From: Candidatus Azobacteroides sp.
GTDB lineage: Bacteria > Bacteroidota > Bacteroidia > Bacteroidales > Azobacteroidaceae
Reading direction: 5' to 3'
NCBI GenBank assembly: GCA_009783445.1
Contig: WRFY01000113.1
Location: 1 to 45,536, forward strand
DNA length: 45,536 bases
Below are positions 1-45,536 of this stretch, one piece after another (within the stretch, counting starts at the first letter, position 1; the number at the start of each line of letters is the position of its first letter). The notes beneath the pieces are model-generated. The model did no database searches. It worked only from the letters and a program-made list of their open reading frames with translations, and was not told the DNA's origin. A program made the translations under genes and the position numbers.

Positions 1-277
1 CTCCCAATTTCATTCGTTTCCACTTGGCAAGGGAATGTACCACTTCGGCTTTAGCGCCGCCCATATCGGTCACCGAGAAACTGACGGGATGTTCCGTGCC
101 GTTCAAGTCGTCGTTAATTCCCGTACCGGCAAGTACAAACAGCGGCGCGGTTACGCGACGCAAACCCAGTTTTGAGGATAATTCTTCTTGAAATGTACCT
201 TTTAGCATCTTAATCGCCTGTTCCATTGTTTCCGGAACCAATCGCGGACGATAATCGCGAGGAATGAAAAGTTTCAT
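1..277 (-). CDS. asnA: Aspartate--ammonia ligase, AsnA (C-terminal part beyond window)
   Basis: AsnA makes asparagine from aspartate and free ammonium with ATP in the cytoplasm. Only the first 92 codons are in the window; the gene runs off the left edge. The translated N-terminus contains a block ending EVVHSLAKWKRMKLG, which closely matches the EVVHSLAKWKR segment of E. coli AsnA, and an earlier TGINDDLNGTEHPVSF block that matches the family's D-x-L-x-G-x-E region. The ATG at 277 is the only sensible start and lies 33 nt after the amtB stop. As the third gene after glnK and amtB it would consume the ammonium that AmtB brings in. It is too short in the window to check the catalytic C-terminal half. 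Confidence 0.93.
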   Translation of the reverse strand, partial: MKLFIPRDYRPRLVPETMEQAIKMLKGTFQEELSSKLGLRRVTAPLFVLAGTGINDDLNGTEHPVSFSVTDMGGAKAEVVHSLAKWKRMKLG

Positions 278-310
278 TTTTGTTTGTTTTTTAGGTCTAT
301 ATTATATTTT

Positions 311-1591
311 TTAACCGTTATAGGCTGTTTCACCATGTTCGTAAATATCCAGACCTTCTTCTTCTACCCGTTGAGATACGCGTACTCCGACAGTTTTATC
401 TGTCACTTTGAAGATGATGAATGTTAAAACAGCACAATATCCAATGGATATAAGAGTAGCAAGAATCTGTACCCAAAGTTGGCGCCAGTCGCCGTACAAA
501 GCTCCCTTTGCGCCGTTGGCGCCGGTTATCACTTGCGTAGCGAATACTCCTATAAGGATAGAACCGATAATGCCTCCCATTCCATGAACTCCGAAAGCAT
601 CCAACGAATCGTCGTATTTCAATTTGGGTTTCACAACGGCTACCATAAAAAAGCAGATGAATGCAGAAGTGAATCCGATAACAAAAGCGCCTAAAACATC
701 CACGCTTCCGGCTGCCGGAGTAATTGCTACCAAACCGGCTACGGCGGCAGTACTTGCCCCTATAGTAGTTGCTTTTTTGTCGCGTATCCATTCAAGGGCG
801 ACCCAGGTAACCAATGCCGTTGCCGCGGCGATATGCGTTACCAAAAATGCGTTGGCCGCCAGACCATCGGCGGCTAAACCGCTACCTGCGTTGAATCCCA
901 TCCATCCCAACCACAGAAACGCGGCGCCCATGAATACATAAGGAACGCTGTTGGTTCCGGTTGGTTGACCGGGTTTATAATCTTTACGTTTTCCGATCAG
1001 TAATGCCATTACCAATGCTGAAATGCCGGCGCTGACATGCACTACGGTACCTCCTGCGAAGTCGAGAGCGCCCATTTCGCCGATCCAGCCGCCGCCCCAA
1101 ACCCAATGCGCTAACGGCATGTAAACCAAAACAGACCAGATAACGATGAATACCAGGTAACCCGAAAATTTTACTCTCTCTGCAAATGCTCCGATTATCA
1201 GCGCAGGCGTAATAATAGCGAACATACATTGAAAAAGAGCGAAAAGAATTTCCGGTATATTTCCGCCCAGCGGATTCAGCGTATCAATAGTTATGCCGTG
1301 CAGGAATACTTTATCAAATCCTCCGATAAAAAATCCGAGCGAACTGCCGCTTTCCATAAAAGCCGTTCCAAACACCCAACTGTAACCGAAAGCAAACCAG
1401 AGAATAGTAATAACGCCGGTTAGTATAAAACATTGCATGATCATACTCAATATATTCTTTCTCCGTACCAAACCGCCGTAAAACAGGGATAATCCCGGAA
1501 TAGTCATCAATAACACAAGAATCGTAGCCACGATAATCCAAGCGGTGTTGCCGCTGTCTAATAATGCTGTTTCTTCTACTGAAATTTCCAT
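311..1591 (-). CDS. amtB: Ammonium transporter AmtB
   Basis: Amt/Rh-family inner-membrane channel of 426 residues, the usual length, conducting ammonium/ammonia. About eleven hydrophobic segments are visible. Family landmarks are present: the N-terminal PGLSLFYGGLVRRKN block, an LDFAGGTVVHVSAG block with the conserved Asp and first pore His, and FGVHGMGGIIGSILIG with the second pore His. The protein starts 22 nt after glnK ends and is followed 33 nt later by asnA, so the three genes look co-transcribed. In well-studied relatives the PII protein GlnK plugs AmtB when nitrogen is plentiful, and the linkage here suggests the same regulation. No cleavable signal peptide is obvious; the short extracytoplasmic N-terminus is typical of some Amt proteins. 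Confidence 0.97.
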   Translation of the reverse strand: MEISVEETALLDSGNTAWIIVATILVLLMTIPGLSLFYGGLVRRKNILSMIMQCFILTGVITILWFAFGYSWVFGTAFMESGSSLGFFIGGFDKVFLHGITIDTLNPLGGNIPEILFALFQCMFAIITPALIIGAFAERVKFSGYLVFIVIWSVLVYMPLAHWVWGGGWIGEMGALDFAGGTVVHVSAGISALVMALLIGKRKDYKPGQPTGTNSVPYVFMGAAFLWLGWMGFNAGSGLAADGLAANAFLVTHIAAATALVTWVALEWIRDKKATTIGASTAAVAGLVAITPAAGSVDVLGAFVIGFTSAFICFFMVAVVKPKLKYDDSLDAFGVHGMGGIIGSILIGVFATQVITGANGAKGALYGDWRQLWVQILATLISIGYCAVLTFIIFKVTDKTVGVRVSQRVEEEGLDIYEHGETAYNG

Positions 1592-1613
1592 AAATCAATA
1601 CATTAAAAGATTA

Positions 1614-1961
1614 TTACTTATCGTGATAAAGCGTTTTATCCCCGTGTTCGCCAGTCCGGATACTGTATGCATCATCAATCGTTGAGATGAAGATACGGCC
1701 ATCTCCGACTTCACCCGTTGAAGCGGATGAGAGAATAGCTTTGACTGTTTTTTCGACATTAATGTCGCGCACCACAATTGAAACCAAAGTACGTTCAATG
1801 TAACTGGTGTCGTAAATCACGCCGCGATAGATGCGTTCTTCACGAGCTTTTCCGACGCCTCGTACATCATAATATGAAAACCATTCAATGTCGGCCTTCA
1901 AAAGGGCTTCTTTCACTTCATCGAATCGGGTTTTTCTTATAATTGCTTCTATTTTTTTCAT
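1614..1961 (-). CDS. glnK: Nitrogen regulatory protein P-II (GlnK type)
   Basis: PII signalling protein of 115 residues, the family norm (about 112). It senses ATP/ADP and 2-oxoglutarate and in relatives binds AmtB. The T-loop (about residues 35-53) reads GVGKAREERIYRGVIY, one residue shorter than in E. coli, with both loop tyrosines kept (Y45 and Y50; Y50 aligns with the uridylylated Tyr51 of E. coli). The B-loop TGEVGDGRIF and the C-terminal IRTGE block are intact, so nucleotide binding is expected. It is the first gene of glnK-amtB-asnA. Whether Y50 is modified cannot be told from this window, which carries no uridylyltransferase. Confidence 0.96.
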   Translation of the reverse strand: MKKIEAIIRKTRFDEVKEALLKADIEWFSYYDVRGVGKAREERIYRGVIYDTSYIERTLVSIVVRDINVEKTVKAILSSASTGEVGDGRIFISTIDDAYSIRTGEHGDKTLYHDK

Positions 1962-2125
1962 TATTTTGTTTGTTTTATTTGTTTTAAATGATTAGCGATA
2001 TTTTTAGTAAAAAGTTATAACTGTCCATTGCTCTCAACATTGCTACTGCTATCGCTATGTAAATGCCGGACTTATTAAATTTTATAACTCTTTTATTATA
2101 GTTCTAAATTAAGCGCGATTTTTTT

Positions 2126-2144
2126 AATCCCCGCAAGGGGGATT
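2126..2144 (-). promoter_or_regulatory. Hairpin in the glnK leader
   Basis: AATCCCC (2126-2132) and GGGGATT (2138-2144) form a perfect 7-bp stem with a 5-nt loop in an AT-rich gap. Read on the minus strand the stem is followed by a run of A, not T, so it is not a standard intrinsic terminator. It sits between the candidate glnK promoter and the glnK start, so a role in leader RNA stability or as a protein site is possible. Function is unknown. Confidence 0.4.
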
Positions 2145-2209
2145 TTGGGACATAGAGTAACTCCTAACAGAAATTATTGTTCTCATCATTTTTTGATTTA
2201 TTTTCGTTA

Positions 2210-2217
2210 CAAAGGTA
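2210..2217 (-). promoter_or_regulatory. Candidate -7 box for glnK-amtB-asnA
   Basis: On the minus strand the bases read TACCTTTG, matching the Bacteroidales TAnnTTTG -7 element. No clear -33 TTTG is found at the usual spacing, which would fit an activator-dependent promoter, or simply a chance match. Confidence 0.4.
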
Positions 2218-2402
2218 GATAACCGAATAGGAATTATTGAGCGAATTAATTCGTAAAAGTTTTCTATATAAATTTAAAATATAAATTTGCTACCAATAGA
2301 ATAGTTTTCCTTTCAAATTTATAGCTATTATTTGTATTTTATGTGAAATATCTTAACATTATACTGTTTTCATTGAAAATTGAACGCTGAATTGCGTTTT
2401 GG

Positions 2403-4652
2403 TTACCAAACTGGACGATATTGTGATTCAGCAGAAGGGAGTTTGTCGCTCATCCAAAATTCCAGCGTTCCCCCTTTCGCAATATCCTGAAAGCTGATGT
2501 AATACTTGTCGTAATTCTGTCCGTTTAAGCGGACATTTTGGATGTAGATGTTTTGGGAACTGTTGTGATGAGCGACGATCCGGAAGGTTTTTCCATTGCC
2601 TACCTGAATGAACGCCTCGTCTACGAGCGGACTGCCGAAAACGTATTTTCCTCCGGCGGGTTCCAACTGATAAAATCCCAAAGCCGACAAAATGTACCAC
2701 GCCGACATCTGGCCTACGTCTTCGTTTCCGCTGAGTCCGTCGGGCTGGGCAGAATACAGCCGGCTCAATACTTCCCGTACCCGCCGAGCGGATTTTTCCG
2801 CTTGACCTGCATAAGGATACAAGTAAATGATGTGATGACTGGGTTCGTTGCCGTGCGCATATTGCCCGATCAATCCGCTGATATCGGGAGAGGCCTGCTG
2901 GCCTAAGTTGCCTTCGGCGATGAAGAGGGAATCGAGCTTTTCGATGAACCGCTCTTGGCTCCCAAACAAATCGATCAATCCAGCCACATCGTGGGGAGCC
3001 AGCCAGGTATATTGCCAGGCATTTCCTTCGGTGTAATCGTTGTCCCGATGAACAGATTCAAAAGGATTGAACGGAACCCTGAATTTTCCAGTAGACGAAA
3101 GTCCTCTGACAAAACCGGTGGACGAATCGAAATAATGCCGATACGATCGGCTTCGGTTCAGAAAATAACGGTAATCTTCCGGTTGATTCAATTTTTGAGC
3201 GATCTGCGCCAAACAACCGTCGGCAATAGCGTATTCCATGCACTTCGAAAGCCCTTCCTCTTCCTTGTCGTAGGGAATATATCCGTATTTTTTTAAGTAT
3301 TTCAAACCCCGCTCGTCCAGCAAGGACGACGTTTTCATGGCTTCGTAAGCCAATTTCCAATCAAATCCGTCGAAACCTTTCAGTATTGCATCGGCTACCA
3401 CTGAAATGGCCGGATTGCCTACCATACAATCGGTCTCGCATCCCATCAAATGCCAAACGGGCAATTTTCCCTGTTGCAGGTAAATATGGAGCAGGGTATT
3501 GATCAGATCGTTTACTTTTTCCGGATGAATGATTGTTGTCAAGGGATGCGCCGCTCGGTAGGTATCCCAGAGCGAAAGGGTCGTGTAATTGATAAAACCG
3601 TCGCCCGAATGAATTTTTTTGTCGGCTCCGCGGTAATCTCCGTTGACATCGCAAAACACAGAAGGCGCTACCATTGTGTGGTACAATCCCGTGTAAAAAA
3701 TCCGTTTTACCTCCTCGTCGGGAGTTTTTATTTGGATTTTATTTAATTCCTTATTCCATGCGTTTTCTGCCTCCCTCGTCGTTTGCTCGAAATCCCAACC
3801 GGGAAGTTCGGCCTGCATATTGTTTTTGGCATTTTCGATGCTGACCGGCGAAAGCGCCACTTTAACGTATATTTCTTCTTGATCTTTTGTGTCGAAATAA
3901 GCCAGTCCATACACTTTTTGGGCTTTCAGGGACGTCTTTTCCATTCGCTCGTTCGCTTTGGAAACCTTGAATTTTTTCAGGGGTTTGGAAAATAAGGCGG
4001 TAAAGTAAATACGTTGATCGTCCGCCCAACCGCTGGAAAACCGATAGCCCGAAACGACTGAATCGTTTTCCTGTGCGATGTACCCTTCCACCGGTTGATC
4101 CCAACACGTTCCATTTTCCAAATCCAGGATTACACAAGCGTCGGATGTTGGAGGAAAAGTATATTTATGAAAACCCACCCGTTGAGTGGCCGTCAATTCT
4201 ACCTGTACCTGATAACGTTCCAAATAAACAGCGTAGTAGCCGGGTTTTGCCTTTTCGGACGCATGACTGAAATACGAGCCAAGTCCCGAAGGAGGATTTC
4301 CGGGAATTCCCCGATTTAATATCACTTCCTGGGTAGCAGGCATCAGCGAAATATCGCTCAAATCGCCGATTCCCGTTCCGCTTAAATGCGTATGGCTGAA
4401 TCCAATGACGGTTGTGTCGGAAATATGGTACCCCGATGTCCAATCCCAAGTCTGGAGAATGCTGGTTGGCCCCAATTGTACCAAGCCAAAAGGCCGGTTT
4501 GCTCCCATGAATACATGACCATGGCCGCCGGTTCCGATAAAGGGATCTACATAGCGGGTCCAGTTTTGCAGTTCGGTTTCGCTTCCCGTTTGACAAGCAT
4601 TTTCCAAACACAATAGGCCGATCAGATAAAATAAATAAATGGCTCGTTTCAT
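2403..4652 (-). CDS. GH92 exo-alpha-mannosidase, predicted lipoprotein
   Basis: Glycoside hydrolase family 92 enzymes are calcium-dependent inverting exo-alpha-mannosidases acting on N-glycans and mannans. This 749-residue protein has the usual length. An N-terminal hydrophobic stretch ends at Cys20 (LENAC), a loose lipobox, so it is probably a lipoprotein. Family blocks are intact: YVDPFIGTGGHGH near residue 35, TEGNAWQYTW at 541-550 with Glu542 as likely catalytic acid, HGNEPSHH at 600-607, and GNEDVGQMSAWY at 642-653 with acidic residues of the base site. HGNE carries Glu603, which by analogy to the characterised BT3990 enzyme would sit at the +1 subsite and favour alpha-1,2 linkages; that is inference. 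It is the last gene of a three-mannosidase operon, starting 9 nt after its neighbour ends. Confidence 0.95.
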   Translation of the reverse strand: MKRAIYLFYLIGLLCLENACQTGSETELQNWTRYVDPFIGTGGHGHVFMGANRPFGLVQLGPTSILQTWDWTSGYHISDTTVIGFSHTHLSGTGIGDLSDISLMPATQEVILNRGIPGNPPSGLGSYFSHASEKAKPGYYAVYLERYQVQVELTATQRVGFHKYTFPPTSDACVILDLENGTCWDQPVEGYIAQENDSVVSGYRFSSGWADDQRIYFTALFSKPLKKFKVSKANERMEKTSLKAQKVYGLAYFDTKDQEEIYVKVALSPVSIENAKNNMQAELPGWDFEQTTREAENAWNKELNKIQIKTPDEEVKRIFYTGLYHTMVAPSVFCDVNGDYRGADKKIHSGDGFINYTTLSLWDTYRAAHPLTTIIHPEKVNDLINTLLHIYLQQGKLPVWHLMGCETDCMVGNPAISVVADAILKGFDGFDWKLAYEAMKTSSLLDERGLKYLKKYGYIPYDKEEEGLSKCMEYAIADGCLAQIAQKLNQPEDYRYFLNRSRSYRHYFDSSTGFVRGLSSTGKFRVPFNPFESVHRDNDYTEGNAWQYTWLAPHDVAGLIDLFGSQERFIEKLDSLFIAEGNLGQQASPDISGLIGQYAHGNEPSHHIIYLYPYAGQAEKSARRVREVLSRLYSAQPDGLSGNEDVGQMSAWYILSALGFYQLEPAGGKYVFGSPLVDEAFIQVGNGKTFRIVAHHNSSQNIYIQNVRLNGQNYDKYYISFQDIAKGGTLEFWMSDKLPSAESQYRPVW

Positions 4653-4661
4653 GTGAATGGG

Positions 4662-6956
4662 TTATTTGTATGGATGGATTATTGGATATTGTTTGGAGAA
4701 CGAATAAGGCGCATCTGAGTCCTTTGTACCTCTTGATCGATTGGGTTGATCCGACATTTCGAATTGAATCCGGCCGCCTTGCTGAAACAGATCGTGCGTC
4801 AAATAATTTTTGCCGTATTTTTTGCCGTTTACTTTCAGCGATTGAATATAGCGATTCGACGGACGGTTGTTCTTGGCCGCAAGCGTAAACTTTTTTCCGT
4901 TTTCCAACGAGAGAATCGCTTTTTTGAACAAAGGCGAACCGATGACATATTCGTCTGTACCCGGGCAAACGGGATAAAAACCCAAAGCCGAAAAAACATA
5001 CCAAGCCGAAGTTTGCCCGTTATCTTCATCGCCGCAGTAGCCGTCAGGCGTCGCGCTGTACAGTTTATCCATTACTTCGCGCACGCGGTATTGCGCTTTC
5101 CAAGGTTCGCCGGAGTAATTGTAGAGGTAGATAATATGTTGCGCCGGTTGATTGCCGTGCGCATAATTTCCCATGTTCGCAATCTGCATTTCACGAATTT
5201 CATGAATAACAAAACCGTAATAACTTTCGTCGAACCAAGGCGGGAGGTGGAATACAGAATCCAGCATTCGGTTGAAAACGGTTTTTCCGCCCATTTCATC
5301 GATCAATCCCTGTATATCGTGAAATACCGACCATGTATAATGCCAACTGTTTCCTTCGGTAAAAGCGTCGCCCCATTTAAAAGGATTGAAAGGCGATTGA
5401 AAAGTTCCGTCTTCCTTTTTTCCCCGCATCAAACAGTACTCCTTATCGAACAAATGCCGGTAATTTTGGGCGCGTTGGGCGAATCGGTCTATTTCCGCTT
5501 GCGGGCGTTTCAAAGCTTGGGCTAAACGGTAAATAGTCCAGTCGTCGTAAGCATATTCCAAGGTACGAGCGGCATGTTCGTTAATTCCTATATCGCTGGG
5601 AATGTATCCCAGACGATCGTAATATTCATGCCCCAAACGGCCCGTTGAACGGATTTTCGGATGCACCTGAGTCGTTCCGCGTAAAACGGCTTCATACAAA
5701 GTTTCGATATCGTATCCGCGCAATCCTTTCAGGTAAGCGTCAGCTACCACCGAAGCCGAATTATTTCCTATCATGCAATCGCGATGACCCGGACTGGCCC
5801 ATTCAGGCAAAAAACCGCTTTCGTTGTACGCATGCACCAACCCTTCCTGTATCTGGCTGCTTATCGAAGGAAACATCAAATTCAGAAATGGAAACAGACA
5901 CCGGAACGTATCCCAAAATCCCGTATCGGTAAAGAGATAGCCCGATTCTATTTTTCCGTTATACGGACTGTAATGCAGGATTTTTTCCTGAGCGTCGATT
6001 TCATAAAATTTACGGGGAAATAAAACCGAACGGTAAAACGCAGAATAAAAAGTTCGGATAGGATCTAAATGATCGTCTTCTATTTGTATCCGTCCCAGCG
6101 TTTCGTTCCAAATCTGCTGTCCGGCCAACCGAACCGCTTCGAAATCGCCGTTCAATTCCTTCAAATTTTGTTCCGCTTGTTCGAAACTGATAAAGGAAGA
6201 AGCTACGCGGGCGTGTATTTTTTCGCCTTTGCTGGTAGAAAAACCCACAATCGCTCCGGCATGTTCCGCTGCCATTTCTGTTCGGTCGTTTCGTATTTTT
6301 CCATTTTCGACAACCGATTGAAATGTAAACGGTTTATCGAATTGAATCACAAAATAATTTTTGAAATTATCCGGAACTCCTCCGCTGTTTTTGGTCGAAT
6401 AGCCGATTATTTTATTTTCCGAAGGAAAAATTTGAAGCATAGAACCTTGGTCGAAAGCATCTACAATCAGGTAGGCGGCGTCGGTTTTGGGAAAAGTGAA
6501 CCGGAACAATACCGCGCGTTCCGTAGGCGTAAGTTCGGTCGTCACGTCTGCATCGGCTAAATAAACGCTGTAATAATACGGGCGGGCAATTTCCGTTTTG
6601 TGAGAAAACCAGCAAGCGCGTTCTTCCTCGTCGAAAACCGGCTTACCAGTTGCGGGCATGATTGCAAACTGGCCGTAATCGTTGATCCATGGGCTGGGTT
6701 GATGCGTTTGCTTGAATCCGCAAATCTTGTTCGCATCGTAAGTATACCCCCAGCCGTCGCCCATTTTTCCTGTTTGAGGCGTCCAGAAGTTCATTCCCCA
6801 AGGCAAAGCAATGGCAGGATAGGTGTTTCCGTTCGACAAATCGTATTTCGATTGCGTACCCATCCGGGTATCCACATAATCTACAGGTCCGGAAAGAACC
6901 TTTATCGGATTCGTAAAAAAGAGAATAACCCAAAAGAAATAAACGAAACGGCTCAT
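4662..6956 (-). CDS. GH92 exo-alpha-mannosidase, secreted
   Basis: Second GH92 enzyme of 764 residues with a plain signal peptide (about residues 1-22, no lipobox). Family blocks: YVDTRMGTQ near residue 27, FTEGNSWHYTW at 532-542 with Glu534 as likely catalytic acid, HGNQPAQHIIY at 600-610, and GDEDNGQTSAWY at 642-653. The residue matching the Glu of the sister enzyme is Gln603, so the two probably differ in linkage preference. The start at 6956 lies only 3 nt after the GH125 stop, so all three genes are clearly one transcript. The two GH92 proteins are too divergent to be a recent duplication. Likely located in the periplasm, where it trims mannosides imported as oligosaccharides. Confidence 0.95.
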   Translation of the reverse strand: MSRFVYFFWVILFFTNPIKVLSGPVDYVDTRMGTQSKYDLSNGNTYPAIALPWGMNFWTPQTGKMGDGWGYTYDANKICGFKQTHQPSPWINDYGQFAIMPATGKPVFDEEERACWFSHKTEIARPYYYSVYLADADVTTELTPTERAVLFRFTFPKTDAAYLIVDAFDQGSMLQIFPSENKIIGYSTKNSGGVPDNFKNYFVIQFDKPFTFQSVVENGKIRNDRTEMAAEHAGAIVGFSTSKGEKIHARVASSFISFEQAEQNLKELNGDFEAVRLAGQQIWNETLGRIQIEDDHLDPIRTFYSAFYRSVLFPRKFYEIDAQEKILHYSPYNGKIESGYLFTDTGFWDTFRCLFPFLNLMFPSISSQIQEGLVHAYNESGFLPEWASPGHRDCMIGNNSASVVADAYLKGLRGYDIETLYEAVLRGTTQVHPKIRSTGRLGHEYYDRLGYIPSDIGINEHAARTLEYAYDDWTIYRLAQALKRPQAEIDRFAQRAQNYRHLFDKEYCLMRGKKEDGTFQSPFNPFKWGDAFTEGNSWHYTWSVFHDIQGLIDEMGGKTVFNRMLDSVFHLPPWFDESYYGFVIHEIREMQIANMGNYAHGNQPAQHIIYLYNYSGEPWKAQYRVREVMDKLYSATPDGYCGDEDNGQTSAWYVFSALGFYPVCPGTDEYVIGSPLFKKAILSLENGKKFTLAAKNNRPSNRYIQSLKVNGKKYGKNYLTHDLFQQGGRIQFEMSDQPNRSRGTKDSDAPYSFSKQYPIIHPYK

Positions 6957-6959
6957 TTT

Positions 6960-8432
6960 CTATAATTCGTTTAACAAATTTAGTTTTCCTCGATCTATCA
7001 GAGTAATAATCAATTCGCCGAACAAGGCGTTTTGCCAAGCAAACCATTTTCGGGTGAATTGAACCGGATGGTCTTTGTGAAAAGATTCGTGCATGAATCC
7101 GGTTTCGGCATCCGTGTGGATCAACAGGCGAATGCACGATTTAATTTCTTCATCTTCTTGACTGGTGAAAGCTTTCATCATAATGCTCATGGGCCAGATC
7201 ATATCGTATCCGATGTGCGGACCGCCAATTCCTTCGCCTGCTGTTCCTTTAAAAAAATAGGGATTGTTTTCGCTCCAAATGTAGCGGCGGGTATTCTGAT
7301 AAATGGGATCGTCTACCTCTACGTCGCCCAAATAAGGCATGGCCAGCAAACTGGGCACATTGGCGTCGTCCATCAAGAATTGATTACCGAAACCATCCAC
7401 TTCGTAAGCATATATTTTCCCATACAGGGGATGAGCGTAAACCGCGTACGTTTTCAGCGCATTTTCGACTTCGAGCGCCAAATCGAGGCATTCTTCCGCC
7501 AGCACTTTTTCGTTCTTTACTTGGGTTAAGATTTCCGCGGCGCGGCGCAACGAAGTAACGGCAAAAAAGTTGGAAGGAATCAAAAACAGAAAAGTAGTTG
7601 CATCGTCGGAAGGACGAAAGGCCGAAGCGATCAATCCGACCGGTTTCACCGGTTGTCCCCAACCATCGTTCGACATTGTATCCAAAGCGCGTGCAGTGAC
7701 CCGTTGAAAATTGTACGAACCCAAACCTTCTTTTCGTTGTTGGTCTTTCAAAGTATCGATAATCAATCGGATGGCTTTTACCCAATCGTCGGTAAAAATA
7801 CTGGGGTCGCCCGTGGCTTTCCAATATTCATAAGCTAAGCGGATCGGATAACAAAGCGAATCGATCTCCCATTTGCGTTCGTGCAATTCTGGTTTCATAT
7901 CGGTTAAGTCGTTTTGCCATTCGCTATCCGGTTCGGGTTCGTCGTTGAATGCATTGGCAAAAGGATCCAATAAAATACATTTCGTTTGGCGGTGGATAAC
8001 GCCGGCCAGCATTTTTTTCAATTCCGGATCTTCGTTCGCTAAACGGATGTATGGAAATACCTGCGCGCCCGAATCGCGCAACCACATCGCATGAATATCT
8101 CCCGTGTAAACAAATGTGTCGTCTTGGCCGTCCAATATTCGGTAATGCACGGTCGTATCCAAAGTATTGGGAAAGCAGTTAGCAAACATCCACGACAATT
8201 TGGCATTTTTCAGGAGTTTGCATACTTCCGCAATTTTTTTCTCTACTGCCGTCGACCGGAAGAGCCGGTCTTTCACTTCCGGTCGTTGAGAAATGTATAC
8301 TTGCGTATGATCATTCGGCAGAGACGTCGTCTCTTGAAGTGCAAAACAAGACGCTTTGGCACGATCAGTGGTAAAAATGATTAAAAGAAAAAGAATTAAT
8401 AAGCTGATTTTCAGAGAAAACGAGTTTTTCAT
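6960..8432 (-). CDS. GH125 exo-alpha-1,6-mannosidase, secreted
   Basis: GH125 enzymes are metal-independent inverting exo-alpha-1,6-mannosidases. The sequence shows YTGDIHAMWLRDSGAQVFPY at about residues 109-128, a hallmark of the family, plus KWEIDSLCYPIRLAYEYW near 188-205 holding the likely acid Asp191. I place the start at 8432 because the protein then begins MKNSFSLKISLL, a good signal peptide; the open frame extends 26 codons further upstream to 8510 without homologous features. Length is then 490 residues. It is the first gene of the mannosidase operon; the two GH92 genes follow almost without gaps. Together they would strip alpha-1,2/1,3 and then alpha-1,6 mannose from high-mannose N-glycans or yeast mannan. 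No SusC/SusD pair lies in the window. Confidence 0.94.
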   Translation of the reverse strand: MKNSFSLKISLLILFLLIIFTTDRAKASCFALQETTSLPNDHTQVYISQRPEVKDRLFRSTAVEKKIAEVCKLLKNAKLSWMFANCFPNTLDTTVHYRILDGQDDTFVYTGDIHAMWLRDSGAQVFPYIRLANEDPELKKMLAGVIHRQTKCILLDPFANAFNDEPEPDSEWQNDLTDMKPELHERKWEIDSLCYPIRLAYEYWKATGDPSIFTDDWVKAIRLIIDTLKDQQRKEGLGSYNFQRVTARALDTMSNDGWGQPVKPVGLIASAFRPSDDATTFLFLIPSNFFAVTSLRRAAEILTQVKNEKVLAEECLDLALEVENALKTYAVYAHPLYGKIYAYEVDGFGNQFLMDDANVPSLLAMPYLGDVEVDDPIYQNTRRYIWSENNPYFFKGTAGEGIGGPHIGYDMIWPMSIMMKAFTSQEDEEIKSCIRLLIHTDAETGFMHESFHKDHPVQFTRKWFAWQNALFGELIITLIDRGKLNLLNEL

Positions 8433-8994
8433 GTTGATGATAAATATATTAAGATACAAAAAAGGAAAATTCATCTGTTTTTTATAGAACAATTGAACGG
8501 AAGAAATCACTTACTTACTCTTATTTCGGATATCTTTATCACTCTCGGATAAAATTGTTTGGCAAACGATCTATAATTTGTCAAAATGCGATTAATTTTA
8601 ACACAAAAAGTTAGGTCGATCCATAAGAACCTTGTACATTTGCAAATCTGCTAATGAAAAATGACAATCGCTGGAAATTCCTCAATAATTAAATGATGAA
8701 ACTGTGCGTATGCCCTTGTTGAAGATAAAAAAATAGATGTCGTCTTTCGGAAGTAAAAATTATTCTTTATAAAGTAGAGAGTAACAAAAAGCATGAAAAA
8801 TCAGTATGAACATTTTGAGAGAAATTGATTAGTTTTGAGTGATTTATTAACATGAAGAACCGTATGAAGGGAGACTTTCACGTACGGTTCTGTGGAAATG
8901 TGGGGGTGAAATTCCCATGCGTGATCCGATTAGGCGCCAGCGGGCGACAGTGCGTGCGGACAATGACGCAAAAAATTGAAAAAACAAATAGACA
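8433..8994. other. Intergenic region with group II intron relic
   Basis: A gap of about 560 bp. The first 420 bp are AT-rich with no credible gene or clear promoter for the GH125 operon. From 8857 the base composition changes and a group II intron domain V begins, followed by about 70 bp of GC-richer sequence up to 8970. No intron-encoded reverse transcriptase is present. Confidence 0.6.
8857..8920 (+). mobile_element. Group II intron 3' relic (domains V and VI)
   Basis: Positions 8857-8890 are exactly 34 nt, the standard length of group II domain V. GAACCGTA (8857-8864) pairs with TACGGTTC (8883-8890), and an upper AAGG/CTTT stem is capped by GAGA, a GNRA tetraloop. This matches the typical bacterial domain V layout (GAGCCGTA ... 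TACGGTTC). A domain VI-like hairpin follows after a short linker (8898-8920, GTGGG with CCCAT). The catalytic triad position reads AAC where active bacterial introns normally have AGC or CGC. Upstream domains and the reverse transcriptase are missing, so this is a dead fragment on the plus strand. The 3' boundary is approximate. Confidence 0.8.
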
Positions 8995-9261
8995 ATGGGC
9001 GGAGTGCTCTATTTTATAATATTTTTTTTAGCCTTTGGACTTACAGTCTTTGAATTATTATATTGGTTAGGCAAATTATTTATTTACCTATTACCAAAGA
9101 AGCTGAAGGAAAATCAGACATTTATTATTCAGATGTTTGTTTTATTTGTTTTAATTGGTAATATACTCTGTTTTAGTATTTTAAATTTTAAAAAATCAGA
9201 AAAAAAGGAACCAAACAGTAATCTACAAATAACCAGATGGAATGCCATCTATAGAGTTTGA
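8995..9261 (+). CDS. Small two-pass membrane protein
   Basis: An 88-residue ORF with two strong hydrophobic segments (about residues 4-32 and 42-66) separated by a short basic loop, ending in a lysine-rich tail. I do not recognise a family. The ATG at 8995 lies about 75 bp after the intron relic. Its last 20 nt overlap the start of the next ORF in another frame, so it is either translationally coupled to it or the two are pieces of one gene split by a frameshift. The composition is AT-rich, unlike the neighbouring mannosidase and fabK genes, which fits acquisition by transfer. Confidence is moderate that it is expressed. Confidence 0.55.
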   Translation: MGGVLYFIIFFLAFGLTVFELLYWLGKLFIYLLPKKLKENQTFIIQMFVLFVLIGNILCFSILNFKKSEKKEPNSNLQITRWNAIYRV

Positions 9262-9946
9262 AAAGTATAGAGAATCAGAAGAATTACGTAAATTGCACGA
9301 AGAACGATTAGAAAAACAAAGAAAAATACAAGAAGATGAATTAGAGAAATCACACCTATTAGACAAATTAGTCAAAGGTAGGATTGCTTATGAAGTTCCA
9401 GACACAATGAATGTTGGGAAAAACTATAATGCAACTGTGATTATCACGAAGGCAATGAATGACAGTATTCTTTTTGAAAATTTTCACCAAGGAAATTTCC
9501 AAAAAGAAGAAATAAGAGTATCTACCAGAGTTAAAGTTGTTTTGATTGACCCGACAGAAAACAACTTCGACATAACTTCACTCAGTACGGTAGAACAACT
9601 TGTTGATGATAGTACGAATACCGTTTGGAAATGGAATATTATTCCTAAACAAGGTGGAGATAATGTACTTGTCTTGCGAGTTACTGTTAAGGTATTAGAC
9701 CAATTAGGCGAAAATTATAAAGACATAAAAGTATTTGAAAAAACAATTAAAGTTCATACTCCTATTTTGACAAGATTAAAACAATTTATTGGCAATTATT
9801 GGCAGTGGCTTTCTACTGTTATTGTTATTCCATTAGATATTTGGGGTTACAAGATACTTTCAAATCGCAGGAAAAAGAACGCCGAACTAAAACAAGAACA
9901 AGAACGAAAACATAAAGAATTTAATAAATTGATAACGCAGAAGTAA
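9242..9946 (+). CDS. Membrane-anchored coiled-coil and beta-sandwich-like protein
   Basis: A 234-residue protein not assignable to a named family with certainty. Residues 5-40 are highly charged and likely coiled coil. Residues 45-175 look like an all-beta module with blocks YEVPDTMNVGKNYNATVII, DITSLSTVEQLV and VWKWNIIPKQGGDNVLVL. A transmembrane segment follows (about 187-205, WQWLSTVIVIPLDIWGYKIL), then a basic C-terminal coiled-coil tail. I recall similar 'P-x-M-x-V-G' beta modules next to membrane segments in uncharacterised signalling and conflict proteins, but that is a weak recollection. It overlaps the upstream ORF by 20 nt. Codon use is AT-rich compared with flanking core genes. Confidence 0.65.
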   Translation: MPSIEFEKYRESEELRKLHEERLEKQRKIQEDELEKSHLLDKLVKGRIAYEVPDTMNVGKNYNATVIITKAMNDSILFENFHQGNFQKEEIRVSTRVKVVLIDPTENNFDITSLSTVEQLVDDSTNTVWKWNIIPKQGGDNVLVLRVTVKVLDQLGENYKDIKVFEKTIKVHTPILTRLKQFIGNYWQWLSTVIVIPLDIWGYKILSNRRKKNAELKQEQERKHKEFNKLITQK

Positions 9947-10061
9947 AATGCCGAACGCCTAACGAGTTCCTGTGTTTGTAGTCGGATAAACGAATGAAGC
10001 AAAAAAGCATAAGTCAGAAGTATTATTTAACTTTGAACAGTGAAAATTCAAGGACTTATTA

Positions 10062-10277
10062 AATAGAGTTTATGTAAATTTATTTTTAGTATATATAATT
10101 GATTTTCAAAGGATTAAATTCATTAGTGAAATTTAATTTTTATACTAAAAAACGTTAATACGTTTATAATAAGAAGTTAAGAAAAATAGCTATATTAAAA
10201 TTCGATAAATCTATTTTTTTTCATCTATCTGATATAAAGTAAATTAACAAAAAAAATAAATTTATATAAACTCTATT
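10062..10277. mobile_element. MITE-like element with 26-bp terminal inverted repeats
   Basis: The left end 10062-10087 (AATAGAGTTTAT G TAAATT...) is the reverse complement of the right end 10252-10277 at 25 of 26 positions. The 164-bp interior is extremely AT-rich and non-coding. Small size, long terminal repeats and no ORF fit a miniature inverted-repeat element. I see no convincing target-site duplication and no second copy in this window, so mobility is inference. Confidence 0.55.
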
Positions 10278-10382
10278 GGTAAAAAAGAAATCTACATATA
10301 ACAAGCCTACTTCCGCATTTCAGAGTACAGACATTCAAGTTCATTAATTTTGACAGAATACTGCAAAATACTTATGATTAAG

Positions 10383-10390
10383 TATCTTTG
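10383..10390 (+). promoter_or_regulatory. Candidate -7 box of the fabK-like gene
   Basis: TATCTTTG matches the Bacteroidales TAnnTTTG element and lies 51 nt before the start codon. A -33 TTTG at the expected spacing is not obvious. Confidence 0.45.
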
Positions 10391-10441
10391 TATCTTGTAT
10401 TCGCCAGAAAGATTTATTATAAAACGAAATAAAAAAATTGT

Positions 10442-11371
10442 ATGAATAGAATTTGTCAATTATTCAAAATCCAATACCCTATCGTACAGGGAGGAATGGT
10501 TTGGTGCAGCGGGTGGCGTTTGGCTTCGGCTGTTAGCAATGCGGGGGGCTTGGGTCTGTTGGGAGCCGGTTCGATGCATCCGGAAACGCTTCGCGAACAT
10601 ATTCAGAAATGCAGGGCTACGACCGCTCAACCATTTGGGGTTAATGTTCCTTTGATGTATCCGGAAATCGAAGCAATTATGCAATTAATTGTTGAAGAAG
10701 GAGTTAAAATAGTCTTTACTTCTGCTGGCAATCCTAAAATATGGACAAAATATCTGAAAGACAACGAAATTACGGTTGCCCACGTAGTAAGCAGTTCCAA
10801 ATTTGCCGAAAAATCGGAGGAAGCCGGAGTAGATGCCGTTGTCGCGGAAGGATTTGAGGCTGGAGGGCATAACGGTCGGGAAGAAACGACCACTCTTTGC
10901 CTTATTCCAGCGGTTCGGAGAGCAACTCAGCTTCCGTTGTTAGCAGCCGGCGGAATTGCTACGGGCGCAGCCTTGTTAGCCGTCCAGATATTGGGAGCGG
11001 ACGGAGCGCAAATCGGCACCCGTTTTGCTTTGACTCAAGAAAGTTCGGCGCATGAAAAATTCAAACAATGCTGTTTGAATTTGAACGAAGGCGATACCAA
11101 ACTGTTGTTGAAAAAATTATCGCCTACGCGGCTGGTCAAAGGCGCTTTTGCGACCGCCGTTGAGGAAGCCGAAGCCAGAGGCGCTACGGTAGAAGAACTA
11201 ACAGAATTGTTAGGACGCGGCCGCGCTAAAAAAGGAATTTTTGAAGGCGATTTGCAAGAAGGCGAACTGGAAATCGGACAAGCGGCCTGCTTGCTTCGAA
11301 AATTGCAGTCGGCAGAGGAAGTAATGAAAGATATTGTAGAGGAATATCAACGCGTAACGACAGAATTTTGA
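10442..11371 (+). CDS. fabK: FMN-dependent enoyl-[ACP] reductase FabK-like / nitronate monooxygenase family
   Basis: A 309-residue TIM-barrel flavoprotein of the FabK/2-nitropropane dioxygenase family. It has the N-terminal PIVQGGMVWCSGWRLASAVS and NAGGLGLLG blocks, the AEGFEAGGHNG block with the conserved His, and the FMN phosphate-binding LLAAGGIATG and GADGAQIGTRF blocks. Length and the EAGGHNG form favour FabK, which carries out the last reduction in fatty-acid elongation, over nitronate monooxygenase, but the two are hard to separate by eye. It stands alone, ends just before a strong bidirectional terminator, and is preceded by the accessory patch, so its promoter is probably the -7 box at 10383. 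Confidence 0.85.
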   Translation: MNRICQLFKIQYPIVQGGMVWCSGWRLASAVSNAGGLGLLGAGSMHPETLREHIQKCRATTAQPFGVNVPLMYPEIEAIMQLIVEEGVKIVFTSAGNPKIWTKYLKDNEITVAHVVSSSKFAEKSEEAGVDAVVAEGFEAGGHNGREETTTLCLIPAVRRATQLPLLAAGGIATGAALLAVQILGADGAQIGTRFALTQESSAHEKFKQCCLNLNEGDTKLLLKKLSPTRLVKGAFATAVEEAEARGATVEELTELLGRGRAKKGIFEGDLQEGELEIGQAACLLRKLQSAEEVMKDIVEEYQRVTTEF

Positions 11372-11397
11372 TTTTCCTTAACAAGCGGAAAAAAAAC

Positions 11398-11443
11398 AAA
11401 CGCAAAGCGAAAAGTACGGGTATGCTTACTTCGCTTTGCGTTT
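11398..11443. terminator. Bidirectional intrinsic terminator
   Basis: AAACGCAAAGCGAA (11398-11411) pairs perfectly with TTCGCTTTGCGTTT (11430-11443), a 14-bp stem. T-rich tracts follow on both strands, so it can stop the fabK-like gene on the plus strand and the phosphorylase gene on the minus strand. Confidence 0.9.
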
Positions 11444-11473
11444 TCCTTTTTATAACTTAAAGCCGTTGAAATT

Positions 11474-14044
11474 TCAATTATCAATCCACTTCACATAGGC
11501 AAAATCCATCCGGTGAGGAAGGTCTTTGTTCGAAGGATAAATTCTTAAGCCCACCTTATAAACTCCCGCTTGCGAAGCTTTGAGTTGCGCATGGAAATAC
11601 AATTTGGTTCCTTCTGTTTTTTCCAAATCAATAGGATGAATTCGGATGGCGTTGGAGCTATTGGCGTCGGGCGAATCGGTTCGAAGTTGAACAATTTCCA
11701 ACCCTAAATCGCCTTTTATTTGATGTTTGTCCACCACGACTTCTACTTCCAACAGATCGCCAACGACTATTCCCTGAAAAATATTGTTGGAATATTGGAC
11801 GGAAAGAACCTCAATTTCATCCCAATGTTGGGCTACATTATCTTTCCATTCAGCCAATTCTTTCGCTTTGGCAAAATTGTCTGAACATAATTTTTGGAAA
11901 CGGGTGGCTAAGACTTCATAAAAACGGCTGAGATAATCGTCGAACATTCGCTTGGTGGTATAATGAGGAGCAATTAAAGCAATGGAATTTTTGATGTATT
12001 GTATCCATTCGGGAGAATAACCCTTGCTGTTTTTGGCATAAAACAAAGGAATAATTTCATTTTCCAGCATGGAATACATGGTCGCGGCATCTAATTGATC
12101 CTGGAATTGCTGATTTTCGTAACTGCGCTTGTCGGTCAAAGCCCATCCGGCGCCTTCTCGATAGCCTTCATACCACCAGCCGTCCAAAACGGAAAAGTTC
12201 AAGGTTCCATTCATTTCGGCTTTTTCGCCCGACGTACCGGACGCTTCCAAGGGACGGGTCGGCGTATTGAGCCATACATCGACTCCCGAAATCAAGCGTT
12301 TGGCCAAACGCATATCATAGTTTTCAAGGAAAATGATTTTTCCTAAAAATTCGGGAAGGCGGGAAATTTCGACAATGTGCTTAATCAGTCCCTGACCGCC
12401 GCCATCTGCAGGGTGCGCTTTCCCTGTATAGATGAATTGCACGGGGCAAAGCGGATTATTTACAATTTTCGAAAGTCGGTTCAGATCAGTGAACAGCAGA
12501 TGCGCCCGTTTGTAAGTAGCAAAACGGCGACCAAAGCCAATCAAAAGGGCGTCCGAATTGATTTTTTCAATAACTGAAACTACTTTGGATGGATCTCCTT
12601 GATTTTTCAGCCAATTGTCCTTGAACGATTCCTTGATGTGCTTGACTAAGCGTTTCTTTAATGCCATTCGTACATCCCATATCGCGTCGTCCGCTATGTG
12701 GTAAATCTTTTCCCAAATTACCGGATTGGATTGATCATTGTAGAAATTCTTATCGAAATATTTTTCATAGAATTTGCGCCATTCGGAGGCTGTCCAGGTC
12801 GGCATGTGAACGCCGTTGGTTACATACCCTACATGAGATTCCTGTGCAAAATATCCTTTCCAAATGGGAGCAAACATTTTTTTAGAAACTTCTCCATGCA
12901 AATAGGAAACGCCGTTGGCTTCCTGACAACTATTCAAAGCGAAAACGCTCATGGAAAATTTTTCATTGCTTCCGGGATTCGCCCGTCCCATGTCCATAAA
13001 TTCCTGCCAGGTAATGCCTAATTTTTCAGGAAAATGATTCATGTATTTTTGGAACAGGGGTTCTTCGAAATAATCGTGTCCTGCCGGAACCGGAGTATGG
13101 CAAGTATATAAAGCCGAAGCTCGGACTACTTCTAACGCTTGATTGAAATCTAAATTGTCGTTTTGAATGTAATCGACCAAACGTTGCGCATTGATTAAGG
13201 CTGCATGTCCTTCGTTGCAATGATAAACCTGTTTTTTTATGCCCAGCTTGTTCAGCAACAGAATTCCGCCTACTCCCAGCAGGTATTCCTGTTTGAGCCG
13301 GTTTTCATTATCTCCCCCATACAATTGAGCCGTAATGGAACGGTCCCATTCGCTGTTTTGATCTAAGTCGGTGTCCATCAAATACAATTTAATGCGTCCT
13401 ACATTGACCATCCACACATGAGAATAGACGGTAAACGAACTGTACGGAACTTCGAGAATCATCGGATTTCCCTCTTCATCCATTACCTGCGTTATCGGAA
13501 GCTGATCGAAATATTGCGCTTCATAGTTAGCAATTTGTTGACCTTCTATTGATAAGGACTGCGTAAAATAACCATAGCGATATAGGAAACCTACGGCAGT
13601 CAGGTCGGCGCGAACATCGCTCGCTTCTTTAATGTAATCGCCGGCCAAAATACCCAAACCTCCCGAGTAAATTTTCAAAACATTTGTCAAGCCGTATTCC
13701 ATACTGAAATAAGCGATGCTTGGAATGGCTTCGTTTTTGGGTTCGTCCATGTAGGTTCTGAATTTTGTATACACCAATTGAATGGAATACATCATTGCCA
13801 CATTTTTGGTTATTTCTTCCAAACGTGCGTAGGAAAGGCTCTGCAAAAGTAAAACCGGATTGCCTTCTGTTTTGTTCCAAAGCTCTTCATCGATACTGGA
13901 AAATAATTCGGTCGCTTCATAGTTCCATACCCACCATAAATTATGAGCTATTTCATCCAAAATTTTTAATTTTTGCGGCATTTTGGAATGGATTGTGCTT
14001 TCTTTCCAAACGGGCTCATTCGAATAATTTGATCTAATTTTCAT
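11474..14044 (-). CDS. glgP: Alpha-glucan (glycogen) phosphorylase, GT35
   Basis: An 856-residue PLP enzyme releasing glucose-1-phosphate from glycogen. The first about 110 residues ([20 protein letters not shown]) match the DUF3417 domain that marks the short alpha-glucan phosphorylase subfamily. Later blocks include [33 protein letters not shown], and [19 protein letters not shown], where the Lys of GEK is the expected PLP lysine, followed by VLDGWW. It lies 120 bp after the glycogen synthase gene on the same strand, so synthesis and breakdown of the storage polymer are encoded side by side, as in many Bacteroidales. No branching or debranching enzyme gene is in the window. Confidence 0.96.
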
Positions 14045-14068
14045 ATTGATATGTCATTTTTAATAAGG

Positions 14069-14146
14069 AGGGGGCTGTTCAAAAAGGGTTTCTATACTGC
14101 TTGCCTCATGGTCGCGCGTAAGATGACAAGCTTTTGAATAGCTCCC
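14069..14146. repeat. Imperfect inverted repeat between glycogen genes
   Basis: GGGGGCTGTTCAAAAAG (from about 14071) is the near reverse complement of CTTTTGAATAGCTCCC (14131-14146), differing at about two positions plus one extra A. The unit spans about 78 bp and fills most of the gap between the two glycogen genes. It looks like a short palindromic repeat or the paired ends of a collapsed mobile element. It could also form an RNA hairpin between the two cistrons. Confidence 0.5.
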
Positions 14147-14164
14147 ATACACCTTTAGTTATAT

Positions 14165-15886
14165 TTAAATATTATTTGTTGTCACGTTTTTGTTCGGTTG
14201 AAGAGAGTTGTTTTCTTTTCCTTTCAAGTCAAGCATTTTAGAGCGAAAAGCCAGAGTATAAGCTTCCAGGTAGTATTGGAAAAAATGCGCCCAATCGGCC
14301 TGTTTGGATAATGCCCAAGCCGCTTTTCGTATTTTCGAAATTTGCATGGAACCGTATTCTACATACCGGATAACGGCATTCTTAATTTCTTCTGCCACTT
14401 CAAAATAGTTGTTGTCTGTCCGTTCAATTACAATCGCTTCTTCTTTTTGTTTTATATGCGGCATGTGGCTGCTGGCCGTTTTTGCCCAGATGCCAAAGCC
14501 TGCCAGGTTGGTCGTAATGGTAGGAATGTGAAAAGCAATACTTTCTAAGGGCGTATACCCCCAAGGTTCGTAATAAGAAGGAAAAATGGTTAAATCCAGT
14601 CCTATCAATACATCATAATACGATAAATTGAATATGCCATCTTCGCCATTTAAATACGAAGGTACAAAAAAGATTTTGACCTTGTCGTCGTTTTGGTTCA
14701 GAAAATGGAGGTAACGCAAATACTCCAATACTTTATCCTTCTCTGGCTCAACTAATTCGTGAGTGAGATAAGGGTAGGGTAGAGGAGCGTGCGCCGGAAC
14801 TGTCTGTTGCAATCTTTCCTGTAAATCAATTCTCGGCCCCTTCGTCCAAGCTGGAATCAACAGAAAGGCCAGAATGGTTCGCTGGGGTTGGGTTTGTTTC
14901 ACGCGCTGAATGGATTCGATGAAAACGTCTATTCCTTTGTTTTTGTATTCATAGCGTCCGCTCGTCGCCACAAGGAATGCATCATCCGAGATTGCGTCGC
15001 CCGTCAATTGCTGGGCTACGCGAATCAAATTTTCCCGCGCTATTTGCCGTTTAGAGTCGAACGCTTTGCCTTTAGCGACAAAGTCTGATTCGAAACCGTT
15101 GGGCGTAATAATGTCCGGGGTTTTCTCCAGTAACTGGCTGCATTCTTTTCCTGTAATTTCGCTTACAGTAGTAAAACAGTCGGCATGCCAAGCCGCTTGT
15201 TTCTCAAGCGCATGTTTCGCCTCCATATTCAACTCTTTAGCCATTTGATCGCCATTGTAGCGGGTCAACAGATCGTATAACGGCTTGTTGTTTGAGCAGA
15301 TCGAACGGCCGATCGAAGTAGCGTGCGTCGTAAAAACGGTGGCTATAGATGGAACTCGATCCTGAACATACAACAATCCCATTCCTACCGTCCATTCGTT
15401 GAAATGAGCAATCACTCGCTGGTTTTGCAATTGTAAAAATTGGTACAAACTCTCTATTACTCGTCCAACCGCATAAGCAAACATACAAGCTTCGTCGTAA
15501 TCGCCGTACCCTTTCATAGAATCTATCCCAAATTTTTCCCACATCTGGTAGTAAATCTGGTCTTTTGTTTCGTAAAAAGGAAGAAAATCCACTAAAACGG
15601 CAATGGGTTTTCCCGGAACATCCCAACGGCCTACTCGTACCTTCAAGCTTTCGTTTTCAAGGGCTTGACGTTTCCATTCGTGAAGAATCGTTTCGCTTTC
15701 GACAAATTCGGGGTTCTTTTTTTCTTCTTGTAAATCCGGCCCGATAAAAATAATTTTGTCTTGCAATAATTCTTGAAGCGTTTTTGCGCGAGTGGATAAA
15801 ACAGTGTAAATACCTCCCACTTTATTACAAACTTCCCAGCTTGATTCGAAAACGTAATCGGGAGTTAAATTTTCTGTATGTATCAT
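14165..15886 (-). CDS. Glycogen synthase, eukaryote-like GT3 type
   Basis: A 573-residue glycosyltransferase extending glycogen from a nucleotide sugar. The N-terminal block FESSWEVCNKVGGIYTVLSTRA is characteristic of GT3 glycogen synthases (fungal/animal type) found in Bacteroidales, unlike the GT5 GlgA of most bacteria. Other blocks are AHFNEWTVGMGLLYV, VFTTHATSIGRSICS, ATSGRYEYKNKGIDVFI and the C-terminal IFPSYYEPWGYTPLES with the catalytic acidic pair region. GT3 enzymes in animals use UDP-glucose and have N- and C-terminal phosphoregulatory tails that are absent here. It is upstream of glgP on the same strand. A TATATTTG -7 box is present on the minus strand at 15914-15921, about 28 nt before the start. 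Confidence 0.93.
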   Translation of the reverse strand: MIHTENLTPDYVFESSWEVCNKVGGIYTVLSTRAKTLQELLQDKIIFIGPDLQEEKKNPEFVESETILHEWKRQALENESLKVRVGRWDVPGKPIAVLVDFLPFYETKDQIYYQMWEKFGIDSMKGYGDYDEACMFAYAVGRVIESLYQFLQLQNQRVIAHFNEWTVGMGLLYVQDRVPSIATVFTTHATSIGRSICSNNKPLYDLLTRYNGDQMAKELNMEAKHALEKQAAWHADCFTTVSEITGKECSQLLEKTPDIITPNGFESDFVAKGKAFDSKRQIARENLIRVAQQLTGDAISDDAFLVATSGRYEYKNKGIDVFIESIQRVKQTQPQRTILAFLLIPAWTKGPRIDLQERLQQTVPAHAPLPYPYLTHELVEPEKDKVLEYLRYLHFLNQNDDKVKIFFVPSYLNGEDGIFNLSYYDVLIGLDLTIFPSYYEPWGYTPLESIAFHIPTITTNLAGFGIWAKTASSHMPHIKQKEEAIVIERTDNNYFEVAEEIKNAVIRYVEYGSMQISKIRKAAWALSKQADWAHFFQYYLEAYTLAFRSKMLDLKGKENNSLQPNKNVTTNNI

Positions 15887-15913
15887 ATAAAACTATTACT
15901 TCAAATTGAACCG

Positions 15914-15921
15914 CAAATATA
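15914..15921 (-). promoter_or_regulatory. Candidate -7 box of the glycogen synthase gene
   Basis: Minus strand reads TATATTTG, matching TAnnTTTG, 28 nt before the start codon; no -33 TTTG at exact spacing (a CAAA on the plus strand lies 25 nt away). Confidence 0.5.
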
Positions 15922-16024
15922 CGAATTTTTATCTTAAATCAGCCTTCAAAAAATTTATTTAAAATATTGTTCCGCATATATTGAAAAATTTCCGAAATTT
16001 GCACGATAAATTAAACAGTATGAT

Positions 16025-16564
16025 ATGAAACGCATTTTTTTTATAGGAACAATCGTTTTAATGACTGGCGGGATATATTCCTGTAAACAAGTGAAAAATA
16101 CGGCGAAATCTGAAGCCGAAGAAGTAAATATTGAAATACCCCCCAAAAGAATTTCTGAATTACATGAAAAAGCAAATGCTGAATTAGCGGAAAATATAGA
16201 TTCTACCCTCATAGCGAATGAATTAACAGATAAATATTGGAAATTGGTCGAATTGATGAACGAACCGGTTACTTATCCGGAAGGTTACCCTAAAGAAGCG
16301 CATATTGCTTTCAAATCCGATGGAAGCACGTATGGAAACTCTGGTTGCAATTCGTTTTTTGGAAAATATATTTTGGAAAATACCGATCGCATTCGTTTCT
16401 CCCAAATGGCCGCGACGCAGATGACGTGCATTGATATGTCGATCGAAACCAAACTGTTGCAAGCGCTTGAGACGACCGATAGTTATTCGTTGAAGGGAGA
16501 TACTTTGATTTTGTATCGGGCCGGAATGCCGCCTTTAGCCCGCTTCGAAGCAGTGTATATGTAA
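16025..16564 (+). CDS. META-domain (HslJ-like) lipoprotein
   Basis: A 179-residue lipoprotein with signal peptide ending GGIYSC (Cys20 as lipid site). The C-terminal part, about residues 68-178, is a META/HslJ-like domain: it starts YWKLVELMNEPV, contains AHIAFKSDGSTYGNSGCNSFFG, then MAATQMTCIDM, and ends with a strand pair LKGDTLILYRAG. E. coli HslJ is linked to novobiocin resistance and heat stress, and in Bacteroidales these lipoproteins are usually of unknown role. The region between residues 22 and 65 is charged and likely a linker. It is divergent from the glycogen synthase gene and convergent with the next gene. Confidence 0.85.
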   Translation: MKRIFFIGTIVLMTGGIYSCKQVKNTAKSEAEEVNIEIPPKRISELHEKANAELAENIDSTLIANELTDKYWKLVELMNEPVTYPEGYPKEAHIAFKSDGSTYGNSGCNSFFGKYILENTDRIRFSQMAATQMTCIDMSIETKLLQALETTDSYSLKGDTLILYRAGMPPLARFEAVYM

Positions 16565-16584
16565 TTCAAAATTGCATAACCGTT

Positions 16585-17472
16585 TTATTCGCCGGCGCTT
16601 TTTATTTTTAGCCGGTTAAATAAAATCCAAGAAATAAAAGCAAACGCGAGCATCGAAACGATGGCTGCATAGAAATGTGCCATTCTAACTGCATCCGGAA
16701 ATAATCGGTTGGGAATGAGCCAAAGGGCTGCCGTCGTTTCATAAATCAATACAATAGCCGTGAGCATTTGCGAGGGTCTTCTCCTAAACATATTCACGAT
16801 GGGAAGAATAAAGATTCCAAACAAGGTTCCTTTGATAAACAGGATGCCATATAAGGCGGGAGTAGTATTCCGATAGTCGATCAAGCGGGCAAAAAATTCG
16901 GGATATTCGCTTTTGCCTGTATAAAACAAGCGTACAGCTTCTACTCGTTCGGCGATATAATAATTAACCACAAGATAAATAATTACATAGCAAATTCCCA
17001 TGAATATCGGCTTGATGATTCCGTCGGCAAACGTCATATTTTTGATTGGCCTTAAATATTTCGAATAATTGTATTCGTTTTGGAATAAAATTACGGCCAG
17101 AATAATGGTAATAATGACAGGAATTCCTCTGCTGAGGATCACGCATACGATATTGGCGCGGTCTAACGAAAGAAACAAGTTTTTGAAAATAAGAATTTCT
17201 GCCTGACCCAATACGGCATAAATGAAAAAAAGCGAAAGACACAATTCCAATGCAGTTTGTAATTTGTTTTTGGGCGATTTTCGAGCAAAAAATACAATCG
17301 TTAGACTGATCCAAAAACAACTGATAATCAGATACAAAAGATTATTTGGAAACAAATTGCGGATATTAGCCTCATAAAAAGCGTCGGAGTAGGGAAGAAT
17401 CATAAATAGTAAGATCCTTGCGATCATAAGACTTACCCACAACAATAGAAATTTGAAAAAGGTTTTCATCAT
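16585..17472 (-). CDS. Polytopic membrane protein of unknown function
   Basis: A 295-residue protein with about eight hydrophobic segments and short charged loops; no family recognised. The fourth loop (FQNEYNYSKYLRPIKNM) and the central YYIAERVEAVRLFYTGKSEYPEF stretch are the main hydrophilic parts, and the C-terminus is basic and probably cytoplasmic. No transporter motif, catalytic residue pattern or signal peptide stands out. It follows glyA on the same strand after about 100 bp and could be transcribed with it. I take the start at 17472; a one-codon later Met is equally possible. Confidence 0.75.
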   Translation of the reverse strand: MMKTFFKFLLLWVSLMIARILLFMILPYSDAFYEANIRNLFPNNLLYLIISCFWISLTIVFFARKSPKNKLQTALELCLSLFFIYAVLGQAEILIFKNLFLSLDRANIVCVILSRGIPVIITIILAVILFQNEYNYSKYLRPIKNMTFADGIIKPIFMGICYVIIYLVVNYYIAERVEAVRLFYTGKSEYPEFFARLIDYRNTTPALYGILFIKGTLFGIFILPIVNMFRRRPSQMLTAIVLIYETTAALWLIPNRLFPDAVRMAHFYAAIVSMLAFAFISWILFNRLKIKSAGE

Positions 17473-17572
17473 GAAGAGGATTGAGTGTGTGTTTAATAAA
17501 ATGTCATAAAAATTCCGTATTTAAATGCGGAATAAATCAATAGAAAAGTAAATTCCTGCCCTTAAGCTTTGA

Positions 17573-18853
17573 TTACCAAGCAAACAAAGGATAATCTTTC
17601 ATCAGGATATTTACTTTTTGGGCAACAGCTTTGATTGCCGTTTCGTTTTCTACCTGCGAAAGAACGGTATCAATCAATTCTACAATTTCACCCATTAACG
17701 TTTCTTTGACGCCTCGAGTGGTAATGGCAGGCGTTCCAAAGCGTAATCCTGAAGTCAAAAAAGGAGAACGGCTATCGAACGGAACCATATTTTTATTGGA
17801 TGTAATGTCTGCTTTTACCAAAGCCGCTTCGGCTTGTTTGCCTGTTAATTCAGGAAATTTCGACCGAAGATCTACCAGCATCAAATGATTATCCGTGCCT
17901 CCCGAAATAATTTTATATCCCTTGTCCATGAATGCGGCAGCCATCACGCAGGCATTTTTCTTTACTTGCGCTTGGTAAGTACTGTATTCCGGTTGCAAGG
18001 CTTCATGAAATGCAACGGCTTTGGCGGCGATAATATGTTCTAACGGGCCTCCTTGAACGCCGGGAAACACGGCAGAATCCAACAAGGCTGACATATTTTT
18101 GATTTCGCCTTTCGGCGTTTTCTTTCCCCATGGGTTTTCAAAGTCTTTGCCTAACAAGATAATTCCTCCTCGCGGTCCGCGAAGCGTTTTATGAGTAGTA
18201 GAGGTAACAATGTGAGCGTGCGGAAGTGGATTGATCAACAAATCGGAGGCAATAAGGCCTGCGGGATGAGCCATATCCACCATAAAAATAGCGCCGATTT
18301 CATCGGCTATTTGCCGGATGTATGCATAGTCCCATTCTCGCGAATAAGCCGATGCTCCCGCTATGATTAATTTGGGTTTTTCCCTCAAGGCAATTTCTTG
18401 CAACTGGTTGTAATCCACCCGTCCGGTAAATTCGTCCACATTGTATTCCAATGCTTGATAAATGATGCCGGAAAAGTTGACAGGCGATCCGTGGCTCAGG
18501 TGCCCTCCGTGGGAAAGGTTAAGACCCAAAAATTTATCTCCCGGATTTAGACAAGTCATAAATACAGCCATATTGGCTTGCGCCCCCGAATGCGGTTGTA
18601 CATTGGCCCATTCAGCGCCGAAAATCTGTTTTACTCGATCAATAGCCGTTTGTTCTATTTCGTCGATAAACTGACACCCTCCATAATACCTGCGTTTGGG
18701 ATAACCTTCCGCATATTTGTTGGTTAATACAGATCCTGCGGCTTGCATCACTTCTTCGCTCACAAAATTTTCGGAGGCTATCAACTCAATTCCTGAGGTT
18801 TGACGGTGATATTCTTGGCTGATAATAGTAAAAATGAACTCGTCCTTCTTCAT
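17573..18853 (-). CDS. glyA: Serine hydroxymethyltransferase
   Basis: PLP enzyme converting serine and tetrahydrofolate into glycine and methylene-tetrahydrofolate. The 426-residue length is standard. Diagnostic blocks are [69 protein letters not shown], and [13 protein letters not shown], whose Lys is the Schiff-base lysine. A TATCTTTG -7 box on the minus strand at 18882-18889 lies 28 nt upstream, so glyA probably has its own promoter even though same-strand genes lie upstream. Confidence 0.98.
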
Positions 18854-18881
18854 TGCACTTAATGTGTCGGTTATTTTGCTA

Positions 18882-18889
18882 CAAAGATA
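18882..18889 (-). promoter_or_regulatory. Candidate -7 box of glyA
   Basis: Minus strand reads TATCTTTG, an exact TAnnTTTG match, 28 nt before the glyA start. No clear -33 partner. Confidence 0.5.
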
Positions 18890-18935
18890 ATAAAGTTATT
18901 TTTACTTTTTTATCTAAATGTGTTAAAATTCAATA

Positions 18936-19652
18936 TTAAAACATCCATCCACACGAAAAACTCAAAATATTTTCCCTTTTGCGAATGGATATGCCTTCCA
19001 AAAGATCAGGCCGGCCGCTCATCTCATCAAATGAAATGTTGCTATTGAAGAAACTTATTTCATAACGAATGTCAAAATGAACTTTAGCAATATTGATGGT
19101 GATTCCCATTATGCCGTTGGTGCTGTAGTTTGGTCTTGTGTTTTGAAAAACGGGATTGCCCCACAAAGTATTTCCGTAGCGCGATTTGAAATTGTCGCGA
19201 AACGATGGGCCAATGACCAGATTGAGCAAAAAAGGACCCGATTTAGTCATATTGTATCCTACCAGAACATTTATTTTAGCCGCTTGAGTTTCGATGGATA
19301 AATGGGTGGACTGATAATTGTCGCCTACTGGATAATCGTACGAAATTTCTTGTTTATATAAGCTCCATTCCGCTTCCGGTTGCATGAAAAAACGATCCAG
19401 ATTGATCCGGAAAAAGAGATTGAGTCCATAACCAGATTTGTTTTTCCCCGAAAGATTGCTCAATTCGGTCTCTCCCTGATACGCTTTGTAATGCGAAAGG
19501 GACAAAGCATTCAACCCCGCTTTCAGTCCTATATTGATGGCGTGATGGTTGTTTTTGTCCGCTTGTCCGGATACCGTTTGCACGACCGGAAACAAACCGC
19601 CTATCAATAATAGAAAACGGAGCAAAGCGGCATATTTTTTCCCTCCTTTCAT
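18936..19652 (-). CDS. Outer-membrane beta-barrel protein (porin-like family)
   Basis: A 238-residue secreted protein with a signal peptide (MKGGKKYAALLRFLLLIGG...). After cleavage the sequence alternates polar and hydrophobic residues and ends in an aromatic residue (SFSCGWMF), typical of small Bacteroidota outer-membrane barrels. The start is set at 19652, where ATG overlaps the TGA of the flavin-reductase-like gene by four bases (ATGA), a coupling arrangement; an upstream in-frame ATG at 19676 would only add eight charged residues before the signal peptide. Ligand or function is unknown. It is the last gene of the pyrB-pyrI-flavin reductase run. Confidence 0.82.
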   Translation of the reverse strand: MKGGKKYAALLRFLLLIGGLFPVVQTVSGQADKNNHHAINIGLKAGLNALSLSHYKAYQGETELSNLSGKNKSGYGLNLFFRINLDRFFMQPEAEWSLYKQEISYDYPVGDNYQSTHLSIETQAAKINVLVGYNMTKSGPFLLNLVIGPSFRDNFKSRYGNTLWGNPVFQNTRPNYSTNGIMGITINIAKVHFDIRYEISFFNSNISFDEMSGRPDLLEGISIRKRENILSFSCGWMF

Positions 19653-20218
19653 TTCTTTTTTTTCTGAACGCTCCAACCGAATTTACCGATGTATTTGCCC
19701 AGTCCGTAATATTTTCCATGTACATAAGCCAACAAACCGGCTTTTTGCATATCGAAAGCGCCGGTTGCGGAATGGATGTATTCGTCGTCGGCCAGAATAT
19801 TGACAACTTCTGCAATAAACATGTCATGCGTTCCCAGCGGGATCACTTCTTTCACGCGGCATTCAATGCACAAAGGCGATTCTTCGATGTAAGGAGCCTG
19901 TACGAGATGCGCTGGCACAGGAGTTAATTTCATTTCCTTGAATTTGTTGTATTCTCTTCCCGAACGAACGCCGCACCAGTCGGCAGCGTAAGCCAATTTT
20001 TCCGTCGTCAAGTTGATGACAAACTCTCGGTTCTTTTTGAGGATTGCATACGAATAGCGTTCGGGACGAACGGAAATATAGCATAAAGCTGGATCGGAAC
20101 AAATAGTACCCGTCCATGCAATGGTCAGGATATTGTATTCGCTTTCCTCTCGCCCCACACTTACCAACACTGCTGGAACGGGATAAACCAATGTACCGGG
20201 TTTCCAATCTTTCTTCAT
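19649..20218 (-). CDS. Flavin reductase-like FMN-binding protein
   Basis: A 189-residue protein of the flavin reductase-like (split-barrel FMN-binding) family. Visible blocks: PVPAVLVSVG, NILTIAWTGTICSDPALCYISVRPERYSY, which forms the flavin site, and FVINLTTEKLAYAADWCG. The C-terminal half keeps the ECRVKEVIPLGTHDMFIAEVV strand pattern. Members use NAD(P)H to reduce flavin or act as flavoprotein partners; the natural partner is not in the window. It begins 18 nt after pyrI ends and overlaps the next gene by 4 nt, so it sits in a pyr-led operon without an obvious pyrimidine role. A lysine-rich tail (QKKKK) precedes the stop. Confidence 0.88.
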   Translation of the reverse strand: MKKDWKPGTLVYPVPAVLVSVGREESEYNILTIAWTGTICSDPALCYISVRPERYSYAILKKNREFVINLTTEKLAYAADWCGVRSGREYNKFKEMKLTPVPAHLVQAPYIEESPLCIECRVKEVIPLGTHDMFIAEVVNILADDEYIHSATGAFDMQKAGLLAYVHGKYYGLGKYIGKFGWSVQKKKK

Positions 20219-20236
20219 TTATTTTTATCTTTTGTA

Positions 20237-20701
20237 TTACAATAAAACAATGTCTTCTTTCTTGGTTTTCATTTCGCAATAATGACATTGAAGCGTTACC
20301 GTCTCTTTGTCGATGACTTTGAATCGCGTTTTCATGGGTTCGTTGTTGGTAATGCATTTGGGATTATTGCATTTGACCAATCCCAAAAGTTCGTCAGGAA
20401 GAGAAACCAATTTTTTTTCTACCACTTGATAGTTTCGGATAATATTTAATTTAACGCAAGGAGCGATCAATGAAATGCGGTTGATCTCGTCTTCTTCGAA
20501 AAACTTATCGGCAATTTTCAAAATGCCTTTTTTCCCCATCTTTTTACTGTCTAAATTATAACCGATCGTAACCGGAGTCGTTATTTTTTCTACTTCCAGC
20601 AAAGAAACGACTTTAAACAGTTGTTCCGATGGAATATGATCAATGGCCGTTCCGTTTTTCAGAGCGGCTACTTGTAGTTCTTTTTCTTTTACTACTGACA
20701 T
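20237..20701 (-). CDS. pyrI: Aspartate carbamoyltransferase regulatory subunit
   Basis: A 154-residue regulatory chain of aspartate transcarbamoylase, binding nucleotide effectors and holding catalytic trimers together. The start at 20701 gives [24 protein letters not shown], which matches the family N-terminus; the frame runs 47 codons further upstream into pyrB but that part is not homologous. The C-terminal zinc domain is complete, with four cysteines in CNNPKC and CHYC. It lies 34 nt after pyrB, the usual order. Confidence 0.97.
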
Positions 20702-20735
20702 ATAATATATGGATATAGCGTTATAAATGTTCGTC

Positions 20736-21647
20736 CTAATTGATTCCCAGCACTTCGCATATAATCGCTTGTCGTGCAAATACGCCGTTTTTAGCCTGTT
20801 CGAAATAATAGGCTTTTGGATTGTCGTCGACATCGTAAGCAATTTCGTTTACGCGAGGCAAGGGATGTAGAATCCGGAGATTGTCCTTACTTGCATCCAA
20901 CATTTTATTATTGAGCACATACACATTTTTTACTTTCTCATATTCCATCAAATCGGTAAACCTTTCCCGTTGCACGCGGGTCATGTATAAAATATCCGAT
21001 TCATTGATCACTTCCGGTGAAAAATCCGTATGTTCGAAATAGCGAATAGCTTGTTTGTCTAAAAATTGCTTGTAAATATCCGGCAGTTTCAGTTCTTCCG
21101 GCGCTACCAGATGAAAGGTGGGATTGAAGTGCGACATTCCCGTGAGAAGCGAATGAACTGTGCGTCCATATTTCAAATCGCCCGCCATCGTAATGGTCAA
21201 ATCCTCCAACTTCCGCTGCGTTTTAAAGATCGAATACATATCCAGCATGGTTTGAGAAGGATGTTGGTTGGCTCCGTCGCCGGCATTGATAATCGGTATA
21301 TCCGTTATTTCGGATGCATAACGCGCGGCGCCTTCCAGATAATGACGCATAATGATTACATCGGCATAGTTGCTTACCATTTTAATGGTATCCTTCAACG
21401 TTTCTCCTTTGGAGGAGCTGGTGGTGGCTGCATCGCTAAATCCGATCACCCGTCCCCGCAGGCGATTGACGGCTGTTTCAAAACTCAAGCGCGTGCGCGT
21501 AGAAGGTTCAAAAAAAAGACTGGCACAAATCATCCCTTCCAATAGTTTTTGATTGGGATTCTGTTCAAAAAATTCAGTTTTTTGAATAATACGAACAATG
21601 CTTTCTTTCGAACAATCGGCTATTGATACAAAGCTATCTTTCTTCAT
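20736..21647 (-). CDS. pyrB: Aspartate carbamoyltransferase catalytic subunit
   Basis: Catalytic chain (303 residues) forming carbamoyl-aspartate, the committed step of pyrimidine synthesis. Diagnostic blocks: [15 protein letters not shown] (carbamoyl phosphate site), the SSSKGET loop with its conserved Ser and Lys, [41 protein letters not shown] and [11 protein letters not shown] minus-strand TACATTTG -7 box at 21668-21675 sits about 20 nt upstream, giving a very short leader, so classic leader attenuation is unlikely. The other pyr genes in this window, pyrK and pyrD, are about 10 kb away on the other strand. Confidence 0.98.
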
Positions 21648-21667
21648 CTATTTTACAAGTTTGGATA

Positions 21668-21675
21668 CAAATGTA
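21668..21675 (-). promoter_or_regulatory. Candidate -7 box of pyrB
   Basis: Minus strand reads TACATTTG, an exact TAnnTTTG match, about 20 nt before the pyrB start; no -33 TTTG at standard spacing. Confidence 0.5.
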
Positions 21676-22032
21676 GTGAGAATTTATGAAAAGAAAAAAG
21701 CATAAAATGATTCTAATATGGAGAGCATAATGTTAAATATTGACAAATTCGATCGATTGATCGCTTTTTGACAAATTTTGAAAAAAAAAGTTTTGAATAA
21801 TTGAAAAAACTGCGATTATAAACTTCAATAAAACCATTATATACAACGAAATATTGATTAATTTTGTACACAGAATAGTTGACATAAATACGCTATTAAA
21901 AAGTATAAGAAATTATTCAGCGCTTTTTTGAAGATGGAAAATAACTGAAAATTAACCTGAAAGTATTTAAAAGTTAGTAAGGAAAAAATATAACCAAAAG
22001 CACAAAAGGACTTTTTTTTCATTACAGATTTG

Positions 22033-22063
22033 AACGCTCGGCCTGTGAAGGTGGGGCGTTTTT
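22033..22063 (+). terminator. Plus-strand terminator-like hairpin
   Basis: AACGCTC (22033-22039) pairs with GGGCGTT (22054-22060) with one G-T wobble, and a run of T follows on the plus strand. No gene on the plus strand ends here. On the minus strand there is no T tract, so it does not serve the genes flanking it in that direction. Confidence 0.5.
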
Positions 22064-22089
22064 CATTGCGCCAAAATCTATATTAGAAT

Positions 22090-22446
22090 CTATAGTAGCG
22101 TCAAGTCGTATTTTTCTACGAAATAATTCAGGTATTGAAAATCTATTTCGACAGAAAAGAGGTAGGTCGATTGATTTTCCCGCAATTCAAGATTCACTTC
22201 CAGATGTCGATTATTTTCCCACGTTTCGTTTTGTTCGTCTAAAACATGATTTCGAATAATCAAAGAATGGCGGGTGACCTTGTCTAAATGATCCAAAATC
22301 CACTCTAAAGGATGATCGGAACGAACCCTGCACCACGAATGATCTCCCATCCGGTCTATTTTGAAATTCACCGCATGTTGCACGCAATCCCAATAAAAAT
22401 CTTTGGTATTTGGTGTCAAATGATATATGTCGTTATCATTATTCAT
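22090..22446 (-). CDS. Conserved-looking hypothetical protein next to the repressor
   Basis: A 118-residue acidic, soluble protein, rich in His, Asn and Asp, with no signal peptide or membrane segment. I do not recognise a family. It has a mixed alpha/beta look: strand-like HSLIIRNHVL and HLEVNLELRE segments and a C-terminal STYLFSVEIDFQYLNYFVEKY. It starts 21 nt after the repressor gene ends on the same strand, so the two are probably co-transcribed, and this gene may modulate the repressor or belong to the host. Nothing in the sequence decides which. Confidence 0.7.
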   Translation of the reverse strand: MNNDNDIYHLTPNTKDFYWDCVQHAVNFKIDRMGDHSWCRVRSDHPLEWILDHLDKVTRHSLIIRNHVLDEQNETWENNRHLEVNLELRENQSTYLFSVEIDFQYLNYFVEKYDLTLL

Positions 22447-22467
22447 AAAAAAATGTTCAAAAGCAAA

Positions 22468-23136
22468 TTACATAACTACTTTTTGATATTTGGCCAATAC
22501 AAGCCATATCGATCGAATATATTTAATGGCAACCTCATAGCTGTCGTATTCCTTGTTATGAGATACCAAAAGAAAATGCTCGCGATCGCTTCCTTTTTTC
22601 ACTTCCTTGATCAACTTTCTATTGTCGATCAATTCAATGATATGGACGTCTCCATAATTCAATATTTCTTTCCATAATTCTACCTTCTGTATGCGAATAA
22701 TAGAACCCGCAGGGTAAGTCGGCGACATATCGTCATTCGTTATAGCAATGGCAATATCCTCTTCTTTGGCCTCTACAAAAGGGATATATCCCAATAAATA
22801 ACTATTCAGAGCGTCCATATCTTTATTCGAATCGCAAATAACATCTAAACTATAAAGCGGAACCAGGCGGTAATTTGTACCATTAAACCTTCCTTCCAAA
22901 ACCTTTTGTTTCGGACATTTGTATTTTTCACCTTCGCCTGTTTGTAACCATTCTTTTTCTATATCAAATGATATATAAATTTTATTAATGATTGCCTCTC
23001 CAATGGGTCTCTTTCCCGACAACATTGAAGACAAGTTCGATTGGTTAACGCCGATTCTCTTCGCAAACTTATTCATACTTAAGTTATTTTCAGATATTAT
23101 TTCTTTTATTCTCAAAATTATATCTTCATTTTTCAT
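22468..23136 (-). CDS. XRE/S24-like phage-type repressor
   Basis: A 222-residue two-domain regulator. Residues 1-65 form a helix-turn-helix domain (MNKFAKRIGVNQSNLSSMLSGKRP is the HTH core). Residues 90-215 resemble the LexA/CI S24 peptidase-like dimerisation domain. The usual nucleophile motif G-D-S-M-x-P is NDDMSP at 124-129, so Asp126 replaces the serine; a Lys-rich block (DNRKLIKEVKK) stands where the general-base lysine is expected. Self-cleavage on DNA damage is therefore unlikely. It is divergent from the lysis genes starting at 23364, and a 16-nt palindrome occurs in the shared promoter region and inside its own coding sequence, suggesting it controls itself and the lysis operon. Confidence 0.88.
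   Translation of the reverse strand: MKNEDIILRIKEIISENNLSMNKFAKRIGVNQSNLSSMLSGKRPIGEAIINKIYISFDIEKEWLQTGEGEKYKCPKQKVLEGRFNGTNYRLVPLYSLDVICDSNKDMDALNSYLLGYIPFVEAKEEDIAIAITNDDMSPTYPAGSIIRIQKVELWKEILNYGDVHIIELIDNRKLIKEVKKGSDREHFLLVSHNKEYDSYEVAIKYIRSIWLVLAKYQKVVM
22960..22975. promoter_or_regulatory. Putative operator inside the repressor gene
   Basis: TATATCAAATGATATA is a palindrome with 7-nt arms around a 2-nt centre, within codons 54-60 of the repressor. The same palindrome occurs at 23208-23223 over the divergent promoter. An in-gene copy could be an auxiliary site for looping or roadblock repression. Confidence 0.5.
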
Positions 23137-23165
23137 AATACCATTTATTTATACTCGTCCTAAAT

Positions 23166-23175
23166 TATCAAATGA
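23166..23175. promoter_or_regulatory. Weaker copy of the putative operator
   Basis: TATCAAATGA shares nine or so core bases with the 16-nt palindrome and lies between the repressor start and its candidate -7 box, where binding would fit autorepression. The match is partial. Confidence 0.35.
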
Positions 23176-23190
23176 ACTAAAAAAAGTTGT

Positions 23191-23198
23191 CAAATATA
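23191..23198 (-). promoter_or_regulatory. Candidate -7 box of the repressor gene
   Basis: Minus strand reads TATATTTG, an exact TAnnTTTG match, 55 nt before the repressor start. No clear -33 box. Confidence 0.45.
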
Positions 23199-23207
23199 CA
23201 ATTTATT

Positions 23208-23223
23208 TATATCATTTGATATA
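23208..23223. promoter_or_regulatory. Putative operator at the lysis-operon promoter
   Basis: TATATCATTTGATATA is the same 16-nt palindrome as at 22960-22975, read on the other strand. Its right end overlaps the candidate -7 box of the lysis operon (23222-23229) by two bases, so a bound repressor would block polymerase. Confidence 0.6.
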
Positions 23224-23229
23224 TCTTTG
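23222..23229 (+). promoter_or_regulatory. Candidate -7 box of the lysis operon
   Basis: TATCTTTG matches TAnnTTTG exactly and overlaps the putative operator. No -33 TTTG is seen at the usual spacing. The predicted leader to the first gene is about 130 nt and contains a poly-A tract. Confidence 0.5.
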
Positions 23230-23363
23230 TATCGTGTTTTTGATTCATGGAAGCAAAGATAAAAAAAAAAAAATAAAAATTGCACTAATACACATTCAGA
23301 AGTTTTGATTGGCTATAGCAAACACATACATAATTATTTACAAACAAATTAAATTTTTTGGCA

Positions 23364-23525
23364 ATGAAAAAGTTAAGATTGAAAAAAACAAATGGATTTA
23401 CGAAAGATGATTGCGTTCCGATCCTCTACACTTTGAAAAGAGGATATACCTATGAGTTCAATGTTAGAGAAACGTGCCATGGTAAAACAGTGCGGTTCCA
23501 CTCTCAATTTTTAGTAGTTAATTAA
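23364..23525 (+). CDS. Small basic protein, first gene of the lysis operon
   Basis: A 53-codon ORF starting MKKLRLKKTNGFTKDDC and ending in VRFHSQFLVVN. It is basic at the N-terminus, has two cysteines (17 and 38), and shows a strand-rich pattern (YTYEFNVRE, KTVRFHSQFLVV) that could be a small beta fold. No family recognised. It lies 58 bp before the next gene on the same strand and downstream of the operator-covered promoter. Possible roles are an antirepressor, a lysis timing factor or a leftover phage ORF; none is shown by the sequence. Confidence 0.55.
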   Translation: MKKLRLKKTNGFTKDDCVPILYTLKRGYTYEFNVRETCHGKTVRFHSQFLVVN

Positions 23526-23583
23526 AATAATTAACTAAATAACTAATCAATTAAATTTATCAACTACACAAATAATAATTTAT

Positions 23584-24207
23584 ATGAACAGAGATTTCTG
23601 GAGAAAAATCTTGTATTCTTCCCCTGTGGTTGTGTTGATCGTATTATTGATATACATCAATATTTCGATTGGCCAAGTGAAGAGTATCGTTTATGACTAC
23701 ATTTTTACTGCAAATGTAGAGACTATAAAAAATTTTTCAAGCGAGATAAAACTTTTATTGGACACTTCTTTGAAATATGGAAAAACAGAGGGGAAGGTGA
23801 GATCAATTTTCGATCTAATAGAGGTATTTAATAAAGCGATTGGCGGAAAATACGCCGTTATTACATTTTTGGCGGATAGCGATAGGACCATCTATCACAG
23901 CAATAATTATAATCAAGCGTATGTTTCCGGACTGTTGGAAAATAGAGATAACGAAGCTTATTTAAATCAATTGCTGGCAAATCATGAATCTAAAGATGTA
24001 TTCTTCAAAAACAACGGCGAAGATCAGCATTGGTATTGCCAAGCGCTTTCGGGCGTCAATAAAGATTACTGCATGTTTGTCACGGTAGATAAGAACATAT
24101 TAGCTAAAAGAATACGTATTACCCAAGTAATCATTCCTCTTTGTATTTTGAGTATGCTTTTGTTATTGTCTACTGAAGTATCAATTTGGGCAAAATCTAA
24201 TCATTAA
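23584..24207 (+). CDS. Two-pass membrane protein with sensor-like extracytoplasmic domain
   Basis: A 207-residue protein with a transmembrane helix at about 10-30, an extracytoplasmic domain of about 145 residues, and a second helix at about 179-203, with both ends short and cytoplasmic. The central part (GGKYAVITFLADSDRTIYHSN, then HWYCQALSGVNKDYCMFVTVDKN) resembles the alpha/beta layout of Cache-type sensor domains as found in histidine kinases and chemoreceptors, but there is no output domain. The two cysteines in the second block could form a disulfide. It sits between the small basic protein and the holin-like gene. A role in sensing a signal, or as an antiholin-like lysis regulator, is inference. 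Confidence 0.75.
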   Translation: MNRDFWRKILYSSPVVVLIVLLIYINISIGQVKSIVYDYIFTANVETIKNFSSEIKLLLDTSLKYGKTEGKVRSIFDLIEVFNKAIGGKYAVITFLADSDRTIYHSNNYNQAYVSGLLENRDNEAYLNQLLANHESKDVFFKNNGEDQHWYCQALSGVNKDYCMFVTVDKNILAKRIRITQVIIPLCILSMLLLLSTEVSIWAKSNH

Positions 24208-24220
24208 AAAATTAAACAAA

Positions 24221-24532
24221 ATGGATGTCAATCTTATAGAAGTTCTAATCAATATTGCCCTTTCTTCTTTTGGCGGCCTGATTAAGAGTATATCAGAAAG
24301 CCAAAGAAACCCAGAAAAAAGAGTAACATTTTCACATTACATGATCGGTTCGTCTATATCACTATTTGTGGGTATTGTTGTTTTTTTCTTGTGTAAATAT
24401 TTTGAACTTTCATCTTTCCTGACTGCGGGAATTACCGCATTGTCCGGATATATGGGAAGTCCCGTTTTAGATATACTGTCAGATATTGCCAAGAGGCGCT
24501 TGAACACATACTTACATGATATAGGAAATTAG
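24221..24532 (+). CDS. Phage holin-like protein
   Basis: A 103-residue membrane protein with an amphipathic N-terminal segment and two clear hydrophobic helices (about 40-61 and 68-87) and a charged C-terminal tail (SDIAKRRLNTYLHDI). The LTAGITALSGYMGSPVLDIL block resembles the small LydA/phage holin 3-type families, where a G-x-x-G-x-P turn ends the last helix. Holins oligomerise in the inner membrane and release endolysin. The gene starts 13 nt after the sensor-like gene and is followed by a glucosaminidase lacking a signal peptide, which is the classic holin-endolysin pair. Family assignment from motif only. Confidence 0.78.
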   Translation: MDVNLIEVLINIALSSFGGLIKSISESQRNPEKRVTFSHYMIGSSISLFVGIVVFFLCKYFELSSFLTAGITALSGYMGSPVLDILSDIAKRRLNTYLHDIGN

Positions 24533-24602
24533 TGCTCAATGAATTATACACACAAACACACACACTATGGTTTATTATGAACACATTAAATTTGAATTAT
24601 TT

Positions 24603-25163
24603 ATGGCAACAAAACAAGAACAAATTGATTTCGTAAGAAGAGTGTATCCGGCTGCTCAAAGAATGTATGCTAAGAATCCGGAAGAAGCTCTCAGTCCTCT
24701 GTTTGTAACAGCACAGGCCGCACTTGAAACGGGCTGGAGAATCAAAGGAATTGACAACAACATCTTTGGAATTACGAAAGGAAAATCGTGGACAGGAAAA
24801 ACAAAGTTAGTTTTAACTACGGAGTATTTTTCTTCTCCCAATGTGAAATTCGTAGAACCGGAAAGAATCATTTCCATCACCCAAGTGGGCGATAAGTACA
24901 AATATTCGGTATATAGATTATTCCGAGCGTACGATTCCTTGGAAGATTGTTTGGAAGATCAGCTCAAATTACTGAAAAGCTCTGGTTATAAAGACGCTTG
25001 GCCCTATAGAGATGATCCTGTTGAATTCGCAAAACGTATCGTCGACGATACCGGCGCGAAATATGCTACGGCTACTAATTATGCCGCTATCATGGCTTCT
25101 GTGATTCAAATGGTTGATCGAATCGTGCAGCAAGAAAGCATTGGCATGGAATTAGCCTCATAG
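24603..25163 (+). CDS. Glucosaminidase endolysin (GH73-like)
   Basis: A 186-residue peptidoglycan hydrolase of the mannosyl-glycoprotein endo-beta-N-acetylglucosaminidase (FlgJ-like, GH73) family. The core block FVTAQAALETGW places the catalytic glutamate at Glu42; NNIFGITKGKSW, FRAYDSLEDCLEDQLKLL and the C-terminal YATATNYAAIM blocks also match. The start at 24603 (MATKQEQIDF) is preferred; the frame is open 12 codons further upstream to 24567, but that extension adds nothing conserved. There is no signal peptide or membrane segment, so export needs the neighbouring holin-like protein, as for phage endolysins. A strong terminator follows, closing the operon. Confidence 0.9.
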   Translation: MATKQEQIDFVRRVYPAAQRMYAKNPEEALSPLFVTAQAALETGWRIKGIDNNIFGITKGKSWTGKTKLVLTTEYFSSPNVKFVEPERIISITQVGDKYKYSVYRLFRAYDSLEDCLEDQLKLLKSSGYKDAWPYRDDPVEFAKRIVDDTGAKYATATNYAAIMASVIQMVDRIVQQESIGMELAS

Positions 25164-25207
25164 CATGGGTCGAAAGACATAAAAGTATTGTTTTAGGTTA
25201 TCCGCAG

Positions 25208-25241
25208 GGGGCGTTCAATTTTTGGACGCCCCTTGTTTTTT
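25208..25241 (+). terminator. Intrinsic terminator of the lysis operon
   Basis: GGGGCGTTC (25208-25216) pairs with GGACGCCCC (25224-25232) with one wobble, followed by TTGTTTTTT. It lies 45 nt after the endolysin stop on the plus strand. Confidence 0.88.
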
Positions 25242-25256
25242 CATGAGCCGTGTTTT

Positions 25257-25832
25257 TTATTTCACAAATGCATATTCTACCTCAACGGATTGAATCATTT
25301 CTCTGTTTTTCGTATCTGCGGCCGTATAGCGAGGTTCGACGATCGTCGAAGTCTCCTGATCGCCAATAGTGATAAATGTTTGGTAGATAGCTTCACTTTC
25401 GCCGTAAAGAGTGGCTTCCACAACCACTTTATACGTCCCCTTGGCGACGGGCGAACCGTTGTTATCAGTGAGGTCCCAGACATAAGTTTGCAAACCCGAT
25501 AAAGGCGTAGCTCCGGAGAAGGCGTCGATCTGATTGCCCGTTAAAGTTTTCGGCAACGCTTTGCTGACCCACACAGGCGTACAGGCTGGACGGGGAGCGT
25601 ATCCTCCATCGGCCGTAAAGTTGGTGACAAACAGCGTTTTCACCAGATTCCCTTTAGCATCTTCGATCCAAACTGCCCATTGGTTGCTGCCCGGACCGGC
25701 TTGTTTTTCATAATTCACTTTGACGCTTACAACTGCCGATGGCGATTTTGTTTCGGCAGAGTCTTTTTTCGTATGACAACTGGTTGTTGTCCACAAAAGA
25801 ATGGATAAAAGAAAAAAAACAACTGATTTCAT
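25257..25832 (-). CDS. DUF2271-like lipoprotein
   Basis: A 191-residue lipoprotein; signal peptide ends LWTTTSC with Cys19 as lipid site. The mature part begins with SVKVNYEKQAGPGSNQWAVW and AKGNLVKTLFVTNF, then has a FlgD/Ig-like segment YVWDLTDNNGSPVAKGTYKVVVEAT. This order is what I know of DUF2271 periplasmic proteins, often found next to heme- or flavin-linked iron/electron-transfer proteins. No such partner is beside it here: it stands alone, convergent with the lysis operon and divergent from nrdJ. Function is unknown. Confidence 0.82.
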   Translation of the reverse strand: MKSVVFFLLSILLWTTTSCHTKKDSAETKSPSAVVSVKVNYEKQAGPGSNQWAVWIEDAKGNLVKTLFVTNFTADGGYAPRPACTPVWVSKALPKTLTGNQIDAFSGATPLSGLQTYVWDLTDNNGSPVAKGTYKVVVEATLYGESEAIYQTFITIGDQETSTIVEPRYTAADTKNREMIQSVEVEYAFVK

Positions 25833-26198
25833 TCGTCTAAATTTTTTTTGAATTATTATTAAAAAGTATTTGTTATTAAACGGAAAGATTGTAATTTTGT
25901 TTCGTGAATTCGTGAAATATTTTTATGAAAATAATTGGAAAAAAAGTAGAAAGTCTGTCTAAAATATCTAAATTAATTATTTATAAAATACTTAAATTCA
26001 TTTTTTAGAAAATTATTTTTATTAATATTCTATTTAATAATTTGAATTTCAATAGATTATTTTTTATTTTGAAAAATAGTATAAAATATGAACTATATAA
26101 AATGTACATTTTTTGCAATGAAAACTGGTAAAAAATATAATCTATATAAGTTTTTTTGGAAAAACATTATCTATACAATATATAATAAAAATTAAGCA
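25833..26198. other. Long AT-rich leader of nrdJ
   Basis: 366 bp, very AT-rich, no gene. It contains a good plus-strand promoter (25869-25899), which would give nrdJ an untranslated leader of about 290 nt. I searched for cobalamin-riboswitch hallmarks because the enzyme uses adenosylcobalamin, and saw no B12-box-like segment. Confidence 0.55.
25869..25899 (+). promoter_or_regulatory. Promoter upstream of nrdJ
   Basis: TTTG (25869-25872), 19-nt spacer, TAATTTTG (25892-25899): full agreement with the Bacteroidales -33/-7 consensus. It points toward nrdJ, whose start is about 290 nt beyond the predicted transcription start. Confidence 0.65.
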
Positions 26199-28733
26199 GT
26201 GAAAAATAAAAATTATTCTTTTGACGAAGCATTTAAGGCTTCATTAGATTATTTTAGCGGTGATGAATTAGCGGCCAAAGTGTTTGTAAACAAATATGCT
26301 TTGAAAGATGCTTTTGGAAATATCTTTGAAAAATCGCCGGAAGATATGCACCATCGATTGGCAAACGAGATTGCGAGGATTGAAAAAAAATATCCTAATC
26401 CTCTTTCAGCAAGCGAATTGTTTCGACTGTTCGATCATTTCAAATACATCATTCCCCAGGGAAGTCCGATGACGGGTATTGGAAATGATTATCAAGTAGC
26501 TTCTCTCTCCAATTGTTTTGTGATTGGTTTGGATGGTCCGGCCGATTCGTATGGAGCCATCATCAAAATTGACGAAGAACAGGTACAACTGATGAAACGA
26601 CGGGGTGGAGTAGGGCACGATTTGTCGCACATCCGCCCGAAGGGTTCTCCCGTTAAAAATTCGGCGTTGACTTCTACCGGATTGGTTCCTTTCATGGAGC
26701 GGTACTCCAATTCAACTCGAGAAGTAGCCCAAGACGGTCGCCGCGGAGCGTTGATGTTGAGCGTATCCATCCAGCATCCCGATGCAGAAGCATTTATCGA
26801 CGCAAAAATGTCGGAAGGAAAAGTCACCGGCGCCAATGTTTCCGTCAAAATTACCGACGAATTTATGGAAGCGGTGGTGAACGATCAGATTTTTGTTCAA
26901 AAATTCCCCATAGACAAACTTCATCCAGAGTACACAAAAACCGTCGAAGCCAAAACGTTATGGAGAAAAATCATTCACAATGCATGGAAGTCAGCCGAGC
27001 CGGGCGTATTGTTCTGGGATACCATTTTGAGAGAATCCATTCCCGACTGTTACGCCGATTTAGGATTTCGCACAGTTTCTACCAATCCTTGCGGAGAGAT
27101 TCCTTTGTGCGCTTACGATAGCTGCCGTTTGTTGGCAATCAACCTTTATTCGTACGTAAAACAGGCTTTTACGACAAAAGCCGCATTCGATTTTGATTTA
27201 TTTATCAAACATGCGGCTATTGCTCAGCGCATCATGGATGATATCATCGACTTGGAAATCGAAAAAATCGATGCCATACTTCATAAAATTGATATCGATC
27301 CCGAAAGTGAGGATGTAAAGCGTACCGAACAACAACTCTGGCAAAAAGTTCGTCATAAAACTTTGCTTGGACGCCGAACCGGAGTCGGCATCACGGGCGA
27401 AGGCGATATGCTGGCGGCCTTGGGATTTCGTTATGGAACGGAAGAAGCCACCAATTTTGCAGAAGAAATTCAAAAAACCTTGGCTTTGGCTGCGTATGGC
27501 TCTTCGGTAAATTTAGCCATAGAACGCGGCGCCTTCGAAATCTACGATGCCAGTCGAGAAGAAGCCAATCCTTTCATCCTTCGCTTAAAAGAAGCCGATC
27601 CCCAGTTATATGAAACGATGCGGGAACATGGCCGCCGGAATATTGCCTGCTTGACGATTGCTCCGACAGGAACTACTTCCTTGATGTCTCAAACGACCTC
27701 TGGCATCGAACCGGTCTTTCTGCCCGTCTACAAAAGAAGACGAAAAGTAAACCCAAACGACACTTCTATCAAGGTAGATTATGTCGACGAGGTAGGAGAT
27801 GCATGGGAAGAGTACGTTGTATTTCACCACAAATTTGTCACATGGATGGAAGCGGCCGGATATTTTCCAAGCAAAAAATATATGCAGGAAGAAATTGACG
27901 CATTGATTACAAAATCGCCTTATTATAAAGCGACTTCCAATGATGTGGATTGGCTGCAAAAAGTGAAAATGCAAGGACGGATTCAGCGATGGGTCGATCA
28001 TTCCATCAGCGTGACTATTAATTTGCCGGCCACTGCTACAGAAGAATTGGTCGACAAACTCTACATTGAAGCATGGAAATCGGGTTGCAAAGGATGTACG
28101 GTCTACCGCGATGGATCGCGCAGTGGAGTGTTGATTTCCGCATCCAGTAAAAAAGATTGCGACGATTGTCCTGAACCTCCAGAGATTGTATACAAGCGTC
28201 CTCGCGAACTGGAAGCCGATATTGTAAAATTTCAAAATAACAAGGAAAAATGGATTGCATTTGTGGGTTTGCTGAACGACCGTCCTTATGAAATTTTTAC
28301 GGGAATCAACGATGAGGATGAAGGTATTTTCTTGCCGAAAAATATTACCAAAGGAACGATTATCAAGAATGTGGATGAAAACGGCAACAAACGTTACGAT
28401 TTTCAGTACACTAACAAGCGCGGATATAAAACCACTATCGAAGGCCTTTCCGACAAGTTCAATCCCGAATATTGGAATTATGCCAAGTTGATTTCGGGCG
28501 TATTGCGCTATTCCATGCCGGTAGAACAAGTCATCAAATTGGTACAAGGATTGGAGTTGAATAACGAATCGATCAATACATGGAAAAACGGCGTGGAACG
28601 CGCATTAAAGAAATACGTACAGGAAGGGGTGCAAGCCAAAGGTCAGAGATGCCCCAACTGCGGACAGGAAAGTTTAGTCTATCAAGAAGGTTGTTTGACT
28701 TGTACTTCTTGCGGAACGTCTAAATGCGGATAA
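26199..28733 (+). CDS. nrdJ: Adenosylcobalamin-dependent (class II) ribonucleotide reductase
   Basis: An 844-residue class II reductase making deoxyribonucleotides without needing or being poisoned by oxygen. Blocks: SNCFVIG with Cys106, NPCGEIPLCAYDSCRL at 296-311 with the radical-site Cys298 and Glu300, and APTGTTSLMSQTTSGIEPVF. A cysteine-rich region near 675-720 (KDCDDCPEP) and a C-terminal zinc-ribbon-like tail CPNCGQ...CTSCGTSKCG end the protein, as in bacterial NrdJ. The start is GTG at 26199: the conserved N-terminus (YSFDEAFKASLDYF) begins right after it and the first in-frame ATG is about 50 codons later. The gene is monocistronic, between a long leader and the tRNA gene. Confidence 0.96.
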   Translation: MKNKNYSFDEAFKASLDYFSGDELAAKVFVNKYALKDAFGNIFEKSPEDMHHRLANEIARIEKKYPNPLSASELFRLFDHFKYIIPQGSPMTGIGNDYQVASLSNCFVIGLDGPADSYGAIIKIDEEQVQLMKRRGGVGHDLSHIRPKGSPVKNSALTSTGLVPFMERYSNSTREVAQDGRRGALMLSVSIQHPDAEAFIDAKMSEGKVTGANVSVKITDEFMEAVVNDQIFVQKFPIDKLHPEYTKTVEAKTLWRKIIHNAWKSAEPGVLFWDTILRESIPDCYADLGFRTVSTNPCGEIPLCAYDSCRLLAINLYSYVKQAFTTKAAFDFDLFIKHAAIAQRIMDDIIDLEIEKIDAILHKIDIDPESEDVKRTEQQLWQKVRHKTLLGRRTGVGITGEGDMLAALGFRYGTEEATNFAEEIQKTLALAAYGSSVNLAIERGAFEIYDASREEANPFILRLKEADPQLYETMREHGRRNIACLTIAPTGTTSLMSQTTSGIEPVFLPVYKRRRKVNPNDTSIKVDYVDEVGDAWEEYVVFHHKFVTWMEAAGYFPSKKYMQEEIDALITKSPYYKATSNDVDWLQKVKMQGRIQRWVDHSISVTINLPATATEELVDKLYIEAWKSGCKGCTVYRDGSRSGVLISASSKKDCDDCPEPPEIVYKRPRELEADIVKFQNNKEKWIAFVGLLNDRPYEIFTGINDEDEGIFLPKNITKGTIIKNVDENGNKRYDFQYTNKRGYKTTIEGLSDKFNPEYWNYAKLISGVLRYSMPVEQVIKLVQGLELNNESINTWKNGVERALKKYVQEGVQAKGQRCPNCGQESLVYQEGCLTCTSCGTSKCG

Positions 28734-28762
28734 AAAAAATATAGTAGAATTTTATTTTTTTT

Positions 28763-28794
28763 CTTGTGAGATTAATAAAAACTATCTATATTTG
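28763..28794 (+). promoter_or_regulatory. Promoter of the tRNA-Gly gene
   Basis: CTTG (28763-28766), 20-nt spacer, TATATTTG (28787-28794). The mature tRNA starts 12 nt further on, consistent with a short 5' leader. Confidence 0.6.
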
Positions 28795-28805
28795 CATCCG
28801 CAAAT

Positions 28806-28878
28806 GCGAAAGTAGCTCAGTTGGTAGAGCATAACCTTGCCAAGGTTAGGGTCGCGGGTTCGAGTCCCGTCTTTCGCT
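28806..28878 (+). tRNA. tRNA-Gly (anticodon GCC)
   Basis: Full cloverleaf: acceptor stem GCGAAAG/CTTTCGC, D stem GCTC/GAGC, anticodon stem TAACC/GGTTA around loop TTGCCAA (anticodon GCC), T stem GCGGG/CCCGT with loop TTCGAGT, discriminator T. The 3' CCA is not encoded. It lies 72 bp after nrdJ and no duplicated 3' end (att-like) was seen in the window. Confidence 0.97.
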
Positions 28879-28901
28879 CCCTAATTTGCAATTCCTCTTT
28901 A

Positions 28902-30230
28902 CTATAAATCTTTTATAAGCAGATTTTTGTGGGTTGAAAACATATCTCTGCGGCATTGCAAGATAATTTCCCATTCGGAGTGAAGTTGATACTGAGAATC
29001 AATCTTGAAATTTTCAGAACCATACCGGTCTATTTTATTAAACAAATATTCTACCGTAATCTGATGAATATCGATCGCCGGCTGGTAATGCGGCAAATTG
29101 TGTTCGTCGTTGACCACATTGATAATTTTTAAATCAATCAACAAATATAAAATTCTCTGAGTGAGCCGAATCGGAATTTGATAATGAGTAGATATTTCCA
29201 CGGCGCTGCAAGGTTCTTCTCCCTTTTCAAAACGTTTCACAATCAAAGAGGCAACAGCCAAGGTTAAAAAATCGAAATACCTTCGCGAAATATTTTTACT
29301 ATCGGTTTCAAATTCAAAATTTTGTACGTTTTGTACGGCATACGCAATTTCGGCCCCTATCAAACAAATGACCCATGACAGTTGCATCCAAAGCAAAAGC
29401 AAAGGCAATACAGCAAAACTGCCGTAAATGGCATTGTATTTTGACACCCAAATTTGGCCATTGATATACAGGTATTGAAAGGTATGAAAACCGATCGCGG
29501 CAAAAATTCCGGCACAAAAGGCCGGCATGAATCGGACGGAAGTATTGGGCATAAACATATATAGGGCCGTAAACACGAATATGCTGATAATTACTGGGGC
29601 GATGGTAATGATTATTTCAAAAATCGGGGCAATCAACAAATATTCTTTCAAGGTATTGAATGCCGTAGCCATCCAGATAGAGAGACCGGAAGAACAAACA
29701 AGAAACAACGGAATAATCAAGAATACAGAAAAATAATCCGTAAATTTTCTGACAAAAGGCCTTTCTTTCGAAACCTGCCAAATCATATTGAAGGTATTTT
29801 CGATATTGGCTATCAGATTGTAAACAGTGTAAAACAACAAAAGAAGTCCTAATCCCAAAAAGATGCCTTCCTTGGTTTGTTGCATATATAAATCAACGAA
29901 TTCGAGGATGGCGATTAATACTTGCTTTTGTCCGGGAAAAGACTGAAACAATTGACTTTCAACGATATTGCTGAATCCAAACCCTTTGGCGATAGCCAAC
30001 AATACGGCCAACAATGGTATAAGCGATAGAAACGTACTGTAAGTCAATGCCGAAGCGCTCCGTTGCAAATGATCCGTCTGATACCGTTTTACCGACAGTA
30101 CAATCACTTTTAGAATCGTATTGAATCTTCTTTCCTTCTCGCTTAAATCCTGAGGAATTGTTCTCCAAATATCTTCTGTAATAAATTTCAGAAACCACTT
30201 GATATAGCTGGGTATCTCCTTTAATTTCAT
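28902..30230 (-). CDS. YihY/BrkB-family inner membrane protein with C-terminal winged-helix-like domain
   Basis: A 442-residue protein. Residues about 50-330 are the YihY (once called RNase BN) membrane domain with six hydrophobic segments; landmarks are SALTYSTFLSLIPLLAVLLAIAKGFG and the NAIYGSFAVLPLLLLWMQLSWVICLIGAEIAYA block. The last about 110 residues are soluble, and EPCSAVEISTHYQIPIRLTQRILYLLIDLKIINVV looks like a winged-helix fold, an extension common in Bacteroidales members. The RNase BN name is historical; the membrane family has no proven nuclease activity. It is transcribed from the same strand as rnpB, whose 3' end is 40 nt upstream. Confidence 0.9.
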   Translation of the reverse strand: MKLKEIPSYIKWFLKFITEDIWRTIPQDLSEKERRFNTILKVIVLSVKRYQTDHLQRSASALTYSTFLSLIPLLAVLLAIAKGFGFSNIVESQLFQSFPGQKQVLIAILEFVDLYMQQTKEGIFLGLGLLLLFYTVYNLIANIENTFNMIWQVSKERPFVRKFTDYFSVFLIIPLFLVCSSGLSIWMATAFNTLKEYLLIAPIFEIIITIAPVIISIFVFTALYMFMPNTSVRFMPAFCAGIFAAIGFHTFQYLYINGQIWVSKYNAIYGSFAVLPLLLLWMQLSWVICLIGAEIAYAVQNVQNFEFETDSKNISRRYFDFLTLAVASLIVKRFEKGEEPCSAVEISTHYQIPIRLTQRILYLLIDLKIINVVNDEHNLPHYQPAIDIHQITVEYLFNKIDRYGSENFKIDSQYQLHSEWEIILQCRRDMFSTHKNLLIKDL

Positions 30231-30270
30231 CTAAATATACAATGTGCGATGATATGCTCCTATAAAAAAG

Positions 30271-30623
30271 GTAGTCAATCGATAAGCCGGATTCTGTTTC
30301 TTGAAAAAATTTCAAGTATCTGTCATTTATCTAGATTTAATGTTGCCATTAAATTCAAGCGATCTACCCCCCGGCTTCGAACGAGTCGCTCTACATACGC
30401 CGGTATACATGATCTTGCAACCCCTAAGTAGTACGGCTTCTGATATTGCTATCAAAACCGGTGAGCTCTTACCTCACCTTCTCACCCTTACCTTCCAAAA
30501 AAGGCGGTTATTTTCTTCTACTTTACTCTGCCTTTGCAGACAGTTATCCGTTAGATAATAGGGCACTCTGCGTTGTCCGGACTTTCCTCTTTTTTTTCAA
30601 AAAGCGACAGATTGATTAACTAC
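30271..30623 (-). ncRNA. rnpB: RNase P RNA (bacterial type A)
   Basis: The catalytic RNA that matures tRNA 5' ends. On the minus strand the near-universal 5' block GAGGAAAGTCCGGAC is present (about 30577-30591), and the 3' block ACAGAATCCGGCTTAT closes P4 and the 3' end (about 30280-30295). The two ends (GTAGTTAATCAATC and GATTGACTAC) pair as helix P1, setting the limits at about 30623 and 30271, so the RNA is about 353 nt. A TATCTTTG -7 box at 30629-30636 with a TTTG -33 box lies exactly where a promoter for this end should be, and a T tract follows the 3' end. Ends are accurate to a few bases. Confidence 0.95.
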
Positions 30624-30628
30624 CCAGA

Positions 30629-30661
30629 CAAAGATAAACAATTTTCCCAAGTATAGACAAA
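30629..30661 (-). promoter_or_regulatory. Promoter of rnpB
   Basis: On the minus strand: TTTG (30661-30658), 21-nt spacer, TATCTTTG (30636-30629). The -7 box ends 6 nt before the predicted RNA 5' end. Confidence 0.7.
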
Positions 30662-30734
30662 GGAACAAACGATAAATTTTACGTTTGTTTAAGTTGCATC
30701 GAAATTAACAAAGAAATAATTTGTTACAAAAGTG

Positions 30735-30835
30735 TCGGAATTAAATGAAACAAATGTAAATTCAGAATGCATTTGTAAATCCGCGCGCTGGATTTACAAA
30801 TGCATTTAAACGATACAAATATTTCGGAATTAAAT
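30735..30835. repeat. Nested direct and inverted repeats
   Basis: TCGGAATTAAAT occurs at 30735-30746 and again at 30824-30835. Between them AATGCATTTGTAAATCC (30766-30782) and its perfect reverse complement (30790-30806) flank a GC-rich 7-nt spacer GCGCGCT. There is no T tract, so it is not a terminator. The layout, direct repeats outside and a hairpin inside, is that of a tiny inserted element with a target duplication, or of a recombinase or regulator site. Confidence 0.6.
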
Positions 30836-30916
30836 CAAGCATATAATTCGATTACTTTTGTATCAATCGCGGTTATAAATCAAAATTAGTATTCCTTTTT
30901 ATATTTAATCTCATAA

Positions 30917-31045
30917 AACCCAGTATATTATATTCATAATGTAAAGTTATAATTTAAATAATAGATTAATTATGTAAATAAATCTTTGTAACTTACCTTG
31001 ATATTCAAATTATTTTTCTATATCTATTTATAACCCAGTATATTA
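30917..31045. repeat. 14-bp direct repeat pair
   Basis: AACCCAGTATATTA occurs exactly at 30917-30930 and 31032-31045, 115 bp apart start to start. The sequence between is AT-rich and non-coding. It may be a duplication scar or binding sites. Confidence 0.45.
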
Positions 31046-31077
31046 ATAAAGAAAATTGAAGCGATGGTCACAGCGAG

Positions 31078-31089
31078 TTACAAATGTAA
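31078..31089. promoter_or_regulatory. Putative operator palindrome upstream of the XRE gene
   Basis: TTACAAATGTAA has 5-nt arms around a 2-nt centre. The same ACAAATG core recurs at 30750, 30770 (minus), 30796, 31105 (minus) and inside the gene at 31502. A role as binding site for the XRE protein is inference. Confidence 0.35.
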
Positions 31090-31156
31090 AAAGCAAGCAC
31101 GATACATTTGTTTATCGACGCTTTGTTTGCGGTAAAAACAAAAAGAAACAAGAATA

Positions 31157-31188
31157 TTTGTTTTTGTAAATAACAATGTTTACTTTTG
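31157..31188 (+). promoter_or_regulatory. Promoter of the XRE regulator gene
   Basis: TTTG (31157-31160), 20-nt spacer, TACTTTTG (31181-31188), followed by the start codon 37 nt later: full match to the Bacteroidales consensus. Confidence 0.65.
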
Positions 31189-31225
31189 TATTTTCAAGAA
31201 AATTGTCATTATATAATTGTAATTT

Positions 31226-31672
31226 ATGGTAGACCGAATAAAGAAAATAATGGATAAATCGGGTATGACTCCTTCAACTTTCGCCGATTACATAAATATC
31301 AATCGTACGACCATCAGCCATATTTTAAGCGGAAGAAACAAAAAGCCCAGCATCGATGTCGTCATGCAAATCTTAGAAAAATACCCTGAAATAAATTCCG
31401 ATTGGTTAATCTTTGGGAAGGGACCCATGAACAAAAGTGAAAAACCTGTTTTAGAGATGAAAAATCTATTTGACAACGAAACGGTCAATCCGCCAAAAAA
31501 TACAAATGTTTCGAAACATGTGAAAGATACTATGGAAAAACAAGGAGACGTTTTGCCTAAATCAACTAAAAATCAAACGCTTATAGGAGAAATGAGTATG
31601 ACTGAAAATATAGATAAAATAGTAATTTTTTTCAAAAATAAAACCTATATTACTTTGAAACCAGAGGAATAA
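31226..31672 (+). CDS. Small XRE-family transcriptional regulator
   Basis: A 148-residue DNA-binding protein. Residues 1-70 are a classic helix-turn-helix (MTPSTFADYININRTTISHILSGRNKKPS) followed by LEKYPEINSDWLIFGKGPM, a signature ending seen in Bacteroidales XRE proteins. The remaining 75 residues are polar and probably disordered except for a final short beta hairpin (KIVIFFKNKTYITLKP). There is no S24 domain. The upstream region is crowded with ACAAATG copies, so self-control is likely. It precedes pyrK by about 70 bp, but pyrK has its own promoter, so the two need not be linked. Confidence 0.88.
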   Translation: MVDRIKKIMDKSGMTPSTFADYININRTTISHILSGRNKKPSIDVVMQILEKYPEINSDWLIFGKGPMNKSEKPVLEMKNLFDNETVNPPKNTNVSKHVKDTMEKQGDVLPKSTKNQTLIGEMSMTENIDKIVIFFKNKTYITLKPEE

Positions 31673-31690
31673 TCAAAAACATTCGGAATA

Positions 31691-31722
31691 TTTGTTTGTT
31701 GGCGTCTTTTCATGTAACTTTG
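31691..31722 (+). promoter_or_regulatory. Promoter of pyrK-pyrD
   Basis: TTTG (31691-31694), 20-nt spacer, TAACTTTG (31715-31722), 17 nt before the pyrK ATG at 31740. It lies inside the upstream open frame extension, which supports the later start. Confidence 0.7.
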
Positions 31723-31739
31723 TATGGAGAGTTTTATTT

Positions 31740-32525
31740 ATGGTTAAAAAATATATCGCTGACTGGAAAGTCAAAGAAAATAAAGTGTTGAATAACGATC
31801 ACTGTTTGTTAAAGTTATGTTTAGATGAACCGCTTCCTGAAATTTTACCCGGACAATTTGTGCAGGTTAAAATCAACCATTCGGAACATACCTTTTTACG
31901 CCGTCCTATTTCTGTTCATTTTGTAAATCAAAAAGTAAGAGAACTTTGGCTGCTGATACAATCGGTAGGAGAGGGTACTCGTTTGCTTACAATTGTAAAT
32001 AAAGGCGAGGCGCTTAATTTGATTTATCCTTTAGGGAAGGGATTTACAATTCCATCGGAAAATAACAAAAGTAACAAATATTTATTGGTAGGCGGAGGAG
32101 TTGGCGCAGCCCCTTTGTTGTATTTGGGAGCGTTCTTGAAGGAAAAAGGAATTACGCCTGCTTTTTTGTTGGGAGCGCGAACTGAAAACAATTTGTTGCA
32201 ATTGTCCGAATTTCAAAAGTACGGCGAAGTATATATTACTACGGAAGATGGAAGCGCTGGAGAAAAGGGATGGGTGATCCATCATTCTATTTTGCAAAAA
32301 GGAGCGGTCGATTTCATTTATTCTTGCGGACCGAAACCGATGATGATGGCAATGGCACGCTATGCTCGTCAACGATCCATTCCTTGCGAAGTTTCTTTAG
32401 AAAACACGATGGCCTGCGGCATTGGCGCTTGTCTTTGCTGTATAGAAAAAACAACTGAAGGCCCTGCTTGCGTATGTACCGAAGGTCCTGTATTTAATAT
32501 CAATCAATTAACATGGCCGATTTAA
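31740..32525 (+). CDS. pyrK: Dihydroorotate dehydrogenase electron-transfer subunit
   Basis: A 261-residue FAD and [2Fe-2S] subunit that passes electrons from PyrD to NAD+. It has the ferredoxin-reductase-like layout: [10 protein letters not shown] for FAD binding, [16 protein letters not shown] for the nucleotide, YSCGPKPMM, and a C-terminal cysteine cluster in [13 protein letters not shown] and [10 protein letters not shown] that binds the 2Fe-2S centre. The ATG at 31740 is chosen over one at 31692 because a consensus promoter overlaps the extra segment and the extension has no homology. The 3' end overlaps pyrD by 13 nt, so the two subunits are translationally coupled. Confidence 0.95.
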
Positions 32526-33421
32526 ACGTTCCTATAGGCGGGTTGCAATTGAAGAATCCCGTATTAACCGCATCCGGCACATTCGGTTATGGAATTGAAT
32601 TTGCCGATTTCATCGACCTTTCCCGAATAGGAGGAATCGTAGTCAAGGGAACGACGCTTCGCGCGCGGGAAGGTAACGATTATCCCCGAATGGCCGAAAC
32701 GCCAGCGGGCATGTTGAACGCAGTAGGCCTGCAAAATAAAGGGGTTGATTACTTTATTACTGATATTTATCCAAAAATCAAAGATATAAACACGCATTTC
32801 CTGGTAAATGTCAGCGGATCCACGATAGAAGATTATGTCGCTTGCGCTGAACGAATCAACGATTTGAAGAAAATATCAGCCATAGAACTCAATATATCCT
32901 GTCCCAATGTCAAGCAAGGAGGAATGGCTTTCGGAATCACTTGTGCAGGCGCTTCCCCAGTGGTGCGAGCCGTCCGAAAAGCTTATCGCAAAACCCTGAT
33001 TGTCAAACTATCGCCAAATGTCTCTGATATTGCGGAGATTGCCAAAGCCGTTGAAGGTGAAGGAGCAGATGCCGTTTCTTTGATCAATACCTTACTTGGG
33101 ATGGCGATCGACGTTGAACAGAGAAAGCCGATTTTGTCGACTATTACTGGCGGATTATCGGGTCCCTGCATCAAACCGATCGCTTTGCGCATGGTCTATC
33201 AAACGTACAAAGCCGTTCGAATTCCAATCATTGGTTTAGGCGGCATATCGAACGGAAAAGACGCGGTCGAATTTCTATTAGCAGGCGCCGCTGCAATTCA
33301 AATAGGAACATACAATTTCATTGATCCCGCTATTTCAGTAAAAGTTGTGGAGGAAATCAATCAATATTTAGATCGACACGGATTCCAATCGGTCAAAGAA
33401 TTAACAGGGGCTGCGGTATAA
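32513..33421 (+). CDS. pyrD: Dihydroorotate dehydrogenase, class 1B catalytic subunit
   Basis: A 302-residue FMN enzyme oxidising dihydroorotate to orotate. Landmarks are [15 protein letters not shown] near the N-terminus, [12 protein letters not shown], the [17 protein letters not shown] block, [12 protein letters not shown], and the FMN phosphate-binding [30 protein letters not shown] region. Class 1B is shown by its partner pyrK, which it overlaps. The active-site base cysteine expected in class 1 enzymes is consistent with Cys in the AGASPVV-adjacent ITCAG segment, but I did not align it. It ends 52 nt before the convergent radA gene. Confidence 0.96.
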
Positions 33422-33473
33422 TAGGAACCAGATGACATAAATCAAAGGGGCATCCATTTTCGATTTATTCCGA

Positions 33474-34844
33474 TTATCCGAATAATTCACGGAACGCTTC
33501 TTCTACTTTTTTGACCGAGTGGATTTGGATATTCAACTTTTGGGTATCGAAACCTTTAAGATTATTTTGTGGAATCAAGATTTTGTCAAATCCTAATTTT
33601 TCTGCTTCCAAGATTCTCTGTTCTATACGGTTGACTGGACGAATTTCACCCGATAATCCCACTTCTCCGCACAAGCAAACTGACCGTTCAATCGCTACAT
33701 CCAGATTGGACGACAACACAGCCGCAATCACCGCTAAATCCATGGCCGGATCGTTGACCCGCAGGCCGCCGGCAATATTGAGAAATACGTCTTTCTGTCC
33801 CAATTTGAAACCCACTCGTTTTTCCAACACGGCCAACAGCATGTTCATCCGACGAATATCGAAACCCGTTGCACTCCGTTGAGGGATTCCATAAGCGGCA
33901 GTACTTACTAAAGATTGCGTTTCGATTAAGAAAGGCCTAACTCCTTCAATAGCAGATGCTATGGCTATTCCGCTTAAACCTTCGTGATTTTGCGTCAGCA
34001 ACAACTCCGAAGGATTATTCACTTCTCGCAAACCATTTTGACGCATTTCGTAAATGCCTAATTCGGAAGCGCTTCCAAAACGATTTTTAATGTTTCGGAG
34101 AATGCGGTACAGGTAATGCCGGTCGCCTTCAAATTGAAGAACAGTATCTACAATGTGTTCCAAAACTTTAGGACCAGCGATATTTCCTTCCTTATTAATA
34201 TGTCCAATCAACAAGACTGGAGTATTGGTTTCTTTGGCAAACTTCAAGAGAGCCGCAGCTGTTTCACGGACTTGGACGATGCTTCCGGGACTGGAATCCA
34301 CTCGCTCCGTAAAAAGGGTTTGTATCGAGTCGACGACCACCATATCCGGCTGAACCTCATTGATATGATTAAAGATTTGTTCCAAATTGGTTTCGCAGAC
34401 GATGAAGCAATTCTCATTCTCAATTCCCAATCGCTTCGCTCTTAATTTTAATTGTTTTGCGCTTTCTTCCCCCGAAACATACAGCGTTTTGTAAGCATTT
34501 TTCAGAACAGTCTGCATAATCAAAGTCGATTTGCCTATCCCCGGCTCTCCGCCAATCAAAACCAGCGAACCGGGAACTAACCCTCCGCCTAAAACACGAT
34601 TTAATTCATGGTCCTTCATATCCATGCGCACTTCGTTATCCGTTTGTATTTCTTTCAATAAAAGCGGTTTAGATTTAAATACGCTGAAATTGGATAATTC
34701 GGGCAAGGTTTGCGCTGGACTCGTTTTACTGACGGTTTCTTCCACATAGGTGTTCCATTCGCCGCATACCGGACATTTACCCAACCATTTGGGAGAATCA
34801 TTGCCGCATTGCGAACAAATAAAAACAGTTTTTGATTTTGCCAT
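33474..34844 (-). CDS. radA: DNA repair protein RadA
   Basis: A 456-residue RecA-like ATPase that promotes branch migration in recombination. It has the N-terminal zinc finger (CSQCG...CPVCGEW), a Walker A GGEPGIGKST, the RadA-specific KNRFG motif (NIKNRFGSASELG), and a C-terminal Lon-like domain (GGLRVNDPAMDLAVIAAVLSS). The start at 34844 (MAKSKTVFICSQCG) is standard for the family; the frame is open 37 codons further into the upstream gene without homology. It follows the Rpn-like gene on the same strand with 17 nt between them. Confidence 0.97.
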   Translation of the reverse strand: MAKSKTVFICSQCGNDSPKWLGKCPVCGEWNTYVEETVSKTSPAQTLPELSNFSVFKSKPLLLKEIQTDNEVRMDMKDHELNRVLGGGLVPGSLVLIGGEPGIGKSTLIMQTVLKNAYKTLYVSGEESAKQLKLRAKRLGIENENCFIVCETNLEQIFNHINEVQPDMVVVDSIQTLFTERVDSSPGSIVQVRETAAALLKFAKETNTPVLLIGHINKEGNIAGPKVLEHIVDTVLQFEGDRHYLYRILRNIKNRFGSASELGIYEMRQNGLREVNNPSELLLTQNHEGLSGIAIASAIEGVRPFLIETQSLVSTAAYGIPQRSATGFDIRRMNMLLAVLEKRVGFKLGQKDVFLNIAGGLRVNDPAMDLAVIAAVLSSNLDVAIERSVCLCGEVGLSGEIRPVNRIEQRILEAEKLGFDKILIPQNNLKGFDTQKLNIQIHSVKKVEEAFRELFG

Positions 34845-34861
34845 TTGAGTTCTATAACTGA

Positions 34862-35734
34862 CTAAATACCACTCTCTATGTAGCAAATAATTTGTTCTTT
34901 TGAAAAGCCTGTCAAGTAAATAATATCCTCGATGGGCATATTCTTTTGAAGACATCTCTGAATCACAAAGATTTTCTCTTTTTCCCGACCTTCTTCGATG
35001 CCTTCTTCTCGAGCATAATCTACAGCTGACCGAACATCGTGATACTCCAATATACTTTTTCTATACGTTTCCATATCTTTTTTTGTTAATCGTTTTATTT
35101 CTGCTAATTGAAACAATTTCTCAAAAATTTCACCTCCAACCGTTTCCGGACGATCTTGTAATCTGGACAAGTTTTTCAGGATGAACAGCCATTTATCAAA
35201 ATGAGTTTTTAGTTCCTCTTCTGTTTCCTTGAATTTGGGCAATTCGACCAGTACAAATTTCAGTTTGTTCGAATAAAGCGTTTTTGTTCGCTCCCGAACA
35301 AGATGAACATATTCAAGAACCTGTTCTCTGTCGCCTTCACATTCATCAAAAAGAACAAAATCCATGATAACTATCACATAAACAGCCTTCAGGTTGAAAT
35401 CCCAATTTCCGCGAGGCGCTTGTTTCTGTATGGGTAATGAAGCATAATAAATACTTCGTTCCCGAAAAAATGCTTGTTTTGCTCGCTGCATTTCTACAAT
35501 AAAATAATCGCCCTTTTCAGTGACGCAAAAAATATCAAAAATCGCTTTTCGCTCCATTTCCAAATCTCCCCCCTGTTCAGGAGGCAGGTATTGAATATCT
35601 GTGATCAAACCTTCTTCCCGGATCGCTTCATTGAGGAAATCTATCAGGAAATCTTTGTTTCCGAATATCTTGTGAAATCCGAAATCCGTTAACGGATTCA
35701 AATATCTTGATATAAATTCTTCAAAATTCTCCAT
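34862..35734 (-). CDS. Rpn/PD-(D/E)XK-family transposase-like nuclease
   Basis: A 290-residue protein of the PD-(D/E)XK nuclease-type 'transposase' family widespread in Bacteroidales. The N-terminal DFGFHKIFGNKDFLIDFLN block is a family hallmark, and the nuclease core shows FDIFCVTEKGDYFIVEMQ with the D-x(n)-E-x-Q residues. The C-terminal EEGREKEK coiled segment followed by a helical tail is also usual. Relatives (RpnA-E) are DNA endonucleases that raise recombination, and newer work links some to phage defence; the role here is unknown. It is probably co-transcribed with radA. No terminal repeats are visible at its ends. Confidence 0.9.
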   Translation of the reverse strand: MENFEEFISRYLNPLTDFGFHKIFGNKDFLIDFLNEAIREEGLITDIQYLPPEQGGDLEMERKAIFDIFCVTEKGDYFIVEMQRAKQAFFRERSIYYASLPIQKQAPRGNWDFNLKAVYVIVIMDFVLFDECEGDREQVLEYVHLVRERTKTLYSNKLKFVLVELPKFKETEEELKTHFDKWLFILKNLSRLQDRPETVGGEIFEKLFQLAEIKRLTKKDMETYRKSILEYHDVRSAVDYAREEGIEEGREKEKIFVIQRCLQKNMPIEDIIYLTGFSKEQIICYIESGI

Positions 35735-35986
35735 GGTTAAATGTTTTGGTTAATAAAAATGAATTGTTTGTTGCAAAGGTATTAGTTTTTTCCGACTTTT
35801 GCCAATTAAATTAATGTGGTTTGCATTTAGGAGGTAATGGCATGTTTCCAAACTAAAAGGATTCATGCGTGAAAAAAAAGTATGGGCCGATCAACATCCT
35901 ATTTCTGCAAAAGATGGTTTCGAAAATGAATGGAAGGAAAATGTAAATGTTGACTAAAGGAAAATTGGCAGATAAATTCTTTGATT

Positions 35987-36460
35987 TTACAGTATCCCTT
36001 TTATGAAGTAAAAAGCCAGCGCTCCGCATATTGCTAACTTCATCAAGGTGCCGGCCAAAAATCCGATGAAAGCGCCGATGGCCGAGCGAAAAGCAGTACG
36101 CATATCCTGCCTGTTGACGATTTCTCCAACGAAAGCGCCTGCCAAGGGTCCAAGCAAGATTCCCAGCGGGGGAAAAAATAGACCCGCTATCAAACCGATG
36201 GTGGAACCCCAGGTTCCGCCTTTCGTTCCGCCGAAGTGTTTGGTTCCCCAAATGGGAACATAATAATCGAGCAAAGTCACAACCAGTACAACGACAGCCC
36301 AAAGAATAAGAAAATTGAGCGTAAAAGGATGAAAATGAGTAAATTGTAATAAAATCAGACTACAATAAGCCAGCGGCGGACCCGGCAACAAAGGAACGAT
36401 GCAGCCGGCGATTCCGCCTAATAGTAAAACGATCCCGATGACAATTAATACAGTATCCAT
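35987..36460 (-). CDS. DUF456 membrane protein
   Basis: A 157-residue glycine-rich membrane protein with about four to five hydrophobic segments. The GKR-free core GSTIGLIAGLFFPPLGILLGPLAGAFVGEIVNRQDMRTAF is the DUF456 signature, with tandem glycine-zipper repeats. Function is unknown. The start lies 9 nt after the tolC-like gene ends, so it appears to be the last gene of the efflux operon, though DUF456 genes are often found alone. About 250 bp of non-coding sequence follow to the Rpn-like gene. Confidence 0.88.
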   Translation of the reverse strand: MDTVLIVIGIVLLLGGIAGCIVPLLPGPPLAYCSLILLQFTHFHPFTLNFLILWAVVVLVVTLLDYYVPIWGTKHFGGTKGGTWGSTIGLIAGLFFPPLGILLGPLAGAFVGEIVNRQDMRTAFRSAIGAFIGFLAGTLMKLAICGALAFYFIKGIL

Positions 36461-36469
36461 TAGCGTTTT

Positions 36470-37783
36470 TTAATAGATATGCTCTCCAGTGGATATTTTC
36501 AGTTTCAATAAACTGACCGTATAGTCAATTCTACTTTTCATCAAATCCAAACGACTTTCAGCCAACGCTGTTTGACTATCAAGCAGATCGAGGTTGGTAA
36601 CTGTTCCCGCCTGAAAACTGGTCTGCGCCAGTTCGAATGCCTGTTGCGCTTGTTTGAGTTGCAGCTCCTGCTGCATAATTTTCTTCAAAGCGGCATCCAC
36701 ATTGGCCTTGTTTTCGATTACCTCATTGGCTATATTCCTATTAGTCAATTCTGTATCTTGTTCCGTACTCTTTATTTCCGATTGAGCTTGCTGTCGGTTG
36801 TATTTCACCTTATTTCCATCAAAAATTGGAAATTTGAAGCTTATGCCGGCTACATAATTGAGTATCAATTTGTTTAAGTCCGGAAAGTAACCATTCTTAT
36901 ACCCTCCGGAAGCATATAAATCGAATTCTGGATAATTGGCAATGCCGGCTAAGCGATAACGGGTAGAAGCTATCTCCGATCGTTGATGCGCTATTTTCAA
37001 TTCTTCTCGCAGTTGATAAGCGTTGCTGATCAGTTTCTCATTGGGTTCCAAGACGGTTGGTTGCAGCAACTCCTTTTTCACGCTCAACGGTTGTTCCTGA
37101 GGATTTCCTAAAAAAGAATTTAACTGCGCTTGAAGCACCTGAAGGGACGTTTGCAAATCTATTTTCTGATTTTCCGTAGCGGAAATACGTACTTTGGTCG
37201 ATAAAATGGCATATTGCGTCGAAGTTCCTGTTGCCTCCTGTTTTTCCACAAAAGTCAAATGTTCGCCCAATGTCTTCAATTCCTCATCTTTAATCATAAT
37301 TGCTTCTTGCAAATAGAGAATGGAATAGTACTGATTCAATAGGGAAAGTGAAAGTTGTTGTTTCAACTGTTCCACAGAAAGTTGCGACAACAATTTGTTT
37401 TGTTTTTCCAGATCGACTTTTCCAGACGTTTTTCCGAAATCATAGATCCTCTGATTATAATTCAACCCCATATCATAATTATTGGCCGAATTCATCGTAA
37501 AACTTCCCAAAGTAGGGACGGTCAATTTCGTTAGCGGTCCCAGTCGCGTATAAGATGCCGAGACATTGATTAAGGGATAATAAGCCGATTTGGCTAAGCC
37601 GATGCGGGCATTGGCCGCCTCGATATCTTGCTCGGCCTTTATAATGGAAGGATAATTATTAATTACTTGTTGAATGACTTCCGTTAATCCCAACGAATCG
37701 GCGGAAAGATTACTGTACGCGCGGCTCCCGGGGATGAATGAAAATAGTAAAAAAAACGATACGATATAACGTAATTTACACAT
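36470..37783 (-). CDS. TolC-family outer-membrane efflux protein
   Basis: A 437-residue outer-membrane channel subunit. It has a signal peptide (MCKLRYIVSFFLLFSF...), two internally repeated halves typical of the family (long helical stretches with LTEVIQQVINNYPSI near the start and QLKQAQQAFELAQTSFQAGTVTNLDLLDSQTALAESRLDL near the end) and a beta-rich centre. The start is set at 37783, where the signal peptide begins; the frame is open to 37825, which would add 14 codons directly abutting the upstream stop. It is the third gene of emrA-emrB-tolC and gives the pump its exit duct. Confidence 0.93.
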   Translation of the reverse strand: MCKLRYIVSFFLLFSFIPGSRAYSNLSADSLGLTEVIQQVINNYPSIIKAEQDIEAANARIGLAKSAYYPLINVSASYTRLGPLTKLTVPTLGSFTMNSANNYDMGLNYNQRIYDFGKTSGKVDLEKQNKLLSQLSVEQLKQQLSLSLLNQYYSILYLQEAIMIKDEELKTLGEHLTFVEKQEATGTSTQYAILSTKVRISATENQKIDLQTSLQVLQAQLNSFLGNPQEQPLSVKKELLQPTVLEPNEKLISNAYQLREELKIAHQRSEIASTRYRLAGIANYPEFDLYASGGYKNGYFPDLNKLILNYVAGISFKFPIFDGNKVKYNRQQAQSEIKSTEQDTELTNRNIANEVIENKANVDAALKKIMQQELQLKQAQQAFELAQTSFQAGTVTNLDLLDSQTALAESRLDLMKSRIDYTVSLLKLKISTGEHIY

Positions 37784-37825
37784 AATATAAAATAATTGTT
37801 GTGTTTTATAATCTAAATTTTCCAA

Positions 37826-39451
37826 TTAACTCTGTTTGGATTCATTACCTTTGGCAAGAATTTTCCTTTTCGAATACATTAGCAAAGCAGGGATCAAACC
37901 CAAGATGGTTAAACAACAGGCAATCCGAAAATCATCGTTGATGCCCTCAATAAATGCTTGTGTATTGACATGCGACGACACGATCATCTGGCTTTGCCGC
38001 ATGGCTGAGGCTAATGAACTTCCTCCATGTTCCTGTATGTAATACGACATATTTCGGGTCACGCTTGCGAAAGCTTCCGATTGTGAATTAATGGCTTGTC
38101 CATATACTTGACTGTGAAAATTGGCGCGAGCCGTCAGCAGCGTAGTAAAAACAGCAATTCCCAAGCTTCCTCCGATTTGCCGTATGGTATTGATAATGCT
38201 GGAAGCTTGAGCCATTTGTTCTGAAGGGAGGGTTAGTAAAGTCAACGAACTTAAGGGCGTGAATATCATTCCCATACCAAATCCCCTCAAATACAGTGAT
38301 ACCATAATATTATGATGCTCGGACATAAATGAGAAATGGGTATTGGCCAGAAAACTCAGCGACAAAAGACAAATTCCTATACAAATTGGAATTTTGGGAT
38401 TGGCTTTATCGGAGGTTAACCCTACAATCGGAGAAATACTTCCCTGAATGATGCCCACCGGCAAAAATACGGCCCCCGATTGCAAAGCGGTATAGTTCAT
38501 CGAATTTTGCAAATAAAGCGGAAGTAGAAATGTACTTCCGAACATTCCCATTCCAAATATCATCATGAATATATTTCCTAAGGCAAAATTATGATTCCTT
38601 AATAATCGCAGGTTAATCAACGGATGGGTAGTCGTAAGTTCTCTGGAAATAAATGTGATCAATGCAAAACCAGAAATGGCAAAGCAAAGCAGAATATAAG
38701 GCGATCTCCATCCTTCGGCATTAGACGCTGAATTTCCTTCCGTCAAAGCATACAGTAGTACCGGCAAAAAGATGCTTACAGACATGAATCCCAGCAGGTC
38801 GAATTTCCGCGCATTCGGATTCTTTACTTCCCGTTGGATAACCATAGTGAAGAATAAAGCAAAAACGCCGACAGGCACATTCACATCGAAGATTAATTGC
38901 CACCCGAAATTATCAACCAAATAGCCGCCGATCAGCGGACCAAACGAAACGGAAGCAGCCGATGCTATCGCCCAGAAACCAAGCGCAACTCCTCGTTGAC
39001 TGGGAGGAAATTCGCGGACTATAATGGCCATACCCAGCGTCTGTACGATACCGGCTCCTAAGCCTTGAAGAATGCGGGAGCAAATCAGGGAAAGTTCATT
39101 GTGCGACATGGCGCAACACAACGAACCGACAGTAAACAAAAATAATCCCCAAAAATAGACCTTCTTATAGCCAAACTTATCGGCAAGCCATCCTGAAGTG
39201 GGCAACATGGCAGCCATGGCAAGCATGTAGGCGGTGATCACCCATTGGATGGAGTCCAAACTAACGCCGAACGAGGCCATGATTTTGGGTAATCCTACAT
39301 TGACAATTGTACCGTCAAGTACAGCCATAAATGTCCCTAACATTATATTAGCAAGGACAAACCATTTATAATAAGGACTTCTGGGATGGTACAACGAATC
39401 GCGATTGCGAAGATTACGACGAATACGATGCCAAACCGTAACTTTTCTCAT
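37826..39451 (-). CDS. emrB: EmrB/QacA-type (DHA2) drug:H+ antiporter
   Basis: A 541-residue MFS transporter with about fourteen hydrophobic segments and a cytoplasmic basic N-terminus. DHA2 motifs are visible: LDGTIVNVGLPKI in the first helix, GWLADKFGYKKVYFWG (motif A), and GPLIGGYLVDNFGW (motif C, antiporter). EmrB partners with the EmrA adaptor and a TolC-like channel to export lipophilic drugs across both membranes. The ATG overlaps the stop of emrA by 4 nt. Substrates cannot be inferred from sequence. Confidence 0.95.
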   Translation of the reverse strand: MRKVTVWHRIRRNLRNRDSLYHPRSPYYKWFVLANIMLGTFMAVLDGTIVNVGLPKIMASFGVSLDSIQWVITAYMLAMAAMLPTSGWLADKFGYKKVYFWGLFLFTVGSLCCAMSHNELSLICSRILQGLGAGIVQTLGMAIIVREFPPSQRGVALGFWAIASAASVSFGPLIGGYLVDNFGWQLIFDVNVPVGVFALFFTMVIQREVKNPNARKFDLLGFMSVSIFLPVLLYALTEGNSASNAEGWRSPYILLCFAISGFALITFISRELTTTHPLINLRLLRNHNFALGNIFMMIFGMGMFGSTFLLPLYLQNSMNYTALQSGAVFLPVGIIQGSISPIVGLTSDKANPKIPICIGICLLSLSFLANTHFSFMSEHHNIMVSLYLRGFGMGMIFTPLSSLTLLTLPSEQMAQASSIINTIRQIGGSLGIAVFTTLLTARANFHSQVYGQAINSQSEAFASVTRNMSYYIQEHGGSSLASAMRQSQMIVSSHVNTQAFIEGINDDFRIACCLTILGLIPALLMYSKRKILAKGNESKQS

Positions 39452-40449
39452 GATTTTTTGATGATTTTAACCACTGCCGACATTCCCGTCTTAAATTCGA
39501 AGGAAGAAAGATCTTTTCCATTTTCAGTCGCATCTATCGAAACTTTAATAGGCACGCGTTGCGTCACCTTCGTAAAATTACCCGATGCATTATTGGGTGG
39601 AATCAATGAAAATTGTGCAGCCGTCGATGGACTTATCATAAAAACTTTTCCCGTAAATTCAACGCCAGGGTAGGTATCAATCGTAAACTTCACTTTTTGT
39701 CCCACATGCAAAGTTTTCATTTTAGTCTCTTCGAGATAGACTAAAACCCAAAATTTCCCCGTATCATTGATGGAAAAAATAGATTGTCCGGGTTGCACCA
39801 CATCTCCCGGCAATAACCATCGTTTGGCCACGATGCCTGTAGTAGGAGCATACAAGCGCGTATTATTCAATTGCGTACTAATAACGCCGATTTCTGCTTC
39901 AGCTTCGCCAATAGTCGCTTCAGCTGTACGAATTTGCGCTTTCGAAACAGAGAGCTGGGATTTTGCAGCATCCAATTGTGCTTGGGCTGATTCGCTGGCG
40001 CGTTTCGCATGTTCAAACTGTTCTTTGGTAGTCACTCCACCTGTGTATTGAGTTTGAGCCCGTTGAAAATCTTCCGTTGCTCTTTCGTTAGCTATTTCCA
40101 ATACTTTAATGCCTTTGATATCTGACTCGTATTTTGCTTCTGCCTGTAATTTGGATGCTTCGGTCTGTAATTTAGATGCAATAATTTCTTGTTTCTGAGC
40201 CAGTAGATCCATACTGTCTAACTCTGCAACTAACTGACCCACTTTAACAGAATCGCCTTCATCAACATATAATTTACTGATGCGTCCTAAAATCTTGGCG
40301 CCCACCGATATATTGTCTGATGTTACGTATGCGTCGTCTGTTCGCAAATAACTTGAGTAGTTTAAATACCATATAATACCTCCTGCAATTATACCAATTG
40401 CCACAACAGTAAGAAGAATATACATCTTCCAATTTTCAGTCTCTTTCAT
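39448..40449 (-). CDS. emrA: EmrA/HlyD-family membrane fusion protein
   Basis: A 333-residue periplasmic adaptor with one N-terminal transmembrane helix (about 10-31), a lipoyl-like half (YVTSDNISVGAKILGRISKLYVDEGDSVKVGQLVAELDS), a long coiled-coil hairpin (about 85-185), and a second lipoyl half followed by a beta-barrel (GIVAKRWLLPGDVVQPGQSI). It links EmrB to the outer-membrane channel. First gene of the operon; a TAATTTTG -7 box at 40516-40523 on the minus strand gives a leader of about 60 nt. Confidence 0.95.
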   Translation of the reverse strand: MKETENWKMYILLTVVAIGIIAGGIIWYLNYSSYLRTDDAYVTSDNISVGAKILGRISKLYVDEGDSVKVGQLVAELDSMDLLAQKQEIIASKLQTEASKLQAEAKYESDIKGIKVLEIANERATEDFQRAQTQYTGGVTTKEQFEHAKRASESAQAQLDAAKSQLSVSKAQIRTAEATIGEAEAEIGVISTQLNNTRLYAPTTGIVAKRWLLPGDVVQPGQSIFSINDTGKFWVLVYLEETKMKTLHVGQKVKFTIDTYPGVEFTGKVFMISPSTAAQFSLIPPNNASGNFTKVTQRVPIKVSIDATENGKDLSSFEFKTGMSAVVKIIKKS

Positions 40450-40515
40450 CAGCTTTTTGTCTTAAACTATAAATCCTATTATCTTATTTTTTATCAAAAT
40501 TCAATATTTTGGCTG

Positions 40516-40523
40516 CAAAATTA
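40516..40523 (-). promoter_or_regulatory. Candidate -7 box of emrA-emrB-tolC
   Basis: Minus strand TAATTTTG; a TTTG at 40550-40547 is 23 nt away, slightly longer than usual. Confidence 0.45.
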
Positions 40524-40660
40524 CTCTAAAAAATTCATATACGTTACAAATTTTTTAAAAAATCACTCTTCCGATAATTTAAAGACTTTATCAGCAGATA
40601 AATAAAGATAATCCAAAAGAGGTTTTTTTGAATTATCCATTGGAAAAATAAAAACTTCAA

Positions 40661-40867
40661 CTATTCTTTTTCTTTTCTATATTTTTCTCTTTTCTTTAGT
40701 AAAAAATATAAGATAACAATGCAAATCAGTGTGAAAACCACAATAACACACCATTGAACATAACTTATTCCCATCTGGCGTCCGGGCCATGTGTAAATAC
40801 CCATTGCTATAAGATAAACTAACAAAGTGGCTGGAACGCCTATATGTCTTTTTATTTTCATCCGCAC
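40661..40867 (-). CDS. Small two-pass membrane protein
   Basis: A 68-residue protein with two hydrophobic helices (about 11-28 and 39-57) and a strongly basic C-terminal tail (LLKKREKYRKEKE). The codon pattern and helix lengths look real, but the family is unknown to me. It lies alone, 211 bp upstream of the efflux operon and 68 bp downstream of the sugar symporter gene, all on the minus strand. An alternative frame ORF of the same length overlaps it but is a cysteine/aromatic-rich shadow. Confidence 0.6.
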   Translation of the reverse strand: MRMKIKRHIGVPATLLVYLIAMGIYTWPGRQMGISYVQWCVIVVFTLICIVILYFLLKKREKYRKEKE

Positions 40868-40935
40868 ATTTTCTATTAAACATAATAGTAATTATGTATA
40901 TTTTTATTCCCTTGAAAAAGACAGGCTATTTTTGT

Positions 40936-42354
40936 CTATTTTCGTATCAGACTTTTCATTTCATTCAATTTCCGAGCATTTTCTTCCACCGTTTTACTGT
41001 CTAACTGATAGAATATTAGAGCTGCAATTCCACAAGCGGAAGCAATCAGCGGAAGCCATGCAAAGATTTGAGCGATACCGTTTTTCGTATGTTGAGACAT
41101 ATTTATGTCGTTAGCGACAAAGCCGATAGCGCCTAAAGCATACAATCCCAAGGATCCGGAAATTGTATTGCCTAATTTTTGCGCCATTGTAGCCGAAGAA
41201 TACACCAAACCCGTTGCACGCCGTCCGGTTTTCACTTCCGAATCGTCGGCCACATCGGCATACATCGACCACATGATAAATCCGGTCGGTCCAATGCAAA
41301 TGGTAAAAAGAATTTGCATCAACACGATCAATCCCAATGAAGTGCGGGGGATAAAAGCAAATGAAACAGAGGCTATCGAGGCCAACACAAAACACCCCAT
41401 CCACACATTCCGTTTACCATATTTGGTCACAATGGGTTTGACAAGCAGAGTTCCGATAATCGTGATGATAGCGCCTATACTCAACAGCAAAGACGAAAAA
41501 GTTTCCCACGAAATAGATTGACCGAAAAATGTTCCCTCAATATGAAAAAACTGTCGATCGCCGATCATTTCAAGCGTCGCTACATAATATTTCGCATAAT
41601 AGGCTGTCAATGAACTATGTATGACAGTAAAAAACAGCATGGAAATTCCTGCTAAAGTCAGGAAAATCCAAGGTTTATTGCGGCTTAAGTCCTTGATATC
41701 GTCCGAAATTCTGTTTTTTTCTTCATGCACCGGCTCTACCCGTTCTCTGGTGTTAAGAAAACAAAGAATCAGCGATGCGAATGTAATCAGGGCGTAAATC
41801 CCTACTACAATGGAAAAAGCGCTTTGTGGAGAATACGTCTGGGAGAAATATTCCACGAATGTCAAAGTAGAACCGTAAACGACAAAACAACCTACTTGCG
41901 CCAATATATTCCGGTAGGCGGAAATAGATGTTCGTTCATCCGGACGGGATGACATGACGCCCATCAATGCGCCGTAAGGCACATTGACTACGGAATACAT
42001 CAGCATGAACGCTCCATAAGTAATGTAGGCGTAAAGCAGTTTGCTTCCTCCCGTAAATTCGGGCGTGAAAAATGTAATGAATCCAATGATACAGAAAGGA
42101 ATAGCGCCATACAAAATCCATGGGCGAAAACGTCCGTATGGAGTTTTTGTCCGGTCGGCAATCGCGCCGATCACTACATCGAAGCAAATGTCTATACAAC
42201 GGATAACCAACAACATAGTGGCCGCTTCTACGGCTGCAATACCGAAATAATCGGTATAGAAAATGGCCGCAAATGTTCCGATAAGTGCCCAAAACAAGTT
42301 GCAAGCCATATCGCCCAAACCGTAAGAAAATTTTTCGAGAAAAGATATTTTCAT
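40936..42354 (-). CDS. GPH-family sugar:cation symporter
   Basis: A glycoside-pentoside-hexuronide transporter of 472 residues (from 42354) with about twelve hydrophobic segments. Family landmarks: KFSYGLGDMACNLFWALIGTFAAIFYTDYFGI at the N-terminus, GAIADRTKTPYGRFRPWILYGAIPF in the first half, and the TGRRATGLVYSSATMAQKLGNTISG block. I start it at 42354 (MKISFLEKF...), which gives a 37-nt gap after the GH94 stop; a longer frame to 42408 would overlap that gene. Its place after a GH94 phosphorylase suggests uptake of a disaccharide such as cellobiose. Confidence 0.9.
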   Translation of the reverse strand: MKISFLEKFSYGLGDMACNLFWALIGTFAAIFYTDYFGIAAVEAATMLLVIRCIDICFDVVIGAIADRTKTPYGRFRPWILYGAIPFCIIGFITFFTPEFTGGSKLLYAYITYGAFMLMYSVVNVPYGALMGVMSSRPDERTSISAYRNILAQVGCFVVYGSTLTFVEYFSQTYSPQSAFSIVVGIYALITFASLILCFLNTRERVEPVHEEKNRISDDIKDLSRNKPWIFLTLAGISMLFFTVIHSSLTAYYAKYYVATLEMIGDRQFFHIEGTFFGQSISWETFSSLLLSIGAIITIIGTLLVKPIVTKYGKRNVWMGCFVLASIASVSFAFIPRTSLGLIVLMQILFTICIGPTGFIMWSMYADVADDSEVKTGRRATGLVYSSATMAQKLGNTISGSLGLYALGAIGFVANDINMSQHTKNGIAQIFAWLPLIASACGIAALIFYQLDSKTVEENARKLNEMKSLIRK

Positions 42355-42391
42355 GGTATTTGATTGTGTTTTTTGCTGTTGTGGATTTTTA

Positions 42392-44863
42392 TTAAATAAT
42401 CGCTTCAACTATGTTGATAGACCCTTCCGGTTGTAATGGAACTATGTTTCCTTGCACTTCTTTCTTGTTTACTATAAGGCTCTTAATCTTATGAGCCATC
42501 CCTGTATTTTGAATCTCAATACAATACGTAGCGCCTCTGAATTTGCGCATCACCTGATAGTTCTTCCATTCTTTCGGAACGCACGGATTGATTTCCAAAC
42601 CGTTGTATGTTGGTTTGATGCCCAAGATAAATTGCGTAATCGCATAATAATTCCATGCCGCCGTTCCTGTCAACCACGAATTTTTGGCTTCTCCCGGTAA
42701 AAAGGCATCCTTGCCGGCAATCATTTGCGAATAAACGTACGGTTCGACTTTGTGCAAATCGGAAATGGCTTCGGTATAAGACGGGCATATTTTGCGAAAA
42801 TATTCCCAAGCATAATCGCCTCTGCCCAAAATAGTTTCCGCAATAATAATCCATGGATTGTTGTGGCAGAAAATACCCGCATTTTCCTTATACCCAGATG
42901 GATAAGTAGATATTTCGCCGTATTCTACCTTATATTCGGTAAAAGCCGGATGATTCAGGACGATACCATTTGGCGTATCTAAGTATTTTTTGACGGAATC
43001 CAGCGATTTTTGTACCCTTCCTTCTTCCAGCCCCACTTTCGCCATGGCGCACCAACCTTGCGATTCGATGAAGATTTGACCCTCCTTGTTTTCTTTACTT
43101 CCTACTTTGTTTCCGTAATAATCGTATGCGCGAAGATACCAATCGCCATCCCAACCGTATTTTTGTACCGCTTCTATCATTGCTTCAATGTGTCTTTGAG
43201 CGCGATCGGCTTCGGTCTCGTTTCCCATTTGGCGGCAAAGCACTACATAATCGCGTCCGCAAACGATAAATAAACCGGCAATCATCAACGATTCAGCTTT
43301 CGAACCCTCCGTTTTGTTTTCGGTGGTTTGAAACGATTCGTCTGGATTCCATGAAAAACAATTCAAGTTCAGACAATCGTTCCAGTCGGCACGACCGATC
43401 AACGGCAATAAATGAGGGCCTAAATTGTTGATAACATGATCGAAAGAAAGGGTTAAGTGATAAAACAGGGACTTTTCCGATCCTTTCTGATTGTCGAATG
43501 GAACAGCCTCGTCCAGAATGGAGAAATCTCCCGTTTCTTTCAGATAAGCGACTGTTCCGAAAATCAACCACATCGGATCATCGTTGAATCCGCCGCCAAT
43601 ATCGTTATTTCCTCGTTTTGTCAAAGGTTGATACTGATGGTAACATCCGCCATCTGAAAATTGAGTGGAAGCAATGTCGATAATCCGCTGGCGTGCACGC
43701 TCCGGTATTTGATGTACAAAGCCAACTAAATCCTGATTTGAATCGCGAAATCCCATTCCTCGTCCGATACCCGATTCGAAAAATGAAGCCGAACGCGAAA
43801 AATTGAAGGTGATCATGCATTGGTATTGATTCCAGATATTGACCATTCGGTTCAATTTCTCTTCATCACTTGCTAATACATAACGGTTTAATAAATCATC
43901 CCAATAGTCGCGCAAGGCCTCAAAGGCGGTATTTACTTTTTCCGTTGTATCGAATTGAGCGATAGTATCTTTCGCTTGCCGCTTGTTGATGCGTTTTTCG
44001 TTTGGCTGAGAGGCTATGGAGGGCGCTTCTACTGGAGATTCAAATTTATCGTCCGGATTTTCGTATTCTACATAACCCAACAGAAATATCCATTCCTTGG
44101 TTTCGCCCGGTTGCAATTCGATTTCCAAATAATGCGAGGCAATAGGCGACCAACCGTGTGCGACGGAATTAGCGGGCTGCCCGCTCATCACGTTTTGCGG
44201 ATCTCGAAATTCATTGTATAAACCGATAAAAGATTCCCGATCGGTATCGAATCCCTGAATGGGAGCGTTAACGCTGTAATAAGCATAATGGTTGCGCCGT
44301 TCCTTGTATTCAGTTCTATGATAAAGGACCGAACCATCGATTTCTACTTCGCCAGTCGAAAAATTCCGCTGAAAATTTTCCATATCGGCGGCGGCATTCC
44401 ACAGACACCATTCGGCAAAGGAAAACAGTTTGAATTGTTTGTTTTCCCTCGTTTTATTAGTCAATTTTATTTTTTGCACTTCCGCCCGGGTTTTTAACGG
44501 AACAAAAAAGAGAACTTCGGCTTCAAGACCGTTTTTTTCTCCTGTAATCAGGGTATAACTCATTCCATGGCGGCATTCGTACCGGTCTAAAGGCGTTTTA
44601 CAAGGTTTCCATCCCGGCGACCAAACCGTTCCCTGTTCGTTGATATAGAAATAACGTCCCCCGTTATCCATGGGAACATTATTGTAACGGTAACGGGTAA
44701 TACGGCGGAATTTGGCGTCTTTGAAAAAAGAATATCCGCCGGCAGTATTGGAAATTAAGGAAAAAAAATCTTCATTTCCCAAATAGTTGATCCAGGGCCA
44801 TGGCGTTTGTGGATTCGTGATCACATATTCGCGCCGCAGATCGTCGAAATATCCAAAGGTCAT
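42392..44863 (-). CDS. GH94 phosphorylase, cellobiose phosphorylase type
   Basis: An 823-residue GH94 enzyme, the same length class as characterised cellobiose phosphorylases (about 820). These cleave cellobiose with phosphate to glucose-1-phosphate and glucose in the cytoplasm, saving ATP. Landmarks: the N-terminal [27 protein letters not shown] block, [29 protein letters not shown] with the catalytic acid Asp, and the C-terminal [22 protein letters not shown] block. No signal peptide is present. Specificity for cellobiose over related beta-glucosides is inferred from overall similarity. It lies between the kinase and the symporter gene in one operon. Confidence 0.93.
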
Positions 44864-44890
44864 AAGAAAAAATTTAAGTTCAAAACTCTA

Positions 44891-45536
44891 TTATCTTTGT
44901 ACTCTGCCGCTTGCATCGCCGCCCGCCAAGGTTTCCACTTCTTCCACAGAAACCATATTGAAGTCGCCATGAATGGTATGTTTCAATGCTGAAGCGGCTA
45001 CGGCAAATTCCAACGCTTCGCCTTGATTGGGTTTGGTCAGCAAACCATGAATGATGCCTCCGGAAAAAGCATCGCCCCCCCCTACCCTGTCTATAATCGG
45101 TTCAATGTCGTATCGTTTGGAAACATAAAATTCTTTTCCGTTGTAAATCATGGCTTTCCATCCGTTGTGCGTAGCGGAAAACGATTCGCGCAAAGTGGAA
45201 ATCACATATTTGAACCCAAATTTCTGAGCCATTTGAACAAAAATATTCTTGTACCCTTCGGCATCAGTATGTCCGGACGCAACGTCTGCATCGGGCTTAA
45301 AGCCCAGACAAAGTTCGGCATCTTCTTCATTGCCAATGCAAACGTCCACATATTGCATCAACGGGCGCATGATGGATTGGGCTTTTTCCTTTGTCCAAAG
45401 TTTTTTGCGAAAATTCAAATCCACAGAAACCGTTACGCCATGACGTTTAGCGGCTTCGCAAGCCAATCGGGTCAATTCGGCAGCTTCGTCGGAAATGGCC
45501 GGCGTGATGCCCGACCAGTGAAACCAGTCGGCGCCC
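44891..45536 (-). CDS. PfkB-family sugar kinase, KdgK-like (N-terminus beyond window)
   Basis: A ribokinase-like kinase; 215 C-terminal residues are in the window and the frame is open to the right edge (codons for GADWFHWSGITPAISDEAAEL are at the edge). The catalytic block DRVGGGDAFSGGIIHGLL near the C-terminus is diagnostic of the PfkB family, and VSVDLNFRKKLW matches 2-keto-3-deoxygluconate kinases best. The gene ends 27 nt before the GH94 start on the same strand. A KDG kinase beside a cellobiose phosphorylase is not an obvious pairing, so the substrate may be another ketose or hexose. Confidence 0.87.
   Translation of the reverse strand, partial: GADWFHWSGITPAISDEAAELTRLACEAAKRHGVTVSVDLNFRKKLWTKEKAQSIMRPLMQYVDVCIGNEEDAELCLGFKPDADVASGHTDAEGYKNIFVQMAQKFGFKYVISTLRESFSATHNGWKAMIYNGKEFYVSKRYDIEPIIDRVGGGDAFSGGIIHGLLTKPNQGEALEFAVAASALKHTIHGDFNMVSVEEVETLAGGDASGRVQR

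Follow-up and report, generated by a model that had tools for sequence, protein, structure and literature searches.

Analysis of the window, the whole stretch of 45,536 nucleotides, confirmed the presence of a compact cassette in which the gene for an S24-type repressor on the minus strand opposes plus-strand genes for a 53-residue protein, a protein with two transmembrane segments, a LydA-type holin and a GH73 glucosaminidase. These five genes, which made up the first-pass annotation of the locus, were all present with intact frames at the positions given there, but a sixth had been missed, coding for a 118-residue protein on the minus strand. All six open reading frames (ORFs) are unbroken. 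The relevant features are as follows:

22090–22446, minus strand: 118-residue protein, 21 bp behind the repressor gene on the same strand (ORF call)
22414–22427, plus strand: O4, operator-like site TGTCAAATGATATA, in the first codons of the 118-residue gene
22468–23136, minus strand: CI-type repressor, HTH plus S24 domain (Pfam, PHROG, alignments, tree)
22960–22975, no strand assigned: O2, operator-like perfect palindrome TATATCA-N2-TGATATA, within the repressor gene
23166–23179, plus strand: O3, operator-like variant TATCAAATGAACTA, in the repressor leader
23191–23198, minus strand: TANNTTTG -7-like element TATATTTG, repressor operon promoter
23208–23223, no strand assigned: O1, operator-like perfect palindrome, between the divergent promoters
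23222–23229, plus strand: TANNTTTG -7-like element TATCTTTG, lysis operon promoter, touching O1
23364–23525, plus strand: 53-residue orphan protein, encoded at the head of the lysis operon (ORF call)
23584–24207, plus strand: 207-residue orphan protein, two transmembrane segments
24221–24532, plus strand: LydA-type holin, PF16083 (Pfam, PHROG)
24567–25163, plus strand: leaderless GH73 glucosaminidase endolysin (Pfam, PHROG, alignment), likely true start 24603
25204–25236, plus strand: intrinsic terminator at the end of the lysis operon, 15 pairs plus a T run

The GC content of the cassette is 34.3% as against about 40% in the flanks, and the only equally AT-rich windows of cassette size (5/170) all overlap it. 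The terminator previously described as strong was recovered behind the operon; terminator-like sites in the region numbered four as against 2.6 in shuffles, i.e. no excess, the remaining three having 5–6 pairs each. Codon scores were 0.045–0.086 for the other cassette genes and −0.019 for the holin, compared with −0.005 and −0.024 for two antisense control ORFs and a host mean of 0.097.

Family searches bore out the earlier description of a holin-like protein, which matched PF16083 (6.7e-19) with 68.2 bits against a cut-off of 28.4. This family exceeded its cut-off in 1/295 genomes of the order and 1/45 of the family, on both occasions the genome that holds the cassette, and two further order genomes gave matches below it (E 4e-4 and 7e-4). 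The annotated relatives of the holin belong to phages of Proteobacteria and Campylobacterota, and short exact peptide patterns, which detect close relatives only, found none in viral contigs. LydA-like holins were located immediately upstream of GH73 endolysins in viral contigs.

The glucosaminidase matched PF01832 (6.2e-15) and a PHROG endolysin family (4.2e-22), and a Kyte-Doolittle scan detected zero hydrophobic stretches, a result consistent with the claim that it carries no signal peptide; translation probably starts at 24603, the position where its relatives begin. Glu54, which we take to be the catalytic Glu, is invariant across six sequences. The closest relatives (65% and 62%) are from Bacteroidales, on contigs listed as viral by IMG/VR, and the domain is also found outside phages (L022, L087 and L088). 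A rough version of the proposed check for purifying selection was confined to this gene: its private changes at codon positions 1, 2 and 3 numbered 21, 11 and 31 against the two nearest relatives, and 17, 15 and 19 and 18, 15 and 23 with more distant relatives, suggesting a mild third-position excess that would mostly be older than the present locus. No ORF with a lipobox was detected on the plus strand between 23137 and 25260, leaving the holin and wall hydrolase of a lysis module but no lipobox spanin. Of 183 loci with an endolysin, a count that includes overlapping copies, two also contain such a repressor, and in both of these viral loci the lysis genes do not lie behind the early promoter (n = 2).

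The repressor matched HTH_19 (PF12844, 1.4e-8), Peptidase_S24 (PF00717, 4.5e-9) and the PHROG annotation 'transcriptional repressor' (3.4e-24), and the label 'S24-like' was thereby upheld, but the nucleophile of the S24 domain is absent. The position of the catalytic Ser, occupied by Ser in 37/37 homologues (near-duplicates included), is Asp136, and the Lys of the dyad, present in 36/37, is retained as Lys177: the Ser-Lys catalytic dyad is thus incomplete. Asp136 is encoded by GAT, from which every Ser codon is two or more base changes away. The scissile pair is Cys101-Asp102 and thus not Ala-Gly, the homologues showing Ala-Gly (23), Gly-Gly (6) or another pair (8), counts that depend on gap placement (L030 has Ala-Gly in a second alignment); because 8/37 have neither Ala-Gly nor Gly-Gly, this pair is weaker evidence than the Ser. 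Ala-Gly and Ser-Lys constitute the S24 signature of Bacteroidetes repressors (PMC8565304). With Asp for Ser and Cys-Asp as the scissile pair, the cassette repressor appears to be non-cleavable as judged from the alignments, making RecA/SOS induction unlikely and removing the obvious trigger for the lysis operon.

The exact palindrome TATATCA-N2-TGATATA occurs in the window only at 22960 and 23208 (expected 0.01 with one mismatch at most), and the exact operator 14-mer has two copies in the 2.7-Mb genome, both in the cassette. Matches with up to two mismatches numbered six as against 0.82 expected, a total reached in 0/100 shuffles; a repeated 16-nt palindrome arose in 0/1000 Markov-simulated regions, and TATATCA is the sole recurring arm among the window's 36 perfect arm-7 palindromes. 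Three one-mismatch sites exist in the genome, one of them at 22414 and two outside the cassette. The latter (C3:405–418 and C61:12184–12197) were considered as a second repressor target and dropped, both lying inside ORFs; the C61 site is in a Vsr-like gene, in a cluster read as restriction-modification. Sigma-70-like matches at the two promoters scored 11 and 10 of 12, in a region with 13 such matches as against 16.6 in shuffles (no excess); the TANNTTTG -7-like element is frequent, with 28 matches on one strand of the window and 38 on the other, and a search for a good -33 element at the plus-strand lysis promoter found none. Taken together with the gene order, the data support a repressor with its operator-like sites as a self-contained arrangement directly ahead of the holin and endolysin.

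In a tree of 38 sequences the cassette repressor paired with the prophage-type L035 (support 99/97), both sitting on long branches, and lay outside a clade of 20 rows (99/99) made up mainly of chromosomal LexA-like genes; L035 is neighboured by an integrase-like gene and phage-early-type genes (gene names by reading). The non-canonical LexA of Bacteroidetes, as far as the cited account describes it (PMC8565304), shares the CI-type HTH plus S24 organisation and palindromes at its own promoter. The cassette repressor differs in having lost Ser and Ala-Gly, in a palindrome unlike GGA-N5-TCC and CTAA-N5-TTAG, in exact sites restricted to the cassette and in its position outside the chromosomal clade. 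Identity with the host LexA is disfavoured because of these missing residues, confined sites and tree position. On the side of host LexA, the top matches by E-value are chromosomal genes adjoining trmB-like genes, all with Ser, and both paired tree rows are long-branched.

The 53- and 207-residue products are orphans. The 118-residue protein had no match in Pfam, NCBIfam or PADLOC (best PHROG 0.032), family searches with the 53-residue protein gave nothing significant, and for neither was a relative found in phages or, by peptide patterns that detect close relatives only, in viral contigs. Kinship of the 53-residue protein with an SH3-barrel protein of Bacteroides phage BS-TP2 was rejected when the two would not align. 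Some 150 residues separate the hydrophobic stretches of the 207-residue protein (residues 5–23 and 177–195), and the two-pass topology first assigned to it stands; the accompanying 'sensor-like' domain is without sequence support, the best Pfam match having E 0.13 and PDB sequences giving zero matches up to E 10. No relative was found in phages, plasmids or the other 44 family genomes, nor a close one in GTDB or viral contigs by short exact peptide patterns, and a single weak match among 295 order genomes (E 9.3e-4) was discounted on account of three internal stops.

A PHROG scan of 30 flanking ORFs matched 36 families, and among the 25 listed there was no terminase, capsid, tail or integrase, and hence no complete prophage among the families listed, the contig edges being 22 and 20 kb off. 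The original statement that no terminase, capsid, tail, integrase or replication gene is near holds for structural and integrase genes within those 25 of 36 families; the replication-type matches listed (ribonucleotide reductase and a DnaB-like helicase) are read as host genes, and the list also contained a single transposase family and a single repressor family. A search for an old prophage boundary turned up neither an attachment repeat nor an integrase, nor any phage gene in decay, and no convincing flanking repeats mark an insertion site. The contig, one of 125 in the assembly, carries intact frames beyond both ends of the cassette: pyrB lies to one side, a DUF2271 gene to the other. Equivalent pyrB stretches from 15 relatives lack the cassette and differ in the right flank, for which reason no empty site is visible. 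The whole cassette was seen in no relative searched and nowhere else; consequently, the suggested comparison of gene order in related Bacteroidales without prophage genes had no material, and confinement of the cassette to complete prophages was not observed. Short exact peptide patterns (close relatives only) found no relatives of the repressor in viral contigs. A defence system was considered and rejected, PADLOC having given nothing beyond HTH-type matches for the repressor and E 0.026 for the holin.

With a probability of roughly 0.6, the cassette is what is left of a prophage after reduction to an immunity region and lysis genes, held by a non-cleavable repressor, whether or not it has since been put to use. 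The immunity part would comprise the repressor, its companion gene and a repressor-controlled early promoter with the first small gene, joined to the lysis part probably via deletion of the intervening replication, structural and integration genes. A repressor dimer at O1 would block the lysis promoter, and repressor on O1 with O2–O4 would repress its own operon. Removal of the repressor would allow expression of all four plus-strand genes: the holin would open the inner membrane, the leaderless glucosaminidase would reach and cut the wall, and the outer membrane, with no recognisable spanin, would bleb or give way slowly. Since the repressor appears non-cleavable, the lysis operon should not respond to DNA damage; the operon may be either locked or released by a different signal, e.g. 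an antirepressor. As long as the lysis genes work, repressor loss would be lethal, which could account for its retention without benefit to the cell. If the cassette is a remnant, lethal phage genes persist chromosomally under an unlosable repressor stripped of its DNA-damage switch; if functional, it would offer Bacteroidales a compact route to lysis or vesiculation in response to some cue that is not DNA damage. Titles and abstract openings from literature searches brought no such case to the surface for this phylum. In favour of the pared-down prophage are the operator-like sites unique in the genome, the lost Ser, the pairing with L035, endolysin relatives on contigs listed as viral, the order of holin and GH73 endolysin in viral contigs, the AT-rich composition and the two viral loci whose lysis genes do not lie behind the early promoter. 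Descent from one parent prophage is uncertain, because the annotated relatives of the holin are in Proteobacteria/Campylobacterota phages and the nearest ones of the endolysin in Bacteroidales. Further points run against a pared-down prophage: the search for an old boundary was negative, six unbroken frames are unusual in an old remnant, the repressor's top matches by E-value are chromosomal, the scissile pair varies among the homologues, the order comparison has two loci, the endolysin domain is found outside phages as well, and no intermediate between full prophage and cassette was found.

A rival reading, in line with the function originally proposed, is a captured host module that would open some of the cells, the two-pass protein acting as sensor, and so let out proteins, DNA or vesicles. 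Intact frames, dedicated operator-like sites, the pairing of a holin with a leaderless endolysin and precedents elsewhere (DLP12, the pyocin-cluster endolysin, type 10 secretion systems) are in its favour, but this reading is unlikely and a host role in regulated self-lysis or export is unsupported, given a holin family (above its cut-off) and a two-pass protein (bar the one discounted match) confined to this genome at order and family level, no recognised cargo gene or spanin, improbable SOS control and a sensor label that neither Pfam nor PDB searches sustain. There is a slender prospect that the cassette is a DNA-damage-independent programmed lysis switch, in which a signal from the 207- or 53-residue product would open the holin-endolysin operon, held by a non-cleavable repressor with cassette-only operators, in some cells and so release contents or vesicles.

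That the cassette is instead a functionless, decaying fragment, the product of a deletion or transfer too young for broken frames and with Asp136 as drift, is decidedly unlikely. Occurrence in a single genome, AT-rich composition, the distance of GAT from Ser codons and holin codon usage resembling the antisense controls rather than the host mean are all consistent with such decay, but operator-like sites still stand at four places and the endolysin shows its mild, mostly older, third-position excess. An assembly or binning artefact joining a phage fragment to a chromosomal contig is highly improbable: a genome in 125 contigs and cassette-free pyrB stretches in 15 relatives would allow it, but the contig continues with intact frames via pyrB and the DUF2271 gene, and its ends are distant.

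The cassette has partial counterparts elsewhere. DLP12 of E. coli K-12 is, in the source as cited (PMC7918800), likewise a defective prophage retaining holin and endolysin, deletion of whose lysis module alters vesicle production; its operon has two spanins, none being recognised in the cassette, where the lysis genes, unlike those of DLP12, directly follow a repressor-controlled promoter. A pyocin-cluster endolysin has been linked with explosive lysis (PMC4834629). Type 10 secretion systems, as outlined in PMC10101115 and PMC13284979, combine a phage-derived holin and a wall hydrolase without phage, and holin plus hydrolase without phage structural genes is what was found here (25 of 36 PHROG families listed); those systems use host regulators as opposed to a phage repressor, and in the cassette no cargo gene or spanin is recognised. 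The immunity regions of the Bacteroidota temperate phages BS-TP2, Porphyromonas phage005a and phage007a, Riemerella GDF21 and CRP34 resemble the cassette in having an S24-type repressor, a same-strand gene behind it and opposite-strand genes ahead; the latter are hypothetical, recombination or transposase genes rather than lysis genes, and the cassette repressor differs in having no nucleophile. A LydB-like gene and SAR endolysin, part of the phage P1 system as described in PMC9025707, are unrecognised in the cassette, but PF16083, Pfam's LydA holin family, is common to both.

Six intact genes lie between pyrB and a DUF2271 gene in the window, which is one entire contig (45,536 bp) of the 2.7 Mb, 125-contig source genome, and the features are arranged as follows:

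20736-21647, minus strand: pyrB, flanking gene, reading away from the cassette
22090-22446, minus strand: 118-aa gene, 21 bp behind the repressor gene
22468-23136, minus strand: repressor gene
Plus strand, in order: genes for 53-aa, 207-aa, 103-aa and 198-aa proteins
25204-25236: terminator of 15 pairs, 3' of the plus-strand genes (other terminator-like sites in the region have just 5-6 pairs)
25257-25832, minus strand: DUF2271 gene, flanking gene

The 103-aa protein was identified as a LydA-type holin (PF16083, 6.7e-19), and the 198-aa protein as a GH73 glucosaminidase of the endolysin type (PF01832, 6.2e-15; PHROG endolysin, 4.2e-22), the Met at which its relatives begin aligning with position 24603. 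No hydrophobic stretch was found in the endolysin, which should therefore need the holin. The 207-aa protein contains two such stretches, and the family profiles, PDB and sequence databases searched gave no significant relative for it; the 'sensor-like' label of the first-pass annotation is a guess from topology.

The perfect palindrome TATATCA-N2-TGATATA occurs at 23208-23223, flanked by two back-to-back TANNTTTG boxes, and again at 22960-22975 within the repressor gene, with variants at 23166 and 22414. With up to two mismatches allowed, six matches were recorded at four places, all within 22414-23223 (0.82 expected; 0 of 100 shuffles reached six); with up to three, the 13 matches against 10.8 expected were not above chance. 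TATATCA was the only recurring arm among 36 perfect arm-7 inverted repeats in the window, and a repeated palindrome of this kind appeared in none of 1000 Markov-simulated regions. Throughout the genome the exact 14-mer was confined to the two cassette sites, and the three one-mismatch sites comprised that at 22414 and two within ORFs elsewhere. These data provide good evidence for a dedicated, local, putative repressor site, and the gene set and switch sites together are real and beyond chance.

The repressor was aligned with 11 homologues, then with nine further or overlapping ones including phages, and residues were counted in all 37 fetched loci whose best match spans the site, a set that includes near-duplicates. 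Each of the 37 has Ser at the catalytic position, as against Asp136 in the cassette repressor, the GAT codon of which is at least two base changes from every Ser codon, so that a single sequencing error is no explanation. Lys177 is retained (Lys in 36 homologues, Arg in one), and the scissile pair is Cys-Asp, that of the homologues being Ala-Gly (23/37), Gly-Gly (6/37) or other (8/37, partly due to gap placement). From these residues we infer that RecA does not open the cassette repressor. Antirepressors or small proteins open some repressors, as outlined in PMC3121763 and PMC10432266, and the 53-aa product is a candidate for such a role.

In line with the first-pass annotation, no phage structural gene was seen nearby: among the 25 of 36 PHROGs families listed for 30 flanking ORFs there was no terminase, capsid, tail or integrase, the names listed including ribonucleotide reductase, DnaB-like helicase, transposase and repressor family (one ORF apiece). 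For the same ORFs, the 25 of 51 Pfam families listed pointed to genes with housekeeping or carbohydrate-related roles (ammonium transporter, pyrB, pyrI, flavin reductase, SHMT, ribonucleotide reductase, dihydroorotate dehydrogenase, GH92, GH94 and GH125, among others), with one PD-(D/E)XK-type transposase.

The same gene order, sought in relatives, was found in none. Above the cut-off the holin family was detected in 1 of 295 genomes of the order and 1 of 45 of the family, in each case the source genome, with two more order genomes below it. The endolysin, source genome counted, was present in 8/295 (four weak, E 2e-4 to 6e-4) and 2/45, the other family copy having an internal stop, and the two-TM 207-aa protein was confined to the source genome plus one discounted match. 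The 53-, 118- and 207-aa proteins matched 0 of 236 loci at E 0.01 (245 minus seven from the window's contig and two copies of contig C36), and the pyrB stretches fetched from fifteen relatives held no cassette gene; given this single occurrence, the comparative test of gene order had nothing to compare. As for the purifying selection envisaged earlier, the endolysin gave dN 0.26 and dS 3.8 (saturated) against its nearest relative, values not computable for others, and its private changes at codon positions 1, 2 and 3 numbered 21, 11 and 31, an excess that was weaker against more distant rows (17, 15, 19 and 18, 15, 23). For this one gene, such changes are compatible with constraint over a long time, and are silent on the present locus.

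The closest endolysin relatives were found in Dysgonomonas sp. 216 (65%) and an IMG/VR contig (62%), both neighboured by ORFs that we read as other membrane proteins and as spanin-like, terminase- or tail-type and integrase-like genes; PHROGs gave no name to any of three tested neighbours in the former. The endolysin relatives that carry names agree with the assignment to Bacteroidales in the first-pass annotation. Among non-phage relatives, one (L022) stands alone with host-type genes on either side, and those in two Tannerella sp. MAGs (L087:7134-8498; L088:7215-8519) are fused, a glucosaminidase domain 53-54% identical to the cassette endolysin following an unnamed N-terminal domain; no phage genes were recognised in either locus, and a phage-type wall hydrolase has apparently been incorporated in another protein. 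LydA-like holins lie directly 5' of GH73 endolysins in three high-GC viral contigs (L218, L226, L238; E 3e-5 to 2e-3), with weaker matches in further viral contigs.

Of 183 fetched loci carrying such an endolysin (overlapping copies counted), 2 contain such a repressor as well, both running from membrane-protein genes through endolysin, lipoprotein and further genes to a repressor on the opposite strand and then early-side genes. In neither, therefore, do lysis genes directly follow the early promoter; deletion of all genes in between would yield the order seen in the cassette. Contig C36 of the source genome, on which PHROGs recognises an integrase, a tail-type protein and a separate endolysin, carries an apparent true prophage end. 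There (locus L006, 6904-9222: endolysin, lipoprotein, integrase) the endolysin is 47-51% identical to that of the cassette over two pieces, and the lipoprotein (7374-7760), with its hydrophobic C-terminal end, is a candidate one-piece spanin. By E-value, the top matches of the cassette repressor in the order, the best at 34% identity, were LexA-like genes of chromosomal type. Maximum-likelihood analysis of 38 rows nonetheless paired the cassette repressor with that of locus L035 (support 99/97; both branches long), outside a 20-row clade (99/99) of mostly chromosomal genes that also includes one unannotated phage-collection record (L254). In our reading, the L035 repressor adjoins a gene of integrase-like type and has RecT-like and further early-type genes ahead of it; the tree supports a prophage origin.

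The best-supported account, to which we assign a probability of roughly 0.6, is that the cassette is a prophage reduced to immunity and lysis functions and held by a non-cleavable repressor. The self-lysis or release function originally proposed has precedents in other bacteria, described in outline for DLP12 (PMC7918800), a pyocin-cluster endolysin (PMC4834629) and T10SS (PMC10101115, PMC13284979), but the missing spanin, the missing cargo and the single occurrence all count against presuming it, and the titles and abstract openings searched revealed no comparable Bacteroidales module; we regard such a use as unlikely.

Elsewhere in the window, a second CI-type HTH gene (31226-31672, 148 aa, AT-rich) sits immediately upstream of pyrimidine-pathway genes (dihydroorotate dehydrogenase and a subunit of iron-sulfur electron-transfer type). 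Where the sequence is again AT-rich, positions 8855-8930 match the group II intron in Rfam, and a 234-aa ORF (9242-9946) with no Pfam match at E 0.001 follows. The genus of genome G000 groups genomes of ~1.0-1.2 Mb (99% completeness) with others of 2-5 Mb, which suggests strong genome reduction in some of its members.
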